A stretch of 64,000 bases of DNA from Luteimonas sp. S4-F44 (lineage in GTDB: Bacteria; Pseudomonadota; Gammaproteobacteria; Xanthomonadales; Xanthomonadaceae), in contig NZ_CP093340.1 of the NCBI RefSeq assembly GCF_022637415.1, positions 1,798,001 to 1,862,000 on the forward strand. The letters run 5' to 3'. Both the position numbers and the translations under genes were made by a program. Each line of letters opens with the position of its first letter. Position 1 is the first letter of the stretch. The notes under the pieces are model-generated. The model worked only from the letters and a program-made list of their open reading frames with translations, had not been told where the DNA came from and made no database searches. Positions 1 through 64,000 of this stretch are shown here, in pieces.

Positions 1-2
1 AC

Positions 3-320
3 GGTGCGCACTTCACTTTTCAGAACAGTTCGAGTTCCAAGGGGTTTCTGTTCATGGGGGGGCAGAAGGACGGCGATGGGGATTACCGGATCTGGGGGCA
101 CAACACCGATTATGACGACGGATCCAAAGGCGATCGGAATGTTTTTAGAATAACCACTGTCGATGGTGGCGATAATCTTTGCACGATTCAGTCTTCTAGC
201 GGTCTTTATTTGAAGGCAGCCAACGATAGAGATGGCGACGGCGATCACGGGGTATATGCCGGCAGCAGCTACTGGGGGGCTGATCGCCAGTTGTGGATCT
301 TCGTGGCAGCTACGGGTTGA
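3..320 (+). CDS. C-terminal part of a beta-trefoil lectin-like protein (5' end outside window)
   Basis: The open frame enters from the left edge and ends at 320, so only the last ~105 residues are visible. Two units are similar to each other: each begins with a Ser-rich stretch and an aromatic/hydrophobic step (SKGFLFMGG, SSGLYLKAA), followed by a DGDGD-containing loop. The second ends in WGADRQLWIF, which resembles the QxW signature of ricin-type beta-trefoil carbohydrate-binding repeats. This suggests a secreted or toxin-linked sugar-binding domain, but the partner domain is outside the window. Base composition is clearly poorer in GC than the genes that follow (A/T at many third positions), which suggests horizontal transfer. 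The family call is tentative. Confidence 0.5.
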   Translation, partial: GAHFTFQNSSSSKGFLFMGGQKDGDGDYRIWGHNTDYDDGSKGDRNVFRITTVDGGDNLCTIQSSSGLYLKAANDRDGDGDHGVYAGSSYWGADRQLWIFVAATG

Positions 321-611
321 CCCCTGGCGAGCCTTCACTTTCAGTAACTGGCCAGGCGCGCATGTACGTTCTCGTTAGAGGACGAGAGTAGGAGGCCGTC
401 CATGTCCTGCCATGCAACAGCCAAGGGAGAAAAGTGTGTTCAGCGCTCCCGCAGGGCCCTGACGGGCCATCGGGAACCGCCGGGCCCGGTCGAATCATCC
501 GAGATGTACAAGGCTTGGTCGACCGGTCGATACCTAAAAGCTAGACCCGTTCAGCCGGCTACGAGCACACTACGCCCGTCCCGAGTTTTCTCGCTTCTAC
601 GAACCTATGTT
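321..611. other. Intergenic stretch before lolA, no gene seen
   Basis: The reading frames here are short, start poorly and have no recognisable product. The upstream extension of the lolA frame (from 402) is not protein-like and precedes the lolA signal peptide, so I exclude it. It probably holds the lolA promoter; I could not identify a convincing -35/-10 pair. Confidence 0.4.
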
Positions 612-1244
612 ATGCGCCGTGTCTTGCTCACTGCAGCCTTCACCGTCACTCTGCTGTTGCCTATCGGTGCGTCCGCCGACGCGCGCGCCCAGCTCGACGC
701 GTTCACCCGTGGCCTCAAGGGGCTGGAGGGGCAGTTCACGCAGCAAGTCGCCGACGGCAATGGCCGCGTCAAGGAAAGCGCGAGCGGCACCGTGGCGCTG
801 TCGGCGCCGCGCCTGTTCCGCTGGGAGTACGTCAAGCCGTACCCACAGCTGATCGTCGCCGACGGCAGGACCGTCTGGGTCTACGACCCCGACCTGCAGC
901 AGGTCACGCGCCGTTCGCAGGGCAGCGAGGAGCAGGACAGCCCGCTGGCGGCGCTGATCGACCCCTCGCGGCTCGACCGCGACTTCGTCGTCGAACCGGC
1001 GGGCGAGCGCGACGGCCTGTCGTGGCTGCAACTGCGGCCCAAGCAGGCCGACGGCGCCGCGTTCGAGAACGCACAGCTGGGCTTCGGCGCCGACGGAGGC
1101 CTGGCGCGGATGGAGATCCTCGACAGCCTCGGACAGCGCACGACCATCGGCTTCAGCGGCTGGAAGCGCAATCCCACGTTCGCCGCCTCGACCTTCCGCT
1201 ATACGCCGCCGGCCGGGGTCGACGTGGTTGGTGGCGACGAATAG
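612..1244 (+). CDS. lolA: Outer-membrane lipoprotein carrier protein LolA
   Basis: 210 aa. Periplasmic chaperone that receives lipoproteins from the LolCDE ABC transporter and hands them to LolB at the outer membrane. The chosen ATG gives a classic signal peptide (MRRVLLTAAF, hydrophobic core, ending near ASADARA). The mature part has LolA features: GLEGQFTQQV near the start, the SGTVALSAPRLFRWEY strand, then PYPQLIVADGRTVWVYDPDLQQVT, the typical LolA barrel signature. Length fits the family (about 200 aa). It lies directly upstream of rarA, the usual order in xanthomonads. An upstream in-frame start at 402 would bury the signal peptide and is rejected. Confidence 0.95.
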   Translation: MRRVLLTAAFTVTLLLPIGASADARAQLDAFTRGLKGLEGQFTQQVADGNGRVKESASGTVALSAPRLFRWEYVKPYPQLIVADGRTVWVYDPDLQQVTRRSQGSEEQDSPLAALIDPSRLDRDFVVEPAGERDGLSWLQLRPKQADGAAFENAQLGFGADGGLARMEILDSLGQRTTIGFSGWKRNPTFAASTFRYTPPAGVDVVGGDE

Positions 1245-1271
1245 TTCGCTCCGTCCTATCGGCTGATCGAT

Positions 1272-1300
1272 GCCGCCGTCGCACGGGTTGCGACGGCGGC
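1272..1300 (+). terminator. Strong hairpin between lolA and rarA
   Basis: An 11-bp perfect stem (GCCGCCGTCGC / GCGACGGCGGC) with a 7-nt loop lies 28 bp after the lolA stop. The following bases are only weakly T-rich (TTGCTAT), so it may be a terminator or an RNA-stabilising hairpin. Confidence 0.5.
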
Positions 1301-1343
1301 TTGCTATCGTGACGGCCCGTCCTCTGTCCCGCGCCTCTGCCTC

Positions 1344-2705
1344 GTGTCCCGTTCCGCCAAGTCGTCCGCCTCCCTGACCGGCGACCTGCTCCAGGTCGAC
1401 CGCAGCGCCATGCGTCCGCTCGCCGAGCGCATGCGCCCGGCGACCCTCGACGAAATGGTCGGCCAGCGTCGCCTGCTCGCCGAGGGCACCGCGCTGCGCA
1501 CCGCGGTCGAGGCCGGCAAGGTGCACTCGATGGTGCTGTGGGGGCCGCCGGGCTGCGGCAAGACCACCCTCGCATTGCTGCTGGCGCGTTATGCCGACGC
1601 CGAGTTCAAGGCGATCTCGGCCGTGCTGTCGGGCCTGCCCGAAGTCCGCCAGGTGCTGGCCGAAGCCGCGCATCGCTTCGACGGCGGCCGGCGCACGGTG
1701 CTGTTCGTCGACGAGGTGCACCGCTTCAACAAGACCCAGCAGGACGCGTTCCTGCCGCATATCGAGCGCGGCACCATCGTGTTCGTCGGCGCGACCACCG
1801 AGAACCCCTCGTTCGAGCTCAACTCCGCGCTGCTCTCGCGCTGCCGCGTACATGTCATGGAGGCGGTCTCGCCCGACGACATCCTGGATGCCCTGCGCCG
1901 CGCGCTCGCCGACCCCGAACGCGGCCTGGGTGACCGCGCGCTGCACATCGCCGACGACCTGCTGCGGCTGATCGCGGTGGCCGCCGATGGCGACGTGCGC
2001 AGGGCGCTGACGCTGCTGGAGATTGCCGCGGAACTGGCGGGCGAGGGCGGGGAGGTCACCGCCGACACGATCGAGCAGGTCCTGGCCGACCGCACCCGCC
2101 GCTTCGACAAGGGCGGCGAGCAGTTCTACGACCAGATCTCGGCGCTGCACAAATCGGTGCGCAGCTCCAATCCCGATGCCGCGCTGTACTGGCTGGCACG
2201 CATGCTCGACGGCGGCTGCGACCCCGGCTATCTCGCCCGGCGCTTGACCCGGATGGCGGTCGAGGACATCGGCCTGGCCGACCCGCGGGCGCTGCAGATG
2301 GCGATCGATGCCTGGAATACCTTCGACCGGCTCGGCAGCCCCGAAGGCGACCTGGCCCTGGCGCAGGTGGCGATCTATCTCGCCAGCACCGCCAAGTCGA
2401 ACGCCGCGTACATGGCCTTCAACCAGGCCAAGCGCGACGTGCGCGAGTACGGCACCCAGGAGGTGCCGATGCACATCCGCAACGCGCCGACCAAGCTGAT
2501 GAAGGAACTCGGCTACGGCACCGGCTACCAGTACGACCACGATGCCGAAGGCGGCATCGCGCTCGATCAGACCGGCTTTCCGGATGCGATGGGCGAGCGG
2601 ATCTATTACCAGCCCGTGGCCCGTGGCCTGGAGATCAAGCTCAAGGACAAACTCGACCAGCTGCGCGCCGCGCGCGAGGCGGCCCGCGGCGCGCGCGACG
2701 ACTGA
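1344..2705 (+). CDS. rarA: Replication-associated recombination protein A (RarA/MgsA)
   Basis: 453 aa. AAA+ ATPase of the clamp-loader superfamily (RarA/Mgs1/WRNIP1) that acts at stalled replication forks. Visible motifs: N-terminal PLAERMRPATLDEMVGQ, Walker A GPPGCGKTT near residue 68, Walker B VLFVDEVHRFNKTQQD, sensor-1 region VGATTENPSFELNSALLSR with the arginine finger, and the C-terminal tetramerisation domain (SALHKSVRSSNPDAALYWLARML, MPMHIRNAPTKLMK-like). Length is normal for the family. The start is GTG at 1344, after which the sequence reads SRSAKSSASLTGDLL; an ATG further in (about 1410) is possible. Confidence 0.95.
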   Translation: MSRSAKSSASLTGDLLQVDRSAMRPLAERMRPATLDEMVGQRRLLAEGTALRTAVEAGKVHSMVLWGPPGCGKTTLALLLARYADAEFKAISAVLSGLPEVRQVLAEAAHRFDGGRRTVLFVDEVHRFNKTQQDAFLPHIERGTIVFVGATTENPSFELNSALLSRCRVHVMEAVSPDDILDALRRALADPERGLGDRALHIADDLLRLIAVAADGDVRRALTLLEIAAELAGEGGEVTADTIEQVLADRTRRFDKGGEQFYDQISALHKSVRSSNPDAALYWLARMLDGGCDPGYLARRLTRMAVEDIGLADPRALQMAIDAWNTFDRLGSPEGDLALAQVAIYLASTAKSNAAYMAFNQAKRDVREYGTQEVPMHIRNAPTKLMKELGYGTGYQYDHDAEGGIALDQTGFPDAMGERIYYQPVARGLEIKLKDKLDQLRAAREAARGARDD

Positions 2706-2828
2706 CGCCGCGGCAAACCCCGATCTGGACCCGCGGGCCAGCCCGACGCGGATCGGCCGGAGGTCCGAGGCGCACGGCCTGCCGGCGCGGCATCGTATCG
2801 ATCCAGGATCGCGCCCAGGACGGTGCCC

Positions 2829-3242
2829 ATGCGAAGGTCGATGCTCGCGCTGCTGGCGCTGTGCGTGCTGCCGGCGAGCGCCCAGTCGCTGTACAAGTGC
2901 AAAGATGCCGCTGGCGGCATCGTCTACCAGTCGCAGGCCTGCCCGGGCGCGACGCTGCGGAGTTGGGAGGTCGCCGAACTGCGACCCGCGCCCGTTGTCG
3001 CACAGCCGGCCCAGGTGACGTCGAACCCGCCTTCGGCACGCCCACGGACGGTGCGTGCACGCAACCTCCGCGCGCCGCGCCGGTCCGCTGCCCCGCGAGA
3101 CGACCGGCATGCGCGCTGCCTCGCCGCCCGCGCCCAACGCGACACGACGCTGGCCCGCCTCGGCCTGCAGCGCCGCTACGACGATCTGCGCCGGCTCAAC
3201 GACGCGGTTTCGTCGGCGTGCAACCACCGCGGGATCCGGTAA
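2829..3242 (+). CDS. Secreted DUF4124 domain protein
   Basis: 137 aa. A signal peptide (MRRSMLALLALCVLPASAQ) is followed by the DUF4124 signature SLYKCKDAAGGIVYQSQACPGA, a small cysteine-containing periplasmic domain very common in xanthomonads and of unknown function. The C-terminal half is Pro/Arg-rich and ends in a helical segment with CNHRGIR. I chose ATG 2829 over GTG 2823 because it begins the signal peptide directly. The 3' end overlaps the 3' end of the convergent gene at 3176-3703 by 67 bp. A second member of the family is at 7350-7760. Confidence 0.8.
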   Translation: MRRSMLALLALCVLPASAQSLYKCKDAAGGIVYQSQACPGATLRSWEVAELRPAPVVAQPAQVTSNPPSARPRTVRARNLRAPRRSAAPRDDRHARCLAARAQRDTTLARLGLQRRYDDLRRLNDAVSSACNHRGIR

Positions 3243-3703
3243 GCCGTCAGGGCTGGTTGGGGCGCGCCCTTGCGGCCGTCGCGCTCACCGATGGTGATGC
3301 GCATGCCACATTCTTCAGTTCGCCTCGCTGGCGGGTCCTCTCGTCGTGTCGACTCGGTGCGCCGGCCGTCCGACGCCCGCAGGTACAGGCCGCGGTTACG
3401 GCAGACATCGATATCAGGGTAGAGCAAGGTGCGGCCGTCGCGGAATCCGATGCGGAAGTCCTGGGCGCAATGGGCATTCAAGACCTCGATGGTCGCCGCG
3501 TGGAAGCCGCCACGCAGTGGATCGATCGTGATCGCCACGAATCGGCCGTCGCCTGCGGGCGAAGCGGAGACCGACACTACGGTGTCGTGACTGGTGTTGA
3601 TCAGCTCGAAGTACCGCGTGTCCGCACTTTCAGCTCGCGCAATCAGGGCAGGGGCGGCGGTCGTGAGCAGCGCAAGCAGGGCGAGGGCGTGCGTCTTGAG
3701 CAT
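3176..3703 (-). CDS. Secreted hypothetical protein
   Basis: 175 aa. The signal peptide (MLKTHALALLALLTTAAPALIARA) is followed by a domain beginning RYFELINTSHDTVVSVSASP with two cysteines (NAHCAQDF, DVCRNRG) flanking FRDGRTLLYPDID. I recall similar small secreted proteins in Xanthomonas but cannot name a function. The last ~50 residues are low-complexity and Arg-rich and run into the end of the convergent DUF4124 gene, so the natural C-terminus may have been lost by a frameshift after LYLRASDGRR. Confidence 0.6.
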   Translation of the reverse strand: MLKTHALALLALLTTAAPALIARAESADTRYFELINTSHDTVVSVSASPAGDGRFVAITIDPLRGGFHAATIEVLNAHCAQDFRIGFRDGRTLLYPDIDVCRNRGLYLRASDGRRTESTRREDPPARRTEECGMRITIGERDGRKGAPQPALTAYRIPRWLHADETASLSRRRSS

Positions 3704-3978
3704 GGTGACGACTCCGGTTCTAAGGACAGGACCGGAGACAGGCGATTCCGCGTCCGGCACGGCATCAGGCCGTACCGACGTGGCGCCGGAAAAGCGATTC
3801 GGGACGAATCGTAGTGGCGTGCCCGCCAATCGTAGCGAGCCGCCCGAACGGCGTCCGGCGTGCCGTCGATGCCCTAGGATGCGAGCTGTCCCTGCGTGGG
3901 CAGGGTGGCAGGCTGCCGGCGGGATGCCGCCGACGCCGCTCCCCACGCAGCCCCAAATGCAGTCCACACAGCAGCAGC

Positions 3979-5196
3979 ATGAACGTCCGCCTGGGCAATT
4001 ACGAGATCGGCCTGCTTCGCTACCTCGCGCTGTGGACGGCGGTCGCGGTGCTGTTCGCTTTGCAGAGTAATATCAATGTCGGCTTGCCAAGGACCGACCG
4101 GCCCGTCTGGGACCTGCTCCGCTGGTCATTGATCCAGTGGTACACCTGGGCGGCCCTTGCGCCTGCGGTGTTCTGGCTGGCCGCTCGCTATCCCGTCCGC
4201 AGCACATTGCGCTTCTACGGGCTCGGCAAACAACTGTTGGCAAGTCTGTGCGTGACCTTTATCGCGATGATGCTCGGCGCGATGGTCTCCACGCTGTTCG
4301 AACCCAGCGGCTTTGACGTGCAGCTTCGGTACTTCTTGGAGCAACATTTCGCGATCGGCCTGGTGACTTACTGGATGTTGTGTGCCATCCAGCAGGCGAT
4401 CCATTTCCACGGCGAGAAGGCGCGGCGCGAGTTGGAAGCCAGCCAATTGGCCACCGAGCTTGCGCAGTCCAGGCTACAGGCCCTGAAGTCGCAGCTGCAG
4501 CCGCATTTCCTGTTCAATACCTTGCACGCCATCATCACGTTGCTCGACGAGGACAAGACGGCGGCCGAGGACATGCTGCTGCGCCTGAGTGAACTGCTGC
4601 GCAGGTTCCTCGAGGACGATGACGGCCAGGAAATCAGCCTGGGCCAGGAGTTGATGCTGCTGGACCTGTACCTGGGCATCCAGCGCACACGCTTCAAGGA
4701 TCGCCTGAGCATCCGGTTCGACATCGCGCCCGATACGCTCGATTGCGCGGTGCCGAGCTTGATCCTGCAACCGATCGTCGAGAACGCGATCCACCATGGC
4801 ATCGGTAAGCGCGTCGGCACGGACTGCATCGAGATCGAGAGTCGATGCGACGGCGACACCCTGTCCTTGGAGGTGCGCAATCGCAACAGTCATCTGGACA
4901 AGCGCCGCACCGCTAATCGTCCTGCCTCTGGCGATCTCGGAGCGGTCCCAGGCCACGGCATCGGGCTGTCCAACACCCGCCTGCGGTTGAAAGAACTGTA
5001 CGGCGACGCCGCGCGCGTGCACCTTGGCGTCAACTGGCCGCATGGCGTTGCCTGCCGTATCCAGTTGCCATTCCGCCAATACGAAGCGGATGCAGATCTG
5101 TCGTCGTCGGGGCAGGGTGCCGAGGCGCGCTTCGGAAGAGGCGAGGTGGTCGACCACTTCCACCGCGACGACCTCCCCGAGGTGCACCGGACATGA
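3979..5196 (+). CDS. LytS/YehU-type sensor histidine kinase
   Basis: 405 aa. The N-terminal ~150 residues hold four hydrophobic membrane segments (YLALWTAVAVLFAL; WAALAPAVFWLAA; LLASLCVTFIAMMLGAM; FAIGLVTYWMLC). They are followed by a linker helix and the His_kinase domain of LytS type with the phospho-acceptor box QLQPHFLFNTLHAI and an HATPase_c domain whose N-box is LQPIVENAIHHGI, with a later G-box GHGIGLSNTRLRL. ATG 3979 starts just before the first membrane segment. The stop overlaps the next start (ATGA), so the response regulator is translationally coupled. The C-terminal 35 residues look unstructured. The input signal is unknown. Confidence 0.9.
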   Translation: MNVRLGNYEIGLLRYLALWTAVAVLFALQSNINVGLPRTDRPVWDLLRWSLIQWYTWAALAPAVFWLAARYPVRSTLRFYGLGKQLLASLCVTFIAMMLGAMVSTLFEPSGFDVQLRYFLEQHFAIGLVTYWMLCAIQQAIHFHGEKARRELEASQLATELAQSRLQALKSQLQPHFLFNTLHAIITLLDEDKTAAEDMLLRLSELLRRFLEDDDGQEISLGQELMLLDLYLGIQRTRFKDRLSIRFDIAPDTLDCAVPSLILQPIVENAIHHGIGKRVGTDCIEIESRCDGDTLSLEVRNRNSHLDKRRTANRPASGDLGAVPGHGIGLSNTRLRLKELYGDAARVHLGVNWPHGVACRIQLPFRQYEADADLSSSGQGAEARFGRGEVVDHFHRDDLPEVHRT

Positions 5197-5996
5197 CCTT
5201 CACCGCGCTGGTCGTGGACGACGAACCCATTGCGCGGCTCGCGATCGTACGCCAGCTTCGTGACGACCCCGACATCGAGCTGATCGGCGAGTGCGGCGAT
5301 GGCGTGTCAGCGGTCGAGACGATCCGCAACAGCTCGCCGGACCTGGTGTTTCTCGACATCCAGATGCCCGGCATCACAGGCCTCGACGTGGTTGCGAGCA
5401 TTGGCGCGGGACGCATGCCCGCCACCGTCTTCGTGACCGCCTACGAACAGTTCGCGGTGCGGGCGTTCGATGCCAATGCCGTCGACTACCTGGTCAAGCC
5501 CTTTTCCCGTGAACGGTTCGCCGATGCGCTGCGCCGAGTCAAAACGCGATTGGTGGCCATGCGGGGCACCGATAGCGACACCGCCACGCGGATCATGCAG
5601 GCGCTCGACGCGCTGCGTCGACGCGACGACTATCTGGCGCGCATCCCGGTGCGAGAGCACGAACGTGTGGTCTTCGTCGATGTCGACGACATTGTCTGGA
5701 TCGGCTCCAATCGCAACAGCTTGCAGATCCATGTTCCAGGTCATGTCTACGAACTTCGCGAGACCATGATCGCGCTCCAGGCACGCCTGGATCCGCGCTG
5801 CTTTGCGCGCGTGCATCGCTCGGCCATCGTCAACGTCCGCCGCATCAAGACCATCGATCCCTGGTTCAACGGCCATCACGTGGTCACGATGGACAATGGC
5901 CAACAGCTGCGGATGAGCCGTTACCAGCATGAAACCTTCCTGCGCCTGGTGATGACGCAGCCTCCTGGCCCCAAACGGCCAGATACGCCGGGATAG
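5193..5996 (+). CDS. LytTR-family response regulator
   Basis: 267 aa. The receiver domain (1-120) has the acidic pair DDEP at 9-12, the phospho-acceptor D55 in LDIQMPG, T near TVFVTAYEQ, and K in YLVKPFSRERF. The C-terminal LytTR DNA-binding domain (about 150-255) reads RIPVREHERVVFVDVDDIVWI... FARVHRSAIVNVRRIKTIDPWFNG, typical of the AlgR/AgrA class. It starts inside the stop of the kinase gene, so the two form one operon. Target genes cannot be read from the window; LytTR regulators bind paired imperfect repeats. Confidence 0.93.
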   Translation: MTFTALVVDDEPIARLAIVRQLRDDPDIELIGECGDGVSAVETIRNSSPDLVFLDIQMPGITGLDVVASIGAGRMPATVFVTAYEQFAVRAFDANAVDYLVKPFSRERFADALRRVKTRLVAMRGTDSDTATRIMQALDALRRRDDYLARIPVREHERVVFVDVDDIVWIGSNRNSLQIHVPGHVYELRETMIALQARLDPRCFARVHRSAIVNVRRIKTIDPWFNGHHVVTMDNGQQLRMSRYQHETFLRLVMTQPPGPKRPDTPG

Positions 5997-6316
5997 CCCG
6001 ACCGTTGCCGCGAGATCGCTGTCCAGTCGAATCGAGTGCTTGCGGCCGAATCCATGGCGGGTTGGTGGGGTCGTGCAGACGTTCGCGATCGAAAGAAGTC
6101 GGGCAGGGCACAAGTCGCCAGGGTCGTCGCCGAGTTGGCCAAGCGCTGCGCATGGATCGTTACAGCCGGTTCGATCCTGGGGACGCTTTCACGGCTTGGC
6201 AACGCCACCGCTGGGACGCGATATGGGATCGAGCCTATAATTTACAGCGTTGATGGAAAGAACCAGCACGGCAGCGGTCGTGACAGGCTTTCATTCTTGC
6301 GACCAAGGTGGCGAAG
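5997..6316. other. Intergenic region upstream of the GNAT-Rnk gene
   Basis: 320 bp with no supportable gene. It has one promoter-like element (listed separately) about 75 bp upstream of the next start. Confidence 0.5.
6213..6241 (+). promoter_or_regulatory. Putative sigma70 promoter of the GNAT-Rnk gene
   Basis: A perfect -10 hexamer TATAAT (6236-6241) lies 17 bp after a weak -35 (GGGACG). In a GC-rich background a consensus -10 is notable; it is correctly oriented for the gene starting at 6317. Confidence 0.45.
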
Positions 6317-7228
6317 ATGAAGAAGCCGTTTGTTTCGTTGCGTCCAGAGATCACTCGGACACACGCCCTGCTTCTGATGGACTGGCTGGAAGATGAGCGC
6401 GTGACGCGCTACCTGAGTGACTCCCGCAGCGTGTCTCGATTCATCGCGCAGGCGGTCGACCGGACACAGATGCCGATCCTGACACATCTGTTCAATCAGG
6501 GCGGCCGCTTTTTCATGACCTACGACCGGAACGATGTCCCGGTCGGCTTCGTCCGCCTGGTGAAGACAGGCGATGACTGCGAAATCGTCCTGGTCATCGG
6601 CGATCAGGCGAACTGGGGGCGGGGACTTGGCGGCAGCACCATACGCGAAGGCCTGAAGCTCGCCTTCCTCGACATGCGGGCCGAGACCGTCATCGCCAAG
6701 ATTCAGCCGGGCAACACGCGCTCGCTCAGGGGTTTCGAGCACTGCGGCTTTCTGCGCAAAGCCGAAGTCCCCACGCTGAACTCCCTGTCCATGACCTCTG
6801 CTCGATATCTCCAATTGCTGCGCGAAGGCGTCTTGGCAAGATCGACCGACATCTACGTCACGGAGATCGATAGAGCCCGGCTCCAGCGCTTGATCGAGCT
6901 CGAGCAAGGCGCGGCAGTCATCGAGCTTGAACACGAGATCGAGCGCGCGATCGTCGTGGATCCACAGCACGTCGCGCACAATGTCGTCACCATGAACTCC
7001 AGAGTCGTGCTGCAGGTGGACCACGACAAAGAGCAAGTCGAACTCGTCTATCCGCAAGACGCGGACGACCGCTCCGGGAAACTATCGATCCTTTCCGACG
7101 TCGGCGCCGCGATCCTGGGCTACCAGGAAGGCGATGCCTTCGACTGGCGGGTGGGAGATCGCACGCGTCGTATCCGAATCGACAAGGTGATCTACCAACC
7201 GGAATCGTTCGGGAACTTTCATCTCTAG
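6317..7228 (+). CDS. Fusion protein: GNAT acetyltransferase + Rnk/GreA-type RNA polymerase-binding domain
   Basis: 303 aa. Residues ~1-160 form a GNAT fold (VGFVRLVKTGDDCEIVLVIGD, then WGRGLGGSTIREGLKLAF, the acetyl-CoA pyrophosphate loop RGLGGS, and a C-terminal GFEHCGFLRKAE). Residues ~165-303 match Rnk, the nucleoside-diphosphate-kinase regulator: a short coiled N-terminal part, then a GreA/GreB C-terminal FKBP-like domain (VTMNSRVVLQVD, VELVYPQDAD, KLSILSDVGAAILGYQEGD, WRVGDRTRRIRIDKVIYQPE). The Rnk half could place the acetyltransferase at the RNA polymerase secondary channel. I chose ATG 6317 because AAGGTGG lies 6 nt upstream; GTG 6308 is the alternative. The substrate of the GNAT half is unknown. 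Confidence 0.85.
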   Translation: MKKPFVSLRPEITRTHALLLMDWLEDERVTRYLSDSRSVSRFIAQAVDRTQMPILTHLFNQGGRFFMTYDRNDVPVGFVRLVKTGDDCEIVLVIGDQANWGRGLGGSTIREGLKLAFLDMRAETVIAKIQPGNTRSLRGFEHCGFLRKAEVPTLNSLSMTSARYLQLLREGVLARSTDIYVTEIDRARLQRLIELEQGAAVIELEHEIERAIVVDPQHVAHNVVTMNSRVVLQVDHDKEQVELVYPQDADDRSGKLSILSDVGAAILGYQEGDAFDWRVGDRTRRIRIDKVIYQPESFGNFHL

Positions 7229-7318
7229 ACGTCGGGGGAGGGCGCTAGTGGCCCAACGCGTCGCCTTGTTGGCCAGGTGTTATCCGGTCGCGTGACGCGG
7301 CATGCAAGCGGGCTTACA

Positions 7319-7340
7319 CTCCGTCCCACAGGGGACGGAG
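7319..7340 (+). promoter_or_regulatory. Hairpin that sequesters the RBS of the second DUF4124 gene
   Basis: A perfect 9-bp inverted repeat, CTCCGTCCC (7319-7327) and GGGACGGAG (7332-7340) with a 4-nt loop, contains the only Shine-Dalgarno-like GGAG (7337-7340), 9 nt before ATG 7350. In mRNA this would hide the ribosome-binding site, suggesting a thermometer-like or ligand/protein-opened translational switch. It could instead be incidental. Confidence 0.4.
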
Positions 7341-7349
7341 CGTTGCATC

Positions 7350-7760
7350 ATGGATGTCAGGGGAGTCGCCGCGGCCGCGGTGTTGTTCGTCGTTTCGGCG
7401 CCGGCCTCGGCCCAGCACGTCTACAAGTGCGTAAACTGGCAAGGCGCGGTCACGTACCAATCCGAACGCTGCCCGGAAGGCCAGCGCATCGATCGCACCT
7501 ACGACACGAACCGCGAGATCGAAGTCGGGGGACGAGTGGTACGCAACTTTGTACCGACCACAGGCGGTTCGACTGACGCGCTTTCCCCCACGTACGGCCG
7601 GGTCATGGATACCAACGGCCGCGTCAAGTCCGACGCTCTCTGCGAACCTGTTCGCGCTGCGGTCAATGGTGCGCGTGGCCATCGCACCATTGAAAGCATC
7701 CGCGCGAATGCGAGCCTCGTATCGCAGCTTTGCAATCACTCGCGCGGCCCGGGCCGCTAG
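7350..7760 (+). CDS. Secreted DUF4124 domain protein (second copy)
   Basis: 136 aa. Signal peptide MDVRGVAAAAVLFVVSAPASAQ, then HVYKCVNWQGAVTYQSERCPEGQR, the DUF4124 core with its paired cysteines, then a variable region and a C-terminal CEPVRAA... QLCNHSRG that mirrors the end of the copy at 2829-3242 (CNHRGIR). The function of the family is unknown; proteins of this type are periplasmic. It is the last chromosomal gene before the prophage. Confidence 0.8.
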   Translation: MDVRGVAAAAVLFVVSAPASAQHVYKCVNWQGAVTYQSERCPEGQRIDRTYDTNREIEVGGRVVRNFVPTTGGSTDALSPTYGRVMDTNGRVKSDALCEPVRAAVNGARGHRTIESIRANASLVSQLCNHSRGPGR

Positions 7761-7938
7761 CGACTGACGGGCGCGGCTGCTTGAGATCAACGGCGACCAC
7801 CACGGTCACGTCGGCTTCCCAATGGCGGACTGTGCGCTCATTGACCCCCAAGAGCGTCGCGCTCGTGAGTCGTCAGCGTTGGGCGTTGCCTGGCATCACC
7901 GAGCTTCGAGCCTGTGGAGCAGATTCTGCGGTCCCTTA

Positions 7939-7966
7939 ATTTCGCATAATGTACATTATGTTCGTC
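7939..7966 (+). mobile_element. attL: dif/attP hybrid site (left end of prophage)
   Basis: The 28-bp site reads ATTTCGCATAA - TGTACA - TTATGTTCGTC. The left arm and the beginning of the right arm match the known bacterial dif layout (11-bp XerC arm, 6-bp centre, 11-bp XerD arm; E. coli CGCATAA / TTATGTT). The 14-bp core AATGTACATTATGT (7948-7961) recurs at 15321-15334. The left arm is chromosomal and the outer right arm is phage. Confidence 0.85.
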
Positions 7967-8024
7967 TCGACACGGCGTCGGCATCGGCGCCGGCACGCTG
8001 GCCAGCCGGCATGGAGATCGGCGC

Positions 8025-8333
8025 ATGCGTGATCGAGCACTGACCGGCCCTTGGGCCGGTTTTGCTTTCCGGTGCGGAAAGCTTGTCACCCCCGAAGGCC
8101 GCGAGTTCGAGCCCGAAGACCTCGCCTATCTGGCGCTGACCGTGGGCATCGCCCAAGAGTGGCGCCGGATGATGCAGGAACACCGCGAGGATCGCGGCTA
8201 TCGACTCGACGGAACCGTCGTCCACTTCCGTGATGCCGTCCGACGCCGGTACGCAAGGCGGGTCTGCATGGTGGACGACTCGGGGCCGGGCCCTGGGCTG
8301 CGCGCGAACGTGCTACGGGCTCGCACGCGCTGA
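8025..8333 (+). CDS. Small phage protein, DUF3653-like
   Basis: 102 aa. It begins MRDRALTGPWAGFAFRCGKLVTPEG and continues with EDLAYLALTVGIAQEWRRMMQEHR, a pattern I associate with DUF3653 proteins of Xanthomonas filamentous phages (probable lysogeny or transcription control). It starts 59 bp inside the left attachment site on the rightward strand. In the circular phage it would sit just after the repressor gene, overlapping its extended end by 8 nt (ATGCGTGA, 8025-8032). In the prophage it is cut off from the repressor promoter and must rely on reading from the chromosome or an internal start. Confidence 0.75.
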   Translation: MRDRALTGPWAGFAFRCGKLVTPEGREFEPEDLAYLALTVGIAQEWRRMMQEHREDRGYRLDGTVVHFRDAVRRRYARRVCMVDDSGPGPGLRANVLRARTR

Positions 8334-8410
8334 CGGCCGAAGCGGTCACCGTGGGCTCCGCCCACACCCGGTGTACGATGCCGCCCAGCACTACAAGGAG
8401 CGATCGCAAC

Positions 8411-8743
8411 ATGGCAAGGAAGCAAACGAACAACGCCTATCAAGCCTGGACCTACATCCTCGCAGGGCTGCTGGCGTTGACCAATGCGGCGTGGTTCCTT
8501 TCAAGCCGAATCAAGGCGAACGACCACGCGGCCGCGCTGGCCGCTGCTACCGCGCCAGCGCCGACACGCGAACGCGTGGTGTACGAATACAGGGAACGGC
8601 CACAGCCACAATCGGCCAACACCCGCAGCAGCTTCCAGAGAACCTTAGCACCGAACGAGCAATGCCGAAGCGGGTTCGTGTTCACGCGCGACGGCAACGC
8701 GTGGGGGGCATCAGGCGAGCGATGCGACCCAACGCTGCTATGA
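8411..8743 (+). CDS. Phage single-span membrane protein
   Basis: 110 aa. A strong AAGGAG ribosome-binding site (8396-8401) precedes ATG 8411. After a polar start (MARKQTNNAY) comes one transmembrane helix (WTYILAGLLALTNAAWFLS), an Ala-rich linker and a C-terminal domain with two cysteines (EQCRSGF, GERCDP). This matches the small convergent ORF that follows the rightward gene in related phages; its function is not known to me. It converges on zot with 19 bp between the stop codons. Confidence 0.7.
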   Translation: MARKQTNNAYQAWTYILAGLLALTNAAWFLSSRIKANDHAAALAAATAPAPTRERVVYEYRERPQPQSANTRSSFQRTLAPNEQCRSGFVFTRDGNAWGASGERCDPTLL

Positions 8744-8744
8744 G

Positions 8745-8760
8745 TCGTGACGCGTCACGA
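8745..8760. repeat. 16-bp perfect palindrome between convergent phage genes
   Basis: TCGTGACGCGTCACGA is fully self-complementary and lies exactly between the stop of the membrane protein gene and the stop of zot. It could act as a bidirectional terminator stem or as a hairpin in the single-stranded genome. No T-run is present on either side. Confidence 0.5.
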
Positions 8761-8762
8761 AA

Positions 8763-9959
8763 TCACCGACTTACCCCCTGCCCCACGTAACGCCCAGTCT
8801 GGATGCCGTAGTCGCCGTAGCTCGGCATCGTCCAGGTCGCACCAGGTGCACCGTTACCACCGCTAGAACGAGCCTCATAGATGCGCTGCGCATCGGCCAT
8901 GTGACGCTGGCCGAGTTGCTCGCCGTCAACGTGATAACCGTCGCCGACGCGGTTGGCGCGGTACGGCTCGTATTGCCCGCCAGAAGCAACGAGAAGGCAC
9001 GCAGCGGTTTCCAGCAGGTAGCGGGTGCCCTGATCAGTGATGCAGCCGCAAGACGGCTTGCCGGGCTTCCCATTCGCATCCAGCCCCTGCCCCGTCGATG
9101 ACATGCAGAACACGCGCGGCGGATCCATCGGGACCTGCAGATGATCGTAGGCGGGCGCGCTCCACGGCTGTGACGGGATTCGCGGCTGGAACCGGGCGAT
9201 GTACTCATCGGGCGTGAGCGTGCGGGCGGCGCGGTCGTCGCCCACCGTCGCTGACGCTCCGTTGGTCGCCGCCGCGTCCGTGGCGGTCACGGCAGGAGGT
9301 GGAAGCGCGTCGGCGTCGCCGCGAAACCGATCACCCATGGAGCCAAACACCCACACGACATACAGCAGGCCAATGGGACCGCCGATCCCGAGCGCCCAGT
9401 AGTACCAGGGCACGCGGCGTTCGGTCGTGTCCATTTCGGTGGACTGGTAGGTGCCCATCGGCCGCTTGGGCAGCTTGCGCCGACGCGTCACGATAGGCGT
9501 CGCCTTCTCGGCGTTCGCCTCGAAGCGGTCGAACTCGCGCAGCTGCACGTAGTCGGTGCCGAACATGCGACGCACGTGCACGTGACGCTCGATCAGATCG
9601 TGCACGAACTGATCGCACTGCTTATCAGGCGACTGGCTGACGAAGATGAAATCCAGACCACGATGCCGATGCTTCGCAAGCTGCTCGACATGCTCGGGCA
9701 CCTTGGCACCGGGCGGGCGCTTCGGCAGCATCTGATGCTCGTAGGCTTCGTCAACGAGGGCGACGGCTCCGTCCGGAAGGAAGTTCATCCAGTCGCGGAA
9801 CTGCTCGGACGTCATCTCCAACACGCCGGTCTTGGCGTAGTCGAATTGCCGGATGTTGCAGGCGTAGACGATGCGGCCCTTGTCCTTGAATTCGAGCAGC
9901 TTCTCGATGGCGTGCAGGGTCTTGCCGTGGCCCGGTTGACCAGTGAACCAGTAAATCAT
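8763..9959 (-). CDS. zot: Zot/pI morphogenesis ATPase
   Basis: 398 aa. Inner-membrane assembly ATPase of filamentous phages (zonular occludens toxin domain). Walker A is GQPGHGKT at residues 7-14, Walker B is GAVALVDEAYE near 64-74, and HRGLDFIFVSQSP follows, typical of Zot. A basic region (RRRKLPKRP) precedes one transmembrane helix (about 185-207), so the ATPase is cytoplasmic and the ~190-residue C-terminal part is periplasmic. The ATG at 9959 is chosen because it gives MIYWFTGQPG, the canonical beginning; an in-frame extension upstream overlaps the pVI gene. In the phage it would work with a host secretin, as no pIV gene is present. Confidence 0.95.
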   Translation of the reverse strand: MIYWFTGQPGHGKTLHAIEKLLEFKDKGRIVYACNIRQFDYAKTGVLEMTSEQFRDWMNFLPDGAVALVDEAYEHQMLPKRPPGAKVPEHVEQLAKHRHRGLDFIFVSQSPDKQCDQFVHDLIERHVHVRRMFGTDYVQLREFDRFEANAEKATPIVTRRRKLPKRPMGTYQSTEMDTTERRVPWYYWALGIGGPIGLLYVVWVFGSMGDRFRGDADALPPPAVTATDAAATNGASATVGDDRAARTLTPDEYIARFQPRIPSQPWSAPAYDHLQVPMDPPRVFCMSSTGQGLDANGKPGKPSCGCITDQGTRYLLETAACLLVASGGQYEPYRANRVGDGYHVDGEQLGQRHMADAQRIYEARSSGGNGAPGATWTMPSYGDYGIQTGRYVGQGVSR

Positions 9960-9961
9960 GG

Positions 9962-10276
9962 TCAGCCCCCCAGCGAGTTGGCGACGCTGGTCGGCACGAT
10001 GAAGGTGCGCCACGCGAGCCGAACGGTCAGCGCCGACAGGATCATCGACATGGCCTTACCGATGCCGATCGCGCCCATCATGTTGAGCGCGTCGGCCGGC
10101 ATGCCGGAGAGGTAGCCCATCACGAAGGCTTTGAGGTTCGGCAGGATCGATTCGAAGGTGACCATGGTCAGCCCGAACGTGCCAAGTACGCGGCCAACGA
10201 TGCCAGCGGCGGCGACCTTCAACGCGCCAAGCAGAAACGTGGCCCCACCCGTGATCCACTCCCATACCTTACCCAT
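9962..10276 (-). CDS. pVI-like minor coat protein (DUF2523)
   Basis: 104 aa. Hydrophobic protein with three membrane segments (FLLGALKVAAAGIVGRVLGTFGL; LKAFVMGYLSGM...MGAIGIGKAMSMILSAL), the size and position of gene VI in filamentous phages, between pIII and pI. It should cap the proximal virion end together with pIII. Its start overlaps the pIII stop by 8 nt (ATGGGTAA, 10269-10276), indicating translational coupling. Its stop lies 2 nt before the zot start. Confidence 0.85.
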   Translation of the reverse strand: MGKVWEWITGGATFLLGALKVAAAGIVGRVLGTFGLTMVTFESILPNLKAFVMGYLSGMPADALNMMGAIGIGKAMSMILSALTVRLAWRTFIVPTSVANSLGG

Positions 10277-11876
10277 ATTGCCTCCCCAGCAGGATTTGAA
10301 GCGCGGTGTACGCGCCGAAGATGAGGATCAGCGCCCGCATGATCCGAACGATGTCGCACCACTGCGGCACGTCCTGCGTACCGATGACGCGCCCCATAAG
10401 CGAGAACGACATCTGCGGGCAGGTGCCGCCGCCGACCAAATCGGACTCGTCTAGCAGGCTTGGGCCAACACGCAGACCAAAGCGCGTTGCGCCCTCGACA
10501 TCCTCGCCATCGTCCTGGCCGCCGGGCGTTTCCGGCGCGTCGCCCTTCGTCCATTCGGGTTGATTCTCGCCGCAGATTTCGGCACGCATGGCACGCAGCT
10601 TCACCGCGTTGGCGTCGTCGCCTTCAACGTGGAAAGCGGACTTGCAGTCGCCGACATCGCCGGAGACCTTGACGGCATTGCCAGCCTCGACTGCGCAACG
10701 CGTGGCCCAAGCTTGGGTCGCCACCATTTCGAGCATCGGGTCGGAGACGATGGGGCGCGTATCGCAGTCGCCGCCGCCGCTGGCACTGCCCTTGTCGTCG
10801 TCATCGTCGTCAGTGTCGGTGCTGGCGTCGTCTGGGCGCCCTTGATTCCCACTGCCTGCGTTAGTGCCGTGGATAGTCGTGTAATTGGTCGTCGTGGTCG
10901 TGGTCTTGGTGCCCTGCCCCCCGTTGCCATCACCTGTCGTCGTCGTGGTCGTGATCGAATCACCCGACTTGCGCAACGTGTCGCCGCTGGGCAGATCAAG
11001 CTTGGGCTGGATAGCTTGCTCGCCGGCATTGCGCACCTGCGCAACAGGGCCATCGGTCTTGGTGCCGGTCTCGCCGGGCTTCCAGCAAATCTGACGTCCC
11101 TTAGCTGACGTGGCGCAGTGATCGCCGTTGCGACGAACACAGTAGGTTTGACCACCCGGCCCGGGCGTGCAGACCTGCGGCTTGTCCTCCTTCACTTCTT
11201 CAAGCGTGTTGGCGCCTGGAATGAAGACATCGGGCACATCGGACGTGCACACGCCGGTCATGCGGAATTCGCCGTTACACAGCTGCAAGCCGGTGTCGGA
11301 ATTGATGACGCTGCACGAGCCCGTGCCGGGCGTCATCGTGAGCATGCAGCCACCTGTACAGCGCGAGTGGAACGGCTTCGAGGTCTGAACGCCGAAGCCG
11401 CCGCCGGGCTTGTTGTGGGCGTCGCATTCCTCGGGCGTGGGGCTGCACTGGCCGTTCGACATCATGACGGCACCACCGTCGCAGGATTCGCGTCGGCAGC
11501 TTTGCGTCTCATCGTTCCAGGTGCCGCCGTCGGGGCATTCAGTCGTCCACGCACGAAACGTGTTACCTGCTAACCCATCAGTATCGTAAAAGCAGATAGC
11601 AGTACCAGCCGAGCCGCGCACATCGAAATAGCATGGCGCGCGGGGCGGCTTAGTACCCTTCGCGGTCGCTACGCGCTGGGCCTGTTGCATGGCGATCTGA
11701 CGGGACGGACACAGCGGCGGATTGCCACCACCGTCTGCATTCGAGTAACAGGCCGTGAACTGATCCTGCGCACGCGCAGGCGCGAACCACGACAGCGCGG
11801 CGTAGACGATGGCGCCGACGACGATCCAGACAACACGCCGGACTGCCGTGCGGGCAATGAAGTTGCCCAGGCGCAT
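10269..11876 (-). CDS. pIII-like adsorption (attachment) protein
   Basis: 535 aa. An N-terminal signal peptide ends at about ARA (36). A large Cys-rich receptor-binding region follows, then a Thr/Gly/Asp-rich flexible linker (a run of Thr followed by GDGNGGQG, then Asp repeats), a C-terminal domain and a final membrane anchor (ALILIFGAYTALQILL). This is the pIII/TspB-like layout: the ectodomain binds pilus and co-receptor on the next host, and the C-terminus closes the virion. ATG 11876 overlaps the stop of the preceding 20-codon gene by one base (TGATG); GTG 11879 is possible. The long repeat-prone linker may vary between isolates. Confidence 0.9.
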   Translation of the reverse strand: MRLGNFIARTAVRRVVWIVVGAIVYAALSWFAPARAQDQFTACYSNADGGGNPPLCPSRQIAMQQAQRVATAKGTKPPRAPCYFDVRGSAGTAICFYDTDGLAGNTFRAWTTECPDGGTWNDETQSCRRESCDGGAVMMSNGQCSPTPEECDAHNKPGGGFGVQTSKPFHSRCTGGCMLTMTPGTGSCSVINSDTGLQLCNGEFRMTGVCTSDVPDVFIPGANTLEEVKEDKPQVCTPGPGGQTYCVRRNGDHCATSAKGRQICWKPGETGTKTDGPVAQVRNAGEQAIQPKLDLPSGDTLRKSGDSITTTTTTGDGNGGQGTKTTTTTTNYTTIHGTNAGSGNQGRPDDASTDTDDDDDDKGSASGGGDCDTRPIVSDPMLEMVATQAWATRCAVEAGNAVKVSGDVGDCKSAFHVEGDDANAVKLRAMRAEICGENQPEWTKGDAPETPGGQDDGEDVEGATRFGLRVGPSLLDESDLVGGGTCPQMSFSLMGRVIGTQDVPQWCDIVRIMRALILIFGAYTALQILLGRQYG

Positions 11877-11938
11877 CACACGCCCTCAAACGCGATCCAC
11901 GCCGCGCCGCAAATCGCGATGATGACGAAGTAACCCAT
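11876..11938 (-). CDS. 20-residue hydrophobic microprotein (pVII/pIX-like candidate)
   Basis: 20 aa: MGYFVIIAICGAAWIAFEGV. It sits between the coat gene terminator and pIII and its stop overlaps the pIII start by one base (TGATG). Apart from the final EGV it is a single membrane span. Ff phages carry two ~32-residue hydrophobic minor coat proteins (pVII, pIX); this shorter ORF has the right character and position but could also serve mainly to couple ribosomes onto pIII. It is small enough to be missed by ordinary annotation. Confidence 0.5.
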   Translation of the reverse strand: MGYFVIIAICGAAWIAFEGV

Positions 11939-11950
11939 GACGTTCTCCCC

Positions 11951-11981
11951 GAAAGAAACCGGGCCCCACGTGGAGGCCCGG
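11951..11981 (-). terminator. Rho-independent terminator after the coat gene
   Basis: On the minus strand CCGGGCC / GGGCCCGG forms a GC-rich stem followed by TTTCTTTC. It lies 22 bp beyond the pVIII stop, the classic place of the strong terminator that keeps coat protein mRNA abundant and pIII low. Confidence 0.75.
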
Positions 11982-12002
11982 AAGGTGGAACAGGTCAGCC
12001 GA

Positions 12003-12248
12003 TCAGCGCGCCGACTTCTTGATGTACGTCCAGACGAGCAGCGCGCCGATCAGGATCGCCACGGCGGCGAAAATCTGGCCCATTTCCGCCTTGCCGCCGG
12101 ACACCTCAGCCGCGACTGCAGCGGCCTCCCCCTCGGCCAAGGCAAGGCCCGACGCTGCCATGCCGGTGACGCCGGCCGCGATCTTGCCGCCCGTGGTGCG
12201 CAGCGCGGAGGCAGCGCGATCGGTGAAACGAACGATGTTGCTCTTCAT
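12003..12248 (-). CDS. Major coat protein pVIII
   Basis: 81 aa precursor. The long leader (about 38 residues, basic start, ending SGLALA) is followed by a mature ~43-residue helix with acidic N-terminus (EGEAAAVAAEV), hydrophobic centre (IFAAVAILIGALLVWTYI) and basic C-terminus (KKSAR), exactly the build of filamentous phage coat subunits that line the DNA. A GA-rich stretch (GAGAGAGAGAG) just upstream of the ATG serves as an unusual but strong ribosome-binding site. It is followed by a terminator. Confidence 0.95.
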   Translation of the reverse strand: MKSNIVRFTDRAASALRTTGGKIAAGVTGMAASGLALAEGEAAAVAAEVSGGKAEMGQIFAAVAILIGALLVWTYIKKSAR

Positions 12249-12293
12249 GGTTGCTCTCTCTCTCTCGATAACGGGCGGAATTGCCCAGGTGGA

Positions 12294-12515
12294 TCAGAAA
12301 TGCCCAACACGCGCGGCTCGGAAGACCATTCGCGCTTTTAAGCCCAACGCCCAGCACCCCACGATGGAGAACGCGACGATGGAGCCATCAGCCGCCGACA
12401 GGTACGGAATCACCGGCTGGTGGTACGGGAGATGCACCGGCACCGCGCACGTGCCGTCGTGCCGCACATGCTCGGCGGCGCAGGCGACGACGTAGAACGG
12501 GGCCGGGTCACTCAT
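12294..12515 (-). CDS. Small phage protein with one membrane span
   Basis: 73 aa. It starts 3 nt after the stop of the ssDNA-binding protein. The N-terminal half is polar with two cysteines (FYVVACAAEHVRHDGTCAVP); the C-terminal half holds a membrane helix (IVAFSIVGCWALGL) and a basic tail (KARMVFRAARV). Position (after gene V, before the coat gene) is that of the minor coat genes VII/IX in Ff, so a minor virion role is plausible, but I do not recognise the family. Confidence 0.6.
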   Translation of the reverse strand: MSDPAPFYVVACAAEHVRHDGTCAVPVHLPYHQPVIPYLSAADGSIVAFSIVGCWALGLKARMVFRAARVGHF

Positions 12516-12518
12516 GGG

Positions 12519-12800
12519 TTACGCCTTCTTCGGCGGGTCGAGCGGACCGACCAGCCGCACGCGACGGCCGAACTTCAAACCGCCGTATTCGTTGACCTCG
12601 ACACTGGCAAGGTCGAGTTGATAGAGGCCCGGCGGATAAGGGCGCTGGTCGTCGTCCAACTGCACATTGAACGGCAGAGGGAAGTCCTCGCCGGAATCGA
12701 TAGCGGCCTTCTGCTCGCGAAAATGAATCTCCTTGCGGTCCCCACGCGCGGGAATGGTGCGGGTGAGAACGGCGTCGGACTTGACGATGATATGGCTCAT
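12519..12800 (-). CDS. Single-stranded DNA-binding protein (gene V type)
   Basis: 93 aa. Small OB-fold-sized protein ([31 protein letters not shown]... [28 protein letters not shown]) in the place of gene V, right after rep. It should coat the newly made viral strand and switch replication from double-stranded to single-stranded product. The start ATG overlaps the rep stop (ATGA, 12797-12800). An in-frame upstream start at 12821 lies inside rep and is not preferred. Confidence 0.85.
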
Positions 12801-13660
12801 GAGATTGCCTCTAGTTTCCAAGCGATGACCCGGCCCTTGTCGAAGTAGACGCGCCAGGGCGAGGGCCAGAATTCGCCTGTGCGTTTGTCGGCGTAACCGC
12901 CGGGAACCTTGCGGATGTCAGCATCGACGCCGAGCGCGTCGCGGGCGTCCTGGGGAGATTTCCACCAGCGCAGTTCGCGCTTGGATTCGTCGTTGAGGCC
13001 ACCCACGCCGTGCGTGCGGAAACCCTTGGGAAATGCTTCAGCCATTGCGCCGCAGAACTTGGACGCGTACTTGGCGAGGTAGCCGACCGCGTTGCGGGCG
13101 CGCTCAATCTTGGTCATGCCATGAGGCCACCACCCTGCCCTGTCCGCCTTCGGGAAGTAGTAGCCGCGCGGAATCCAGATCAACAGGTGGTAGTGGGGTC
13201 GAAGGGCTTTGGTGAGTTCTCCGACCCAGAGATAACGGAACAGCGGACGCCCATGCCCCTTTCGTCCTGCAACTTTATGGAAGAAGCGCCGGACGCCTCG
13301 AACCAAATTGCTAACGTCGCGAGGGCTGCTGTCACCTCCCGCTCTGTAGGTCGCCGTGAGCATGTACCACGCACCACGCTGCGAGCCTTTGCGCGCTTCC
13401 TGGTCATGCAATCTCGCTCCTGTAATTACGCTCTTCCGGAGGCGAGTAGCCCGGATGCGGTTCTGATCGAGCTCGACCGAAACGCGGCCGATACGTGGCC
13501 CTGGGCCACTTGTTGAAGAAGGGACAAGCCCAAGGCCGGCCGCTTCGCGGCCAGCCTTCGACGCGAACGGAAGGTTCGTCGCCACAAGCGCAGACGCGTC
13601 GGCAGTGCGACGCGCCCAAGCGGCGTCGATGACTTCGGGCGTGAGGCAACCATCAGCCAT
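12797..13660 (-). CDS. Rolling-circle replication initiator (Rep, gene II type)
   Basis: 287 aa. HUH-endonuclease-like initiator of filamentous phage replication. Visible: the metal-binding motif HYH at 156-158 in [13 protein letters not shown], preceded by LTATYR and [12 protein letters not shown], and the catalytic tyrosine region [12 protein letters not shown] with Y194 and Y198. It nicks the double-strand origin and starts plus-strand synthesis. I chose ATG 13660, which overlaps the stop of the upstream gene by 8 nt (ATGGCTGA) and is preceded by AGGCGG; a longer in-frame extension upstream reads as a shadow of the neighbouring gene. Confidence 0.9.
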
Positions 13661-14282
13661 GACGCACCGCCTGAATCGAATCGACCGCGGTGGATGCAGC
13701 CAGGTCAACCAGCCACAAGGCGAGCGCGGGCGGCGTGTGTTCTCGCTCCGCCGGGCCAATCTCCTTGCGCGCCCTGGATCGATCACGGCCGGACCATAAG
13801 CCGCAGACGCGCTCGGCTTCGCCCAGGCTCAACGGGAATGCAGGGATCGATGAAGGATCAGCGCCGACGATGTAGAGCCACGTGCGCTTCTCGGCGCGAT
13901 GGCCCCACCACTTCTGGGAGACCGGCATCACCCAGCCGCCGAAGCTGTCGCGATCGGTCGATCCAGGCCGAGGCAACGCGAGCTCACGAAAAAGCGCGGA
14001 GCCCGACGGATGTTCAAGCACGCCACCAAACCGACGCACTTGGTCAATTGCCCATACGGCAAGATCGCGCTCGCCAGGGCGAGGCTTGGCGAACGTGCGC
14101 ATGCGGGACCAGGATCGGCACGGCGGATGTGCGACGACCGGCATGCCACCGAGCCAGGTGCGCGCGTCGCGATCGATGTCGTAGACATCGCAACGAGGGT
14201 CGGACTTGTAGACCGAATCGCAGCGAGCGAACAGCACGGCAACAGCCGGCCGCGCCTGGATGAAACAGGCACCGTCAGCCAT
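13653..14282 (-). CDS. Methyltransferase-like phage protein
   Basis: 209 aa. It carries pieces resembling C5-cytosine methyltransferases: PPC at 53-55 within [13 protein letters not shown] (catalytic-loop type), EHP at 90-92 in [10 protein letters not shown] (in the place of ENV), KRTWLYIVG near 132-140, and a C-terminal [16 protein letters not shown] like the closing motif of that fold. A clear SAM motif I (FxGxG) is missing, so catalysis is uncertain. It lies directly upstream of rep in the replication operon, suggesting a role in phage DNA modification or protection. ATG 14282 (MADG) overlaps the preceding stop by 8 nt, the same arrangement as rep. Confidence 0.65.
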
Positions 14283-14469
14283 GACGTGCCGCCTTACGAG
14301 TGTGAATCGCACGAATGCGACGGCGGCGAGCGTGCGCGTGGAGACGGTCGTACCAGCAGCCGAAGTCGGTGTAGAGCAGCACCATGCCGCCGATGGTGAT
14401 TATCCAGAGTTGGACGAGTACGCGGCCGAGTTCTTGAATCTCGGACGGCTGAACGATGGCGCAGGTCAC
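14275..14469 (-). CDS. Small membrane protein of the phage early operon
   Basis: 64 aa. One membrane segment (VLVQLWIITIGGMVLLYT) and a basic, His/Arg-rich tail ending in RKAARHG. Both ends are coupled: the start overlaps the upstream stop by 4 nt (ATGA), and the stop lies within the first codons of the methyltransferase-like gene. I do not recognise the family. Confidence 0.55.
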   Translation of the reverse strand: MTCAIVQPSEIQELGRVLVQLWIITIGGMVLLYTDFGCWYDRLHAHARRRRIRAIHTRKAARHG

Positions 14470-14645
14470 GACTGCACCGCCGCGCGCTCGCGCTCACAGG
14501 ACAGCCAGACGCCGCGCCATTCGGCGACGCGGGGGTCACCGAACAGATCGCGGTTGGAACCTGGACGGGCGTTATCGGCCAGGAGGCCGGCGTAACGTTC
14601 GAAGGCCGCATCGGCGGCGGCGTCGATGACGTGCTGCATGGTCAT
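14466..14645 (-). CDS. Small soluble phage early protein
   Basis: 59 aa. Reads [29 protein letters not shown] then LFGDPRVAEWRGVWLSCERERAAV. No known domain. It begins inside the stop of the 46-residue ORF and ends overlapping the next start (ATGA, 14466-14469). An in-frame extension upstream to 14798 exists but would replace the well-formed 46-residue gene. Confidence 0.55.
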   Translation of the reverse strand: MTMQHVIDAAADAAFERYAGLLADNARPGSNRDLFGDPRVAEWRGVWLSCERERAAVQS

Positions 14646-14782
14646 GCGCGCACCCGACGAACGCAGCACGGCAGCGTGCGGGTCTCGAAAGCGGCGGCGT
14701 AGCGGCAAGCGTTGCCGTACGAACGATGCGGCTGCCCTTCCGCCTGCCAAGCGTCGTTGACGTAGACGTAGACCTGATACAT
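14642..14782 (-). CDS. First ORF of the leftward phage operon (46 aa)
   Basis: 46 aa: begins MYQVYVYVNDAWQAEGQPHRS and ends CCVRRVRA, with three cysteines. It starts the tightly packed leftward operon and its stop overlaps the start of the next gene (ATGA). Too short for most gene finders. It lies about 90 bp after the leftward promoter. Function unknown. Confidence 0.55.
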   Translation of the reverse strand: MYQVYVYVNDAWQAEGQPHRSYGNACRYAAAFETRTLPCCVRRVRA

Positions 14783-14812
14783 GACGAATCCCCTGCACCC
14801 CCTACCCGGTAT

Positions 14813-14846
14813 CCCGGTCACCCTCGGGGGGTGCCGAGGGGCCGGG
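14813..14846. repeat. Nested hairpin in the phage intergenic region
   Basis: The inner stem CCCTCGG (14821-14827) / CCGAGGG (14834-14840) has a 6-nt loop and an outer stem CCCGG (14813-14817) / CCGGG (14842-14846). It is in the only sizeable intergenic region of the phage, where filamentous phages place the packaging signal and complementary-strand origin, so it is a candidate for either. Confidence 0.45.
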
Positions 14847-14848
14847 AA

Positions 14849-14927
14849 TTAGGTCTAAGACCTAACGCGGGCGACGATGAGGGGAATTGCCTAATCTGTC
14901 AAGGGGGAATATTGTAATTTGCCTAAT
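14849..14927. promoter_or_regulatory. Divergent phage control region with repressor-type operators
   Basis: The perfect palindrome TTAGGTCTAAGACCTAA (14849-14865) is followed by two direct copies of TTGCCTAAT (14887-14895 and 14919-14927, 32 bp apart), so four TTAGG half-sites in all. A leftward promoter with consensus -35 TTGACA (minus strand, 14897-14902) reads toward the early operon. A rightward one (-35 TTGCCT 14887-14892, 17 bp, -10 TATTGT 14910-14915) reads toward the repressor. The repeats overlap both, as expected for repressor and autoregulation sites. Confidence 0.6.
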
Positions 14928-14958
14928 TTCCCGACGAACGGTCATCCGGAGGCCTGTC

Positions 14959-15336
14959 ATGACGTACGCAGCGCAACTCATCGATGCGGTCAAAGAGGCA
15001 AGCGGGCTTTCGTCTGATCGCGAGCTGGCCGACGCTCTGGGCGTGAAGCCGCCGACGCTCAACCAGTGGAAGCACAACAAGGGCTCACCCATGCCACCCG
15101 AGCGAGTGATGCAGTTGTGCGAGATGGCGTCTATTGCAGACGCCGGCCCGTGGCTCGTTGGCGTCCAGGCGGACGCGGTACGGATCACGGCCGTTCGCCG
15201 TGCGCTGGAATCAGTCTTGGACCGAGCCCGCCCGAGCGTGGCGAAGGTCGCGACGCTCGGGGCCGCTTCGCTCGTCTACTGCGGCCTCGCCGCGCTTCAA
15301 GCCGCTGAAAGCGCGGGACGAATGTACATTATGTAA
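14959..15336 (+). CDS. Phage repressor, Cro/CI-like HTH with DUF3693-type layout (prophage form)
   Basis: 125 aa. A strong CGGAGG (14947-14952) fixes ATG 14959. The N-terminal HTH lies at about 17-40 (LSSDRELADALGVKPPTLNQ), with MPPERVMQLCEMA after it, as in DUF3693 repressors of Xanthomonas phages. The C-terminal part has a hydrophobic helix (VATLGAASLVYCGLAAL). The last codons (GRMYIM) are the att core itself, and the stop TAA comes from chromosomal DNA. Joined to the left end of the phage, the frame would run 23 more residues (FVSTRRRHRRRH...) to 8032. So this is the integration-truncated form of a ~148-residue phage protein. Confidence 0.8.
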   Translation: MTYAAQLIDAVKEASGLSSDRELADALGVKPPTLNQWKHNKGSPMPPERVMQLCEMASIADAGPWLVGVQADAVRITAVRRALESVLDRARPSVAKVATLGAASLVYCGLAALQAAESAGRMYIM

Positions 15337-15339
15337 GAA
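15312..15339 (+). mobile_element. attR: attP/dif hybrid site (right end of prophage)
   Basis: Reads CGCGGGACGAA - TGTACA - TTATGTAAGAA. It shares the 14-bp core AATGTACATTATGT with attL. The left arm is phage, the right arm chromosomal. The restored chromosomal site would be ATTTCGCATAA TGTACA TTATGTAAGAA, a good dif. The core overlaps the last codons of the repressor. Confidence 0.85.
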
Positions 15340-15431
15340 CCCGTTCAGGCGGTAGGAGTCCAGGCAATCCCGTTCTATCCACTTCCCGCAGCCTGCGGCC
15401 ACCAGTTCGGTCGCTCTGCGAAGCGCGCACG

Positions 15432-16334
15432 TCATTGCACCTCGGTTGCGACCTGCTCCACACGCGAGAGCTTGTCGGGATTGCGCATGATGAAGATGTC
15501 GGCCAGGTGCCCGGCGTCGTCATAAGAAAAGGACGCCGCCGCAGTCACTGTCCCTGCGGGGTCTCGCAGAATCAGGCCCAGGTGGCCGTTGAAGTTCGCG
15601 CGCTCGAAGGTGTAGTCGGCCCACCAGACATGCAGGCCCGCTGTGATGAACCGCAGCACTTCGCCCTCGCCGACCATGATCCGGCGCGCCGCGGGTACTT
15701 TGCCGCCGCCGTCGGCGGCAAGGCGCACGTCTCGCGACAACAGCAACGCAAGCTGCTCGGTCTGTCCGTCGCGGACGGCACGCTCAAAGGCGATCAGCAG
15801 TTCAGTCTGCTGCGCCGGCGGTGTGATGTGTCGCACGCGCGCCTGCCCGACGTGCGCATGGGCGCGGGAAACCAGTTTCCGGCACGCCGGTTCCTGCATG
15901 CCCAGTGTCGAGGCGATGTCCGCATAGTCCATGTCGAAAATTTCGTGCAGCAGATAGGCCGCGCGTTCCTTCGGTGTCAGCCGTTCGAGCAGCAATAGGA
16001 AGGCCGACGTCAGTGTCGACGCCAGTTCGGCGGCCGCCTGTGGCTCGATCTCGTCGGCGATGCGCAGCGGCTCGGGTAGCCAGGTGCCGACGTAGTCGAC
16101 ACGGCTGCGATGCGCATTGCGCAGCAGGTCCAGGCAATGTCGGGTGCAGGTGGTGGTCAGCCAGGCGCCAGCGGATGCGATCGCTGCACGATCGATGCGT
16201 TGCCATTTCAGGAAGGTGTCCTGCACGGCATCCTCGGCATCGGCCCGCGAGCCCAGCAGGCGATATGCCAGGCCCAGCAGGCCGGGCCGGGCGTCGTCGA
16301 AGGCGGTCATGCTGTCGTCGGGCCGGTCGGTCAT
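15432..16334 (-). CDS. ECF41-family RNA polymerase sigma factor with SnoaL-like C-terminal domain
   Basis: 300 aa, longer than a plain ECF sigma. Sigma2 (about 10-75; [26 protein letters not shown]), sigma4 (about 110-165; LTPKERAAYLLHEIFDMDYADIASTLG) and a SnoaL-like domain (about 185-300). The three marker motifs described for ECF41 are present: WLPEP in the linker, DGGGK, and NPDKL near the C-terminus. In this family the C-terminal domain regulates the sigma in place of an anti-sigma, and the target is typically the neighbouring carboxymuconolactone decarboxylase gene, which is immediately upstream here (1 bp gap). A truncated near-identical copy lies at 21944-22198. Confidence 0.93.
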   Translation of the reverse strand: MTDRPDDSMTAFDDARPGLLGLAYRLLGSRADAEDAVQDTFLKWQRIDRAAIASAGAWLTTTCTRHCLDLLRNAHRSRVDYVGTWLPEPLRIADEIEPQAAAELASTLTSAFLLLLERLTPKERAAYLLHEIFDMDYADIASTLGMQEPACRKLVSRAHAHVGQARVRHITPPAQQTELLIAFERAVRDGQTEQLALLLSRDVRLAADGGGKVPAARRIMVGEGEVLRFITAGLHVWWADYTFERANFNGHLGLILRDPAGTVTAAASFSYDDAGHLADIFIMRNPDKLSRVEQVATEVQ

Positions 16335-16335
16335 G

Positions 16336-16785
16336 TCAATGATTGGCGATCGCGATGCGGTTCCACTGGTTGATCATCGCCACTTCTACCGTCAGCGCCG
16401 CGATCACCGTGTCTTCGAAGTGTGCGCGCAACTGCGTGCGCAACGCGCCGATGTCCGGCTCGCGATCGCCCCCGAGGCGCGTGAGTGCTTCCGTCCACGC
16501 CAATGCAGCGCGCTCGGCCGGTGTGTAGTCCGTCATGTGCCGCCAGCCGGCGAGATGGTCGAGACGCGCGTTGGTCTCGCCGTCTGCCCTCGCCTCGCGG
16601 GTATGCATGCGGATGCAGTACGCGCAGCCGTTGATCTGCGACGCACGCAGGTGCACCAGGTGGCGCAAGGCGCGCGGCAGGCCGTGCCGGTCGTTGGCCG
16701 TGTGCACAGCCAGGAGCGCGCGGTAGACATCGGGCAATGCCCGGTCGACCGGCACCGGCTGTGTGGGGGATTGGGAAGCGTGCAT
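16336..16785 (-). CDS. Carboxymuconolactone decarboxylase/AhpD-like protein (copy 1)
   Basis: 149 aa. The CMD/AhpD fold has the CxxC redox pair followed by [17 protein letters not shown] (about 52-68), in the alpha-helical pattern of alkylhydroperoxidase-like proteins. This is the standard genomic partner of ECF41 sigma factors and probably its regulatory target; it likely acts as a thiol peroxidase or related redox enzyme, though the substrate of these partners is unknown. It runs into the sigma gene with a 1-bp gap. It is nearly identical to the copy at 22200-22649 (about 3 differences in 149). Confidence 0.9.
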   Translation of the reverse strand: MHASQSPTQPVPVDRALPDVYRALLAVHTANDRHGLPRALRHLVHLRASQINGCAYCIRMHTREARADGETNARLDHLAGWRHMTDYTPAERAALAWTEALTRLGGDREPDIGALRTQLRAHFEDTVIAALTVEVAMINQWNRIAIANH

Positions 16786-16897
16786 CGTCAGTCTCCAGTG
16801 CGGGCGCGTGTGCCCGGATGCAGGTTTGACGATTCGGTGCGCCCGGCTGTGACGTGTCGGCGCGGCCTCGTGCTGCCAGGCGCGGTGGCAGCCTGCC

Positions 16898-17764
16898 TCA
16901 GGTCGGCCACTCGATCCAGTCTCCGGGCTTCACCACCTGCACTGGTACATCCCGCTCTCGGGCGGCGGCACGGAGTGCGCCGATGGGGTCGTCCACTTCG
17001 ACATAGGCGTCCATGTCGCGCACCCCGTAATGGATCGGCACCAATGTGCGTGCGCCCAGGATCGCGGCCGCTGCCACCGCCTGCTCGGGTGTGAGCACGC
17101 CGGGCAGCCCGCTGACGGGGTGGCGCCAGCCGAACCGGGCACCATTGATCGGCAGGAACGCGGCATCGAATGGACCGAACTGCCGGCCGATCCGCCACCA
17201 GTGGCCATGCCACAGGGTGTCGCCGCCATGGAAGATGCGCCGCCCGCCGGCGGACACGACCCAGGACACCTGCGGATCGCCGTAACCATCCGCAGCGGGC
17301 ACCGGGACGGCGGTGAAGTCGCCGAACAGTTGCGGCTCCCAGAGCGGGCTGGGCCTGACGCGTACACCGTCGGGTAACGGCTCGGGCCTGATGCCGGCTG
17401 GATAGGCCAGAACGCCGCCGTGCCGCAGCGCTGCCGCGGTCGCTTGCGCGTCGAAGTGGTCCGAATGGCCGTGCGTGATCAGCACCGCGGCGTCAGCCGC
17501 GCCATCGTTCACCGCCACGAGCGTGTCCGCAAGCGCCTCACCCCAGACCTGCGCATCGATGAGCGGGTCGATGAAGAGCGTCGCGCCTGGCAGCTGCAGC
17601 CGGATGCCTGCCCAGGCCAGGCGCTGGATACGCAGCGACTGCGACGTGGTCGAGGCGCCGGATGCCCCGCCCGGCAGTGCCATCAGCGTGGCCAGGCCCG
17701 TGCAGTACGTCAGGAAACGCCTGCGACGGGGATCGGTCGGCAAGTGGGGCGCGGCGGTCTTCAT
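16898..17764 (-). CDS. Tat-exported metallo-beta-lactamase-fold hydrolase (UlaG/RomA-like)
   Basis: 288 aa. The N-terminus has a twin-arginine-type signal (DPRRRRFLTYCTGLATLMALPGG). The hydrolase domain carries the metal motif HGHSDHFD (98-104), GGDTLW and later VPIHYGV, as in the L-ascorbate-6-phosphate lactonase/RomA group. A periplasmic role is inferred from the signal. The gene starts inside the stop of the upstream MBL gene (ATGA, 17761-17764), so both are one unit. The substrate is unknown. Confidence 0.8.
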   Translation of the reverse strand: MKTAAPHLPTDPRRRRFLTYCTGLATLMALPGGASGASTTSQSLRIQRLAWAGIRLQLPGATLFIDPLIDAQVWGEALADTLVAVNDGAADAAVLITHGHSDHFDAQATAAALRHGGVLAYPAGIRPEPLPDGVRVRPSPLWEPQLFGDFTAVPVPAADGYGDPQVSWVVSAGGRRIFHGGDTLWHGHWWRIGRQFGPFDAAFLPINGARFGWRHPVSGLPGVLTPEQAVAAAAILGARTLVPIHYGVRDMDAYVEVDDPIGALRAAARERDVPVQVVKPGDWIEWPT

Positions 17765-18582
17765 GCGGCCTGCACGTCCGACGCCAGCGCCGCGTCCAGT
17801 GCGAAGATGGATTGCGTGACGATCGCCTCGAGATTGCGGGCGTGCCATGTGCGCTCGAAGGCGACGGGCACCACGCCAGGCGCGATGCAATCCTCGATGC
17901 GGATCTCGCTGACGCGGGCCGCGACCGTGTCCGGCGAGGCGTCCTTGCGGATGTGCACGACGTGGCGTTGGATGCTGTCGAGGTAATGCTGGGCCTGCGC
18001 GAGCACCGCCGCATCGAAGACGCCGATGTGTCCGCCGACGATCCGCGCGCGTCCGAACTGGCGGATGCGTCCGATCGCGGCCCGCTGCAGCTGCGAATCG
18101 GCTTTCGACAGGTACACGATGTGGCCAACGATATTGTCGCCGACGCAGGCCAGATCGGCGCTCGGCACGTCCACGCTGACGTGATCCATGGTCTTGCCGG
18201 GGTTGTAGAGCAGGCGTAGTTGGTGCCGGCCCCAACGCAGCGCCATATCGTTGAAGACGAAGTCGGGCTCGCGGTAGAACGCGTCGACGCGCCGGTTCTG
18301 CGACAGGAAGGTCTGCCGGTGATGCCGGTGCGCCAGCACCCGCGCGCCGCGGAACTGCACCAGGCCGGCGATATGGTCGCTCATGAAGTGCGTGGTCGCG
18401 ATCAGGCGCACCGTCTTGCCCATCTGCCCGCACAGGGTGTCGCGCAGCCAGGCGGCGTCGGCCTCGCTGCCCAGCGCATCGACCAGCAACACCTCGTCGC
18501 CGTCGACGAACGCCGTGGCCACGGATTCCACCTCGTCGCCGACGAACATCCATACATCGGGGCACAGTGCTTGAACACGCAT
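17761..18582 (-). CDS. Metallo-beta-lactamase-fold protein with altered metal motif
   Basis: 273 aa. The N-terminus (VWMFVGDEVESVATAFVDGDEVLLVDALG) is a typical MBL beta-sheet. The metal loop reads THFMSDH at 64-70 where HxHxDH is expected, so the second histidine is methionine; later ligands appear as NPGKTMDHVSV, GDNIV and GGHIG. No signal peptide. I chose ATG 18582 because AGGAT lies upstream; GTG 18603 is an alternative. Divergent from a LysR gene and coupled to a second MBL gene, so the pair is probably LysR-controlled. Confidence 0.75.
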   Translation of the reverse strand: MRVQALCPDVWMFVGDEVESVATAFVDGDEVLLVDALGSEADAAWLRDTLCGQMGKTVRLIATTHFMSDHIAGLVQFRGARVLAHRHHRQTFLSQNRRVDAFYREPDFVFNDMALRWGRHQLRLLYNPGKTMDHVSVDVPSADLACVGDNIVGHIVYLSKADSQLQRAAIGRIRQFGRARIVGGHIGVFDAAVLAQAQHYLDSIQRHVVHIRKDASPDTVAARVSEIRIEDCIAPGVVPVAFERTWHARNLEAIVTQSIFALDAALASDVQAA

Positions 18583-18713
18583 GTCGAATATCCTGATGGG
18601 CACCGGTGCATGGTCGCGATGCTGCGCGTGCGCGACAAACGAGTTCGGTTGGCGTTCGCATCAGAAAAACTAACGCGATACGATGCTCGCCGCTTCGACC
18701 GGTTGCGCCTCTT

Positions 18714-19634
18714 GTGAGATCTCGCCGCCCTGCCCCGCTCAATGCGCTCCGCACGTTCGAGGCGGCGGCGCGTCATCTGAGTTTCACCGCGGCGGCCCGC
18801 CAGCTGTTCGTCACGCCGGCCGCAGTCAGTCATCAGGTCAAGCAACTGGAGGCGTATCTCGGACTGCCGCTGTTCCAGCGTCAGCACCGTGCGGTCGTGC
18901 TCACCGATGCGGGACGGGCGCTGGCGGCGACGCTGGGCGAGGTGTTCGGGCATCTGGATCGAGCGCTGGACCAGGCGATGTCCCAGGCGGCCGCGGTGTT
19001 GCGGGTCACGACACTGGAGTCGTTCGCTGCGAAATGGCTGGTGCCGCGGCTGCATCGTTTCCACCGGGCATGGCCCGGTATTCAGGTCCGGATCGAGACC
19101 GGCGACGCCCCTGCGGACTTCGTCCACGACGGCCTCGATGTCGGGCTGCGCTACGGCGCGGGCGGCTATGCGGGCGTGCATGCGGAACGCTTGATGGACG
19201 CGGCGGTGTTCCCCGTCTGCGCCCCTGCCCTGCTGCTCGGCCCGCATCCGCTGCACGTGCCCGGCGATCTGCGCCACCACACGCTCTTGCACGATCGGAC
19301 GGCGGTGGGGCGGCCCGGCGTGCCCGGCTGGGCGGACTGGCTCGAGGCCGCAGGTGCGGCCGATGCCGACACCGGCGCGGGACCGGTGTTCACCAGCGCC
19401 TATCTCGCGCAGGAAGCCGCCATCGCCGGGCACGGGGTTGCACTGGGGATCGGCCCGCTGGTCGCGGACGATCTCCAGCGAGGCCGGCTGCTCCGCCCCT
19501 ACGCGCAGACTTCGGAGAACGCGTATGCGTTCTGGCTGGTGCGCCGCGACACGCCGATGCCGACGCCGGCCGTGGACGCGTTCTGCCAGTGGCTGCGTGA
19601 CGAGGCCTCGAACGAGCGCGCAAGCGTCCGGTGA
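18714..19634 (+). CDS. LysR-type regulator (GcvA-like)
   Basis: 306 aa. N-terminal winged HTH (PLNALRTFEAAARHLSFTAAARQLFVTPAAVSHQVKQLEAYLG) of the GcvA group, then a substrate-binding domain (TTLESFAAKWLVPRLHRFH... GIQVRIETGD... FTSAYLAQEAAIAGHGVALG). The start is taken as GTG 18714, immediately before the HTH; the longer frame from 18606 adds Arg-rich sequence that is not family-like. Divergent from the two MBL genes with 131 bp between, the usual LysR-target arrangement. Confidence 0.85.
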   Translation: MRSRRPAPLNALRTFEAAARHLSFTAAARQLFVTPAAVSHQVKQLEAYLGLPLFQRQHRAVVLTDAGRALAATLGEVFGHLDRALDQAMSQAAAVLRVTTLESFAAKWLVPRLHRFHRAWPGIQVRIETGDAPADFVHDGLDVGLRYGAGGYAGVHAERLMDAAVFPVCAPALLLGPHPLHVPGDLRHHTLLHDRTAVGRPGVPGWADWLEAAGAADADTGAGPVFTSAYLAQEAAIAGHGVALGIGPLVADDLQRGRLLRPYAQTSENAYAFWLVRRDTPMPTPAVDAFCQWLRDEASNERASVR

Positions 19635-19677
19635 TCGGGCGACGGCCGCAGCGCCCTCTGCGTTTGCGCGAGGGCCC

Positions 19678-20592
19678 CTAGAATCGCGTGGCGTAACGCA
19701 CACTGAGCCGGGCTCCTTCGGATCGATCCTTCGCCAGGGTTTCGATGTACGCCGCGGCGTGCAACGAGGTGGCGCCGCGCGACCATCCCAGTGCGGGCCC
19801 GACGCCCACAATGCGCTCGCGTCCAGGTTGCGCGACGCCGTCGATGCGGTCGTCGGTGATCTGAACCAGCGCGTACAACGCAGCGCCGATGCGCAGATCC
19901 TGGCCGGCCGAACGCGAGATCGACGCGTTGAGATGCAGCGCTTGTCCAGCCTGGACCTCGGAGGCGTCGAGGCCGGCAGCCGGATCGCGATTGGGGCCGG
20001 TCCACAGGTAATGCAGGCGGCCACTGAGCTCCCAGGCGTCGGATCGCTCCCAGGTGAACGCGTAGTGCGGATTGAACTGCAGCACGTTGTGCCCCGCGTC
20101 CAGCCGGCCCGGTGTGCCGTAACCGCCGGTGGGCAGGCTGACGTTGAGGTTGAGGCGCTGCCAGAACGGGCGTCCGGCGAGATGTGCTTGCGGCCATTGC
20201 AGAATCAGCGGACTGATGAAGACATCGCCAAGACCGCTCGTGCGTAGTGGACTGCCGTGCGCGGGCGTCACCTGCGCATGGACCCACGGCACGATGAGCT
20301 CTCCACCCCAGTAAGCACCCAGGACGCGGCGGTTGGAGATCACGCTGAGCTGGCCGAGCAGCGCCACGGATTCGATCTGCGGTGCGTCGTTCGAACGTTG
20401 CCCGCGGTCGTCCCGAGAGCGCTGCGCGCGATATGCCGACAAGGTCTGCTGGACCATCCAGCCCGGCCCAGCGATTCCGTCCTGAAACGTACTGTCACCG
20501 AGGTTCACCGGCGGCAGCGTCACGTCGGCCTGCGCCTGGCACATCGACCCGCCGGCCAAGGCGAGCACTGCGACGCTGGCGACCGCCCTCAT
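19678..20592 (-). CDS. Outer-membrane channel of the phenol-degradation MetA/SphA family
   Basis: 304 aa. Signal peptide [22 protein letters not shown], then a beta-rich protein: FQDGIAGPGWMVQQTLSAYRAQ, LIVPWVHAQVTP, GLGDVFISPLILQW, LNVSLPTGGYG, DAGHNVLQFNPHYAFTW and a C-terminal SVRYATRF ending in Phe, typical of outer-membrane barrels. It matches the pattern of 'transporter, phenol meta-pathway' proteins. It begins within the stop of the MFS gene (ATGA, 20589-20592), so inner- and outer-membrane transporters are coupled, perhaps for an aromatic or hydrophobic compound. Confidence 0.75.
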   Translation of the reverse strand: MRAVASVAVLALAGGSMCQAQADVTLPPVNLGDSTFQDGIAGPGWMVQQTLSAYRAQRSRDDRGQRSNDAPQIESVALLGQLSVISNRRVLGAYWGGELIVPWVHAQVTPAHGSPLRTSGLGDVFISPLILQWPQAHLAGRPFWQRLNLNVSLPTGGYGTPGRLDAGHNVLQFNPHYAFTWERSDAWELSGRLHYLWTGPNRDPAAGLDASEVQAGQALHLNASISRSAGQDLRIGAALYALVQITDDRIDGVAQPGRERIVGVGPALGWSRGATSLHAAAYIETLAKDRSEGARLSVRYATRF

Positions 20593-21806
20593 CGCCCGGC
20601 CTCCAGCCGGCGCCGGCAAACAGCCGCAGCCCCCATCGCCAGCAGCGCGATCAGTACCAAGGGCAGCGCCACCCACGGCCAGCCGGCGGTGCCGGCGACG
20701 CTGCCGGCAAGCAGCGGACCGAGGACGATTCCGGCGTTGTTGCCCTGTGTCGCCAGCCCCACCACCGAGCCGAGCGTTCCTGGCTGCCGGGCCAGTCGCG
20801 GCGCCGCATCGAAGATCGCGACCGGAATGAACGCCCCAACGAACGAGAACAGCAGGCACAGCAGGTAGGCCAGCTCGCCGGGCAGTGGCAGGACCAGGAT
20901 GCCGACGGTGCACAGTGCAAGCGTCGCGAAGCTCCCGCGCAGCAGTTGCGTCGTGCCCAGGCCGCGTTGCAGCAGGGCACCACCGGCCAGACACCCGGCG
21001 GCACCAGCCAGCACGGCGATCGCGCTGAGCACCCCGGCCGCCGGTCCGTCCACCGCCAGGCGCGCCCCGAGGATCGTTGGCAGGAACCCGAACAGCGCGA
21101 AGAACATGGCGGTGTAGGCACAGAATTGGCCGGCCAGCCACCATGCGCCGCGGTCTGCCAGCACCACGCGCAGGCCGTGTCGCCAATGGCGGTCATTGCC
21201 CTGCCCTGCGATCGGACGAAGGTCGCGCGTCCCCAGCCCCAGCACCAGTGCATAGACCGCCAGCAAGGCCGCATTCGCCCACCACAGGCCGCGCCATCCC
21301 AGTGCGCCCAGTGCGGGGGCCGCGAACATCATCATCGCCATGCCCAATGGCATGAACATGGCCCACGCAGCAAACGCCGGCCTGCGCGTTGCGACCGTGG
21401 TCGCCGCCACCACGAGCGCCGGCGCGGCAACCGTGACGGCGAGAAACCCCAGGCCTTCCAGTGCCCGCGCTGCGAGCAGCGAAGCAAGCGACGGCGCCAT
21501 GGCGCCCAGTGCCGAGCCAACCGCCTGCAGCAGCAGGCCGGCAATGACGGTTGGCCGGGCCTGGAGCCTGTCCGACATCGCGCCGACCGCCACGCTGATC
21601 AACGCCCCGAGCAGCGCGAAGGCCGACAACACCCAGGACGCGGCCGACAGCGCCACCTCCAGATCCATCCGGATCGCCTGCAACGCCAGCGTCGCCTTGC
21701 CCACCTGGAAGGCGGACACGATGCCGGCACCGATCACGAGCGACAAGGCGAGACGGTCGGTCGCGGCGACCGGCGCGACCGCCGCCTGCCCAGCGTGCGA
21801 TGTCAT
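20589..21806 (-). CDS. MFS transporter
   Basis: 405 aa. Twelve hydrophobic segments, with MFS motif A-like sequence between TM2 and TM3 ([16 protein letters not shown]) and the motif C-like stretch further on ([15 protein letters not shown]). Likely an efflux or uptake permease of the DHA type. ATG 21806 is chosen because it gives [22 protein letters not shown] just before TM1; its ATG overlaps the stop of the wrbA-derived frame (ATGGCG...). A 15-codon relative of its beginning ([15 protein letters not shown]) remains after intact wrbA at 22743-22787, which shows wrbA-MFS was the original order. Confidence 0.88.
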
Positions 21807-22198
21807 GGCGACACCTCCGCGTGCAGCCCGGCCAGAGCCGCTGACCAGAGCCCGCCGGTCTGGTCGAGGAAGTTCTTCATCTGCGCGGCCATGTTGCCGT
21901 AGCGCGTCGGTGTGCCGACGATGATCGCGTCGTACCCCGGCAACCAGGTGCCGACGTAGTCGACACGGCTGCGATGTGCATTGCGCAGCAGGTCTAGGCA
22001 ATGTCGGGTGCAGGTGGTGGTCAGCCAGGCGCCAGCGGATGCGATCGCTGCACGATCGATGCGTTGCCATTTCAGGAAGGTGTCCTGCACCGCATCCTCC
22101 GCATCGGCCCGCGAGCCCAGCAGGCGATACGCCAGGCCCAGCAGTCCGGGCCGGGCGTCGTCGAAGGCGGTGATGCTGTCGTCGTGCCGGTCGGTCAT
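21803..22198 (-). pseudogene. Chimeric frame: ECF41 sigma2 domain joined to WrbA fragments
   Basis: 131 codons, open throughout. Residues 1-87 are nearly identical to residues 1-87 of the intact ECF41 sigma (through YVGTWLP). Residues 88-118 ([20 protein letters not shown]... GGLW) equal WrbA residues 68-98, and the last 13 ([13 protein letters not shown]) equal the WrbA C-terminus. WrbA 99-195, sigma4 and the SnoaL domain are gone. Both junctions (about 21943 and 21842) keep the frame. It starts 1 bp after the second CMD gene and ends at the MFS start. Either decay of rearranged genes or a new small sigma2-only protein; listed as a pseudogene with that caveat. Confidence 0.85.
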
Positions 22199-22741
22199 GT
22201 CAGTGATTGGCGATCGCGATGCGGTTCCACTGGTTGATCATCGCCACTTCCACCGTCAGCGCCGCGATCATCGTGTCTTCGAAGTGTGCGCGTAACTGCG
22301 TGCGCAACGCGCCGATGTCTGGCTCGCGATCGCCGCCGAGGCGCGTGAGTGCTTCCGTCCACGCCAATGCAGCGCGCTCGGCCGGTGTGTAGTCCGTCAT
22401 GTGCCGCCAGCCGGCGAGATGGTCGAGACGCGCGTTGGTCTCGCCGTCTGCCCTCGCCTCGCGGGTGTGCATGCGGATGCAGTATGCGCAACCGTTGATC
22501 TGCGACGCGCGCAGGTGCACCAGGTGGCGCAAGGCGCGCGGCAGTCCGTGCCGGTCGTTGGCCGTGTGCACAGCCAGGAGCGCGCGGTAGACATCAGGCA
22601 ATGCCCGGTCGACCGGCGCCGGCTGTGTGGGGGATTGGGGAGCGTGCATCGTCAGTCTCCATTGCGGGCGCGTGTGCCCGGATACAGGTTTGACGATTCG
22701 GTGCGCCCGGCTGTGACGTGTCGGCGCGGCCTCGTGCTGCA
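21943..22741 (-). repeat. Duplicated ECF41/CMD segment (~0.8 kb)
   Basis: This segment is nearly identical to about 16078-16873 (first part of the sigma gene, the whole CMD gene and ~90 bp upstream of CMD). It is inserted between wrbA and the MFS gene. Homology ends abruptly at ...CTCGTGCTGC on one side and at CCAGGTGCC on the other. No insertion sequence or target duplication is visible at the edges, so the mechanism appears to be illegitimate or microhomology recombination. Confidence 0.85.
22200..22649 (-). CDS. Carboxymuconolactone decarboxylase/AhpD-like protein (copy 2)
   Basis: 149 aa, same length as copy 1 with about three substitutions (S4P, V11A and V to M near 127). The GCAYCIRMH redox motif is intact, so it should be functional. 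Its upstream promoter region (~90 bp) was copied as well and would still answer to the ECF41 sigma encoded at 15432-16334. The reading frame is open upstream through 46 further codons to an ATG at 22787 that belongs to the remains of an MFS gene; I keep the conserved start. Confidence 0.88.
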
Positions 22742-22742
22742 T

Positions 22743-22787
22743 CGCAGCGACCGGCGCGGCCGCCGCTTGCGCGGCATGCGCTGTCAT
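22743..22787 (-). pseudogene. N-terminal remnant of an MFS transporter gene
   Basis: Fifteen codons ([15 protein letters not shown]) starting inside the wrbA stop (ATGA), similar to the first 15 residues of the intact MFS protein ([15 protein letters not shown]) but diverged. The sequence then changes to the copied CMD upstream region. It marks the right breakpoint of the rearrangement. Confidence 0.7.
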
Positions 22788-23410
22788 GGCGACGCCTCAG
22801 CGTGCAGCCCGGCAAGTGCCGCCGCGATCCGGGCCACGTGGTGCCCCTGGAACCACGCACCGTCGAGTTCGTTCGCGCTCGGCTGACGATCGCGGTCGTT
22901 CTCCCCGCTGGCCAGCGTCGATGCGCCGTATGGCGTGCCGCCGGTCACCTCGTCCATGCGCAACTGGCCCTTGAACGTGTACGGCAGGCCGACGATCACC
23001 ATGCCCAGGTGCAGCAACACGGTGTGGGTGGATTGCAGCGTGGTTTCCTGTCCGCCGTGTTGGCTGCCAGTCGATGTGAACGCGCTGCCGACCTTCCCCA
23101 CCAGCGCGTCCCGAAACCAGAGCCCACCGGTCTGGTCGAGGAAGTTCTTCATCTGCGCGGCCATGTTGCCGTAGCGCGTCGGTGTGCCGACGATGATCGC
23201 GTCGTACCCCGGCAACTCCGACACGGTCGCAACCGAGGCGGCCTGCTCGGTCTTGTAGCCTGCCTGGGCGGCCACGTCCGTCGGCACCAGATCCGGCACC
23301 CGCTTGACTGCGACATCTGCGCCGGCGTCCCGAGCACCCGCAGCGACGGCATGCGCCATCGTCTCGATGTGGCCGTAGGCCGAGTAGTACAGCACCAGAA
23401 TCCTGGGCAT
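22784..23410 (-). CDS. wrbA: NAD(P)H:quinone oxidoreductase, WrbA family
   Basis: 208 aa. Flavodoxin-like FMN protein that carries out two-electron quinone reduction. Motifs: [22 protein letters not shown] (phosphate loop), [32 protein letters not shown] (isoalloxazine-binding, the WrbA signature region), [17 protein letters not shown], and GLPYTFKGQ. Length fits the family (about 200). ATG 23410 follows GGAG. Divergent from a LysR gene, which probably controls it. Partial copies of this gene form the chimera at 21803-22198. Confidence 0.95.
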
Positions 23411-23507
23411 GGCGACTGTCTCCGGAGGAATCGGAGACCACCTTCGCAGCGCAATGCGATCTGCGGAAGTGCTAATGTTTCGGTCATTCTGATCGATGGA
23501 ATAGATC

Positions 23508-24455
23508 ATGCTCGATGGCCTGACCCTCGACCAGCTGCGCGTCCTGGTGGCCGTGGCTGAAACGGGAAGCTTCCGCGCAGCCGCCCGGCGCATCCGGCGC
23601 GTGCAGTCCGCGGTGAGCCACGCGATCGCGAGCCTGGAGGCCCAGCTCGGCGTCCAACTGTTCGACCGCGCCGGCCGGCGCCCGACGATGACGCCGGAGG
23701 GGCGTGCCCTGCTCGCCGATGCCCGTGCCGTCCTGCTGCGAATGGATACGATGCGTGCCCGCGCACGCGGGCTCGGGGACGGCGTGGAATTGGGCCTGTC
23801 GCTGGTCGTCGATACGCTGTTTCCGATCCAGGTGGTCGCCCACGCGCTCGACGCAATGCATCGGACTTATCCGTCCGTCGCCGTCCGCCTGCGCGCGGCG
23901 CCATTGGGCGAACCGCTGGCCGCGCTGCGCGAAGAGCGCTGCACGCTCGCGATCACTGTGGGTGAGGAATTCCGGGAGCCGGAGATCCAGCTCGAAGCGC
24001 TGTCGCCGGTGCCCTTCGTCGCGGTGGTCGCCGTGGGGCATCCGCTGGCCGGTCAGTCTGATCCGCTGCTGCCGTCGGCATTGGCCGAGCACTTGCAGAT
24101 CGTGCTTGAGGACGCCAGCGCACGGAGCGCGGACAAGGACTTCGGCGTCCTGTCGCCGAGCACGTGGCGTGTCGCCGGACAGGACATCAAGCACGCGATG
24201 ATCAGCGAAGGCCTGGGCTGGGGACGGCTGCCGCTGTGGGCGGTCGAGTCCGAACTGGCGTCGGGACGGCTGCAGCGGCTCGATGTCGCCGCTCTCGGTC
24301 GACACGGGCGCGTCGACCTCGAGTCGTATCTTGCGCACCGCAACGACCGTCCGCTCGGCCCCGCCGCCCGGGTTCTGCGTGCTGCGCTGCACGCGCGACT
24401 GCATGGATCACCGACCGATGGCGCCGATGCGGCACCGCAAGCCGAGATGCGCTGA
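23508..24455 (+). CDS. LysR-type transcriptional regulator
   Basis: 315 aa. N-terminal HTH ([25 protein letters not shown]... [24 protein letters not shown]), then an effector domain ([18 protein letters not shown]... [14 protein letters not shown]... VAVGHPLAG). Divergent from wrbA with a 97-bp shared region, so it probably senses a redox-cycling or aromatic compound and regulates wrbA and possibly the MFS/outer-membrane genes. The last ~25 residues are not conserved-looking. Confidence 0.88.
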
Positions 24456-24575
24456 CGATCCAGACCGCGCCGTTGTGACAGCGACCATGGCGCCGTCCCG
24501 TGCGAACGTAAACCGTGATCCTGCCCCGGCGGCATGGCAACATCGGCGCCCTCGTCCCACCACGCCAGGCATCCG

Positions 24576-25745
24576 ATGTCGCTTCACCGCATTCTCGGCC
24601 CCACAGCCACCGCCTGCATCGCGGCCTCGCTCGCCATCCTCCTGCTGCCATCGCCTCTGCGCGCCTCCGACGCGCAGGCGTCCAAAACGCGGCAAGACAG
24701 CGTGGCGATCGTGGCCGACATGCGGCGTGTCGTCACCGATCACGGTGTCGAACGTCTCGAGAAGGTCCGGATCGGCGGCATCGATCAATGGGTCTCCATT
24801 CGTGGCAGCGATCGCCGCAATCCCGTCCTGCTGATGCTCCACGGCGGCCCGGGCTGGGTGTCGATGCCGACGAGCTGGTACTTCCAGCGTGGCTGGGAGG
24901 AGTTCTTCACCGTCGTGCAGTGGGACCAGCGCGGCGCAGGTAAGACCTACGCGAGCCACGATCCCGACGAGATCGCCCCGACCATGACCCGCGAACGCAT
25001 GGTGGCCGATGCGCTGGAGATGGTGGCCTGGCTGCGCACCACGTTTTCGCAGGATCGGATCTTCGTGCTGGGCCAGTCCTGGGGCAGTTATCTGGGGCTC
25101 GAGGTGGCGCGGCAGCGGCCGCAGTGGCTGCATGCCTACATCGGCGTGGGCCAGATCTCGAATGCGCCGGAAAGCGAACGGCGTGGTTGGGCCTGGACGC
25201 TGGCGCAGGCGCGCCAGGACGGCAATACAGAGGCTGTTGATGAATTGACGGCACTGCAGCCGTATGCGCCGGGCACGGCGCCCGTCCCGCTCGAGGCGCT
25301 GTTCAAGCAGCGCAAGTGGCTGAACCACTACGGCGGCATGGTCCACAACCGCCGCGGCGGACAGGCCGAAGCCGCGGCGCTGTGGCTGGCGCCCGAGTAC
25401 AGCGATGCCGATCTGGCTGCGGTCTGGGCCGGCAACGACTACTCGATGACCCATCTCCTGTCTGGGGTCCTCACGCTGGACATGACCACGATCCGCGAGC
25501 TCAAGACCCCGTTGTTCCTCTTCCTGGGTCGCCACGACCACAACGTGTCGTCCGAGCTGGCGGCCGACTGGTTCGCGACGGTCGATGCGCCATGCAAGGA
25601 ACTGGTCTGGTTCGAACAGTCGGCACACGAAGTCATGAACGAGGAACCGGGCAAGATGCTGCTGACACTGGTGACGCGTGTGCGTCCGATGGCGACCGGG
25701 GCCGAGGGCCCCGGCCCATCGGCCCCGCGCTGTCGTCGGGATTGA
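24576..25745 (+). CDS. Secreted alpha/beta hydrolase, proline iminopeptidase-like
   Basis: 389 aa. A signal peptide (MSLHRILGPTATACIAASLAILLLPSPLRA) precedes an alpha/beta hydrolase. Oxyanion motif HGGPGWVS near residue 90, WDQRGAGKTY, nucleophile elbow GQSWGSYLG (Ser in GxSxG), late acidic residue GRHDHNV and histidine in QSAHEVMNEEPG. The HGGPG/DQRGAG/GQSWGS set is that of proline iminopeptidases (S33), with the export signal suggesting periplasmic peptide or ester hydrolysis. I chose ATG 24576 for the signal peptide rather than 24534. Confidence 0.85.
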   Translation: MSLHRILGPTATACIAASLAILLLPSPLRASDAQASKTRQDSVAIVADMRRVVTDHGVERLEKVRIGGIDQWVSIRGSDRRNPVLLMLHGGPGWVSMPTSWYFQRGWEEFFTVVQWDQRGAGKTYASHDPDEIAPTMTRERMVADALEMVAWLRTTFSQDRIFVLGQSWGSYLGLEVARQRPQWLHAYIGVGQISNAPESERRGWAWTLAQARQDGNTEAVDELTALQPYAPGTAPVPLEALFKQRKWLNHYGGMVHNRRGGQAEAAALWLAPEYSDADLAAVWAGNDYSMTHLLSGVLTLDMTTIRELKTPLFLFLGRHDHNVSSELAADWFATVDAPCKELVWFEQSAHEVMNEEPGKMLLTLVTRVRPMATGAEGPGPSAPRCRRD

Positions 25746-25754
25746 ACGCGTCAG

Positions 25755-26981
25755 CTAGAACCAGGTCCTGACGCCGATCACCCAGCGTGTCTCGCGGCCG
25801 CTGCCGCCGTCGGCCTGCTCGAGCGCTCGGGTCTGGCCGAAGCTGCGCGCGTGTACGAGGCCGATGTACGGGGCGAAGCGCCGGGTGACCTCATAGCGCA
25901 GGCGCAGGCCGGCTTCGATCTCGCCCAGGCCGCTGCCGATGCGGCGCTCAGGATCGGCCTCGCTGGCAGCCGCGAGCTCGACCGCCGGCTGCAGGATCAG
26001 CCGGTTGGTCAACAGCCACTCGTACTCGATCTCCAACTCGGCGAGCACGCGGCCGCGATCGTCGACATGCGCCATCGCCGAGACCTCGAAGAAGTACGGC
26101 GCCAGGCCCTGCACGCCGACACTGGCGTAGGTCTTGGCGCGTCCCGGTGCGAAGACGTGATGAGCGCCGGCGACGACATCCCACCAGGGCGACACGCTGC
26201 GGCCATAAAGCGCGTCCACGGAGGCGTCGTGGGTCCGGCCGGCCACGCGTTCGCCGCTGGACTTGAGCCACACGCGGTGCAGATCGCCGCCGATCCAGCT
26301 GTCCACCTCCCAGCCCAGGCCGTGGCCGTGATCGGTGTCGAAGCCTTCGAGGCGATCCACGCGGACAAAGTGGCGGATTGCCGAATCGCCCATCGCGTGG
26401 GGATGCAATGACGGAAACGCGGCCGCGCGGTCGTCGTCGCTGAGCGCCGGGATCGGTGTGCGCGGCAAGGCGTCCGAAGGCAGGTCGCCTGGCGCAGACG
26501 CATGCCCGGCGTGGCGGTCCATCTCGTCTACTGCGTGTCCGCCAGCAGCACGCATCCCGGAGTGATCCATGCCGGAGTGGTCCATCTCCGAGTGATCCAT
26601 CTCGGAATGGGCCATCCTGGCGTGGTTGTGCGCGGGAGGGTGTGCGCTCGCAGGCGCTGCCCCATGCGACTGCGCTGGATCATGGGCAGGTGTCTTCTGC
26701 GCCGTTGGCTCGGGATGGCCGGCATGGTCCGCCCCGGTACGCAGGCTGGCCTCTCTCACGGGCAATGGATGCGCGCCCTCTCCCTCGTGCGTCCCCTCGA
26801 CGGGCAACGGGTGCCGATCCGTGGACGCTCCCTGCGACGCCGCTGTCGATGTCGATCGATGCGATGCCTCGACATGGCCGTGACCATGCGCATGGTCCTG
26901 TGCGTGCGCGCCGCTCGCGACGAGCAGCGCGGCGGCGAGCAACGTGGGCATGCACTTGCGATGCGATGTGGCGGCGCTCAT
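25755..26981 (-). CDS. copB: Copper resistance protein B (outer membrane)
   Basis: 408 aa. Signal peptide (MPTLLAAALLVASGAHAQ), then a His/Met-rich N-terminal half (DHAHGHGH; repeated MDHSxMDHS units) that binds copper, then the CopB barrel domain (from about residue 200: GWEVDSWIGGDLHRVWLKSSGER... DALYGRSVSPWWDVVAGAHH... QGLAPYFFEVSAMAHVDDRGRVLAELEIEYEWLLTNRLILQPAVEL... EAGLRLRYEVTRRFAPYIGL) ending in VRTWF. Start overlaps the copA stop (ATGA, 26978-26981). It is the last gene of the copLAB operon. Confidence 0.95.
   Translation of the reverse strand: MSAATSHRKCMPTLLAAALLVASGAHAQDHAHGHGHVEASHRSTSTAASQGASTDRHPLPVEGTHEGEGAHPLPVREASLRTGADHAGHPEPTAQKTPAHDPAQSHGAAPASAHPPAHNHARMAHSEMDHSEMDHSGMDHSGMRAAGGHAVDEMDRHAGHASAPGDLPSDALPRTPIPALSDDDRAAAFPSLHPHAMGDSAIRHFVRVDRLEGFDTDHGHGLGWEVDSWIGGDLHRVWLKSSGERVAGRTHDASVDALYGRSVSPWWDVVAGAHHVFAPGRAKTYASVGVQGLAPYFFEVSAMAHVDDRGRVLAELEIEYEWLLTNRLILQPAVELAAASEADPERRIGSGLGEIEAGLRLRYEVTRRFAPYIGLVHARSFGQTRALEQADGGSGRETRWVIGVRTWF
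26560..26615 (-). repeat. Short tandem repeat in copB (MDHSxMDHS units)
   Basis: Near-identical 15-bp units encode the repeated Met-Asp-His-Ser motif. Such repeats can change copy number and so alter copper-binding capacity. Confidence 0.6.
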
Positions 26982-28807
26982 TCGACCACCTGCACTTCGC
27001 GGAACATGCCCGCTTCCATGTGATACAGCAGGTGGCAGTGAAACGCCCAACGCCCGAGCGCGTCGGCGCGGACGCGGAAGCTGCGACGCGTCCCGGGCGG
27101 CATGTCGACGGTGTGCTTGCGCAAGTGGAAGCGGCCGTCGTCGTCCTCGAGATCGCTCCACATGCCGTGCAGGTGGATGGGATGGGTCATCATCGTGTCG
27201 TTGACCAGCACGATGCGAAGGCGTTCGCCGTAGTTGAGCCGCAGCGGCGCGGCATCGCTGAACTTGATGCCGTCGAACGACCAGGCGAACTTCTCCATGT
27301 GGCCGGTCAGGTGCAGCTCGACGTCGCGCGATGGCGCACGGCCATCCGGGTCGTCGAACAGGCTGCGCATCGCGCCATAGGTCAATACCGTGCGACCGTT
27401 GTCGCGCAGGCCGATGCCGGGGTCGTCGAGCTTCGGCGCTGGGGTCATGGTCTGCATGTCGACGAGCGGATTGCCGCGCTCGCTGTCGGGATGGGCCTGC
27501 ATCGGCGTGGCGCCATGTCCCATGTCGGCATGGTCCATCGCGGCGTGCCCCATCGCGGTGTGGCCGTGGCCGCCGCCGTGCATCGCCGCGTCGTGAGCGC
27601 CCTGCCCCATGCCCTGCCCCGCAGCATGATCCATGCCGTGCATGCCGCCGTGGCCCATGTCGGCCATGGTCAGGATCGGGCGCGGGTCGATCATGGGAAC
27701 CGGGGCGCGCAGGCCTTCGCGCACGGCGAGCGTGCCGCTGACGAAGCCGGTCCGCCCCATGTCCTGGGCGAAGATCGTGTAGGCGTCCTGGCCAGAGGGC
27801 TCGACGATGACGTCGAAGGTCTCGGCCACGGCAATGCGAAACTCGTCGACCGTCACCGGGTGCACGTACTGGCCGTCGGCCGCGACGACCGTCATCTTCA
27901 GGCCCGGGATGCGGACGTCGAAGTAGGTCATCGCCGAGCCGTTGATGAAGCGCAGGCGGATCTTCTCGCCGCTGCGGAACAGCGCCGTCCAGTTACCCGG
28001 CGACGTCGTGCCGTTCATCAGATAGGTGTAGGTGTGCGCATTGACGTCGGAGATGTCGGTCGGCGTCATCCGCATCTGCCCCCAGGCGCGTCGGTCAGCG
28101 AGCGTGGCGCGCCAGCCGTCGCGGCGCACGTCGCGGGCGAAGTCGCCGGCGGTGCGCTTGTACCAGTTATCGTGCTCGGCCATCTGCTTGAGCCGCGCGA
28201 ACAGCGCACGCGGAGCGAGGTCGGTCCAGTCGGTCAACAGCACGACGTAGTCGCGGTCGTAGGCAAACGGCTCGGGCTCGATGGGATCGATGATCAGCGC
28301 GCCGTACATGCCGGCCTGTTCCTGGAACCCGGAATGGCTGTGGTACCAATACGTGCCGCCCTGGCGCACGTCGAAGCGGTACTGGAACGTCTCGCCGCGA
28401 TGGATGCCGTCGAAGCTCATGCCCGGCACGCCGTCCATGTTCGCTGGCAGCAGGATGCCGTGCCAGTGCACGGAGGTCATGTCGCCGAAGATCGAGCCGG
28501 CCGATAGCGCATTGCGCACGCGCAGCGTGACCGTCGAGCCCTCGCGCCAGCGCAGGATCGGCGCGGGCAGGCTGCCGTTGATGGTGGCGGCCGGCCGGGT
28601 GCGGCCGGTGAAGTTGACCAGGGTCTCGCCGACCACCAGATCGAAGTCGGTGCCGGCCAGAACACGGCTGTTCGGGGATTGCAGTGCCCAGGACGGGCGC
28701 GGCCAGCCGCCCAGGCCGGCGGCCAGGCCACCGAGCGCCAGACCTTGGACAAAACGGCGGCGCGCGGGGTCGAAGCCGCGGCGGCCAGAGGCAATATCGG
28801 AAGTCAT
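26978..28807 (-). CDS. copA: Copper resistance multicopper oxidase CopA
   Basis: 609 aa. Tat signal (ARRRFVQGLALGGLAAGLGG) exports a folded multicopper oxidase to the periplasm. All four copper-binding segments are visible: HWHGILLP, WYHSHSGFQEQAGMYGALI, HPIHLHGMWSDLE and FHCHLLYHMEAGM. A long Met/His-rich stretch (GHGGMHGMDHA... MGHAAMDHADMGHG) between domains is typical of CopA and binds Cu(I). ATG 28807 is chosen for the Tat signal. Located between copL and copB. Confidence 0.97.
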   Translation of the reverse strand: MTSDIASGRRGFDPARRRFVQGLALGGLAAGLGGWPRPSWALQSPNSRVLAGTDFDLVVGETLVNFTGRTRPAATINGSLPAPILRWREGSTVTLRVRNALSAGSIFGDMTSVHWHGILLPANMDGVPGMSFDGIHRGETFQYRFDVRQGGTYWYHSHSGFQEQAGMYGALIIDPIEPEPFAYDRDYVVLLTDWTDLAPRALFARLKQMAEHDNWYKRTAGDFARDVRRDGWRATLADRRAWGQMRMTPTDISDVNAHTYTYLMNGTTSPGNWTALFRSGEKIRLRFINGSAMTYFDVRIPGLKMTVVAADGQYVHPVTVDEFRIAVAETFDVIVEPSGQDAYTIFAQDMGRTGFVSGTLAVREGLRAPVPMIDPRPILTMADMGHGGMHGMDHAAGQGMGQGAHDAAMHGGGHGHTAMGHAAMDHADMGHGATPMQAHPDSERGNPLVDMQTMTPAPKLDDPGIGLRDNGRTVLTYGAMRSLFDDPDGRAPSRDVELHLTGHMEKFAWSFDGIKFSDAAPLRLNYGERLRIVLVNDTMMTHPIHLHGMWSDLEDDDGRFHLRKHTVDMPPGTRRSFRVRADALGRWAFHCHLLYHMEAGMFREVQVVE

Positions 28808-28885
28808 CGTCACTCCATCCGTAGGATGGCCCACTCGTGCGGGCCCTGCGCCCTGCCCCGGATCGGGGCGGACGATCGGTGCGGA

Positions 28886-29269
28886 TCAGGCGATGACGAT
28901 GGGGGGGCGGATCGGCTGGATGGCGGCAGGATCGCCCCGCGCCTGGGCCACTTCTGCAGCGTGACGGGCCGGCGCCGGCACCTCCGGCAGGGGCCGCTGG
29001 CGCGGTATCAGCACGGCGCTGCAGCCATGCAGGCAGAGACAGCCGCCCTCGTCGTCGCAGGCGTGCGGCGCGGGTGCGCCATTGCGCTCCGACGGGGCGT
29101 CGTCGGCTGCGCCGTGGCAAGGTCGCGGGGCGTCGTCGCTCGCCTGGCCGGCGTCGTGCATCGAAGCCGCGTCCTGCATGGCGGGCGCGGCGAAGACCGC
29201 GCCCATCGATTCGATCAGGAGCAGGGCGAGCAGCAGGATGCGAACGGCAGTGGCGGAGACCCGGGGCAT
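28886..29269 (-). CDS. copL: CopL-type metal-binding regulatory protein
   Basis: 127 aa. N-terminal hydrophobic/signal segment (LLLALLLIESMGAVFA), then His/Cys/Met-rich sequence (HDAGQ, CHGAADD, HACDDEGGCLCLHGC) and a Pro-rich tail. Position directly upstream of copA, size and metal ligands fit CopL, which is required for copper-induced expression of copAB in Xanthomonas. The interval to copA is 78 bp. Whether CopL acts as protein or as a leader peptide is debated in the literature as I recall it. Confidence 0.88.
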   Translation of the reverse strand: MPRVSATAVRILLLALLLIESMGAVFAAPAMQDAASMHDAGQASDDAPRPCHGAADDAPSERNGAPAPHACDDEGGCLCLHGCSAVLIPRQRPLPEVPAPARHAAEVAQARGDPAAIQPIRPPIVIA

Positions 29270-29278
29270 CGCGACTGA

Positions 29279-31114
29279 TTATAGCGAGCCGGCTTGGCCG
29301 ACGCCGGCAAGATGCCCGGCCTCGGTGCCGGACAGCGGCGACCTGGAGGCGGCACTGTCGTGCTGCCGGATGAGTGCGATCAGGGCCTCCGGCGCCAGCG
29401 GCTGGGAGACGTGGAAGCCCTGGGCTTCGTCGCATTGCCATTCGCACAGCATCGCCAGCTGGCCGGCCGTTTCCACGCCTTCGGCGACCGTGCGATAGCC
29501 CAATTCGGTGGACAGCTGGAGCACCGTCCGGATCAACCGTGCGCGGCGCTCGTTGGTCTCGATCCCGGCGAGCAGGCCGCGATCGATCTTGATCGTCGTG
29601 GCCGGCAGTTCATTGAGGTAGGAAAAGTTGCTGTAGCCGGCGCCGAAATCGTCGATCGCGACGTTGAATCCCTGCGCCTGCAGCGCGGCGAGCTGGGCGG
29701 CGACGCTGCCCTTGTCGCGCAGCCATTCACCCTCGGTCACCTCCACCTCCAGGCGCGCGGGCTCGACATCGAGCTGGCGCGCCAGGTCGGCGATGTACGC
29801 CGGCAACTGGCCGTCGCGGAAGTCCGCGCCGGACAGGTTGACCGAGATGTCGAGCGCCACGCCTTGCCGCTCCCACTCCAGCAACTGGGCCAGGGCCTGG
29901 CGCAGGACCCAGCGCGTGACCCGCGGCATCAGCGTCGTGCCTTCGATGACCGGAATGAACTCGTCCGGGGTGATGTCGCCGTACTCGGGATGTTGCCAGC
30001 GCAGCAAGGCCTCGACCGAGCCCAGGCGCCCGGTCGACAGGCTCAGGCGCGGCTGATACACCAGCGAGAACTCACGGGTCTCCAGGGCGCGCTCGACCTG
30101 GGTGGCCAGGCGGTAATGGCGCTGCAGCCGTGCGTCGCGGTCGCGATCGTACTCGCACCAGGGCGCCCCGCTCTCCAGCGCGGCATGCATCGCGGTCACC
30201 GCCCGGCGCAGGACGTCGGCCGCATCGTGCGTCGAGAAGCCCGCCACGCCAGCGTGGAAGACGGTCTGCAAGGTCAACCCGCTGCTGACCACCGGCGCGC
30301 TGAGTTGCGCACGCAGGTCCGTCAGGATCGCCTCGACCTCGTCGCGCGACTGGCCCGCCAGCACGAAAGCGAACCGGGTGACGCCGACGTGGTAGACCCG
30401 CGCGGTGTCGCCCAGCGCGTCGGTCAGGCGAAAGCCCAACTGCCGCACGATCGATTCGACCGGCGCCACGCCCAGCGCCTGAGTCAGCCGATGGGCGCTC
30501 GCCACATCGAGCACGTCGATGATGCACAGGTGCGACGGCACCGCGATTGCGGGGGGCGACTGACGCAGGGACTCGCGCAGATCCCAGGTCAACTGCTGGC
30601 GGTTCGCCAGGCCGGTGACCGGATCGCGCCGCCCCATCGATCGCAGCAGCGAGATCTGCCCCACCACCAGGTTTGCGAACGAGCGCAGTTGTTCGTGCTC
30701 GGCCTCGTCCAGCCGTCGCGGTGCGTAGTCGATCAGGCAGATCGTGCCGACCTTGTAGCCGTCACCAAGCACCAGCGGCGCACCGGCGTAGAAGCGCATG
30801 CGCGGCGCCTGCATCACCAGCGGGTTGCGCGAGAACAGCGGATCGGCGGCGAGGTCGGGCACCTCGTAGATATCGTCCTGCTCGATCGCGTGAGTGCAGA
30901 CCGAGATCTCCCGGCTGGTGCCGCGCAGTTCGGTGCCCACACAGGAGAGAAAGTGCTGGTCCACCTCGTCGACCAAGGAGATGAGGACCGTCTTGACCCG
31001 GAACGCGAACGCAGCCAGGGCCACGATCCTGTCCAATTCAGGATTCCCCGCCAGCGACAGCAGATCCAGACTGCGGATCAGCGCGATCCGGTCGGCCTCG
31101 TGCAGCTTTCTCAC
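29279..31114 (-). CDS. GAF-GGDEF-EAL protein, likely c-di-GMP phosphodiesterase
   Basis: 611 aa. GAF domain (about 25-160; ISLVDEVDQHFLSCVG... FYAGAPLVLGDGYKVGTICLID), a degenerate GGDEF domain (about 165-330; where GGDEF is expected the sequence is GVTRFAF), and a complete EAL domain (about 345-590): EALLRW, NLSGADF, EVTEGEW, IDDFGAGYSNF, KIDRGLL and VAEGVET are all there. So it most likely hydrolyses c-di-GMP, with the GAF and inactive GGDEF domains regulatory. Starts with GTG after a good GGGGGAGG site. No membrane segment. Confidence 0.93.
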   Translation of the reverse strand: MRKLHEADRIALIRSLDLLSLAGNPELDRIVALAAFAFRVKTVLISLVDEVDQHFLSCVGTELRGTSREISVCTHAIEQDDIYEVPDLAADPLFSRNPLVMQAPRMRFYAGAPLVLGDGYKVGTICLIDYAPRRLDEAEHEQLRSFANLVVGQISLLRSMGRRDPVTGLANRQQLTWDLRESLRQSPPAIAVPSHLCIIDVLDVASAHRLTQALGVAPVESIVRQLGFRLTDALGDTARVYHVGVTRFAFVLAGQSRDEVEAILTDLRAQLSAPVVSSGLTLQTVFHAGVAGFSTHDAADVLRRAVTAMHAALESGAPWCEYDRDRDARLQRHYRLATQVERALETREFSLVYQPRLSLSTGRLGSVEALLRWQHPEYGDITPDEFIPVIEGTTLMPRVTRWVLRQALAQLLEWERQGVALDISVNLSGADFRDGQLPAYIADLARQLDVEPARLEVEVTEGEWLRDKGSVAAQLAALQAQGFNVAIDDFGAGYSNFSYLNELPATTIKIDRGLLAGIETNERRARLIRTVLQLSTELGYRTVAEGVETAGQLAMLCEWQCDEAQGFHVSQPLAPEALIALIRQHDSAASRSPLSGTEAGHLAGVGQAGSL

Positions 31115-31198
31115 GTCCGTCCTCCCCCTAGGCGACCAACGAAACGCTACTCCTGTGGCGTCGACAAGTCATGACGGCAGTGTGCCGCGCGAGACGGC

Positions 31199-31233
31199 AA
31201 AAAAAACGGGCCACTTCGATGAGAAGTAGCCCG
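31199..31233 (-). terminator. Rho-independent terminator after the tRNA pair
   Basis: On the minus strand CGGGC-T-ACTTC / GAAGT-G-GCCCG (one mismatch, 5-nt loop) is followed by eight T residues. It ends the tRNA-Ala/tRNA-Glu transcript. Confidence 0.85.
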
Positions 31234-31249
31234 CTCGCAGCGCGTTGAG

Positions 31250-31325
31250 TGGCGTCCCCACGGGGATTCGAACCCCGGTGTCCACCGTGAAAGGGTGGTG
31301 TCCTAGGCCTCTAGACGATGGGGAC
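31250..31325 (-). tRNA. tRNA-Glu (UUC)
   Basis: The reverse strand folds as a cloverleaf: acceptor GTCCCCA/TGGGGAC with G discriminator and encoded CCA, D-arm TCTAGAGGCCTAGGA, anticodon loop CTTTCAC (anticodon TTC), T-arm CCGGGGTTCGAATCCCCG. 76 nt including CCA. Confidence 0.97.
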
Positions 31326-31377
31326 GCAGAAGCCTGCATCGTGTCGCGGACCGGCCTTGTGGTTCGCGACGAAATTG

Positions 31378-31453
31378 TGGTGGAGCCAGGCGGGATCGAA
31401 CCGCCGACCTCCTGCATGCCATGCAGGCGCTCTCCCAGCTGAGCTATGGCCCC
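31378..31453 (-). tRNA. tRNA-Ala (GGC)
   Basis: The reverse strand gives acceptor GGGGCCA/TGGCTCC with A discriminator and encoded CCA, D-arm AGCTCAGCTGGGAGAGC, anticodon stem CTGCA with loop containing GGC, and T-arm GGCGGTTCGATCCCGCC. Transcribed together with tRNA-Glu, 52 bp upstream of it. Confidence 0.97.
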
Positions 31454-31550
31454 ACAGTGGGAAGCGCGAAATTGTAGGGATGCCGTGCGGCAACGTCAAC
31501 AAGTTTTCGCTTCCACTTCGTTCGCAACCTGCGGCCTCCGGGAGGGGCCT

Positions 31551-32057
31551 TCAGTCGAGCAGTTCGGCTTCGTCGCGAGCGAGGCGCGCATCATCCAGAT
31601 TCGGACGCAAAGTTGCAACCCCATGCCCCTGCTCCACCAGATATTGCAGCCACTTACCCAGGAACGTGTTCATGCGCAAGCGATGGTCGACCACTTCGGC
31701 CGGTGGTGGAAACATGCCGATGACGTCCTGCCAGCGGCGGCCGACATAGCAATGCGTCGCCTCGACCTGGCCGGCGTCGCGATACAGACGCAGGTGCGCG
31801 GACGGGTCCGGCTCGCCGGTCAGCGGATCGAGCATGGTGTAGCTCAGCCGCAATTCGGTCGTGTAGCGATGCTGCGCGATCACGTCGAGCCGCACCGTCG
31901 GCGTGCCCTGCGCCTGCGACAGGTAGGTGCCGGGAGACAGGTCGCCGGGATGGAACAGCCGCGTGAGCCGGACGTGGTTCTCGGCATACAGCGCCATCAG
32001 CCAGCCGAAGCGGCCCAATGCGGGCATCCGGACGCGGGTGGTGTGGACATTCGCCAT
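31551..32057 (-). CDS. DUF1249 family protein (YqiB-like)
   Basis: 168 aa. Reads GRFGWLMALYAENHVRLTRLF... VIAQHRYTTELRLSYTMLD... LRLYRDAGQVEATHCYV, the conserved DUF1249 core found next to cpdA/nudF genes in many gammaproteobacteria. Cytoplasmic, no catalytic residues known; function unknown. ATG 32057 gives the full-length family form. It lies upstream of the tRNA genes and after ppsR. Confidence 0.88.
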   Translation of the reverse strand: MANVHTTRVRMPALGRFGWLMALYAENHVRLTRLFHPGDLSPGTYLSQAQGTPTVRLDVIAQHRYTTELRLSYTMLDPLTGEPDPSAHLRLYRDAGQVEATHCYVGRRWQDVIGMFPPPAEVVDHRLRMNTFLGKWLQYLVEQGHGVATLRPNLDDARLARDEAELLD

Positions 32058-32113
32058 GTCGCGATCCTACACGCCGTGGAGTGAACCGCCCGGCATCCGG
32101 GGCCAGGTCTGCG

Positions 32114-32935
32114 TCAGTACATCACCCGCTCGATGCCCAGCGTCGACATCACCTTGCTGGAGATCTCCTCGATCGAGGTGTTGGTCGTGCTCAATACCGG
32201 GATGCGCTCGGCCCGGAACAGCGACTCGGCCGCGCCGACCTCGTGGCGGCAGGTCTCGAGCTTGGCGTAGCGCGAGTTCGGGCGCCGCTCCTGGCGGATC
32301 TGGGCCAGACGTACCGGATCGATCGTCAGGCCGAACAGCTTGGCCCGGTGCGCACGCAGCCGCGGCGGCAACCGATCATGCTCGAGATCCTCGTCGGTGA
32401 GCGGATAGTTCGCCGCCCGTACGCCGTGGTGCAGCGCCAGGTAGATGCAGGTCGGCGTCTTGCCGGCGCGCGACACCGCCACCAGGATCACGTCGGCCTC
32501 GTCGTAGTTGACCGACATGCCGTCGTCGTGCGCGAGCGCGAAGTTCATCGCATTGATGCGGCGGTGATAGGTGTCGAAGTCGACCATGCCGTGCGCGCGC
32601 CCGACGCGCGACTCGCGCGCCTCGACCAGCTCGCGCTCAAGCGGTTCGATGAAGGGCGCGAAGACGTCGAGCACCAGTGCCCCGCTCTCCTCCAGGATGG
32701 TCGCCAGGCCCGGATCCACGCAGGAACTGACGACGATCGGGCGTGCGCCCATGACCTCGCCGCGGGCGCGGATCAGCGCCGCGACCTCGCGCGCACGCTC
32801 GGGATTGTCGACGAATGGGATCCGATTGGTGCTGAACTGCGTGCCGCTGAACTGGGTCAGCAGGCTGTGGCCGATGGTCTCGGCGGTGATACCGGTGCCA
32901 TCTGAGACATAGAACACAGGACGGGGGGTCTGCAT
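32114..32935 (-). CDS. ppsR: PEP synthase regulatory protein (bifunctional kinase/pyrophosphorylase PpsR)
   Basis: 273 aa. Begins [25 protein letters not shown], the DUF299 signature, and carries [14 protein letters not shown] (nucleotide-binding loop) and [10 protein letters not shown]... [14 protein letters not shown]. It inactivates PEP synthase by ADP-dependent phosphorylation and restores it by phosphate-dependent pyrophosphorolysis. Divergent from ppsA, its target, with 111 bp between. ATG 32935 is the family start. Confidence 0.96.
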
Positions 32936-33046
32936 GACGGGGCCGTCGCATCGGCGAGCGCCGCGGCGCCCGGGAAGGCTAAAATAACCCGTCTCAGCCG
33001 GACCCGCCGGTCCGGTCATCCCGATCACGCAACACGGAGCCTCCTC

Positions 33047-35425
33047 TTGAGCGCCAACATCCTGTGGCTGCACGACCTTCGACTCACCGACCTGGCCCAG
33101 GTCGGCGGCAAGAATTCTTCCCTCGGCGAGATGATCGGCAACTTGGCCAAGCTGGGTGTCTCGGTGCCCGGGGGCTTCGCCACGACGGCCGACGCATTCA
33201 AGGCGTTCATCGCGCACAACGATCTGCACCAGCGCATCTTCGATCGTCTCGCGCCGCTCGATGTCGAGGACGTGGGCGCACTGACCGCCGCCGGTCGCGA
33301 GATCCGCGGCTGGGTCACCGAGGCCCCGCTGCAGCCTGAGCTCGACGCCGACATCCGCAAGGCCTATGCGGCGCTGTGCGCCGACAATGGCGGCGGCGAC
33401 ATCGCGGTCGCGGTGCGCTCCTCGGCCACCGCCGAGGACCTGCCCGACGCGTCATTCGCGGGGCAGCAGGAGACCTTCCTCAACGTCACCGGCGTCGACG
33501 ACGTGCTGCACAAGATCAAGGAGGTCTTCGCCAGCCTCTACAACGACCGCGCGATCGCCTATCGCGTCCACCACGGTTTCAAGCACGAGGACGTGTTCCT
33601 GTCGGCCGGCGTGCAGTTGATGGTGCGCTCGGACATCGGCGCCTCGGGCGTGCTGTTCACGCTCGACACCGAGTCGGGCTTCCGCGATGTGGTGTTCGTG
33701 ACCTCGAGCTTCGGCCTGGGCGAGATGGTCGTCCAGGGCGCGGTCAACCCCGACGAGTTCTACGTCTACAAGCCCACACTCAGGGCCGGCAAGCCGGCGA
33801 TCCTGCGCCGCTCGATCGGCGCCAAGCAGCTGCGGATGGTCTATTCCGACGCGCCGGGCGAACGCGTGCGCACCGAGGAGACGCCGGCCGAACTGCGCAA
33901 CACCTTCTCGCTCGACGACGAAGACGTGCAGGAACTTTCACGCCAGGCGCTGATCATCGAAGAGCACTACCAGCGGCCGATGGACATCGAATGGGCGAAG
34001 GACGGCGCCAGCGGCAAGCTGTTCATCGTCCAGGCGCGCCCGGAGACGGTGAAATCGCGCGCCAAGAACACCCAGATCGAACGCTTCACGCTGGAGCAGC
34101 GCGGCGAGGTGGTCTGTGAAGGCCGCGCGATCGGCCAGAAGATCGGCGCGGGCGTGGCGCGCGTGGTGCGCCGGCTCGAGGACATGGATCGGGTCCGCCC
34201 TGGCGACGTGCTCGTCGCCGACATGACCGATCCGGACTGGGAGCCGGTGATGAAGCGCGCGTCGGCGATCGTCACCAATCGCGGCGGCCGCACCTGCCAT
34301 GCGGCGATCATTGCCCGCGAGCTCGGCGTGCCCGCCGTGGTCGGCACCGGCAACGCGCTGGAGACGATCGAGGACGGCCAGGAGGTCACGGTCAGCTGCG
34401 CCGAGGGCGATACCGGCTACATCTATGCCGGCAAACTGCCGTTTGAGCGCACCACGACCGATCTGACTTCGATGCCCGAGGCGCCGCTGAAGATCATGAT
34501 GAACGTGGCCAATCCCGAGCGCGCGTTCGACTTCGGCCAACTGCCCAACGCCGGCATCGGCCTGGCGCGCCTGGAGATGATCATCGCCGCGCATATCGGC
34601 GTACATCCCAACGCGCTGCTGCAGTACGACCGGCAGGACGCGGAGACGAAGAAGAAGATCGACGCCAAGACCGTCGGCTACCGCAGCCCAGTCGATTTCT
34701 ATGTCGATCGCCTGGCCGAGGGCATCGCGACGCTGACCGCGTCGGTTGCGCCCAACCCGGTGATCGTGCGCCTGTCGGACTTCAAGTCCAACGAGTACGC
34801 CAACCTCATCGGCGGCAGCAACTTCGAGCCTCACGAAGAGAACCCGATGATCGGCTTCCGCGGCGCCAGCCGCTACGTCGACGACTCGTTCGCCGAGGCA
34901 TTTGCGCTCGAATGCCGCGCGGTGCTCAAGGTCCGCAACACCATGGGCCTGGAGAACCTGTGGGTGATGATCCCGTTCGTGCGCACGCTCGACGAAGGCC
35001 GCAAGGTCGTCGAGGTGCTGGAGAAGAACGGCCTGAAACAGGGCGAGAACGGCCTGAAGATCATCATGATGTGCGAGGTGCCGTCCAACGCGCTGCTGGC
35101 CGACGAATTCCTCGAGATCTTCGACGGCTTCTCGATCGGCTCCAACGATCTCACCCAGCTCACGCTGGGCCTGGATCGCGATTCGTCGATCGTCGCGCAC
35201 CTGTTCGACGAGCGTGATCCGGCGGTCAAGAAGCTGCTGTCGATGGCGATCAAGGCCGCCCGCGCGAAGGGCAAGTACGTCGGCATCTGCGGCCAGGGGC
35301 CGTCGGATCATCCGGATCTGGCGCAGTGGCTGATGGAAGAAGGCATCGAGTCGGTGTCGCTCAACCCCGACACCGTGGTCGATACCTGGCTGAGGCTGGC
35401 CAAGTCCAAGGCACGCGCGAGCTGA
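33047..35425 (+). CDS. ppsA: Phosphoenolpyruvate synthase
   Basis: 792 aa, the normal length. Makes PEP from pyruvate and ATP (gluconeogenesis). N-terminal nucleotide-binding domain ([17 protein letters not shown]... [27 protein letters not shown]), swivelling phosphohistidine domain with catalytic His in [21 protein letters not shown] (about residue 425), and C-terminal TIM barrel ([43 protein letters not shown]). The start is TTG at 33047, 8 nt after GGAG, giving the typical short N-terminus. It is divergent from ppsR and ends in a strong terminator. Confidence 0.97.
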
Positions 35426-35440
35426 CTGCCCTGCTCCACG

Positions 35441-35469
35441 AAAAGCCCGGGATGTTCCCGGGCTTTTTT
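35441..35469 (+). terminator. Rho-independent terminator of ppsA
   Basis: GCCCGGGA - TGT - TCCCGGGC stem flanked by AAAA and followed by TTTTTT, 16 bp after the ppsA stop. Confidence 0.92.
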
Positions 35470-35505
35470 GTAGCTTCCGCGCGAGAAAGGCGCTCACTTC
35501 GGGCG

Positions 35506-35620
35506 GGCATCGGCCTGCCGGGCGGTAGCCGCTTTTCCCTCGGTCAAGGCATCCTGCCTTGACTCGGGCGCGCGCCATCCTTGGCGCGCTCGACGCGGCC
35601 ACCGCCCGCCAGTCCGCTGC
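35506..35620 (+). repeat. Left arm of a ~508-bp inverted-repeat element
   Basis: 115 bp that recur in inverted orientation at 35899-36013 with roughly 90% identity by eye. Each arm itself contains two small palindromes: GTCAAGGCA/TGCCTTGAC and GCGCGCCA/TGGCGCGC. No coding function. Confidence 0.8.
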
Positions 35621-35898
35621 CGAGGTCGTTCGAAGAGTGACTTCGATTGAAGTGCGCATGTTCTGCCGGTCGGGAAGGCCTGCCGGTTCGCTCCGACCAC
35701 TCCGCCTCACGGAGCCGGATTGCGCGGCATGTCGCACACATACAGCTTGCGCTCGCCACCGCCCGGCAAGCAGGCTCTACGCCCCTAGGGTGCGCTATCG
35801 CACCCCCCAACCAGCCCGACGCACTGAGCCTGCCAGTGCGCGATTTCTCCCAGCATGCGACGTTGCGTGTACTCGAAGCCGGGGCGCACACGTCTGCA
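35621..35898. other. Interior of the inverted-repeat element, no gene seen
   Basis: 278 bp between the two arms without a supportable gene. Short open frames on both strands are by-products of the arms (they translate the same MTRARAILGA peptide from each arm). No transposase is present. Confidence 0.5.
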
Positions 35899-36013
35899 GC
35901 AGCGGACTGGCGGCCGGTGGCCGCGCCAAACGCGCCAAGGATGGCGCGCGCCCGAGTCAAGGCAGGATGCCTTGACCGAGGGAAGAGCGGCCACCGGCCG
36001 GCAGGCCGATGCC
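35899..36013 (-). repeat. Right arm of the inverted-repeat element
   Basis: Reverse complement of 35506-35620 with about ten differences. It lies just before the 3' end of orn. Together the arms look like a non-autonomous mobile repeat (MITE-like) or paired REP-like unit. Confidence 0.8.
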
Positions 36014-36053
36014 TATCCGAAGACGGAATCCACGGCCCCGTTCTCGCGAGAAC

Positions 36054-36617
36054 TCAAGGCTGCGCCAGCGCCGCCATGTGGCGCCGGTAGTGCCGGAGCT
36101 CGTCGATCGAATCGTGCACATCGCTCAGCGCGGTATGCGCCGAATGCTTGGTGAAGCCCGACAGGATCTGCGGCGCCCAGCGACGCGCCAGCTCCTTGAG
36201 CGTGCTCACGTCCAGATTGCGGTAATGGAAGAACTTCTCCAGCGCCGGCATCTGCCGATGCAGGAAGCGCCGATCCTGGCAGATCGAATTGCCGCACATC
36301 GGCGAGCGACCCGGCTCGACCCACTGCTGCAGGAACGCCAGCGTGCGCGCCTGCGCCTCGGCCAGACCGACCCCCTGCTCCAGCGAGCGCGCCCACAGCC
36401 CCGAACGCGTGTGCTGATTGCGATTCCAGTCGTCCATCGCCTCGAGCACATCGAGCGGCTGCACGATCGCCAATTCAGGACCTTCGGCCAGCACGTTGAG
36501 ATCGCCGTCGGTGATCACGGTGGCGATCTCGAGAATCTGATCGTGGTCGGTGTCCAGACCGGTCATCTCCAGATCGATCCAGATCAACCGGGTATCGCTG
36601 TGCCTGTCGGCATTCAT
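36054..36617 (-). CDS. orn: Oligoribonuclease
   Basis: 187 aa. 3'-5' exoribonuclease of the DEDDh family that degrades 2-5 nt RNAs and pGpG from c-di-GMP turnover. Visible: exo [13 protein letters not shown], exo II region [25 protein letters not shown], and exo [21 protein letters not shown] with the catalytic His and Asp. ATG 36617 gives [17 protein letters not shown], the family beginning. Confidence 0.96.
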
Positions 36618-36682
36618 GGGCAGGTCGCCATCGCTGTCGTGGCGCGCATGATATCGCAGCGGTCCATATCCCTCGCCCGCGT

Positions 36683-37901
<1,219 letters not shown>

Positions 37902-37961
37902 CGACAGGCCTTGTCCTTTGCAATGAAGGTGTGCGCACGATACTACGCGCGGATGAACACC

Positions 37962-37975
37962 ATCCTGATCAGGAT
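37962..37975. promoter_or_regulatory. Operator palindrome upstream of the XRE-cupin gene
   Basis: ATCCTGATCAGGAT is a perfect 14-bp palindrome. Its core CTGATCAGGA recurs in two promoters of the cluster (38111, 44636). Confidence 0.65.
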
Positions 37976-38099
37976 GTTTTCTTGGTGCGGGCGACGCGAT
38001 CGCCTTGTACCGCTCGATCGCGTCCAGGCCAGCCGGACGCAGACACCACGACGGACCAGGTGGCGGGTGCCCCGTATCGCAATCGACACCACGCAATGT

Positions 38100-38127
38100 T
38101 TGACATTTCTCTGATCAGGAATAATGT
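38100..38127 (+). promoter_or_regulatory. Promoter with embedded operator, serine hydrolase/epimerase operon
   Basis: Consensus -35 TTGACA (38100-38105), 5 bp, then CTGATCAGGA (38111-38120), then AATAATGT as the -10 region. The operator core fills the spacer, so binding would block RNA polymerase. The same geometry occurs at 44625-44653. Confidence 0.65.
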
Positions 38128-38202
38128 AGCCTGATTGAGATATCTTCGGCGGTGCCGGGCTCACCTGCATCGCTCTCGGATTGCCGTCGAGGGGGTCATC
38201 GC

Positions 38203-40173
38203 ATGCGTCTGTGGACGTGGCTTGTCGTGTTGTGTTGTGCCACCGCCGCGAGCGTTCCAGCCTTCGCCCGGCAATCGGGGGCGGCGATCGTGCCGCCGCC
38301 GGTCGAAGCACCTGCATTGATCGAGGCCGATGTCGGCACCTGGCTGGACGGCTTCCTGCCGTACGCGATCGAGCGCGGCGATATCGCCGGCGCGGTCGTC
38401 ACGGTGGTCAAGAACGGCCGGATTCTGGTGCGCCGCGGCTACGGCTTCGCCGACGTCGAGCAGCGGATCCCGGTCGATCCGGACACCACCCTGTTCCGGG
38501 TGGCGTCGGTCTCCAAGTTGTTCACCTGGACGGCGGTGATGCAACTGGTCGAGGCCGGACAGCTGGACCTGGACGCGGACATCAACCGCTATCTGGACTT
38601 CGACGTTCCCGGGCGCGGCGCGCCGATCACGCTGCGGCACCTGATGACGCATACCGCCGGGTTCGAAGCCAACATCAAGAACATGTGGACCAGCGAGGCT
38701 GTCGCCGAGGCCGACGGCCTCGCGCTCGGCCCCTATCTCGCGCACTGGGTCCCGAAGCGGATTTTCGCGCCCGGCACCACGCCCGCCTACTCGAACTACG
38801 GCACGAGCCTGGCCGGTTACATCGTCGAGCGCGTCTCCGGCCTGCCCTTCCCCGAGTACGTCGAGCGCAGGATCTATGCGCCGCTGCAGATGCATCACGC
38901 CAGCTTCCGGCAGCCGCTGCCGCCGGCGCTGCGCGGCCACGCGTCGCAGGCATACGCACGCGGCTCGGGCCAGGCGCGCGCGTTCGAGGTCACGCCGTCG
39001 GTTCCGGCCGGCGGCATGTCGGCCAGCGGCTCGGACATGGCGCGATTCATGATCGCCCACCTGTCCGCGGCCGGTGGCCACGACACCCCGATCCTGCGCG
39101 CGTCGACCAGCGCACAGATGCTGACCCCGCAGACACGCTTCGCGCCGCCGCTGCACACGATGGCGCTGGGGTTCTACGAGGTCGATGTCAACGGCCAACG
39201 GGTGGTCTCGCATGCCGGCGATACCTTCTCCTTCCACTCGCAGCTGTTCCTGTTCCGCGACCACGACGTGGGTCTGTTCGTGTCCTTCAACAGCGCGGGA
39301 GTTGGCGGCGTCACAGGGCCGATCCGCCGTGAACTGCTGGAACGTTTCGCCGACCGTTATTTCCCCGCCACCGCGCCGGCGCCGGCGCCTGCCGTCGATG
39401 TGGCCCTGGCCGCCGAGCAGGCGCGTCGTCTGGCCGCGCCCGCCTATCGCGAGGCGCGACGCACCGAGACAGGACTGGGACGGATCACGGTCCTGTCGCA
39501 GGCACGCCTGCAGGCGCTCGACGATGGCAGCCTGCGCTTCGAGCGCATGAAGCAGCCCAACGGACAGCCGACGCTGTTCAAGCCGGTCGGCCCCTGGCTG
39601 TGGCAGGCGGCACACAACGAAGTGCGTCTGGCGGCGATCCTCAAGGAGGGTCGGCCGGTCGGCTTCGCCGTCGATTCGGCGGCACCCTTCAATGTCTTCC
39701 TGCAGATCGAAGGCTACCGCTCGGTGACCTGGCTCAAGCCACTGCTGATCGCTGCGGTCATCGTGCTGGTGTCCACCGTGCTGGCCTGGCCGATCGCGGC
39801 GATCGTCCGACGCCGCTACGGCCGCCACCTGGATTGGTCGCCGGTCTCATTGCGCGCCTATCGCCTGAGCCGCGTGTCCTGCGCCTGGCTGCTGCTGATG
39901 CCGGCCGCCGGACTGGCCGTGATGGCCTGGGGTTCGGCGGATTTCGCACGCTTCGACGGCCGCCTCGACCCGATCGTGATCCTGCTGGGTATCGGCAGCG
40001 TCATCGCCATCGTCGGCGGCATCGCGGCGACGGCCTGGCATCTGTTGCAGACCCTGCGCAGCCGACGCGGCGTGTTCGCGATCCTGCGGGCCGCACTGCT
40101 GCTGGCGTCGGCCTGCGTGCTCGCCTACGTCCTGGTCCTGATCGGCCTAACCGATTTCGCCCTCGATTACTGA
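38203..40173 (+). CDS. Membrane-anchored serine hydrolase, class C beta-lactamase-like (1)
   Basis: 656 aa. Signal peptide (WLVVLCCATAASVPAFA), then a penicillin-binding-protein-like domain with SVSK at 102-105 (SxxK), YSN at 196-198 (YxN), and HAGDTF later (HxG in place of KTG). Residues ~400-530 form a separate beta-rich domain and the last ~110 residues hold four membrane helices (LLIAAVIVLVSTVLAWPIAAI; AWLLLMPAAGLAVMAW; IVILLGIGSVIAIVGGIAA; ALLLASACVLAYVLVLIGL). So the enzyme is periplasmic and tethered. AmpH/EstB-type enzymes cleave D-amino acid-containing peptides or esters. GAGGGGG precedes ATG 38203. Confidence 0.88.
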   Translation: MRLWTWLVVLCCATAASVPAFARQSGAAIVPPPVEAPALIEADVGTWLDGFLPYAIERGDIAGAVVTVVKNGRILVRRGYGFADVEQRIPVDPDTTLFRVASVSKLFTWTAVMQLVEAGQLDLDADINRYLDFDVPGRGAPITLRHLMTHTAGFEANIKNMWTSEAVAEADGLALGPYLAHWVPKRIFAPGTTPAYSNYGTSLAGYIVERVSGLPFPEYVERRIYAPLQMHHASFRQPLPPALRGHASQAYARGSGQARAFEVTPSVPAGGMSASGSDMARFMIAHLSAAGGHDTPILRASTSAQMLTPQTRFAPPLHTMALGFYEVDVNGQRVVSHAGDTFSFHSQLFLFRDHDVGLFVSFNSAGVGGVTGPIRRELLERFADRYFPATAPAPAPAVDVALAAEQARRLAAPAYREARRTETGLGRITVLSQARLQALDDGSLRFERMKQPNGQPTLFKPVGPWLWQAAHNEVRLAAILKEGRPVGFAVDSAAPFNVFLQIEGYRSVTWLKPLLIAAVIVLVSTVLAWPIAAIVRRRYGRHLDWSPVSLRAYRLSRVSCAWLLLMPAAGLAVMAWGSADFARFDGRLDPIVILLGIGSVIAIVGGIAATAWHLLQTLRSRRGVFAILRAALLLASACVLAYVLVLIGLTDFALDY

Positions 40174-40203
40174 CCCCTCGCCGCACGTCGGCTGGAGACC
40201 GCC

Positions 40204-41202
40204 ATGAGATTGACTCTGCAGATCGACAAGCTGCGCATGCTCGCCCCGTTCCGGATCAGCGGCTATGTCTTCGAGCACGCGCCGGTGCTGCGCGTGGAAC
40301 TGGAAGACCAGGGCCACCGCGGTCGCGGCGAGGCCAGCGGCGTCTACTATCTCGACGACACGCCCGAGCAGATGCAGGCGACGCTCGAAGGTCTGCGCGA
40401 CCAGATCGAGGCCGGCGTCACCCGCGCCGACCTGCAGCAACTGCTGCCGCGCGGCGGCGCCCGCAATGCGCTGGACTGCGCCCTGTGGGATCTGGAGGCC
40501 AGTCGCGCAGGCAAGCCGGCGTGGGCGCTGGCGGGTCTGCAACAGGTCCGTCCGCTGCTGACCACCTGGACACTCGGCGCCGACGACCCGGCGACGATGC
40601 AATCGATCGCGATCAACCGGTATGCGCCGGCCAAGGCGCTCAAGCTCAAGCTCAGCGGCGAACTGGAAGTCGATATCGAGCGCGTCCGCGTGGTGCGTCA
40701 GGCGCGCCCGGATGTCTGGATCGGCGTGGACGCCAACCAGGGCTACACCGTCGACGTGCTCGACGCGCTCATTCCTGTGCTGATGGACCACGATGTCCGG
40801 CTGCTCGAGCAGCCGCTGCGACGCGGGCGCGAGGCCGATCTCAAGGGCTTCGCCAGGCCGCTGCCGTTCGCCGCCGACGAAAGCGTGCAGGACGTGTCCG
40901 AGATTGGCGCGCTCGAAGGCCTGTTCGACGTCATCAACATCAAGCTCGACAAGTCCGGCGGCCTGACCGAAGGCCTGGCGATGGTCGAAACGGCACGCGC
41001 GCTGGGCATGCGGGTCATGGTCGGCAACATGATGGGCAGCAGCTGGGCGATGGCCCCGGCGTTCATCGTCGGGCAGCACTGCGACGTGGTCGATCTCGAC
41101 GGTCCGCTGGTGCTGGCCGAAGACCGGGTGCCCGGCGTCCGCTACGACGACGGCCTGATCCATTGCGACGACAGTGTCTGGGGAACAGGAGTGCAGTCAT
41201 GA
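40204..41202 (+). CDS. L-Ala-D/L-Glu-type dipeptide epimerase (enolase superfamily)
   Basis: 332 aa. Muconate-lactonising subgroup of the enolase superfamily. Catalytic KxK at 147-149 (ALKLKL), metal ligands D176 (GVDANQG), E202 (LLEQPL), D225 (AADES), and second-face K247 (NIKLDKSGG), the exact set of dipeptide epimerases. Likely converts L-Ala-D-Glu from murein to L-Ala-L-Glu, which ordinary dipeptidases can cut. Exact dipeptide specificity cannot be read off. It sits 30 bp after the first serine hydrolase and its stop overlaps the start of the second (ATGA). Confidence 0.9.
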   Translation: MRLTLQIDKLRMLAPFRISGYVFEHAPVLRVELEDQGHRGRGEASGVYYLDDTPEQMQATLEGLRDQIEAGVTRADLQQLLPRGGARNALDCALWDLEASRAGKPAWALAGLQQVRPLLTTWTLGADDPATMQSIAINRYAPAKALKLKLSGELEVDIERVRVVRQARPDVWIGVDANQGYTVDVLDALIPVLMDHDVRLLEQPLRRGREADLKGFARPLPFAADESVQDVSEIGALEGLFDVINIKLDKSGGLTEGLAMVETARALGMRVMVGNMMGSSWAMAPAFIVGQHCDVVDLDGPLVLAEDRVPGVRYDDGLIHCDDSVWGTGVQS

Positions 41203-43214
41203 CGGTGTTGAACACCACGATCCGCCGCTGGTCGCGATTTGCATCCGGGCTGCTGCTCGCGAGCGCCGCCCTGTGTGTGCCGTTGCAGGCACAGGTGCCG
41301 GCGCCGGAGCCGGCATCGCCCGCTGCCCAAGCGCCCGCTGTCCCGCAGGACGGCCCGCCCGCAGGCGATGGCGCGCTCGATGCGGCGCGTGTCGACACCT
41401 TCCTCGACGGACTGGTGCCCTACCTGATGGCGCAGGGCGATCTCGCCGGTGCAGTGGTGACCGTGGTCGAGAACGGTCGCGTCGTCACCGAGCGCGGGTT
41501 CGGCTTCGCCGATGTCGCCAAGCGCACGCCGGTCGATCCACAGACCACGCTGTTCCGCCCCGGCTCGATCTCCAAGCTGTTCGTCTGGACGGCGGTGATG
41601 CAGCTTGTCGAACAGGGCCGTCTCGATCTCGACACCGACATCAACACCTATCTCGACTTCCAGGTCCCGACCAAGGGCCAGCCGATCACGCTGCGCCAGG
41701 TGATGACGCATACCACGGGCCTGGAAGAACGCATGCGCCATCTCATCGTGCTGGGCCCCGACCATCCAGACACCGACGAGCAGTACCTCAAGGACTGGGT
41801 GCCCGAGCAGATCTTCGCGCCGGGCACCAAGCCGGCGTACTCCAACTACGCCACCGGCGTGGCGGCCTACATCGTCGCGCGCATCAGCGGGCAGTCGTTC
41901 GAGGACTACGCGCAGGCGCACATTCTCGGCCCGCTGGGCATGCAGTACGCCAGCTTCCAGCAACAACTGCCCGCCGAGCTCCTGCCGCATGTGGCCAATG
42001 GCTACCGGCTCGGCTCCGGCGACGCCTGGCTGGCGGAGAAGACCACCGCACCCGGCATCGGCGGCCTGTACGCGTCGGGCGGGTCGATGGCGCGCTTCAT
42101 GCTGGCGATGCTCAACCACGGCGAACTCGACGGCCAGCGCATCCTGCGCCCCGAAAGCGTCGCGCAGATGTTCGCGCCCCAACCGGCGATCCTGCCCCAC
42201 CTGCCGCGGATGGCGCTGGGCTGGATGACCTCCGACACCGGCGGCTACGACACGCGCTCGCACGGCGGCACCACGCTGTTCTTCTATTCGTGGCTGTACC
42301 TGGTGCCCGAACGCAACATCGGCCTGTTCGTGTCCACCAACAGTGCCGGCCGCGATGCCGCGGGGTCGGCATTGCGTGCGCAGGTCTGGGAGCGCTTCGT
42401 CGCCGAATTCCTGCCGCAGCGCCCGATCGTCGCCGCCGGCCCGGGCGTCGATGCCGACACCGCCCGCGCCCACGCGGCTGCACTGGCGAGGGTGAGCTGG
42501 CAGAGCACACGCCGCTCCGATAGCTCCTACCTGCGCGTGGTGAACCTGCTGTCGCCGGTGCGGATACATCCGCAGGCCGACGGCACGATCACCGTCGATG
42601 GCCAGAAGGGGCTCAACGGCCAGCTGCTGCGGTGGCGGGAAGTGGCGCCGTGGCTGTGGCAGGAAGCGCACGGCCGCGGCCTGCTCGAAGTGAAGATCGA
42701 GGACGGCAAGCCCGTCTACTTCTCGGCCGGCCCCTTCGCCTCGGTGTTCGGCTACGAGCCCTTCCCCGCCTGGCGCTCGCCCGGTTGGCTGCGCCCTGCC
42801 CTGCTGGTGTCGCTCGCGTTGCTGGTGCTGTCGGCGCTCCTGCGCGTCGGTGGCGTGTTCGTGCGGCGCCATTACGGCGTGGCGGCACCTGTCGACGCCC
42901 GCGGTCTGCGCGCTGCGCAGACACTGTCGATCACCGTGCTGCTGGCAGGCGTCCTGGCATGGGCGCTGTATGCCCAGGCGATCTCGGCGCCGGGCGGCGT
43001 GGCGGACTATCGCGACCTGCCGCTGCTGCTGGTGCAGGCGCTGTCGTGGCTGGGCGTGTTGGCCGCGTTGGTCCTGGTCTGGGTGGCGGTCCGCAAGCCT
43101 GCGACGTGGCCGCGCTTGCGTCGCTTCGGCAGCTGGGTCGTGGCGCTGGCCGGGCTGGTGCTCGCCTTCGTCAGCTGGACGCAAGGGCTGCTGACCACTG
43201 GCGTGCAGGTGTAG
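41199..43214 (+). CDS. Membrane-anchored serine hydrolase, class C beta-lactamase-like (2)
   Basis: 671 aa. Paralogue of the gene at 38203 with the same plan: signal peptide (GLLLASAALCVPLQAQ), Pro/Ala-rich linker, SISK at 123-126, YSN at 214-216, SHGGTTLFFY in the third motif position, a beta-rich middle and four C-terminal membrane helices (LLVSLALLVLSALL; TVLLAGVLAWALYAQAI; LLLVQALSWLGVLAALVLVW; VVALAGLVLAFVS). The two copies flank the epimerase, pointing to a tandem duplication with likely different peptide preferences. Start overlaps the epimerase stop. Confidence 0.88.
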   Translation: MTVLNTTIRRWSRFASGLLLASAALCVPLQAQVPAPEPASPAAQAPAVPQDGPPAGDGALDAARVDTFLDGLVPYLMAQGDLAGAVVTVVENGRVVTERGFGFADVAKRTPVDPQTTLFRPGSISKLFVWTAVMQLVEQGRLDLDTDINTYLDFQVPTKGQPITLRQVMTHTTGLEERMRHLIVLGPDHPDTDEQYLKDWVPEQIFAPGTKPAYSNYATGVAAYIVARISGQSFEDYAQAHILGPLGMQYASFQQQLPAELLPHVANGYRLGSGDAWLAEKTTAPGIGGLYASGGSMARFMLAMLNHGELDGQRILRPESVAQMFAPQPAILPHLPRMALGWMTSDTGGYDTRSHGGTTLFFYSWLYLVPERNIGLFVSTNSAGRDAAGSALRAQVWERFVAEFLPQRPIVAAGPGVDADTARAHAAALARVSWQSTRRSDSSYLRVVNLLSPVRIHPQADGTITVDGQKGLNGQLLRWREVAPWLWQEAHGRGLLEVKIEDGKPVYFSAGPFASVFGYEPFPAWRSPGWLRPALLVSLALLVLSALLRVGGVFVRRHYGVAAPVDARGLRAAQTLSITVLLAGVLAWALYAQAISAPGGVADYRDLPLLLVQALSWLGVLAALVLVWVAVRKPATWPRLRRFGSWVVALAGLVLAFVSWTQGLLTTGVQV

Positions 43215-43233
43215 ACAGCGGCGGGGACCCACC

Positions 43234-44529
43234 ATGCACAACCAGTCCCCGCGGTCCTGGTTCGGGCAACCGCCCGGCCTGACCATCCTGTTCCTGACCG
43301 AGATGTGGGAGAAGTTCTCCTACTTCGGGATGCGGGCGCTGCTGGTCTATTACATGACCAAGCAGTTGCTGTTCTCGCAGGAACAGGCCTCGCTGGTCTA
43401 CGGGCTGTACACCGCCCTGGCGTATCTGACGCCTGTGTTCGGCGGGCTGGTGGCCGACCGCTGGCTGGGCAAGCGCCGCGCGGTGATCGCGGGCGGCGCG
43501 GTGATGGCGTTCGGCCATTTTCTGATGGCCTTCGACGCCCTGCTGTATCCGGCGCTGCTGGCGATCGTGCTCGGCAATGGTCTGTTCCTGCCGACCCTGC
43601 CCGGCCAGGTCGGCGATCTGTACCGGCGCGAGGACCCGCGTCGCGGTTCGGCGTTCAATGTCTACTACGTTGGCATCAACCTCGGCGCGTTCCTCGCGCC
43701 ACTGGTGTGCGGCACCCTCGGCGAGGTCTACGGCTGGCACGTGGGCTTCGCCGCGGCCGGCATCGGCATGCTCCTCGGTCTGGCGATCTATGTCGGCGGG
43801 CGCCGGCACCTGCCGCCGGATCCGCCGCGCACCGTCGGCACGACCCTGCCGCTGTCGACACTGTGGCAACCGGCCTATCGCCCGGTGCTGCAGCTGATGG
43901 CGATGGTTGCCGGGCTGGTGGTGGTGTTCCGGCTGGCCTACGAGCAGATCGGTAACACCATCGCGATCTGGCTCGACACCGGCGTCGACCGGGTGGTCAC
44001 GGCGGACTTCACCATTCCAATGACCTGGTTCTTCTCGCTCAACCCGTTGCTGGTGTTCCTGATCACGCCATGGCTGGTCCGGGCCTGGACCCGACAAGCG
44101 CGGATCGGCCGTGAGCCGCCGCCGTTGACCAAGATGGCGATCGGGGCGGCCGTGGTCGGTGGCGCCTTCGCCCTCGTCGCGGTGCTCGGCGGCACACCCG
44201 CCGCGCAGGTCGGCTGGCTGTGGGCCGCACTGTTCTTCGCGGTGTTCACCTTCGGCGAACTCTTCATCCTGCCGGTCGGACTCGGCCTGTTCGCACGGCT
44301 GGCGCCCGTCGGCTTCGGCGCGACGATCATCGCTGCGTGGTTCCTGGCCTCGTTCGGCGGCAACCTGCTGGCGGGTGCGGCCGGCACGCTGTGGTCGCGC
44401 ACCTCCGCGCATGTGTTCTTCGCCGCGATGGCCGGCGTCTGCGCAGTCGTCGCCCTGCTGCTGTGGCGACTGGAACGCCGCGCCCGCCCGCTGCTCGCCG
44501 GGCAGACCGCCGACCCGGGCGCGCATTGA
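43234..44529 (+). CDS. POT/PTR family peptide:H+ symporter
   Basis: 431 aa. Twelve-plus membrane segments. TM1 carries the POT signature TEMWEKFSYFGMRALLVYYM (ExxE[KR]F-Y type) needed for proton coupling. Also FGGLVADRWLGKRRAV (motif A) and PTLPGQVGDLY, NVYYVGINLGAFLAPLVCG (PTR2 signature-like), FTFGELFILPVGLGLFARLAP. Imports di- and tripeptides across the inner membrane. It lies 20 bp after the second serine hydrolase, so products of the periplasmic hydrolases can be taken up by the same operon. Confidence 0.93.
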   Translation: MHNQSPRSWFGQPPGLTILFLTEMWEKFSYFGMRALLVYYMTKQLLFSQEQASLVYGLYTALAYLTPVFGGLVADRWLGKRRAVIAGGAVMAFGHFLMAFDALLYPALLAIVLGNGLFLPTLPGQVGDLYRREDPRRGSAFNVYYVGINLGAFLAPLVCGTLGEVYGWHVGFAAAGIGMLLGLAIYVGGRRHLPPDPPRTVGTTLPLSTLWQPAYRPVLQLMAMVAGLVVVFRLAYEQIGNTIAIWLDTGVDRVVTADFTIPMTWFFSLNPLLVFLITPWLVRAWTRQARIGREPPPLTKMAIGAAVVGGAFALVAVLGGTPAAQVGWLWAALFFAVFTFGELFILPVGLGLFARLAPVGFGATIIAAWFLASFGGNLLAGAAGTLWSRTSAHVFFAAMAGVCAVVALLLWRLERRARPLLAGQTADPGAH

Positions 44530-44598
44530 ACGCCGGCCTGCGGGCGACGCGATCGCCGTGCATCGATCTGCGCAGCGCATGCTGCGACGCAACACAGA

Positions 44599-44619
44599 AT
44601 CAGGACAATGCGTCCTGAT
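44599..44619. promoter_or_regulatory. Second operator-like inverted repeat before the dipeptidase gene
   Basis: ATCAGGAC - 5 bp - GTCCTGAT, a perfect 8-bp inverted repeat built from the same CAGGA half-site as the neighbouring palindrome, but with the half-sites in the opposite order. Confidence 0.5.
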
Positions 44620-44624
44620 AGTCC

Positions 44625-44653
44625 TTGACAATTTTCTGATCAGGATAAATATT
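44625..44653 (+). promoter_or_regulatory. Promoter with embedded operator, dipeptidase/TonB operon
   Basis: -35 TTGACA (44625-44630), 5 bp, CTGATCAGGA (44636-44645), then TAAATATT including a -10-like AATATT 17 bp from the -35. Same spacing of -35 and operator as at 38100, so both operons probably answer to the XRE-cupin regulator. Confidence 0.65.
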
Positions 44654-44683
44654 CCCGTAACGGGATTATCGGAAAGGACTGTC

Positions 44684-45862
44684 ATGTCGACCGCACCGCG
44701 GACCCCTACTGTGACCCGCCGCCGCCTGCTCGGCGGCGTGGCCGCCCTGGCCGCAGGCGCGATCGCGTTTCCCGTCATCGCACGCGGCCGCCATGCCGTG
44801 GTGCCCGGCGTCGCGACCGCCTACTCCACGCGTGCGATCGACCTGGTCCGCGAGTCCCTGGTCATCGACATGCTCGGCGTGATCAAGCTCGACTTCCGCC
44901 CCGAGTACCCGGCGATCCGGATCAGTGAGCAGGACGCGGCCGACATGCGCGCCAGCGGCATTACCGCGCTCCATCACGCGGTCGGTCTCGGCGGTCCGGA
45001 CGCATTCCAGGACACGCTCAAGTACATGGCCGCATGGAACGGCTTCGTCGGCCGCAACAGCCATGTGTTCACGCTGGTCGGCGAGGCGGACGACCTCGAC
45101 CGGGCCAAGGCCGATGGCAAGGTCGCGGTGATGATCGGTGTGCAGAACGCCGAGCATTTCCGCACGCCGGCCGATGTCGCGATGTTCTACGGCCTGGGCA
45201 TGCGCTGCGCCCAGCTCACCTATAACGCCCAGAACCTGCTCGGGTCGGGCGCCACCGACCGGGTCGACGGTGGGGTCAGCGATTTCGGCGTGCAGATCAT
45301 CGAGGCGATGAACGCATCGGGCATGCTGATCGACGTCTCCCACTGCGGGGAACGCACCACACTCGACACGATCGAGCTGTCGCCGCGCCCGGTCGCGATC
45401 ACCCATTCCAACTGCCGCGCGCTCAACGACCACCCGCGGGTCAAGACCGACGAGGCGATCCGCAAGCTCGCGGCCAAGGGCGGTGTCATGGGCATCACCG
45501 GCGTGCGCATGTTCGTGCGCGACCGCGAGCCCACGACGATCGAGCACATGGTCGACCACATCGACCATGTCGTGAAGCTGGTGGGCATCGACCATGTCGG
45601 CATCGGCTCGGACGCCGATCTGCACGGCTACGACGACATGCCCGGCGACCAGGGCGCGGCGTTGCGCGCCGGCTACAAGGCCAGCTACGCCTTCCGCGAG
45701 CGGATCGACACCGACGGCTTCGACCATCCCCGCAAGACCTACGACCTCGTCGAGGTCCTGATCCGTCGCGGCTACAGCGATGGCCATATCCGCCAGATCC
45801 TCGGCGGCAATTTCCGGCGTCTGCTCGGCCAGACCTGGAAACCGATCGTTCTTCCCACCTGA
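44684..45862 (+). CDS. Tat-exported membrane dipeptidase, peptidase family M19
   Basis: 392 aa. Tat signal VTRRRLLGGVAALAAGAIAFP. M19 renal-dipeptidase fold: VIGVQNAEHF-like segment (VMIGVQNAEHF), GMRCAQLTYN, VSDFGVQIIEAMNASGMLIDVSHCG (His ligand), VAITHSNCRAL (His ligand), GVMGITG, GIDHVGIGSDAD, and GGNFRRLL. M19 enzymes tolerate D-residues at the C-terminal side. The first canonical ligand pair (HxD near the N-terminus) is not seen (VIDMLGVIK) and the bridging Glu appears as Gln, as in the QN subfamily of M19, so metal content may differ. ATG 44684 follows GGAAAGGA. Confidence 0.88.
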   Translation: MSTAPRTPTVTRRRLLGGVAALAAGAIAFPVIARGRHAVVPGVATAYSTRAIDLVRESLVIDMLGVIKLDFRPEYPAIRISEQDAADMRASGITALHHAVGLGGPDAFQDTLKYMAAWNGFVGRNSHVFTLVGEADDLDRAKADGKVAVMIGVQNAEHFRTPADVAMFYGLGMRCAQLTYNAQNLLGSGATDRVDGGVSDFGVQIIEAMNASGMLIDVSHCGERTTLDTIELSPRPVAITHSNCRALNDHPRVKTDEAIRKLAAKGGVMGITGVRMFVRDREPTTIEHMVDHIDHVVKLVGIDHVGIGSDADLHGYDDMPGDQGAALRAGYKASYAFRERIDTDGFDHPRKTYDLVEVLIRRGYSDGHIRQILGGNFRRLLGQTWKPIVLPT

Positions 45863-45885
45863 TCACACCCATTGCGGAGCCCGGC

Positions 45886-48087
45886 ATGCGCACGATGAAA
45901 CGTTCGATTCTCGCCTCCACGCTGGCCATGTGTTGTGCCGGCCAGCTCCCCCAGGCGTTCGCGCAGGACGCACAGGATGAGGGCGGTCGCACGGTGCCCG
46001 ATGCGGTGGAGCTCGACCGCGTGGTCGCCACTGCGCAGAAGCGCAGCGAGAGCATCATGGACGTGCCGATGGGCATCAGCGTGATCGGCGAGAGCCGGCT
46101 CGAATCGATCAACGCCAGCAGCCTGACCGACTACGCCGCCTACGTGCCCGGCTTCCAGGTCGACAGCGGCGGTGCCCCTGGCATCACCTCGATCGCGTTG
46201 CGCGGCATGGCGCCGCTGGGGACCGGCGCGATCATCGGCACCTACATCGACGACAGCCCGATCAACGCCAGCGGCAACAAACAGCGCACCGGCAGCTACG
46301 CGCTTGATCTGCTGCCCTACGACGTGGAGAGCGTGGAAGTTCTGCGCGGCCCGCAGGGCACGCTGTATGGCGCATCGGCGATGGGCGGTCTGCTCAAGTA
46401 CATCACGCGTTCGGCCGATCCCGATCATTTCGAGTTCCGGGCCGGCATGGACGTCAACCACGTCGGTGCGGCCGACGACCTGGGCACCGGCGTGCGCATG
46501 GCCGCGAACGTCCCGCTGAGCGAAGGACGGGCGGGTATGCGCGTGAGTTTCGCGCGGCAGGCCACGCCCGGCTATGTCGACGAGTCCAAGCTCGGCTTGA
46601 CTGACACCAACGACTACGAACAGCTGGCTGCGCGCCTGGCCTTCACCTTCAATCTGTCGGAGGCCGTGCAACTGCGCCTGCAGGGCCTGTGGCAGAAGGT
46701 CGATGCCGATTCGGTGGCCGAGGTCGGCCTTGACCCGGACACCCTGCGTCCCGAGCGAGGCATGCTCGATGGCACGTCCGCGTTGCTGCAGCCCTATCGC
46801 AACGAGATCGATTTCTACTCGGCCACGCTGGACTGGGATCTGGGATGGGCCGACTTCGTCTCCGCCAGCTCGTTCGTGTCGACCCGTCTGGCGGTCACCC
46901 AGGACGCCTCCCCATCCTACGGCGTTGCCTGGCCACTGTTCGGTGCCAGCGCCGGCACCGCGGCGTTCGATCTGGACATGGAGAACCGCAAGTTTACCCA
47001 GGAGATCCGCCTGACCTCGAAGACGGGCGACCGGCTGGACTGGCTGGTCGGTGCGTTCTATACCGACGAGGACAACGACAATGCGCAGTCGGTCCTCGGC
47101 TGGGACGGCGACGGCGACGCGCTGCCGTTCAATCCGGCCGCCGTCATCGCGCTGCCCAATACCTACGAGGAGACGGCGGCGTTCGCCGATGTGACCTGGA
47201 AGTTGTCGCCGCGCTTCGACCTATCCGGCGGCGCACGCGTGGCGCGCAATACGCAGTGGTACAACCAGCTCACGACGGGCGCGCTGGTCGGCGAGGCCGA
47301 CGAGGTTGGCAATTCAAGCGAGACGGTCAAGACCTGGAAGCTCGCCTCGCGCTGGCATCTCAATCCCGACGCCATGCTCTATGCGCGCGTGGCCACCGGC
47401 TACCGCGCCGGTGGGCCGAACCTCGCGCTGCCGGGCGTGCCTTCGATGGTGGCCTCGGACACCTCGCGCAACTACGAACTGGGCTTCAAGACCCAGTTCT
47501 GGCAGCGGCGGGCGATGCTCGACGTGGCGCTGTTCCGCATCGACTGGTCCGGCCTGCAGGTCGGCGCGGTCACCGATACCGGTCTCAACTATCTGGCCAA
47601 TGCCGGCGACGCGCGCAGCGAAGGCGCGGAACTGAGTTTCCTGCTACAGGCGACACAGGGGCTGACCTGGGGCGTCAATGCGGCCTATACCGATTCGAAC
47701 ATCGGTGAACAGGTGCCACCGGAGAGCGGATTGATACCGGGTGGTCGTATGCCGCTCACGCCACGGCGCAGCTGGTCGACGACGCTCGACTACGATTTCG
47801 ACGTCACCGCCGGCTGGCGCGGCAAGGTCGGCGGGGGATATCGCTACACCGGCGATCGTACCGGGATCAACGGCTATCCGATCGAGGCCTACGAGTCGGT
47901 CGACCTGCATGCCGAACTCAGCAACATGACCTGGACCTGGCGGCTGTACGTGCGCAACGCCACCGACGAGCAGAGCTACCTGTCGATCAGCGAGTGGCCG
48001 AGCGCGTTGACCGGTGAAGTCGCGCAGCTGCGCGGCGTGCCGCTGCAGCCACGCACGGTCGGCGTCTCGATCGACTACCGCTTCTGA
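45886..48087 (+). CDS. TonB-dependent outer-membrane receptor (1)
   Basis: 733 aa. Signal peptide (RSILASTLAMCCAGQLPQAFA), TonB-box/plug start (ELDRVVATAQKRSESIMDVPMGISVIGESRLES), plug core SVEVLRGPQGTLYGASAMGGLLKYITR, a 22-strand barrel and a terminal aromatic (SIDYRF). Imports a scarce, large substrate across the outer membrane with energy from TonB. It follows the dipeptidase gene by 23 bp, and the context (peptide hydrolases, epimerase, POT) suggests a peptide or murein fragment, not iron. Closely related to the receptor at 56892-59114. Confidence 0.93.
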   Translation: MRTMKRSILASTLAMCCAGQLPQAFAQDAQDEGGRTVPDAVELDRVVATAQKRSESIMDVPMGISVIGESRLESINASSLTDYAAYVPGFQVDSGGAPGITSIALRGMAPLGTGAIIGTYIDDSPINASGNKQRTGSYALDLLPYDVESVEVLRGPQGTLYGASAMGGLLKYITRSADPDHFEFRAGMDVNHVGAADDLGTGVRMAANVPLSEGRAGMRVSFARQATPGYVDESKLGLTDTNDYEQLAARLAFTFNLSEAVQLRLQGLWQKVDADSVAEVGLDPDTLRPERGMLDGTSALLQPYRNEIDFYSATLDWDLGWADFVSASSFVSTRLAVTQDASPSYGVAWPLFGASAGTAAFDLDMENRKFTQEIRLTSKTGDRLDWLVGAFYTDEDNDNAQSVLGWDGDGDALPFNPAAVIALPNTYEETAAFADVTWKLSPRFDLSGGARVARNTQWYNQLTTGALVGEADEVGNSSETVKTWKLASRWHLNPDAMLYARVATGYRAGGPNLALPGVPSMVASDTSRNYELGFKTQFWQRRAMLDVALFRIDWSGLQVGAVTDTGLNYLANAGDARSEGAELSFLLQATQGLTWGVNAAYTDSNIGEQVPPESGLIPGGRMPLTPRRSWSTTLDYDFDVTAGWRGKVGGGYRYTGDRTGINGYPIEAYESVDLHAELSNMTWTWRLYVRNATDEQSYLSISEWPSALTGEVAQLRGVPLQPRTVGVSIDYRF

Positions 48088-48202
48088 GGTCCGCTGCACG
48101 CAGCGCCCGCCGCTGCGTACATGCCGCTCCCCCCTGCAATCTGCGGGCGCGTCGTCGCGCCTGCTCTCCCCTGCTGTCCACGCCCCACTGGAGCTTCACC
48201 CC

Positions 48203-49246
48203 ATGACACCTTCTTCGAACGGCGCGGCGCACGCGGTCATCGCGTTGCCGCAGCCGTACCTGCTCTTCCTCGGCGATGTGACCGAGCCGGGCTTTGCCAA
48301 GACCGCGATCGGTCTGCGCGACTGGGCGCCGGAGCACTGCATCGGCGAATGGGCCCTGCCCGCGGCGACCGTCAGTACCGGCCTGCCGTCGATGACGCCT
48401 GCGCAGGCCTACGCCGCCGGCGCACGTTCGCTGGTGATCGGCATCGCCAACCAGGGCGGCGCGATCCTGCCGGGCTGGATCCCGTCGCTGCTCGAGGCCA
48501 TGGAGCAGGGCCTGGACTTGGTCAGCGGCATGCACCAGGTGCTCGCCAACATTCCAGAGCTGGCCGAGGCTGCGGCCCGGCTCGATCGCCGATTGATCAG
48601 CGTGCGCGTCCCGCCGCCGGGCATTCCGGTCGCCAATGGCCGCAAGCGCAGCGGCAAGCGCGTGCTGACCGTCGGCACCGATTGCGCGCTGGGCAAGAAG
48701 TACACCGCGCTGGGGCTGGTCAAAGGCCTGCGCGAGCGCGGTGTCGATGCCGATTTCCGTGCTACCGGGCAGACCGGCATCCTGATCGCCGGGGGCGGTC
48801 TGCCGATGGATGCGATGGTCGCGGACTTCTCGGCCGGCGCCGCCGAGCAGCTCAGTCCCGACGCCGCGCATGACCATTGGGACGTGATCGAAGGCCAGGG
48901 CTCGTTGTTCCATCCTGCCTATGCAGGCGTAACCCTGGGCTTGCTGCATGGCAGCCAGCCGGATGTGTTCGTCGTCTGCCACCAACCAGGCCGCGCCCAC
49001 GTGCTCGGCTACCCCGACTACCCCCTGCCCTCGATCGAGGACGTGATCGACCTGACGGTGCGCCTGGGCAGCCGCACCAACCCTGCGATCCGCTGTGTGG
49101 GCGTCAGTTTGAACACGCATGGCATGAGTCCGGAGGCCGCCCTGGCGGCCTGCGCTGAAGTGTCCTCGCGTCTCGGCCTGCCTGCGGGCGACCCGATGCG
49201 CGCTAACACCGGTTTTGAACGCATTGTGGAGGCATGCATCGCATGA
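48203..49246 (+). CDS. DUF1611 protein, DgcN-like (1)
   Basis: 347 aa. DUF1611: N-terminal Rossmann-like part (YLLFLGDVTEPGFAKTAIGL... SLVIGIANQGGAILPGW), P-loop-like TVGTDCALGKKYTALGL, FRATGQTGILIAGGGLPMDAMVADF, EGQGSLFHPAYAGVTLGLLHG. A DUF1611 protein, DgcN, has been described as a D-glutamate N-acetyltransferase that works with the racemase DgcA in marine bacteria. ATG 48203 gives the normal length. It follows the TonB receptor, and its stop overlaps the start of the next gene (ATGA). A second copy lies at 51521-52555. Confidence 0.82.
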   Translation: MTPSSNGAAHAVIALPQPYLLFLGDVTEPGFAKTAIGLRDWAPEHCIGEWALPAATVSTGLPSMTPAQAYAAGARSLVIGIANQGGAILPGWIPSLLEAMEQGLDLVSGMHQVLANIPELAEAAARLDRRLISVRVPPPGIPVANGRKRSGKRVLTVGTDCALGKKYTALGLVKGLRERGVDADFRATGQTGILIAGGGLPMDAMVADFSAGAAEQLSPDAAHDHWDVIEGQGSLFHPAYAGVTLGLLHGSQPDVFVVCHQPGRAHVLGYPDYPLPSIEDVIDLTVRLGSRTNPAIRCVGVSLNTHGMSPEAALAACAEVSSRLGLPAGDPMRANTGFERIVEACIA

Positions 49247-50244
49247 AACGTCTGAAAAACACCCTGGTCGTCGGTCTGGCGTTCGCGCTGGGCATCGCAT
49301 CGCTGTCGGCATCGGCGGACAGCCGCGTGGTCGAGCAGGAGATCGCGCGCCTGGCCTCGTCGATCGATGGCACTGTTGGCGTCTCGGCATGGCGCCTGGA
49401 CGGCAGAGGCACGCCGGTCCACCTCAACGCCGATCAGCGCTACCCGATGGCGAGCACGTTCAAGATCGCGGTCGCCGCGGCGATCCTGTCCAAGGTCGAT
49501 GCCGGCGAGCTCCAACTGGACACGATGGTCGCAGTGGCCCCGGAGAAGTACGTCGATTCGCTGGTGATCGCCGAGCACTTCATCCATCCGGGCGTCAGCC
49601 TGTCGATCCATAACCTGATCGAAGTGATGATGACCAACAGCGACAACACCGCGACCGACGTGTTGGTCGAGCAGGCCGGCGGGCCTGCGGCGGTGACCGC
49701 CTGGCTGCGCGGTCAGGGTATCGAGGACCAGCGCCTGGATCGCGACACCCGCACCCTGCTCAAGGAGTTCTTCGGCGTCGATACCTCCGGCCTGAGCAAG
49801 GCCGAGGTGGTGGAACTGGTGACGGCCAATCCCGAACTCGCCAAGCGCGGCGCCGGTGCCTACGCGCCGTACGACAACGACCCGCGCGACACCTCAACGC
49901 CGCCGGCGATGGCCACGCTGCTGCAGCGCATCTTCACCGGCCAGGCGCTGAGCGAGGCGAGCACCCGCGTGCTGACCAGCGTGATGGAACGCTGCCGGAC
50001 ATGCGATGCGCGCCTGCGCGGGCGCATGCCGGCAGGCACCGTCGTCGCCGACAAGAGCGGCACCGTCGGCGGCACGGTCAACGACGTCGGCGTGGTCACC
50101 CTGCCCGACGGCAGCCAGTTCGTCATCGCCGCGTTCGTCAAGGCCAGCAACGCGCCCCGGCCGGACCGCGAACGCGTGATTGCCGAGATCGCACGCACCG
50201 TACGCGACTTCTACCTGTTCGACTCGGCGGACGCCGCGCGATGA
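49243..50244 (+). CDS. Class A beta-lactamase-like serine hydrolase with altered omega loop
   Basis: 333 aa. Signal peptide (LVVGLAFALGIASLSASA). Active-site motifs STFK 71-74, SDN 133-135 and KSG 271-273 are intact. The omega loop is not: after RLDR (164-167) the family's ExxLN is replaced by DTRTLL and about 34 extra residues come before RDTSTP (215-220). The deacylating Glu is therefore absent from its usual place, so the protein may be a D-aminopeptidase/esterase-like or slow-turnover enzyme and not a true beta-lactamase. ATG 49243 has GGAGG 10 nt upstream and overlaps the DUF1611 stop. Confidence 0.85.
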   Translation: MKRLKNTLVVGLAFALGIASLSASADSRVVEQEIARLASSIDGTVGVSAWRLDGRGTPVHLNADQRYPMASTFKIAVAAAILSKVDAGELQLDTMVAVAPEKYVDSLVIAEHFIHPGVSLSIHNLIEVMMTNSDNTATDVLVEQAGGPAAVTAWLRGQGIEDQRLDRDTRTLLKEFFGVDTSGLSKAEVVELVTANPELAKRGAGAYAPYDNDPRDTSTPPAMATLLQRIFTGQALSEASTRVLTSVMERCRTCDARLRGRMPAGTVVADKSGTVGGTVNDVGVVTLPDGSQFVIAAFVKASNAPRPDRERVIAEIARTVRDFYLFDSADAAR

Positions 50245-51389
50245 CGACGCAGGCCAGCCGGTTCCAGCGCTATCTGTTGCCCGGTCTGGCCTTCAAGTCG
50301 GCGGTCATCGGCGGCGGCTACGCCACCGGGCGCGAACTGGCGGAGTTCTTCCTGCCATCGGGCCCATGGGGCGGGCTGGCCGCCATGACCCTGTCGATGG
50401 TCGTATGGAGCGTCGTGTGCATCCTGACGTTCCTGCTAGCGCGGGCGATCCGCGCCTACGACTACCGCAGTTTCTTTCAGCATCTGCTCGGCCGCGGCTG
50501 GTGGACGTTCGAGGTCGCCTATCTGGCGCTGATCGTCGTCGTGTTGGCGGTGTTCGGGGCCGCGGCCGGTGAACTGGCCTCGACCATGTTCGACTGGCCG
50601 CGCCTGGTCGGCACCTTGCTGCTGGTGGTGGTGATCACGGCGGTCGTCCGGGCGGGCACGACGGCCGTCGAGCGGCTGTTCAAGCTGATGTCGCTGTTCA
50701 TGTACGTGGTCTACGCGCTGGCGGCATGCCTGATCCTGTTTCGCTTCGGCGATGACGCAATGGCGCGCATGTCCAGCAGCAGTGGCCTTGGGCCGCGCTG
50801 GGCGCTCGATGGGCTGACCTACGCCGGCTACAACGTGTTCGCGGCGGTTTCGACGCTGATCGTGGTCCGCCACCTGCTGTGCCGGCGCGACGCCGTCGTC
50901 GCCGGCGCGCTCGCCGGCCCGCTGGCGATCGTCCCGGCGATGGTGTTCTACGTCTGCATGTTGGCCTTCCTGCCCGACATCGCCGACGCGCCGCTGCCGT
51001 CGGACGTGATGCTCGGCAAGCTGGGGCTGCCGTGGTTCCAGTGGCTGTTCCGTCTGATGATTATGGTCGCGTTGCTGGAGACCGGCGTGGCGCTGATGGC
51101 CTCGGTCGATGCGCGTATCCGCAGCAACTGGCGCGAGCGCACCGGCACCGAACCGGGCACGGCCCTGCGCACGGCGCTCGTCGCCGCAATCCTGCTCGGC
51201 GCGGTGTTCCTGGCCGATGCGATCGGACTCGTCGCGCTCATCGCCAAGGGCTACCGCCTGCTGGCCTACGCGGTGCTGGCGACCTATGTGGTGCCCTTGC
51301 TGCTGTACGCGTCGAAGCAACTCTGGACGCGTCGCGGCGATGCCTTCGGGCCGGCCGTCGCGCCATCAACTGCGCGGAGCGTGGGCTGA
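50241..51389 (+). CDS. YkvI-like integral membrane transporter
   Basis: 382 aa. About ten membrane helices, beginning LLPGLAFKSAVIGGGYATGRELAEFF, the unwound-TM1 pattern (GGGYATGRE) of the APC-type YkvI family; GLTYAGYNVFAAVSTLIVV is also typical. Substrate unknown; APC-fold carriers move amino acids, so D-glutamate or a dipeptide is a reasonable guess given the neighbours. Start overlaps the previous stop (ATGA, 50241-50244), continuing the TonB-DUF1611-hydrolase operon. Confidence 0.8.
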   Translation: MTTQASRFQRYLLPGLAFKSAVIGGGYATGRELAEFFLPSGPWGGLAAMTLSMVVWSVVCILTFLLARAIRAYDYRSFFQHLLGRGWWTFEVAYLALIVVVLAVFGAAAGELASTMFDWPRLVGTLLLVVVITAVVRAGTTAVERLFKLMSLFMYVVYALAACLILFRFGDDAMARMSSSSGLGPRWALDGLTYAGYNVFAAVSTLIVVRHLLCRRDAVVAGALAGPLAIVPAMVFYVCMLAFLPDIADAPLPSDVMLGKLGLPWFQWLFRLMIMVALLETGVALMASVDARIRSNWRERTGTEPGTALRTALVAAILLGAVFLADAIGLVALIAKGYRLLAYAVLATYVVPLLLYASKQLWTRRGDAFGPAVAPSTARSVG

Positions 51390-51520
51390 TACGGAAGGGC
51401 CCCGCCGTCGCCAGTCCATAATCCCCGGCTATGGACCGGGGGCGTTTATTCACTAGCCCGCCCCGCACACGCCAACGAAGATGGACGCCGTCCCGGTGTG
51501 GGCCGAGCCCAGGTCTTCGC

Positions 51521-52555
51521 ATGTCGTCCGATCCCGCCTGCTCCGCGCTGTGGCCGCCGCCCTTCCTGCTGTACCTGGGCGATGCGCAGGACGCACTCGC
51601 GGCCAAGACCGCGCGCGGTCTGGCCCGTTTCCGGCCGCACTGGTGCCGGGCCCAGTTCCGCGGACCGCACTGCCGCACCAGTGTGGATCTGGCGGACATG
51701 GGCTTTGCCCAAGCCCGGGCCGCCGGCGTCAACACCCTCATCGTGGGCGTCGCCAATGCCGGCGGCCAGCTTGGACCCGCGATCGTCGCCGATGTCATCG
51801 CCGCGCTGGACGCCGGCCTCCACGTCGCATCGGGCCTGCATGAGCGACTCACCGCACACCCGGCGATCGTCGACGCCGCACGGCGCAACGGCCGCCATCT
51901 GTTCGATGCCCGCACGCCGCCCGAGGTGCCGGTCGGCACCGGTCTGAAACGTGCGGGCCTGCGGTTGCTCACGGTCGGCACCGATTGCTCGAGCGGCAAG
52001 ATGTACACCGCGCTGGCGCTCACCCAGGCGCTGCGCGCGCGCGGCCTGCGCGCCGACTTCCGCGCGACCGGCCAGACCGGGATCTTCATCGCTGGCGGCG
52101 GGCTGCCGCTGGATGCGCTGGTGGCGGACTTCATCTCCGGCGGCGTCGAATGGCTATCGCCGGCCCGCAGCGATGGCGGCTGGGACGTCATCGAGGGCCA
52201 GGGATCGCTGTTCCACGCATCCTTCGCCGGCGTCTCGCTGGGGCTGCTGCACGGCGCCCAGCCCGATGCCCTCGTGCTGTGCCACGAACCGGGACGCGCG
52301 CATATGCGCGGGTTGCCGCATGTCCCGCTGCCGGATCTGCGCACCACGCTGGACGCCAACCTCACAGCGGCGCGTCTGACCAATCCCGGCGTGCAGGCGG
52401 TCGGAATCGCCCTCAATACCTGCGATCTGCCCGACGCCGATGCGCTGCGTCTGTGCCGGGAGATCGAGCAGCGCTTCGGCCTTCCCACGCAGGACCCTCT
52501 GCGCCACGGCACTGACGCCATCATCGACAGGATGCTTGCATGCTTCCCTGGTTGA
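51521..52555 (+). CDS. dgcN: DUF1611 protein, DgcN-like (2): probable D-glutamate N-acetyltransferase
   Basis: 344 aa. Same fold and motifs as the copy at 48203: VGTDCSSGKMYTALALTQALRA, FRATGQTGIFIAGGGLPLDALVADF, EGQGSLFHASFAGVSLGLLHGAQPDALVLCHEPGR. It overlaps the downstream enolase-superfamily gene by 16 nt. That pairing (DUF1611 + racemase) is the DgcN-DgcA arrangement reported for D-Glu catabolism: D-Glu to N-acetyl-D-Glu to N-acetyl-L-Glu. The symbol is assigned by family and context only. ATG 51521 is chosen over 51431, whose extra codons are Arg/Pro-rich. Confidence 0.75.
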   Translation: MSSDPACSALWPPPFLLYLGDAQDALAAKTARGLARFRPHWCRAQFRGPHCRTSVDLADMGFAQARAAGVNTLIVGVANAGGQLGPAIVADVIAALDAGLHVASGLHERLTAHPAIVDAARRNGRHLFDARTPPEVPVGTGLKRAGLRLLTVGTDCSSGKMYTALALTQALRARGLRADFRATGQTGIFIAGGGLPLDALVADFISGGVEWLSPARSDGGWDVIEGQGSLFHASFAGVSLGLLHGAQPDALVLCHEPGRAHMRGLPHVPLPDLRTTLDANLTAARLTNPGVQAVGIALNTCDLPDADALRLCREIEQRFGLPTQDPLRHGTDAIIDRMLACFPG

Positions 52556-53613
52556 GCGCCTTTCCGCGCTCGTGGCCGCTGGCCACCCCGTTCCGCATCT
52601 CGCGCGGCGTGCGCACCACCGCCGAGGTGGTCGAAGTCCATATCCGCGACGGCCGCTGCATCGGACGCGGCGAATCGACGCCCTATGCACGCTACGGCGA
52701 GACGGTCGCGTCGGTGATCGCGCAGATCGACGCCCCCGCCCGCATCCAAATGGACGCACTCGACCACGCGCAGTTGCAGCAGCTGCTGCCGGCCGGCGCG
52801 GCCCGCAATGCAGTCGACAGCGCATTGTGGGACCTGGAGTCGCAGCGCCGCGGCGTGCCGGTCGCCACGCTGCTCGGGCAGACCGGCCTGCCCTGCCTGC
52901 CGACGGCCCAGACCATCGGTCTGGACACGGCCGAGCGCATGGCCGAAGCGGCGCGCGGACAGGCGCATCTGGACCTGCTCAAGATCAAGGTCGGCGCCGA
53001 CGATCCGGCGCGGCTGATCCAGGCCGTCCGCGATGCCGCGCCGCAGGCCCGGCTGATGGTCGACCCCAACGAAAGCTGGACACTCGAACTGCTGCAGGCC
53101 ATGCAGCCGGTGCTGGCGGCCACGCGTGTGGAATTGGTCGAACAGCCTTTGCCCGCAGGCGAGGACGAGCAGTTGCGTGGCTTCCGCTCGGTCACCCTGC
53201 TGTGTGCCGACGAGTCTTGCCATGTCGCCGAAGACCTGCCGCGCCTGCAGGGGCTCTACGACGTCGTCAACATCAAGCTCGACAAGACCGGCGGCCTGAC
53301 GGGGGCGTTGACGCTGCTGGACGCCGCGCGCGCACAGGGCTTCGAGATCATGGTCGGGTGCATGGGCTGCTCGTCGCTGGCGATCGCGCCAGCGTTGCAC
53401 GTCGGCCGGCACGCGCGCTTCGTGGATCTGGACGGCCCGCTGTGGCTGCGTGATGATCACCCCGGTGGCGTGCGCCTGGTCGGCGGCCTGCTGCAGCCGC
53501 CCGCGCCCACGCTGTGGGGCGGCGGCCGCCGCACCGATGTGGACACCGCCAAGCCTGCATCCATCGCCTGTGCGCAGCCGCTCAAGGCCGCGCCCGCCCC
53601 CCTGTCCATCTGA
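52540..53613 (+). CDS. dgcA: Enolase-superfamily racemase, probable N-acetyl-D-Glu racemase DgcA
   Basis: 357 aa. KxK at 148-150 (LLKIKVG), metal ligands D175 (MVDPNESW), E201 (LVEQPL), D224 (CADES), catalytic K246 (NIKLDKTGG); IGRGESTPYARYGET near the N-terminus is typical of DgcA/dipeptide-epimerase relatives. Differs from the epimerase at 40204 and is paired with DUF1611, hence the DgcA assignment. The C-terminal ~40 residues after TLWGGGRRT are Ala/Pro-rich and probably not structured. A dipeptide epimerase remains possible. Confidence 0.78.
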   Translation: MLPWLSAFPRSWPLATPFRISRGVRTTAEVVEVHIRDGRCIGRGESTPYARYGETVASVIAQIDAPARIQMDALDHAQLQQLLPAGAARNAVDSALWDLESQRRGVPVATLLGQTGLPCLPTAQTIGLDTAERMAEAARGQAHLDLLKIKVGADDPARLIQAVRDAAPQARLMVDPNESWTLELLQAMQPVLAATRVELVEQPLPAGEDEQLRGFRSVTLLCADESCHVAEDLPRLQGLYDVVNIKLDKTGGLTGALTLLDAARAQGFEIMVGCMGCSSLAIAPALHVGRHARFVDLDGPLWLRDDHPGGVRLVGGLLQPPAPTLWGGGRRTDVDTAKPASIACAQPLKAAPAPLSI

Positions 53614-53671
53614 GCCGCCACGGCCGCCGCCGCGATCGGCGCGGCGGGCCGATCGTCATCCGGAGCCGACC

Positions 53672-54574
53672 ATGCGTTTCCGCCAGATAGAAGTCTTCCA
53701 TGCGATCTACACCACCGGGTCGATCAGCGGTGCGGCGCGGATCCTGCATGTCTCGCAGCCGGCGCTGAGCAAGGTGCTGGCGCATACCGAGCAGCGGCTC
53801 GGCATGGCGCTGTTCCGGCGCGTGCGCGGCCGCCTGGTGCCGACCGACGAAGCGCATGCACTGGCCAACGAAGCTGCGGAAGTCTTCCGGCGCCTGACCT
53901 CGCTGCAGAAGACCGCCAGCAACCTGCGCTTCATGACCGACGGCCACATCCGCCTGGCGGTGGTGCCCTCGCTCGGTCTGCAGGTGGCGCCATTGGCGAT
54001 CGCCCGCTTCCGCGACCGCCATCCGCACACCACCTTCGAAGTGCAGACCCTGCACCACGACGACCTGTTCCGCGCGCTCTACGAACGCAGTTGCGACATC
54101 GCCATCGGCTATGACGCGCCCACGCATCCGCGCCTCAAGCGCCGCGACCTCGCCGACGGCGAGCTGGTGCTGATGTTCCGCGAACAGGACCTGCCCGACC
54201 CCGGCGCGCGGATTCCCCTGCAGGACCTGCAGGACCGCGAACTGCTCGGGATGACGACCGGAGGACCGCTGGGCGACCTGTTCAACCGCGAGCTGCAACG
54301 CTTGGAGGTACGCGTGCGCGAGGTCGTCTCCAACCAGACCTTCTACATCGCCGCCGGGCTGACCCGGTGTGGTGCGGGCATGTCGATCGTCGACGAATTC
54401 ACCGCCCAGGCCTTCGCCGCGCCCGGCCTGACATCGCGCCCCCTGTCTCCGGCCCTCGGATTCAAGGTGCAGTGCATGTTCCTCGAAGAACGTCCGCCAT
54501 CAGGGCTGATCGAGGGGTTCCTCAAGCAGTTCTCGATCGCGCTCGGGGCGCGCGGTCCCACCCCCGGCAGCTGA
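53672..54574 (+). CDS. LysR-type regulator
   Basis: 300 aa. HTH MRFRQIEVFHAIYTTGSISGAARILHVSQPALSKVLAHTEQRLG, then the effector domain (IRLAVVPSLGLQVAPLAIARFRDRHPHTTFEVQTLHHDDL). It follows the DgcN/DgcA-like genes in the same direction, so it probably senses D-Glu or a related acid and controls the pathway. CGGAG precedes ATG 53672. Its 3' end overlaps the convergent alpha/beta hydrolase by 75 bp. Confidence 0.88.
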   Translation: MRFRQIEVFHAIYTTGSISGAARILHVSQPALSKVLAHTEQRLGMALFRRVRGRLVPTDEAHALANEAAEVFRRLTSLQKTASNLRFMTDGHIRLAVVPSLGLQVAPLAIARFRDRHPHTTFEVQTLHHDDLFRALYERSCDIAIGYDAPTHPRLKRRDLADGELVLMFREQDLPDPGARIPLQDLQDRELLGMTTGGPLGDLFNRELQRLEVRVREVVSNQTFYIAAGLTRCGAGMSIVDEFTAQAFAAPGLTSRPLSPALGFKVQCMFLEERPPSGLIEGFLKQFSIALGARGPTPGS

Positions 54575-55495
54575 GTCGCTGTGCGGCGCCCGGGCACCGT
54601 CCCGTGCAGGCAAGGCGTCGACGAACGCGCCGACCAGCCGGACGAAACGCGCCGGGTCCTGCACATGCAGGAAATGCGAGCTGCCCTCGAAGGTGATCTG
54701 CTCGGCGCCGTAGCGCGACGCAAGCCCGCGCTGGCTGTCCAGCCAGACCGCCAGGACATCGTCGCCGAGCCGCAGCACGCCGGCCGACAGCACCAGCGCG
54801 GGGACGCCGGAGACAGGCGTCAGGCTGCGCACCTGGGCTTCGCTGTCGGGCAGCGCGGCGAATTCGCGCGACTGGATCGGCGCGAGCGTCAGCAGTGGCG
54901 CCACCCACCAGGGATCGGCGCACCGCGCCTCGCCCAGTGTGTCCAGGCAGCGCAGCATGAAATCGGAGGCGCGGGCATCGTCGAACACCAGGCCGGCGAT
55001 CTGATCGGGATAGCGCGCGGCGTAGGCCTCGGCCACCAGCCCACCGAGCGAATGGCCGACCAGCACGTACGGCGGCGCGACCTGCGTTTCTGCGAGCAGC
55101 CCGTGCAGTTCGTCGGCCATCGTCCCCACATCGCGCGGCCCCGGGGGCGCGGCATCGCTCTCGCAGTAGCCGGGTCGGTCGTAGGTGAAGACGCGGCCAT
55201 GCCACAGCAGGCCCTCGAGCACGGGCGCCCATGTGCTCTGGCCGCTGCCCAGCCCCGTGATCATCACCAGCGTCGGACGTCGGTCGTCAGGATCGCCGCT
55301 GAGGGACCAGCGCATGCGCACCCCGTCGAGGTCGGCATCGCGCAATGTCGCCGCAAACGGCACCGACGCGCTGCAGCTGCCTTTGCGGATCAGCAGGTGC
55401 AAGCTCAGCACCGCGCCGACCAGCAGCAGGGGAACAACCACGAGCACGATGCGCAGCCAACGCCTGCGACGCCTGGGCTGTGTGACGTCTGTCAT
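54500..55495 (-). CDS. Membrane-anchored alpha/beta hydrolase
   Basis: 331 aa. N-terminal basic patch plus one membrane helix (IVLVVVPLLLVGAVLSLHLLI), then an alpha/beta hydrolase: TLVMITGLGSGQSTW, TYDRPGYCES, nucleophile elbow GHSLGGLVAEAYAARYP (Ser in GxSxG), and a late His in EGSSHFLHVQDP. Periplasm-facing esterase or peptidase is likely; the substrate is unknown. Start overlaps the stop of the serine hydrolase gene upstream (ATGA). The 3' end overlaps the LysR gene on the other strand. Confidence 0.8.
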   Translation of the reverse strand: MTDVTQPRRRRRWLRIVLVVVPLLLVGAVLSLHLLIRKGSCSASVPFAATLRDADLDGVRMRWSLSGDPDDRRPTLVMITGLGSGQSTWAPVLEGLLWHGRVFTYDRPGYCESDAAPPGPRDVGTMADELHGLLAETQVAPPYVLVGHSLGGLVAEAYAARYPDQIAGLVFDDARASDFMLRCLDTLGEARCADPWWVAPLLTLAPIQSREFAALPDSEAQVRSLTPVSGVPALVLSAGVLRLGDDVLAVWLDSQRGLASRYGAEQITFEGSSHFLHVQDPARFVRLVGAFVDALPARDGARAPHSDSAAGGGTARPERDRELLEEPLDQP

Positions 55496-56889
55496 TCGCT
55501 CACCCGCAGCAGGCGGACAACGGCGTCGCCCATCGCCATCTGCAGTGCGGCGCCCTCGGGCTGGAAGCGCAGCCGAATCGGCCGGACCGGATCCTCGGCC
55601 ATGTAGCCGCCGGCATCGTCGGGCCGAAACACCTGTGGTTCGCCGGCTGCCGGTGTCAGCGGCGAGAAGACCGTCGCACGCAGGCGGTCGCCCGCTTCGA
55701 TCGCGTCGATCCGATAGCGCAGGGACAGCGCCGCATTGGTGTAGTCACCGGCCCGGACAGCCGCTTGCGCGGTCGGCGACCAGAGCGTGTCGCCTTCCAG
55801 CATGGCCGCGACCGTATCGGCGAGCGGAACCGGATCGCGGTCGCCGCGGTTGCACAACACCGCGACCGCGAGCCCACGATCGGGCAGTCGCAAGTACTGC
55901 AGACGGAAGGCTTCGGCGCCGCCGGCGTGCTGGATGACGCGCTGGCCCAGGCGCTGACCGATGCGCAGGCCTCCTGCATAGCCCAGGCCGTCGGACGCAC
56001 CGGCCAGACCACCGTCGGACAACCGCGCGGGCGTCCACATCAGCGCGCGCACCGGTGCGGTCCAGACCCGGTGACCGACCTCGATGTCGTGCTCGTACCG
56101 CGCAAGATCCTCGACACTGAGCATCACCCCGCCCGATCCGGAGACCAGCGGATAGGTGTCGCGCCGCTCGAAGCCGTCCCCGACCGGGACGTAGCCGTGC
56201 GCGACGTTCGGGCCTGTCGGCCGAGCACCGTCCAGGACGAAGGCGTCGCGCATGCCCAGCGGCTCGAACACATGGGTGCGGACGCGCTCGGCGAACGCCG
56301 TACCGGTGACCCGTTCGACGAGCATGGCGAGCAGCCGGTAGCCGCTGTTGGAATAGGCGTAACGGCTCCCCGGCACGAACGCCGTCTGCGGCTGCGCGGT
56401 GATCAGCCCCATGATCTGGCGCGCATCGAGCGTGCCCCAATCCGACGCACCCGACAGCGCGGCGAGCATCAGCCAGTCCGGCACGCCGGCGGTGTGGTGC
56501 AGCAACATCCGTGGGGTCACGCTGTGGGCATAGGCGGGCAACTCGGGCAGATAGCGCCGCACGTCGGCGTCGAGATCGATCGTGCCGTCGACCGCGAGTT
56601 GCGCGACCACCAGTGCGGTGAACTGTTTGGACACCGAAGCCGCGTAGAACACCGTGCGGCCGTCGATCGGACGCGCCTGCTCAAGGTCGGCCAGGCCTGC
56701 GGAGACCGACAGGACCGGCGCGCCGCCGCGGAATGCGGCGACCGCACAGCCGGGCGCCACCACGTGCGCAGGGTCGGTCACCAGCGCACGCACCGCGTCC
56801 GGATCCACCGCTTGCGCCTGCGCGGCGAGCAGCAGTCCGCCCGTCAGCACCGCCCTCGCCCACCGCACGCTCGTGCGCGACATCGTCAT
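55492..56889 (-). CDS. Secreted serine hydrolase, class C beta-lactamase-like (3)
   Basis: 465 aa. Signal peptide (VLTGGLLLAAQAQA), SVSK at 85-88 and YSN at 179-181, with HAGG as the third motif (VIQHAGGAEAF). A C-terminal ~110-residue beta-rich domain (FSPLTPAAGEPQVFRPDDAGGYM...) resembles lipocalin-like domains of D-aminopeptidases. Unlike the two copies at 38 and 41 kb it has no membrane tail. It lies 2 bp after the TonB receptor gene, in one operon with it and the alpha/beta hydrolase. Confidence 0.87.
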   Translation of the reverse strand: MTMSRTSVRWARAVLTGGLLLAAQAQAVDPDAVRALVTDPAHVVAPGCAVAAFRGGAPVLSVSAGLADLEQARPIDGRTVFYAASVSKQFTALVVAQLAVDGTIDLDADVRRYLPELPAYAHSVTPRMLLHHTAGVPDWLMLAALSGASDWGTLDARQIMGLITAQPQTAFVPGSRYAYSNSGYRLLAMLVERVTGTAFAERVRTHVFEPLGMRDAFVLDGARPTGPNVAHGYVPVGDGFERRDTYPLVSGSGGVMLSVEDLARYEHDIEVGHRVWTAPVRALMWTPARLSDGGLAGASDGLGYAGGLRIGQRLGQRVIQHAGGAEAFRLQYLRLPDRGLAVAVLCNRGDRDPVPLADTVAAMLEGDTLWSPTAQAAVRAGDYTNAALSLRYRIDAIEAGDRLRATVFSPLTPAAGEPQVFRPDDAGGYMAEDPVRPIRLRFQPEGAALQMAMGDAVVRLLRVSE

Positions 56890-56891
56890 GT

Positions 56892-59114
56892 TCAGAACCG
56901 GTAATCGAACGAGACGCCGATCGTACGCGGTTGCAGCATCACGCCGTTCCAGCGCGTCAGACGCGCGCCACCGAACAGCGTCCGGCTGGCCGAGGTGAAG
57001 GTGTCTTCGTTGGTGACGTTGTTGACGAAGAAGCGGAACGAGGCATCGGTGCTGCCCAGCTCGGCGCTCAGATCGAGCAGGCGGTAGCTCGACAGCTCGA
57101 TCGACTGCGACGCCGCGACCGACAGCGGACGGCTGCCGTAGTAGCGCAAGGCGCCGGCCAGGCTCCAGGCCCACGCGCCGCGCGTGGGGAACTGGTAGTG
57201 CGCCTGCGCGCTGCCGCTCCACTCGGGGACCTGCGGCAGCGGCGTGCCCGCCGGTGCCTGCCCCGGAATCGCCGCGGTCAGCTCGGCATCGGTATAGGTC
57301 AGTGCGCCGCTCAGGCGCAGGCCGTCGGTCGCGGCGACCGAACCGCTCAATTCGACGCCCTGGCTGCGTGCGGTGCCGCCGTTGAGGCCATAGGAAATGC
57401 CGCTTGGCGTCACCAGGTTGAGGCGGATGTCCTCCCAGTCGATGCGGAAAACAGCGGCTTCAACCAGCGCACGCCGATCCCACAGATGGCGTTTGATCCC
57501 CAGTTCGTAGTTGACCAGCGTGTCGGCGCCGACCTGGCGCGGCACGTTCAGTGCATTGGCGATCAGCGGATTGGGACTGCCGGCGCGATAGCCGCTGGCC
57601 GCCCGCAGATAGGCCATGCTGTCCTGCCCGAAGATCAGGCGCGGACTGACGCTCCAGGTGGTCACGCTTTCCGACGAGGTGCCGGTATAGGCCTGTCCGC
57701 CGCCCAGCAGACCGCCCAGGCTCTGGTCGAACACCTGATCGTTCTGCGCGTGGCGCACGCCCAGGGCCAGGTCGAAGCGGTCGTTGAACTTCCAGGTCGT
57801 GTTGCCGAACAGCGCCTTTTCGCGATAGGTGGTCAGCACGTCGGCGGTGAACAGCGAGGCCACCGGCGTCATGTCCGCGCGCATGATGGCGCCGAACTCG
57901 ATGTAGTCGGCGTCCTCATCGGTGTAGAACGCGCCGATCTGCCAGGCCAGCCTGCCCGTGGTCTTGGAGGTCAGGCGGACTTCCTGGGTGAACTTGCGCA
58001 GGCCGATCCTGGTGTCGAGCGCCGCATAGGCCATCGGCCCGCGACCGGGTGTGCCACCGAGCAGCGGCACGTACTCGGCCGACAGGTCCTGCACACGCCA
58101 GGTGTCGGAGTCGAGCCAGCTGCTCGATGCACTGAAATCGGCCCAGCCCAGATCCCAGTCGATGCTCAGCCCGTAGACGTCGGCCTCGATGGTGCTCGGC
58201 TGCGCCAGCAGATAGTCGCTGGCGTGCCCCGGCAGCGAACGCTCGAGCGTCACCGGATCGATCGACACCACGCCGAGGTTGTCGGCGCGGTTCTGCTGGG
58301 TGATCGCGCTGAGCACCACTTCGAGCGTATCGGTCGGTTGCCACAGCAGCGACACACGCCCCGCTTTCTGGCGCACATCGTTGCTGTCACGGCGCTGGAG
58401 CTCGGGGTTGTCGATCCAGCCAGGCGTCGCCTGCTCGGCGTAGCTGGCGCGCATCGCCAGCGTGCCTTCGGCCAAGGGCGCATTGATCGACGCGCGTCCG
58501 GCGTAGCCCACGTGGCCGCCGTCATCGATGACACTGACCGTGCCCCCGACCCGACCTTCGAAGTAGTCCAGCTCGGGACGCCGGGTGACGTACTTGACCA
58601 GACCGCCCAGCGCACTGGCGCCATACAGCGTGCCCTGCGGACCGCGCAGCACTTCGACGTGCTGCAGATCGTAGGGCAGCAGGTCGAACATGCCGGACGT
58701 GCCGCCGGACAGCGATCCGTTGGGGGTCAGCGGGATGTCGTCGACGTAGATCGCGGTCGAGGCCGTGTTGCCCATCGGCACGATGCCGCGAAGCGACACC
58801 TGCGTGCGACCGGGCCAGCCGAGGTTGTTGACCTGCAGGCCGGGAATCACGCCGGCCAGGTTGTTGACGTTGTTGATCTGCAGACGATCGAGCGCTTCCT
58901 CGCCCAGCACGCTGATCGACATCGGGATTTCAGTGGGCGATTCCACGCGCTTCTGCGCGGTGACCTGCACGACCTCGAGAGTCTGCGTGCTGCGGGCGAT
59001 GGCCGCAGATTCGGGCGCATCCTGTGCGATGGACAGGACCGGCGCGCCAGCGGCGAACAGGCCGACGGTACAGGCCAACGACAACAGTGAGGGACGGGCG
59101 ACGCGATTGCGCAT
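56892..59114 (-). CDS. TonB-dependent outer-membrane receptor (2)
   Basis: 740 aa. Signal peptide (PSLLSLACTVGLFAAGAPVLSIA), EVVQVTAQKRVESPTEIPMSISVLGEEALD, plug core HVEVLRGPQGTLYGASALGGLVKYVTR, 22-strand barrel ending GVSFDYRF. Similar along its length to the receptor at 45886-48087 (same plug and terminal motifs), so both probably import related substrates. It heads an operon with a serine hydrolase and an alpha/beta hydrolase and is downstream of a LysR gene in the same direction. Confidence 0.93.
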   Translation of the reverse strand: MRNRVARPSLLSLACTVGLFAAGAPVLSIAQDAPESAAIARSTQTLEVVQVTAQKRVESPTEIPMSISVLGEEALDRLQINNVNNLAGVIPGLQVNNLGWPGRTQVSLRGIVPMGNTASTAIYVDDIPLTPNGSLSGGTSGMFDLLPYDLQHVEVLRGPQGTLYGASALGGLVKYVTRRPELDYFEGRVGGTVSVIDDGGHVGYAGRASINAPLAEGTLAMRASYAEQATPGWIDNPELQRRDSNDVRQKAGRVSLLWQPTDTLEVVLSAITQQNRADNLGVVSIDPVTLERSLPGHASDYLLAQPSTIEADVYGLSIDWDLGWADFSASSSWLDSDTWRVQDLSAEYVPLLGGTPGRGPMAYAALDTRIGLRKFTQEVRLTSKTTGRLAWQIGAFYTDEDADYIEFGAIMRADMTPVASLFTADVLTTYREKALFGNTTWKFNDRFDLALGVRHAQNDQVFDQSLGGLLGGGQAYTGTSSESVTTWSVSPRLIFGQDSMAYLRAASGYRAGSPNPLIANALNVPRQVGADTLVNYELGIKRHLWDRRALVEAAVFRIDWEDIRLNLVTPSGISYGLNGGTARSQGVELSGSVAATDGLRLSGALTYTDAELTAAIPGQAPAGTPLPQVPEWSGSAQAHYQFPTRGAWAWSLAGALRYYGSRPLSVAASQSIELSSYRLLDLSAELGSTDASFRFFVNNVTNEDTFTSASRTLFGGARLTRWNGVMLQPRTIGVSFDYRF

Positions 59115-59406
59115 GGTGTTCGGTCTCGGCAAGTGGGGGTGACCCCTGTAAGGACGGACAGAACCCGGTCTTTGGGGAGGCGCGGGGCACTGGGCAAAGC
59201 AGCGACGGTCCGGTCCCTGGCTCCGATGTATGGCGCGATCAGGCGCGGGCTGCAGACGCGTCACCCGGATACACCGTCTCGTGACTCCGATCGGAGAAAT
59301 CGCGTTCGTATTTCTCGCAATCGAGCATACCCAAGCCTCTCTGCGCGGTTCCATTGCGGATTGCGCAGTGATGCATAACCCGACGCTATAGCATTGGCGA
59401 CGTGCC
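59115..59406. other. Intergenic region between LysR gene and TonB receptor
   Basis: 292 bp with no supportable gene. Probably contains the promoter of the TonB receptor operon; I could not single out a convincing hexamer pair. Confidence 0.4.
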
Positions 59407-60318
59407 TCAGGTCTCGCAGGCAAACACCAAAAACTGGTGAAGAGCGTTCGCAGGTGCCGATAACGGATCGTCGGGGCGCCAGACCAGGCCCACTTCCATC
59501 GGCGGCACCGCCACATCGAGCGTGCGCACGTCGATCCGTCGCCCCTCCAGCGACCAGGGCCGGTAGACCATGTCCGACAGGATGCTGACGCCGAATCCAT
59601 AGGCGACCAGGCCGCGCAAGGCTTCCAGCGACGAGGTCCGGAACGCGACGTTCGGTGTGTACCCCACCGAGCGCCAGTAGCGCATCGCCGACGCCTCGCC
59701 CTCGTCCACCTTCAGCATGATGTAGGGATACGGCGCCACATCGGCCGGTCCGATCGTCGGCAACTGGGCCAGCGGATGCGATTCGGCCAGCCACAACTGA
59801 CGGCGCGAGCGGATCAGGGTCTGTCGCCTGAGCACGTGCGGCGCGACCATGTTGGAAATGATGCACAGCCCCAGATCGAGCGCACCGTCGCCAACCCCAC
59901 GCTCGATCTCGGCGCGATCCATGTCGATCAGGTCGATCTCCACCAACGGATACGAGCGCTTGAACCGGGCCAGCAGGCTGGGCAAGAAGTAGCCCAGCAC
60001 CGTGTACGATGCGCCGACCCGGACGGTGCCGGCCAGCGCATTGGCCAGCAGCGTCGGCTCGCTGAGCGCATCCTGCAGCGTGTCCAGCACGTGGCGGACG
60101 TGCTGGTGGAACCGATGGCCCTCGGCGGTCAGGGCGACGCCGTGCGGCATCCGGTCGAACAGCCGCAGCCCCAGCATCGTCTCCAGCTGCGCGACCGCGG
60201 TGGTGATCACCGACTGGGAGACGTGCAGCTTGCGCGCGGCCTGGGAGAACTGGCCCAGTTCGGCGGCCTCGGCGAAGTAGCGCAACTGCCGCAACGACAG
60301 GTTGGCCGGGATCTGCAT
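59407..60318 (-). CDS. LysR-type regulator (CynR/CbbR-like)
   Basis: 303 aa. HTH LSLRQLRYFAEAAELGQFSQAARKLHVSQSVITTAVAQLETMLG, effector domain with VRVGASYTVLGYFLPSLLARFKRSYP and GALDLGLCIISNM. It precedes the TonB receptor operon in the same orientation and is divergent from the bkd operon. A 21-bp inverted repeat just upstream of its ATG is a likely binding site. Confidence 0.88.
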   Translation of the reverse strand: MQIPANLSLRQLRYFAEAAELGQFSQAARKLHVSQSVITTAVAQLETMLGLRLFDRMPHGVALTAEGHRFHQHVRHVLDTLQDALSEPTLLANALAGTVRVGASYTVLGYFLPSLLARFKRSYPLVEIDLIDMDRAEIERGVGDGALDLGLCIISNMVAPHVLRRQTLIRSRRQLWLAESHPLAQLPTIGPADVAPYPYIMLKVDEGEASAMRYWRSVGYTPNVAFRTSSLEALRGLVAYGFGVSILSDMVYRPWSLEGRRIDVRTLDVAVPPMEVGLVWRPDDPLSAPANALHQFLVFACET

Positions 60319-60339
60319 CTCATGCTCCGAAGGCGGTTC

Positions 60340-60360
60340 GGTATCGGATTGGACGATACC
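60340..60360. promoter_or_regulatory. LysR-type operator candidate
   Basis: GGTATCG - 7 bp - CGATACC, a perfect 7-bp inverted repeat 22 bp upstream of the LysR ATG, fitting the T-N11-A family pattern. It probably mediates autoregulation and possibly the divergent side. Confidence 0.55.
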
Positions 60361-61883
<1,523 letters not shown>

Positions 61884-61884
61884 G

Positions 61885-62928
<1,044 letters not shown>

Positions 62929-62931
62929 GCG

Positions 62932-64000
62932 ATGGGACACCACGTCATCAAGATGCCGGACATCGGCGAAGGCATCGCCGAAGTCGAGCTGATCGCCTGG
63001 AAGGTCGAGGTCGGCGGCACCGTGGCCGAGGACGAAGTCGTGGCCGAGGTCATGACCGACAAAGCGATGGTCGAGATCCCCTCGCCCGTCGCCGGCACCG
63101 TGGTTTCGCTGGGCGGCCAGCCCGGCGAGATGATGGCCGTCGGCAGCGAACTGATTCGACTCGAAGTCGAAGGCGCCGGCAATGTGAAAGCAGGCTCGGC
63201 GGCCCCCGAGGCGCCGGCCGCCAAGCCGGCCGAGCCGAAAGCGGACACGCCGAAGGTCGAGCCACCGAAGCCCGCGCCGGCTGCCGAGCCCAAGCCTGCG
63301 GCGCCTGCGAAGCAGGCCGCGCCGGCGCCGGTCGCCAAGTCCGAAACGCGCGGCGCCGTGACCAACGGCGTGCTCGCCGCCGGCGAACAGCCGCTGGCCT
63401 CGCCGGCGGTGCGTCGCCGCGCCTGGGACCTGGGCATCGAGCTGCGCTTTGTTCCCGCCACCGGCCCGGGCGGCCGCATTCTGCAGGCGGATCTCGACGC
63501 CTACGCCGCGGCCGGCGGCAAGGCGCAGCCGGTCGGCGGCGCTGGCTCGGGCGGCGGCTATGCGCGCCGCACCGGCGAGCAGCAGATCCCGATCATGGGC
63601 CTGCGCCGCAAGATCGCGCAGAAGATGCAGCAGTCCTGGTCGACCATTCCGCACATCACCTATGTGGAGGAGATCGACGTCACCGAGGTCGAGGCCTTGC
63701 GCGCCCAGCTCAACGCGCGTTGGGGCAAGGAACGCGGCAAGCTGACCCTGCTGCCGCTGCTGGCGCGTGCGGTGATCCTGGCCGCACGCGACTACCCGCA
63801 GATGAATGCCCGCTTCGACGACGAGGCCAACATCGTCACCCGCTATGAAGGCGTGCAGCTGGGCATCGCCACGCAGAGCGCGGTCGGCCTGTCGGTGCCG
63901 GTGGTCGCGCATGCCGAATCGCTGGACCTGTGGCAGACCGCCGGCGAGATCGCGCGTCTGGCCACGGCCGTGCGCGAAGGCAAGGCCACGCGCGAGGAAC
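62932..64000 (+). CDS. bkdB: Dihydrolipoamide acyltransferase E2 (3' end outside window)
   Basis: At least 356 residues are visible and the frame is open to the window edge. Lipoyl domain (1-80) with the lipoyl-lysine in MTDKAMVEI, an Ala/Pro/Lys-rich linker, a peripheral subunit-binding domain (ASPAVRRRAWDLGIELRFVPATGPGGRILQADLDAY) and the beginning of the catalytic domain (MGLRRKIAQKMQQSW... LGIATQSAVGLSVPVV). The acyltransferase core of the complex; the HxxxD active site would be beyond the edge. Starts 3 bp after the E1 beta stop. Confidence 0.94.
   Translation, partial: MGHHVIKMPDIGEGIAEVELIAWKVEVGGTVAEDEVVAEVMTDKAMVEIPSPVAGTVVSLGGQPGEMMAVGSELIRLEVEGAGNVKAGSAAPEAPAAKPAEPKADTPKVEPPKPAPAAEPKPAAPAKQAAPAPVAKSETRGAVTNGVLAAGEQPLASPAVRRRAWDLGIELRFVPATGPGGRILQADLDAYAAAGGKAQPVGGAGSGGGYARRTGEQQIPIMGLRRKIAQKMQQSWSTIPHITYVEEIDVTEVEALRAQLNARWGKERGKLTLLPLLARAVILAARDYPQMNARFDDEANIVTRYEGVQLGIATQSAVGLSVPVVAHAESLDLWQTAGEIARLATAVREGKATREE

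Follow-up and report, generated by a model that had tools for sequence, protein, structure and literature searches.

The attachment site of a dif-integrated filamentous prophage in Luteimonas sp. S4-F44 lies inside its own repressor gene, and this core-inside-repressor layout is general among dif prophages located by way of their DUF3653 gene. The architecture is real and conserved, and it is partly anticipated in print. With modest confidence, we favor the reading that the control operon straddling attP acts as a self-locking switch driven by Xer recombination, a reading that would join the observed layout, frames, conservation, tag-like signature and hairpin to inferred differences in protein stability, activity and expression. 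A functional switch is likely, with the tail of the window's own phage lending it the least support.

The window, meaning the whole 64,000-nucleotide stretch analyzed here, holds one such prophage between two copies of a 14-bp core, AATGTACATTATGT, which occurs exactly twice (7948–7961 and 15321–15334). At up to two mismatches there are three matches in the window against 0.03 expected, the third being attL on the reverse strand. The element and its main landmarks are:

7948..15334, dif-integrated filamentous prophage in single copy, core to core with a span of 7373 bp, recognized by the core repeat and inovirus genes
7948..7961, plus strand, attL, the att core at the left junction, with a chromosomal XerC arm TTCGCATAA
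15321..15334, plus strand, attR, the att core at the right junction, with an XerD arm that runs on into chromosomal AAGAA
12800..13660, minus strand, rolling-circle replication initiator (PF23343, 3.3e-27), divergent from the repressor
14881..14931, strand not given, degenerate 18-nt repeats of the GGGGAATTGCCTAAT type preceding the repressor as candidate operators

The host chromosomal dif site is confirmed as the target of the prophage. Exactly one dif-like match at up to three mismatches occurs in 44 of 52 genomes of the genus, 29 of those 44 ending TTATGTAA; in the S4-F44 genome (3.69 Mb, one contig) the sole match ends TTATGTTC and is attL, the left junction. Zot/pI, DUF2523, ssDNA-binding and REP_ORF2-G2P proteins are encoded on the minus strand, and the plus strand carries the repressor at the right end and the DUF3653 gene at the left. 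The inovirus core families PF05707 (Zot), PF02303, PF23343 and PF10734 all score above their Pfam cut-offs. Having flanking dif cores, a single chromosomal dif and inovirus core genes, the element qualifies as an XerCD/dif-integrating inovirus (IMEX). No integrase was found among the ten prophage proteins scanned; with none next to the repressor, the dif cores point to host Xer. A promoter scan of 14700–15500 and 7700–8400 found none. Between the DUF3653 gene and zot lies a further ORF on the plus strand (8351–8743), whose translation, scanned from 8411, drew no match from Pfam or PHROG at E 0.01.

Integration leaves the prophage with a shortened repressor and detaches the tail of the free-phage form:

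14959..15336, plus strand, repressor in its prophage form, 125 aa (phrog_638 transcriptional regulator, 5.5e-20), with an N-terminal Cro/CI-like fold
7962..8032, plus strand, free-phage repressor tail of 23 residues plus TGA, detached in the prophage, its frame read from the left core

The prophage repressor ends GRMYIM followed by TAA (15334–15336), in which T is the final core base and AA is chromosomal; because dif is the target, this stop is the ATG-TAA of dif's own XerD arm. Read in the repressor frame, the left core (7949–8032) gives MYIM, FVSTRRRHRRRHAGQPAWRSAHA and a stop, for a whole long form of 148 aa, and the ATG of the DUF3653 gene at 8025 overlaps the tail stop (8030–8032) by 8 nt. 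The two prophage ends were read separately, not joined; both share the whole core, so attP is the same whatever the crossover point inside it. The initial annotation had placed the att core in frame at the repressor end with a TAA completed by the chromosome, and had extended the open frame 23 residues beyond the core into an 8-nt overlap with the gene at 8025; both claims are borne out by these stretches (14959–15336 and 7949–8032).

The N-terminus of the repressor is predicted to be of Cro/CI type, with a best Foldseek probability of 1.00, yet no E-value reaching 0.001. The DUF3693 family (PF12472) gave no match to the window repressor at E 0.01 and lies above cut-off in 6 of 6 other repressors scanned. 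Scanning genome contigs yielded relatives at two loci, in Luteimonas sp. RC10 and L. suaedae (best-segment identity 81% and 66%), and a protein search of IMG/VR returned 23 pattern matches and zero relatives.

Deposited phages share the layout. Among 50,697 phage records, 13 match the repressor (tblastn, E 0.01) and 22 match the XacF1 DUF3653 protein (E 0.001). We read 13 distinct phages: SMA6, SMA7 (both proviral records), SMA9, PSH1, SHP2, Cf1c, Cf2, XacF1, XaF13, phiLf UK, phiLf Taiwan, phiXv2 and fSU1. All 13 hold a dif-like core within the regulator ORF, which extends 27–43 codons from the core start, and a search among them for free relatives ending at or before GRMYIM found none. The long repressor form predicted from the window exists in nature: in SMA7 and SHP2 the ...GGMYIMFK... 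frame extends some 24 residues beyond the core and is followed by the DUF3653 gene. Twelve of the 13 phages have a DUF3653-coding stretch in this place, that of XaF13 without gene annotation; in fSU1 it is located elsewhere, and the core there is without attestation as attP. The depositors of phiLf UK, phiXv2, Cf2 and XaF13 themselves annotated attP inside the regulator gene. The Xanthomonas and Stenotrophomonas phages (XacF1, Cf1c, phiLf, phiXv2, Cf2 and XaF13; SMA6, SMA7, SMA9, PSH1 and phiSHP2) thus resemble the window phage in having a dif-like core in the regulator gene and DUF3653 sequence next, whereas the window phage stands apart in its Luteimonas-like host, a repressor 30–39% identical in the matched part, and an Arg/His tail.

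Prophages from the same bacterial family follow the same plan. Because the contig scan for the repressor had given two loci only, the survey was anchored on DUF3653: 140 loci were fetched, 139 of them taken from a large subset of the DUF3653 matches and one (L105) around a repressor match, a choice of loci that says nothing on dif phages without DUF3653. With the window, these make 141 loci, of which 81 match a repressor profile seeded partly from the first batch of loci, 69 hold a dif-core pair, and 67 hold the pair beside a repressor match. The 74 left out comprise 60 that lack a repressor match, of which two (L071, L165) do have a dif pair, and 14 that match the repressor profile and show no dif pair in the fetched stretch. 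Odd loci were kept among the 67, namely one with a very long tail (L113), two with run-on or broken ends (L091, L168) and three with long shared junction repeats (L097, L142, L159). Two loci whose right end lies off the contig (L178, L180) were left out of prophage-end counts, leaving 65; the L180 contig starts and stops at the core, so the integrated state is putative there. The repressor frame reaches the core in all 67 dif prophages, window included, and ends before it in none. Across phages, all three frames are used to read the core (MYIM, HYAK and TLCE types); the layout has thus persisted through changes of coding phase.

What the repressor gains on integration varies from locus to locus. 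The prophage-form stop lies at most 1.5 codons from the core in 23 of 65 prophages, and in the XerC-side class the prophage extension is often long, with a median of 25 codons. At 12 of 67 loci a DUF3653 gene lies within 1 kb past attR (L075, L119, L120, L133, L136, L137, L139, L150, L154, L170, L177, L186), which indicates a neighboring prophage or remnant at that junction, as also at L102 and L118. The shortened repressor frame enters a foreign tail in L102, L136 and L186, so integration does not always yield a tail-less repressor.

A comparable arrangement is known from mycobacteriophages, whose integration-dependent immunity was reportedly described by Broussard et al. in 2013. The window attP likewise sits inside the repressor frame, and the integrated form is likewise shortened by a junction stop. 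According to a paper on that system, attP lies in the repressor, the viral form is 20–35 residues longer, the stop arises at the junction, and viral repressors often carry a C-terminal -AA tag, with some members lacking it (PMC8092301). Mycobacteriophages are tailed dsDNA phages with their own integrase, whereas the window kind has ssDNA, relies on host Xer and dif, and pairs a membrane-type repressor with a severed Xer-activator-like gene. The phage integrase beside the repressor by which integration-dependent immunity is recognized is absent from the ten prophage proteins scanned.

For filamentous relatives, the phiRSS0 and XacF1 papers had already put the switch idea in print. ORF13 of the Ralstonia phage phiRSS0 shrinks from 156 to 130 aa upon integration, and the two forms were proposed to differ in function; like the window phage, phiRSS0 has a dif core in the 3' end of its regulator gene (Yamada 2013, PMC3816273). 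In XacF1, attP is located in ORF12, which is split upon integration via XerCD/dif (Ahmad 2014, PMC4076744; 2017, PMC5666396). When the 5' part of ORF12 was deleted, integration came later and the prophage lost its stability (PMC5666396), an experiment that does not separate an effect of the tail from that of the rest of ORF12. The initial annotation had proposed integration itself as a genetic switch: the architecture holds, and the novelty does not, since regulator truncation and the idea of a resulting change of function had been published for phiRSS0 and XacF1. Judged by titles and abstract openings among the papers listed, we found no published tie of filamentous phages to ssrA-tagged repressors or integration-dependent immunity. 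The text consulted on the Xanthomonas and Stenotrophomonas phages offers neither the C-terminal tag nor the Xer-activator reading.

The gene severed by integration probably encodes an activator of host Xer recombination. Its protein-coding stretch overlaps a second feature:

8025..8333, plus strand, DUF3653 gene (PF12375, 36.5 bits against a gathering cut-off of 22.4), overlapping the tail stop by 8 nt
8040..8063, plus strand, LTGPWAGF codons forming a terminator-like hairpin with T-rich codons after it, recognized by fold and codon conservation

The earlier label "DUF3653-like" named the right family and was too weak, the score being above the curated cut-off. The window protein also matches NCBIfam NF040522, the VC1465 family Xer recombination activation factor, over profile positions 57–104 of 111, about half of the model; the E-value is 2e-10 and the score 40.7 bits, short of the 70-bit cut-off. 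All 26 aligned DUF3653 members match NF040522 at E 0.01 or better; as the best value is 4.8e-11, all 26 are implied to fall below its cut-off. VC1465 is a protein of TLCphi that we take to be XafT. XafT of the satellite phage TLCphi is reported to be a XerD-activating factor of a dif-integrating element of Vibrio (PMC9765430). DUF3653 proteins align to the VC1465 model, but below the family cut-off and with about half of the model matched. A PDB fold search with the DUF3653 structure model, itself weak (pLDDT 71, pTM 0.37), gave no match at E 0.001. The gene starts close upon the tail: among the cases placed, as many as 61, the gap from tail stop to DUF3653 start is -4 in 23 and -8 in 7. If the DUF3653 protein acts like XafT, integration would cut the activator from its promoter through the very reaction that it promotes, and the prophage would be locked. 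This putative Xer-activator link is a new element.

The first codons of the DUF3653 gene appear to serve a second purpose. LTGPWAGF comprises the most conserved residues of the protein, and its codons, ACCGGCCCTTGGGCCGGT-TTT, make up a perfect stem with T-rich sequence behind it; the 45-nt hairpin folds at -22.9 kcal/mol (z -3.3). Of 67 prophages and 9 phage records, 76 sequences together, 48 have the motif, and 38 of these sequences are distinct. All eight pairs are kept in 33 of the 38, the Gly codon is GGT in 36 of 38 motifs compared with 37 of 279 in the rest of those genes, and Phe is TTT in 29 of 34 motif codons against 7 of 54, all in related sequences whose counts are not independent. 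Frozen synonymous codons together with kept pairs seem to reflect selection on the nucleic acid besides the protein. Most simply, the hairpin would be a transcription terminator or attenuator located behind the repressor tail, and ribosomes moving from the tail into DUF3653 might hold it open; the XaF13 depositors placed a terminator annotation near this site. The candidate dual-coded hairpin is likewise a new element.

A third of the lost tails end like a proteolysis tag. Deduced from the left junctions of the 67 prophages, the tails run 25–117 residues from the core start (median 36), form 41 clusters and differ widely between groups. Ends of the form [LIVAM][LIVAM]A occur in 23 of 67 tails, compared with 9 of the 587 other ORFs at these loci (p = 5e-18), in families ending KDEIAA/KDELAA, TEIAA/TELAA/KEIAA, PALAA, GALA and AVLA/ALLA/PVLA/MLA; the host tmRNA tag is ANDDNYALAA. 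Deposited phages match the deduced ends, with KDEIAA in SMA9 and PSH1 and DTEIAA in XaF13. The enrichment holds without the 11 tails fixed by a -7, -8 or -10 overlap (23 of 56, p = 5e-20), per tail cluster (11 of 41, p = 3e-9) and per cluster minus the seven with a -8 overlap (11 of 34, p = 3e-10). Tails with a -4 overlap are tag-like in 15 of 31 cases against 5 of 144 ORFs under the same last-base constraint (p = 2e-9), and 8 of 25 tails without overlap have a nonpolar-Ala end (p = 4.5e-8). One of 65 visible prophage-form ends is tag-like, that of L102, whose shortened frame continues into a second tail-like stretch. In four tail families pN/pS is 0.34–0.61 for pairs of at least 55% identity and 0.35–0.71 over all pairs, the pairs not being independent. 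Tails with non-Ala ends number 24 of 67; the Cf1c/XacF1 group ends RTGQ or RTG. Going by their sequence, these ssrA-like ends in a third of the relatives' lost tails are a third new element.

The window's own tail looks different. It ends WRSAHA, close to the WRSVHA of Cf2, and TGGAGATCGGCGCATGCGTGA there holds a likely ribosome site (GGAG) and the next ATG. With a likely Shine-Dalgarno sequence and an overlapping ATG carried by the last codons, the terminal Ala is explained without a degron. Its tail family has a pN/pS of 0.80 over six ungapped pairs, all below 55% identity and not independent, which suggests no clear selection and little sign of constraint. A degron in the window's own tail was set aside, the -8 overlap fixing its last residues and the tail family being poorly conserved. 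The Arg/His run recurs in none of the other 66 deduced tails; W/R amphipathic tails occur in many of them.

The repressors also share a predicted membrane-type helix just ahead of the core, in the window as follows:

15247..15297, plus strand, hydrophobic repressor segment, residues ~97–113, with a Kyte-Doolittle 17-residue maximum of 1.85

By hydropathy, 64 of 67 repressors have, ahead of the core, a 17-residue stretch whose mean is 1.6 or higher. An AxA motif resembling a signal-peptidase site lies at or after the helix end in 49 of 67, and a membrane-type helix is unusual for a phage repressor. Net charge of the tail is positive in 64 of 67 (median +4), and the median is 0 both for the 57 prophage extensions of under 60 aa and for the stretch between helix and core. 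XacF1-type tails hold a second hydrophobic stretch.

Taken as a switch, the arrangement would work as follows. In the circular phage, translation of a repressor with an HTH and a membrane-type helix would continue across attP and add a C-terminal tail. The stop of that tail overlaps the start of a gene for a probable Xer activator, and the first codons of this gene hold a terminator-like hairpin. Recombination between attP and dif would swap the tail for whatever follows dif, in the window an immediate TAA from dif itself, and would part the DUF3653 gene from the repressor promoter. The phage-form repressor would be weak or short-lived while the Xer activator is made; the prophage form would be stable and the activator off, so that the prophage is held and kept immune. 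For the third of relatives with ssrA-like tail ends, proteolysis would be a concrete means; for the window subgroup the means may be proteolysis, membrane topology or mere loss of the coupled gene. In favor of a switch are a layout shared by all 67 prophages and all 13 phages, the tag-like enrichment, pN/pS below 1 in four families, the 26 of 26 NF040522 matches and the XacF1 ORF12 deletion. Against it stand a window tail whose WRSAHA end is explained without a degron, the 24 of 67 non-Ala ends, the 12 of 67 loci with DUF3653 past attR, the long XerC-side extensions and NF040522 scores below cut-off; a tail situated past a membrane-type helix may, moreover, present an end that does not face ClpXP.

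The Xer activator might be all that matters: integration would cut DUF3653 from its promoter and excision would stop, the two repressor forms being alike and the tail carrying nothing but a ribosome site and start. The coincidence of the window tail's last codons with GGAG and ATG 8025, the scant constraint on its family, the tight linkage of tail stop to DUF3653 start (-4 in 23, -8 in 7) and the match of all 26 aligned members to the Xer activation factor model agree with this account. It does not predict nonpolar-Ala ends where no overlap forces them (8 of 25 tails), their near absence from prophage forms (1 of 65) or pN/pS below 1 across about 20 codons in four tail families, more than a ribosome site needs, and we consider it rather doubtful. 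That the core-inside-repressor layout is a mere accident of a compact genome, with attP by chance at the frame end and tail and truncation both functionless, is highly improbable. Inovirus genes are densely packed, the 67 tails fall into 41 clusters and the window tail family is poorly conserved, but an accident sits badly with a frame open through the core, in different phases, in 67 of 67 prophages and 13 of 13 phages, and with the tag enrichment and the low pN/pS of four families.

Membrane topology offers another route to a switch. A truncated repressor might insert its helix with the C-terminus outside, and a positive, W/R-rich or hydrophobic tail might force the other topology, altering activity or stability. 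The pre-core helix (64 of 67) and the positively charged tails (median +4 versus 0) make such an effect a live alternative, as does the second hydrophobic stretch of XacF1-type tails. The case is built on hydropathy, however, and the AlphaFold model of the repressor is of low confidence past residue ~90 (pLDDT near 52), and we judge this explanation unlikely.

The self-locking Xer switch, stated at its fullest, would mean that integration-dependent immunity arose independently in ssDNA filamentous phages of the Lysobacteraceae. Their circular form would make a proteolysis-marked repressor and, via a ribosome-sensitive attenuator, an Xer activator; one host-catalyzed crossover would then remove the degron and sever the activator, turning repressor on and recombination off. 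We advance this fuller version tentatively. If it is true, a large group of filamentous phages would decide on lysogeny through the very act of site-specific recombination, carried out by a host housekeeping enzyme, and integration-dependent immunity would have a second, unrelated origin. The uncharacterized DUF3653 family would gain a role, which would help to explain prophage stabilization by XacF1 ORF12. Some of these phages, XacF1 among them, alter the virulence of the host (PMC4076744).

Two further kinds of arrangement involve the same genes. Pairs of DUF3653 matches lie ~250–315 bp apart on opposite strands in genomes G370, G401, G432, G436, G419, G425 and G399, perhaps from two prophages at one dif in opposite orientation. 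In the PHROG 34897 profile (279 aa) the first part aligns to the repressor and the last part to DUF3653, and the PHROG 25084 profile likewise combines a part that aligns to the repressor with one that aligns to DUF3653, a hint of natural fusions across attP.
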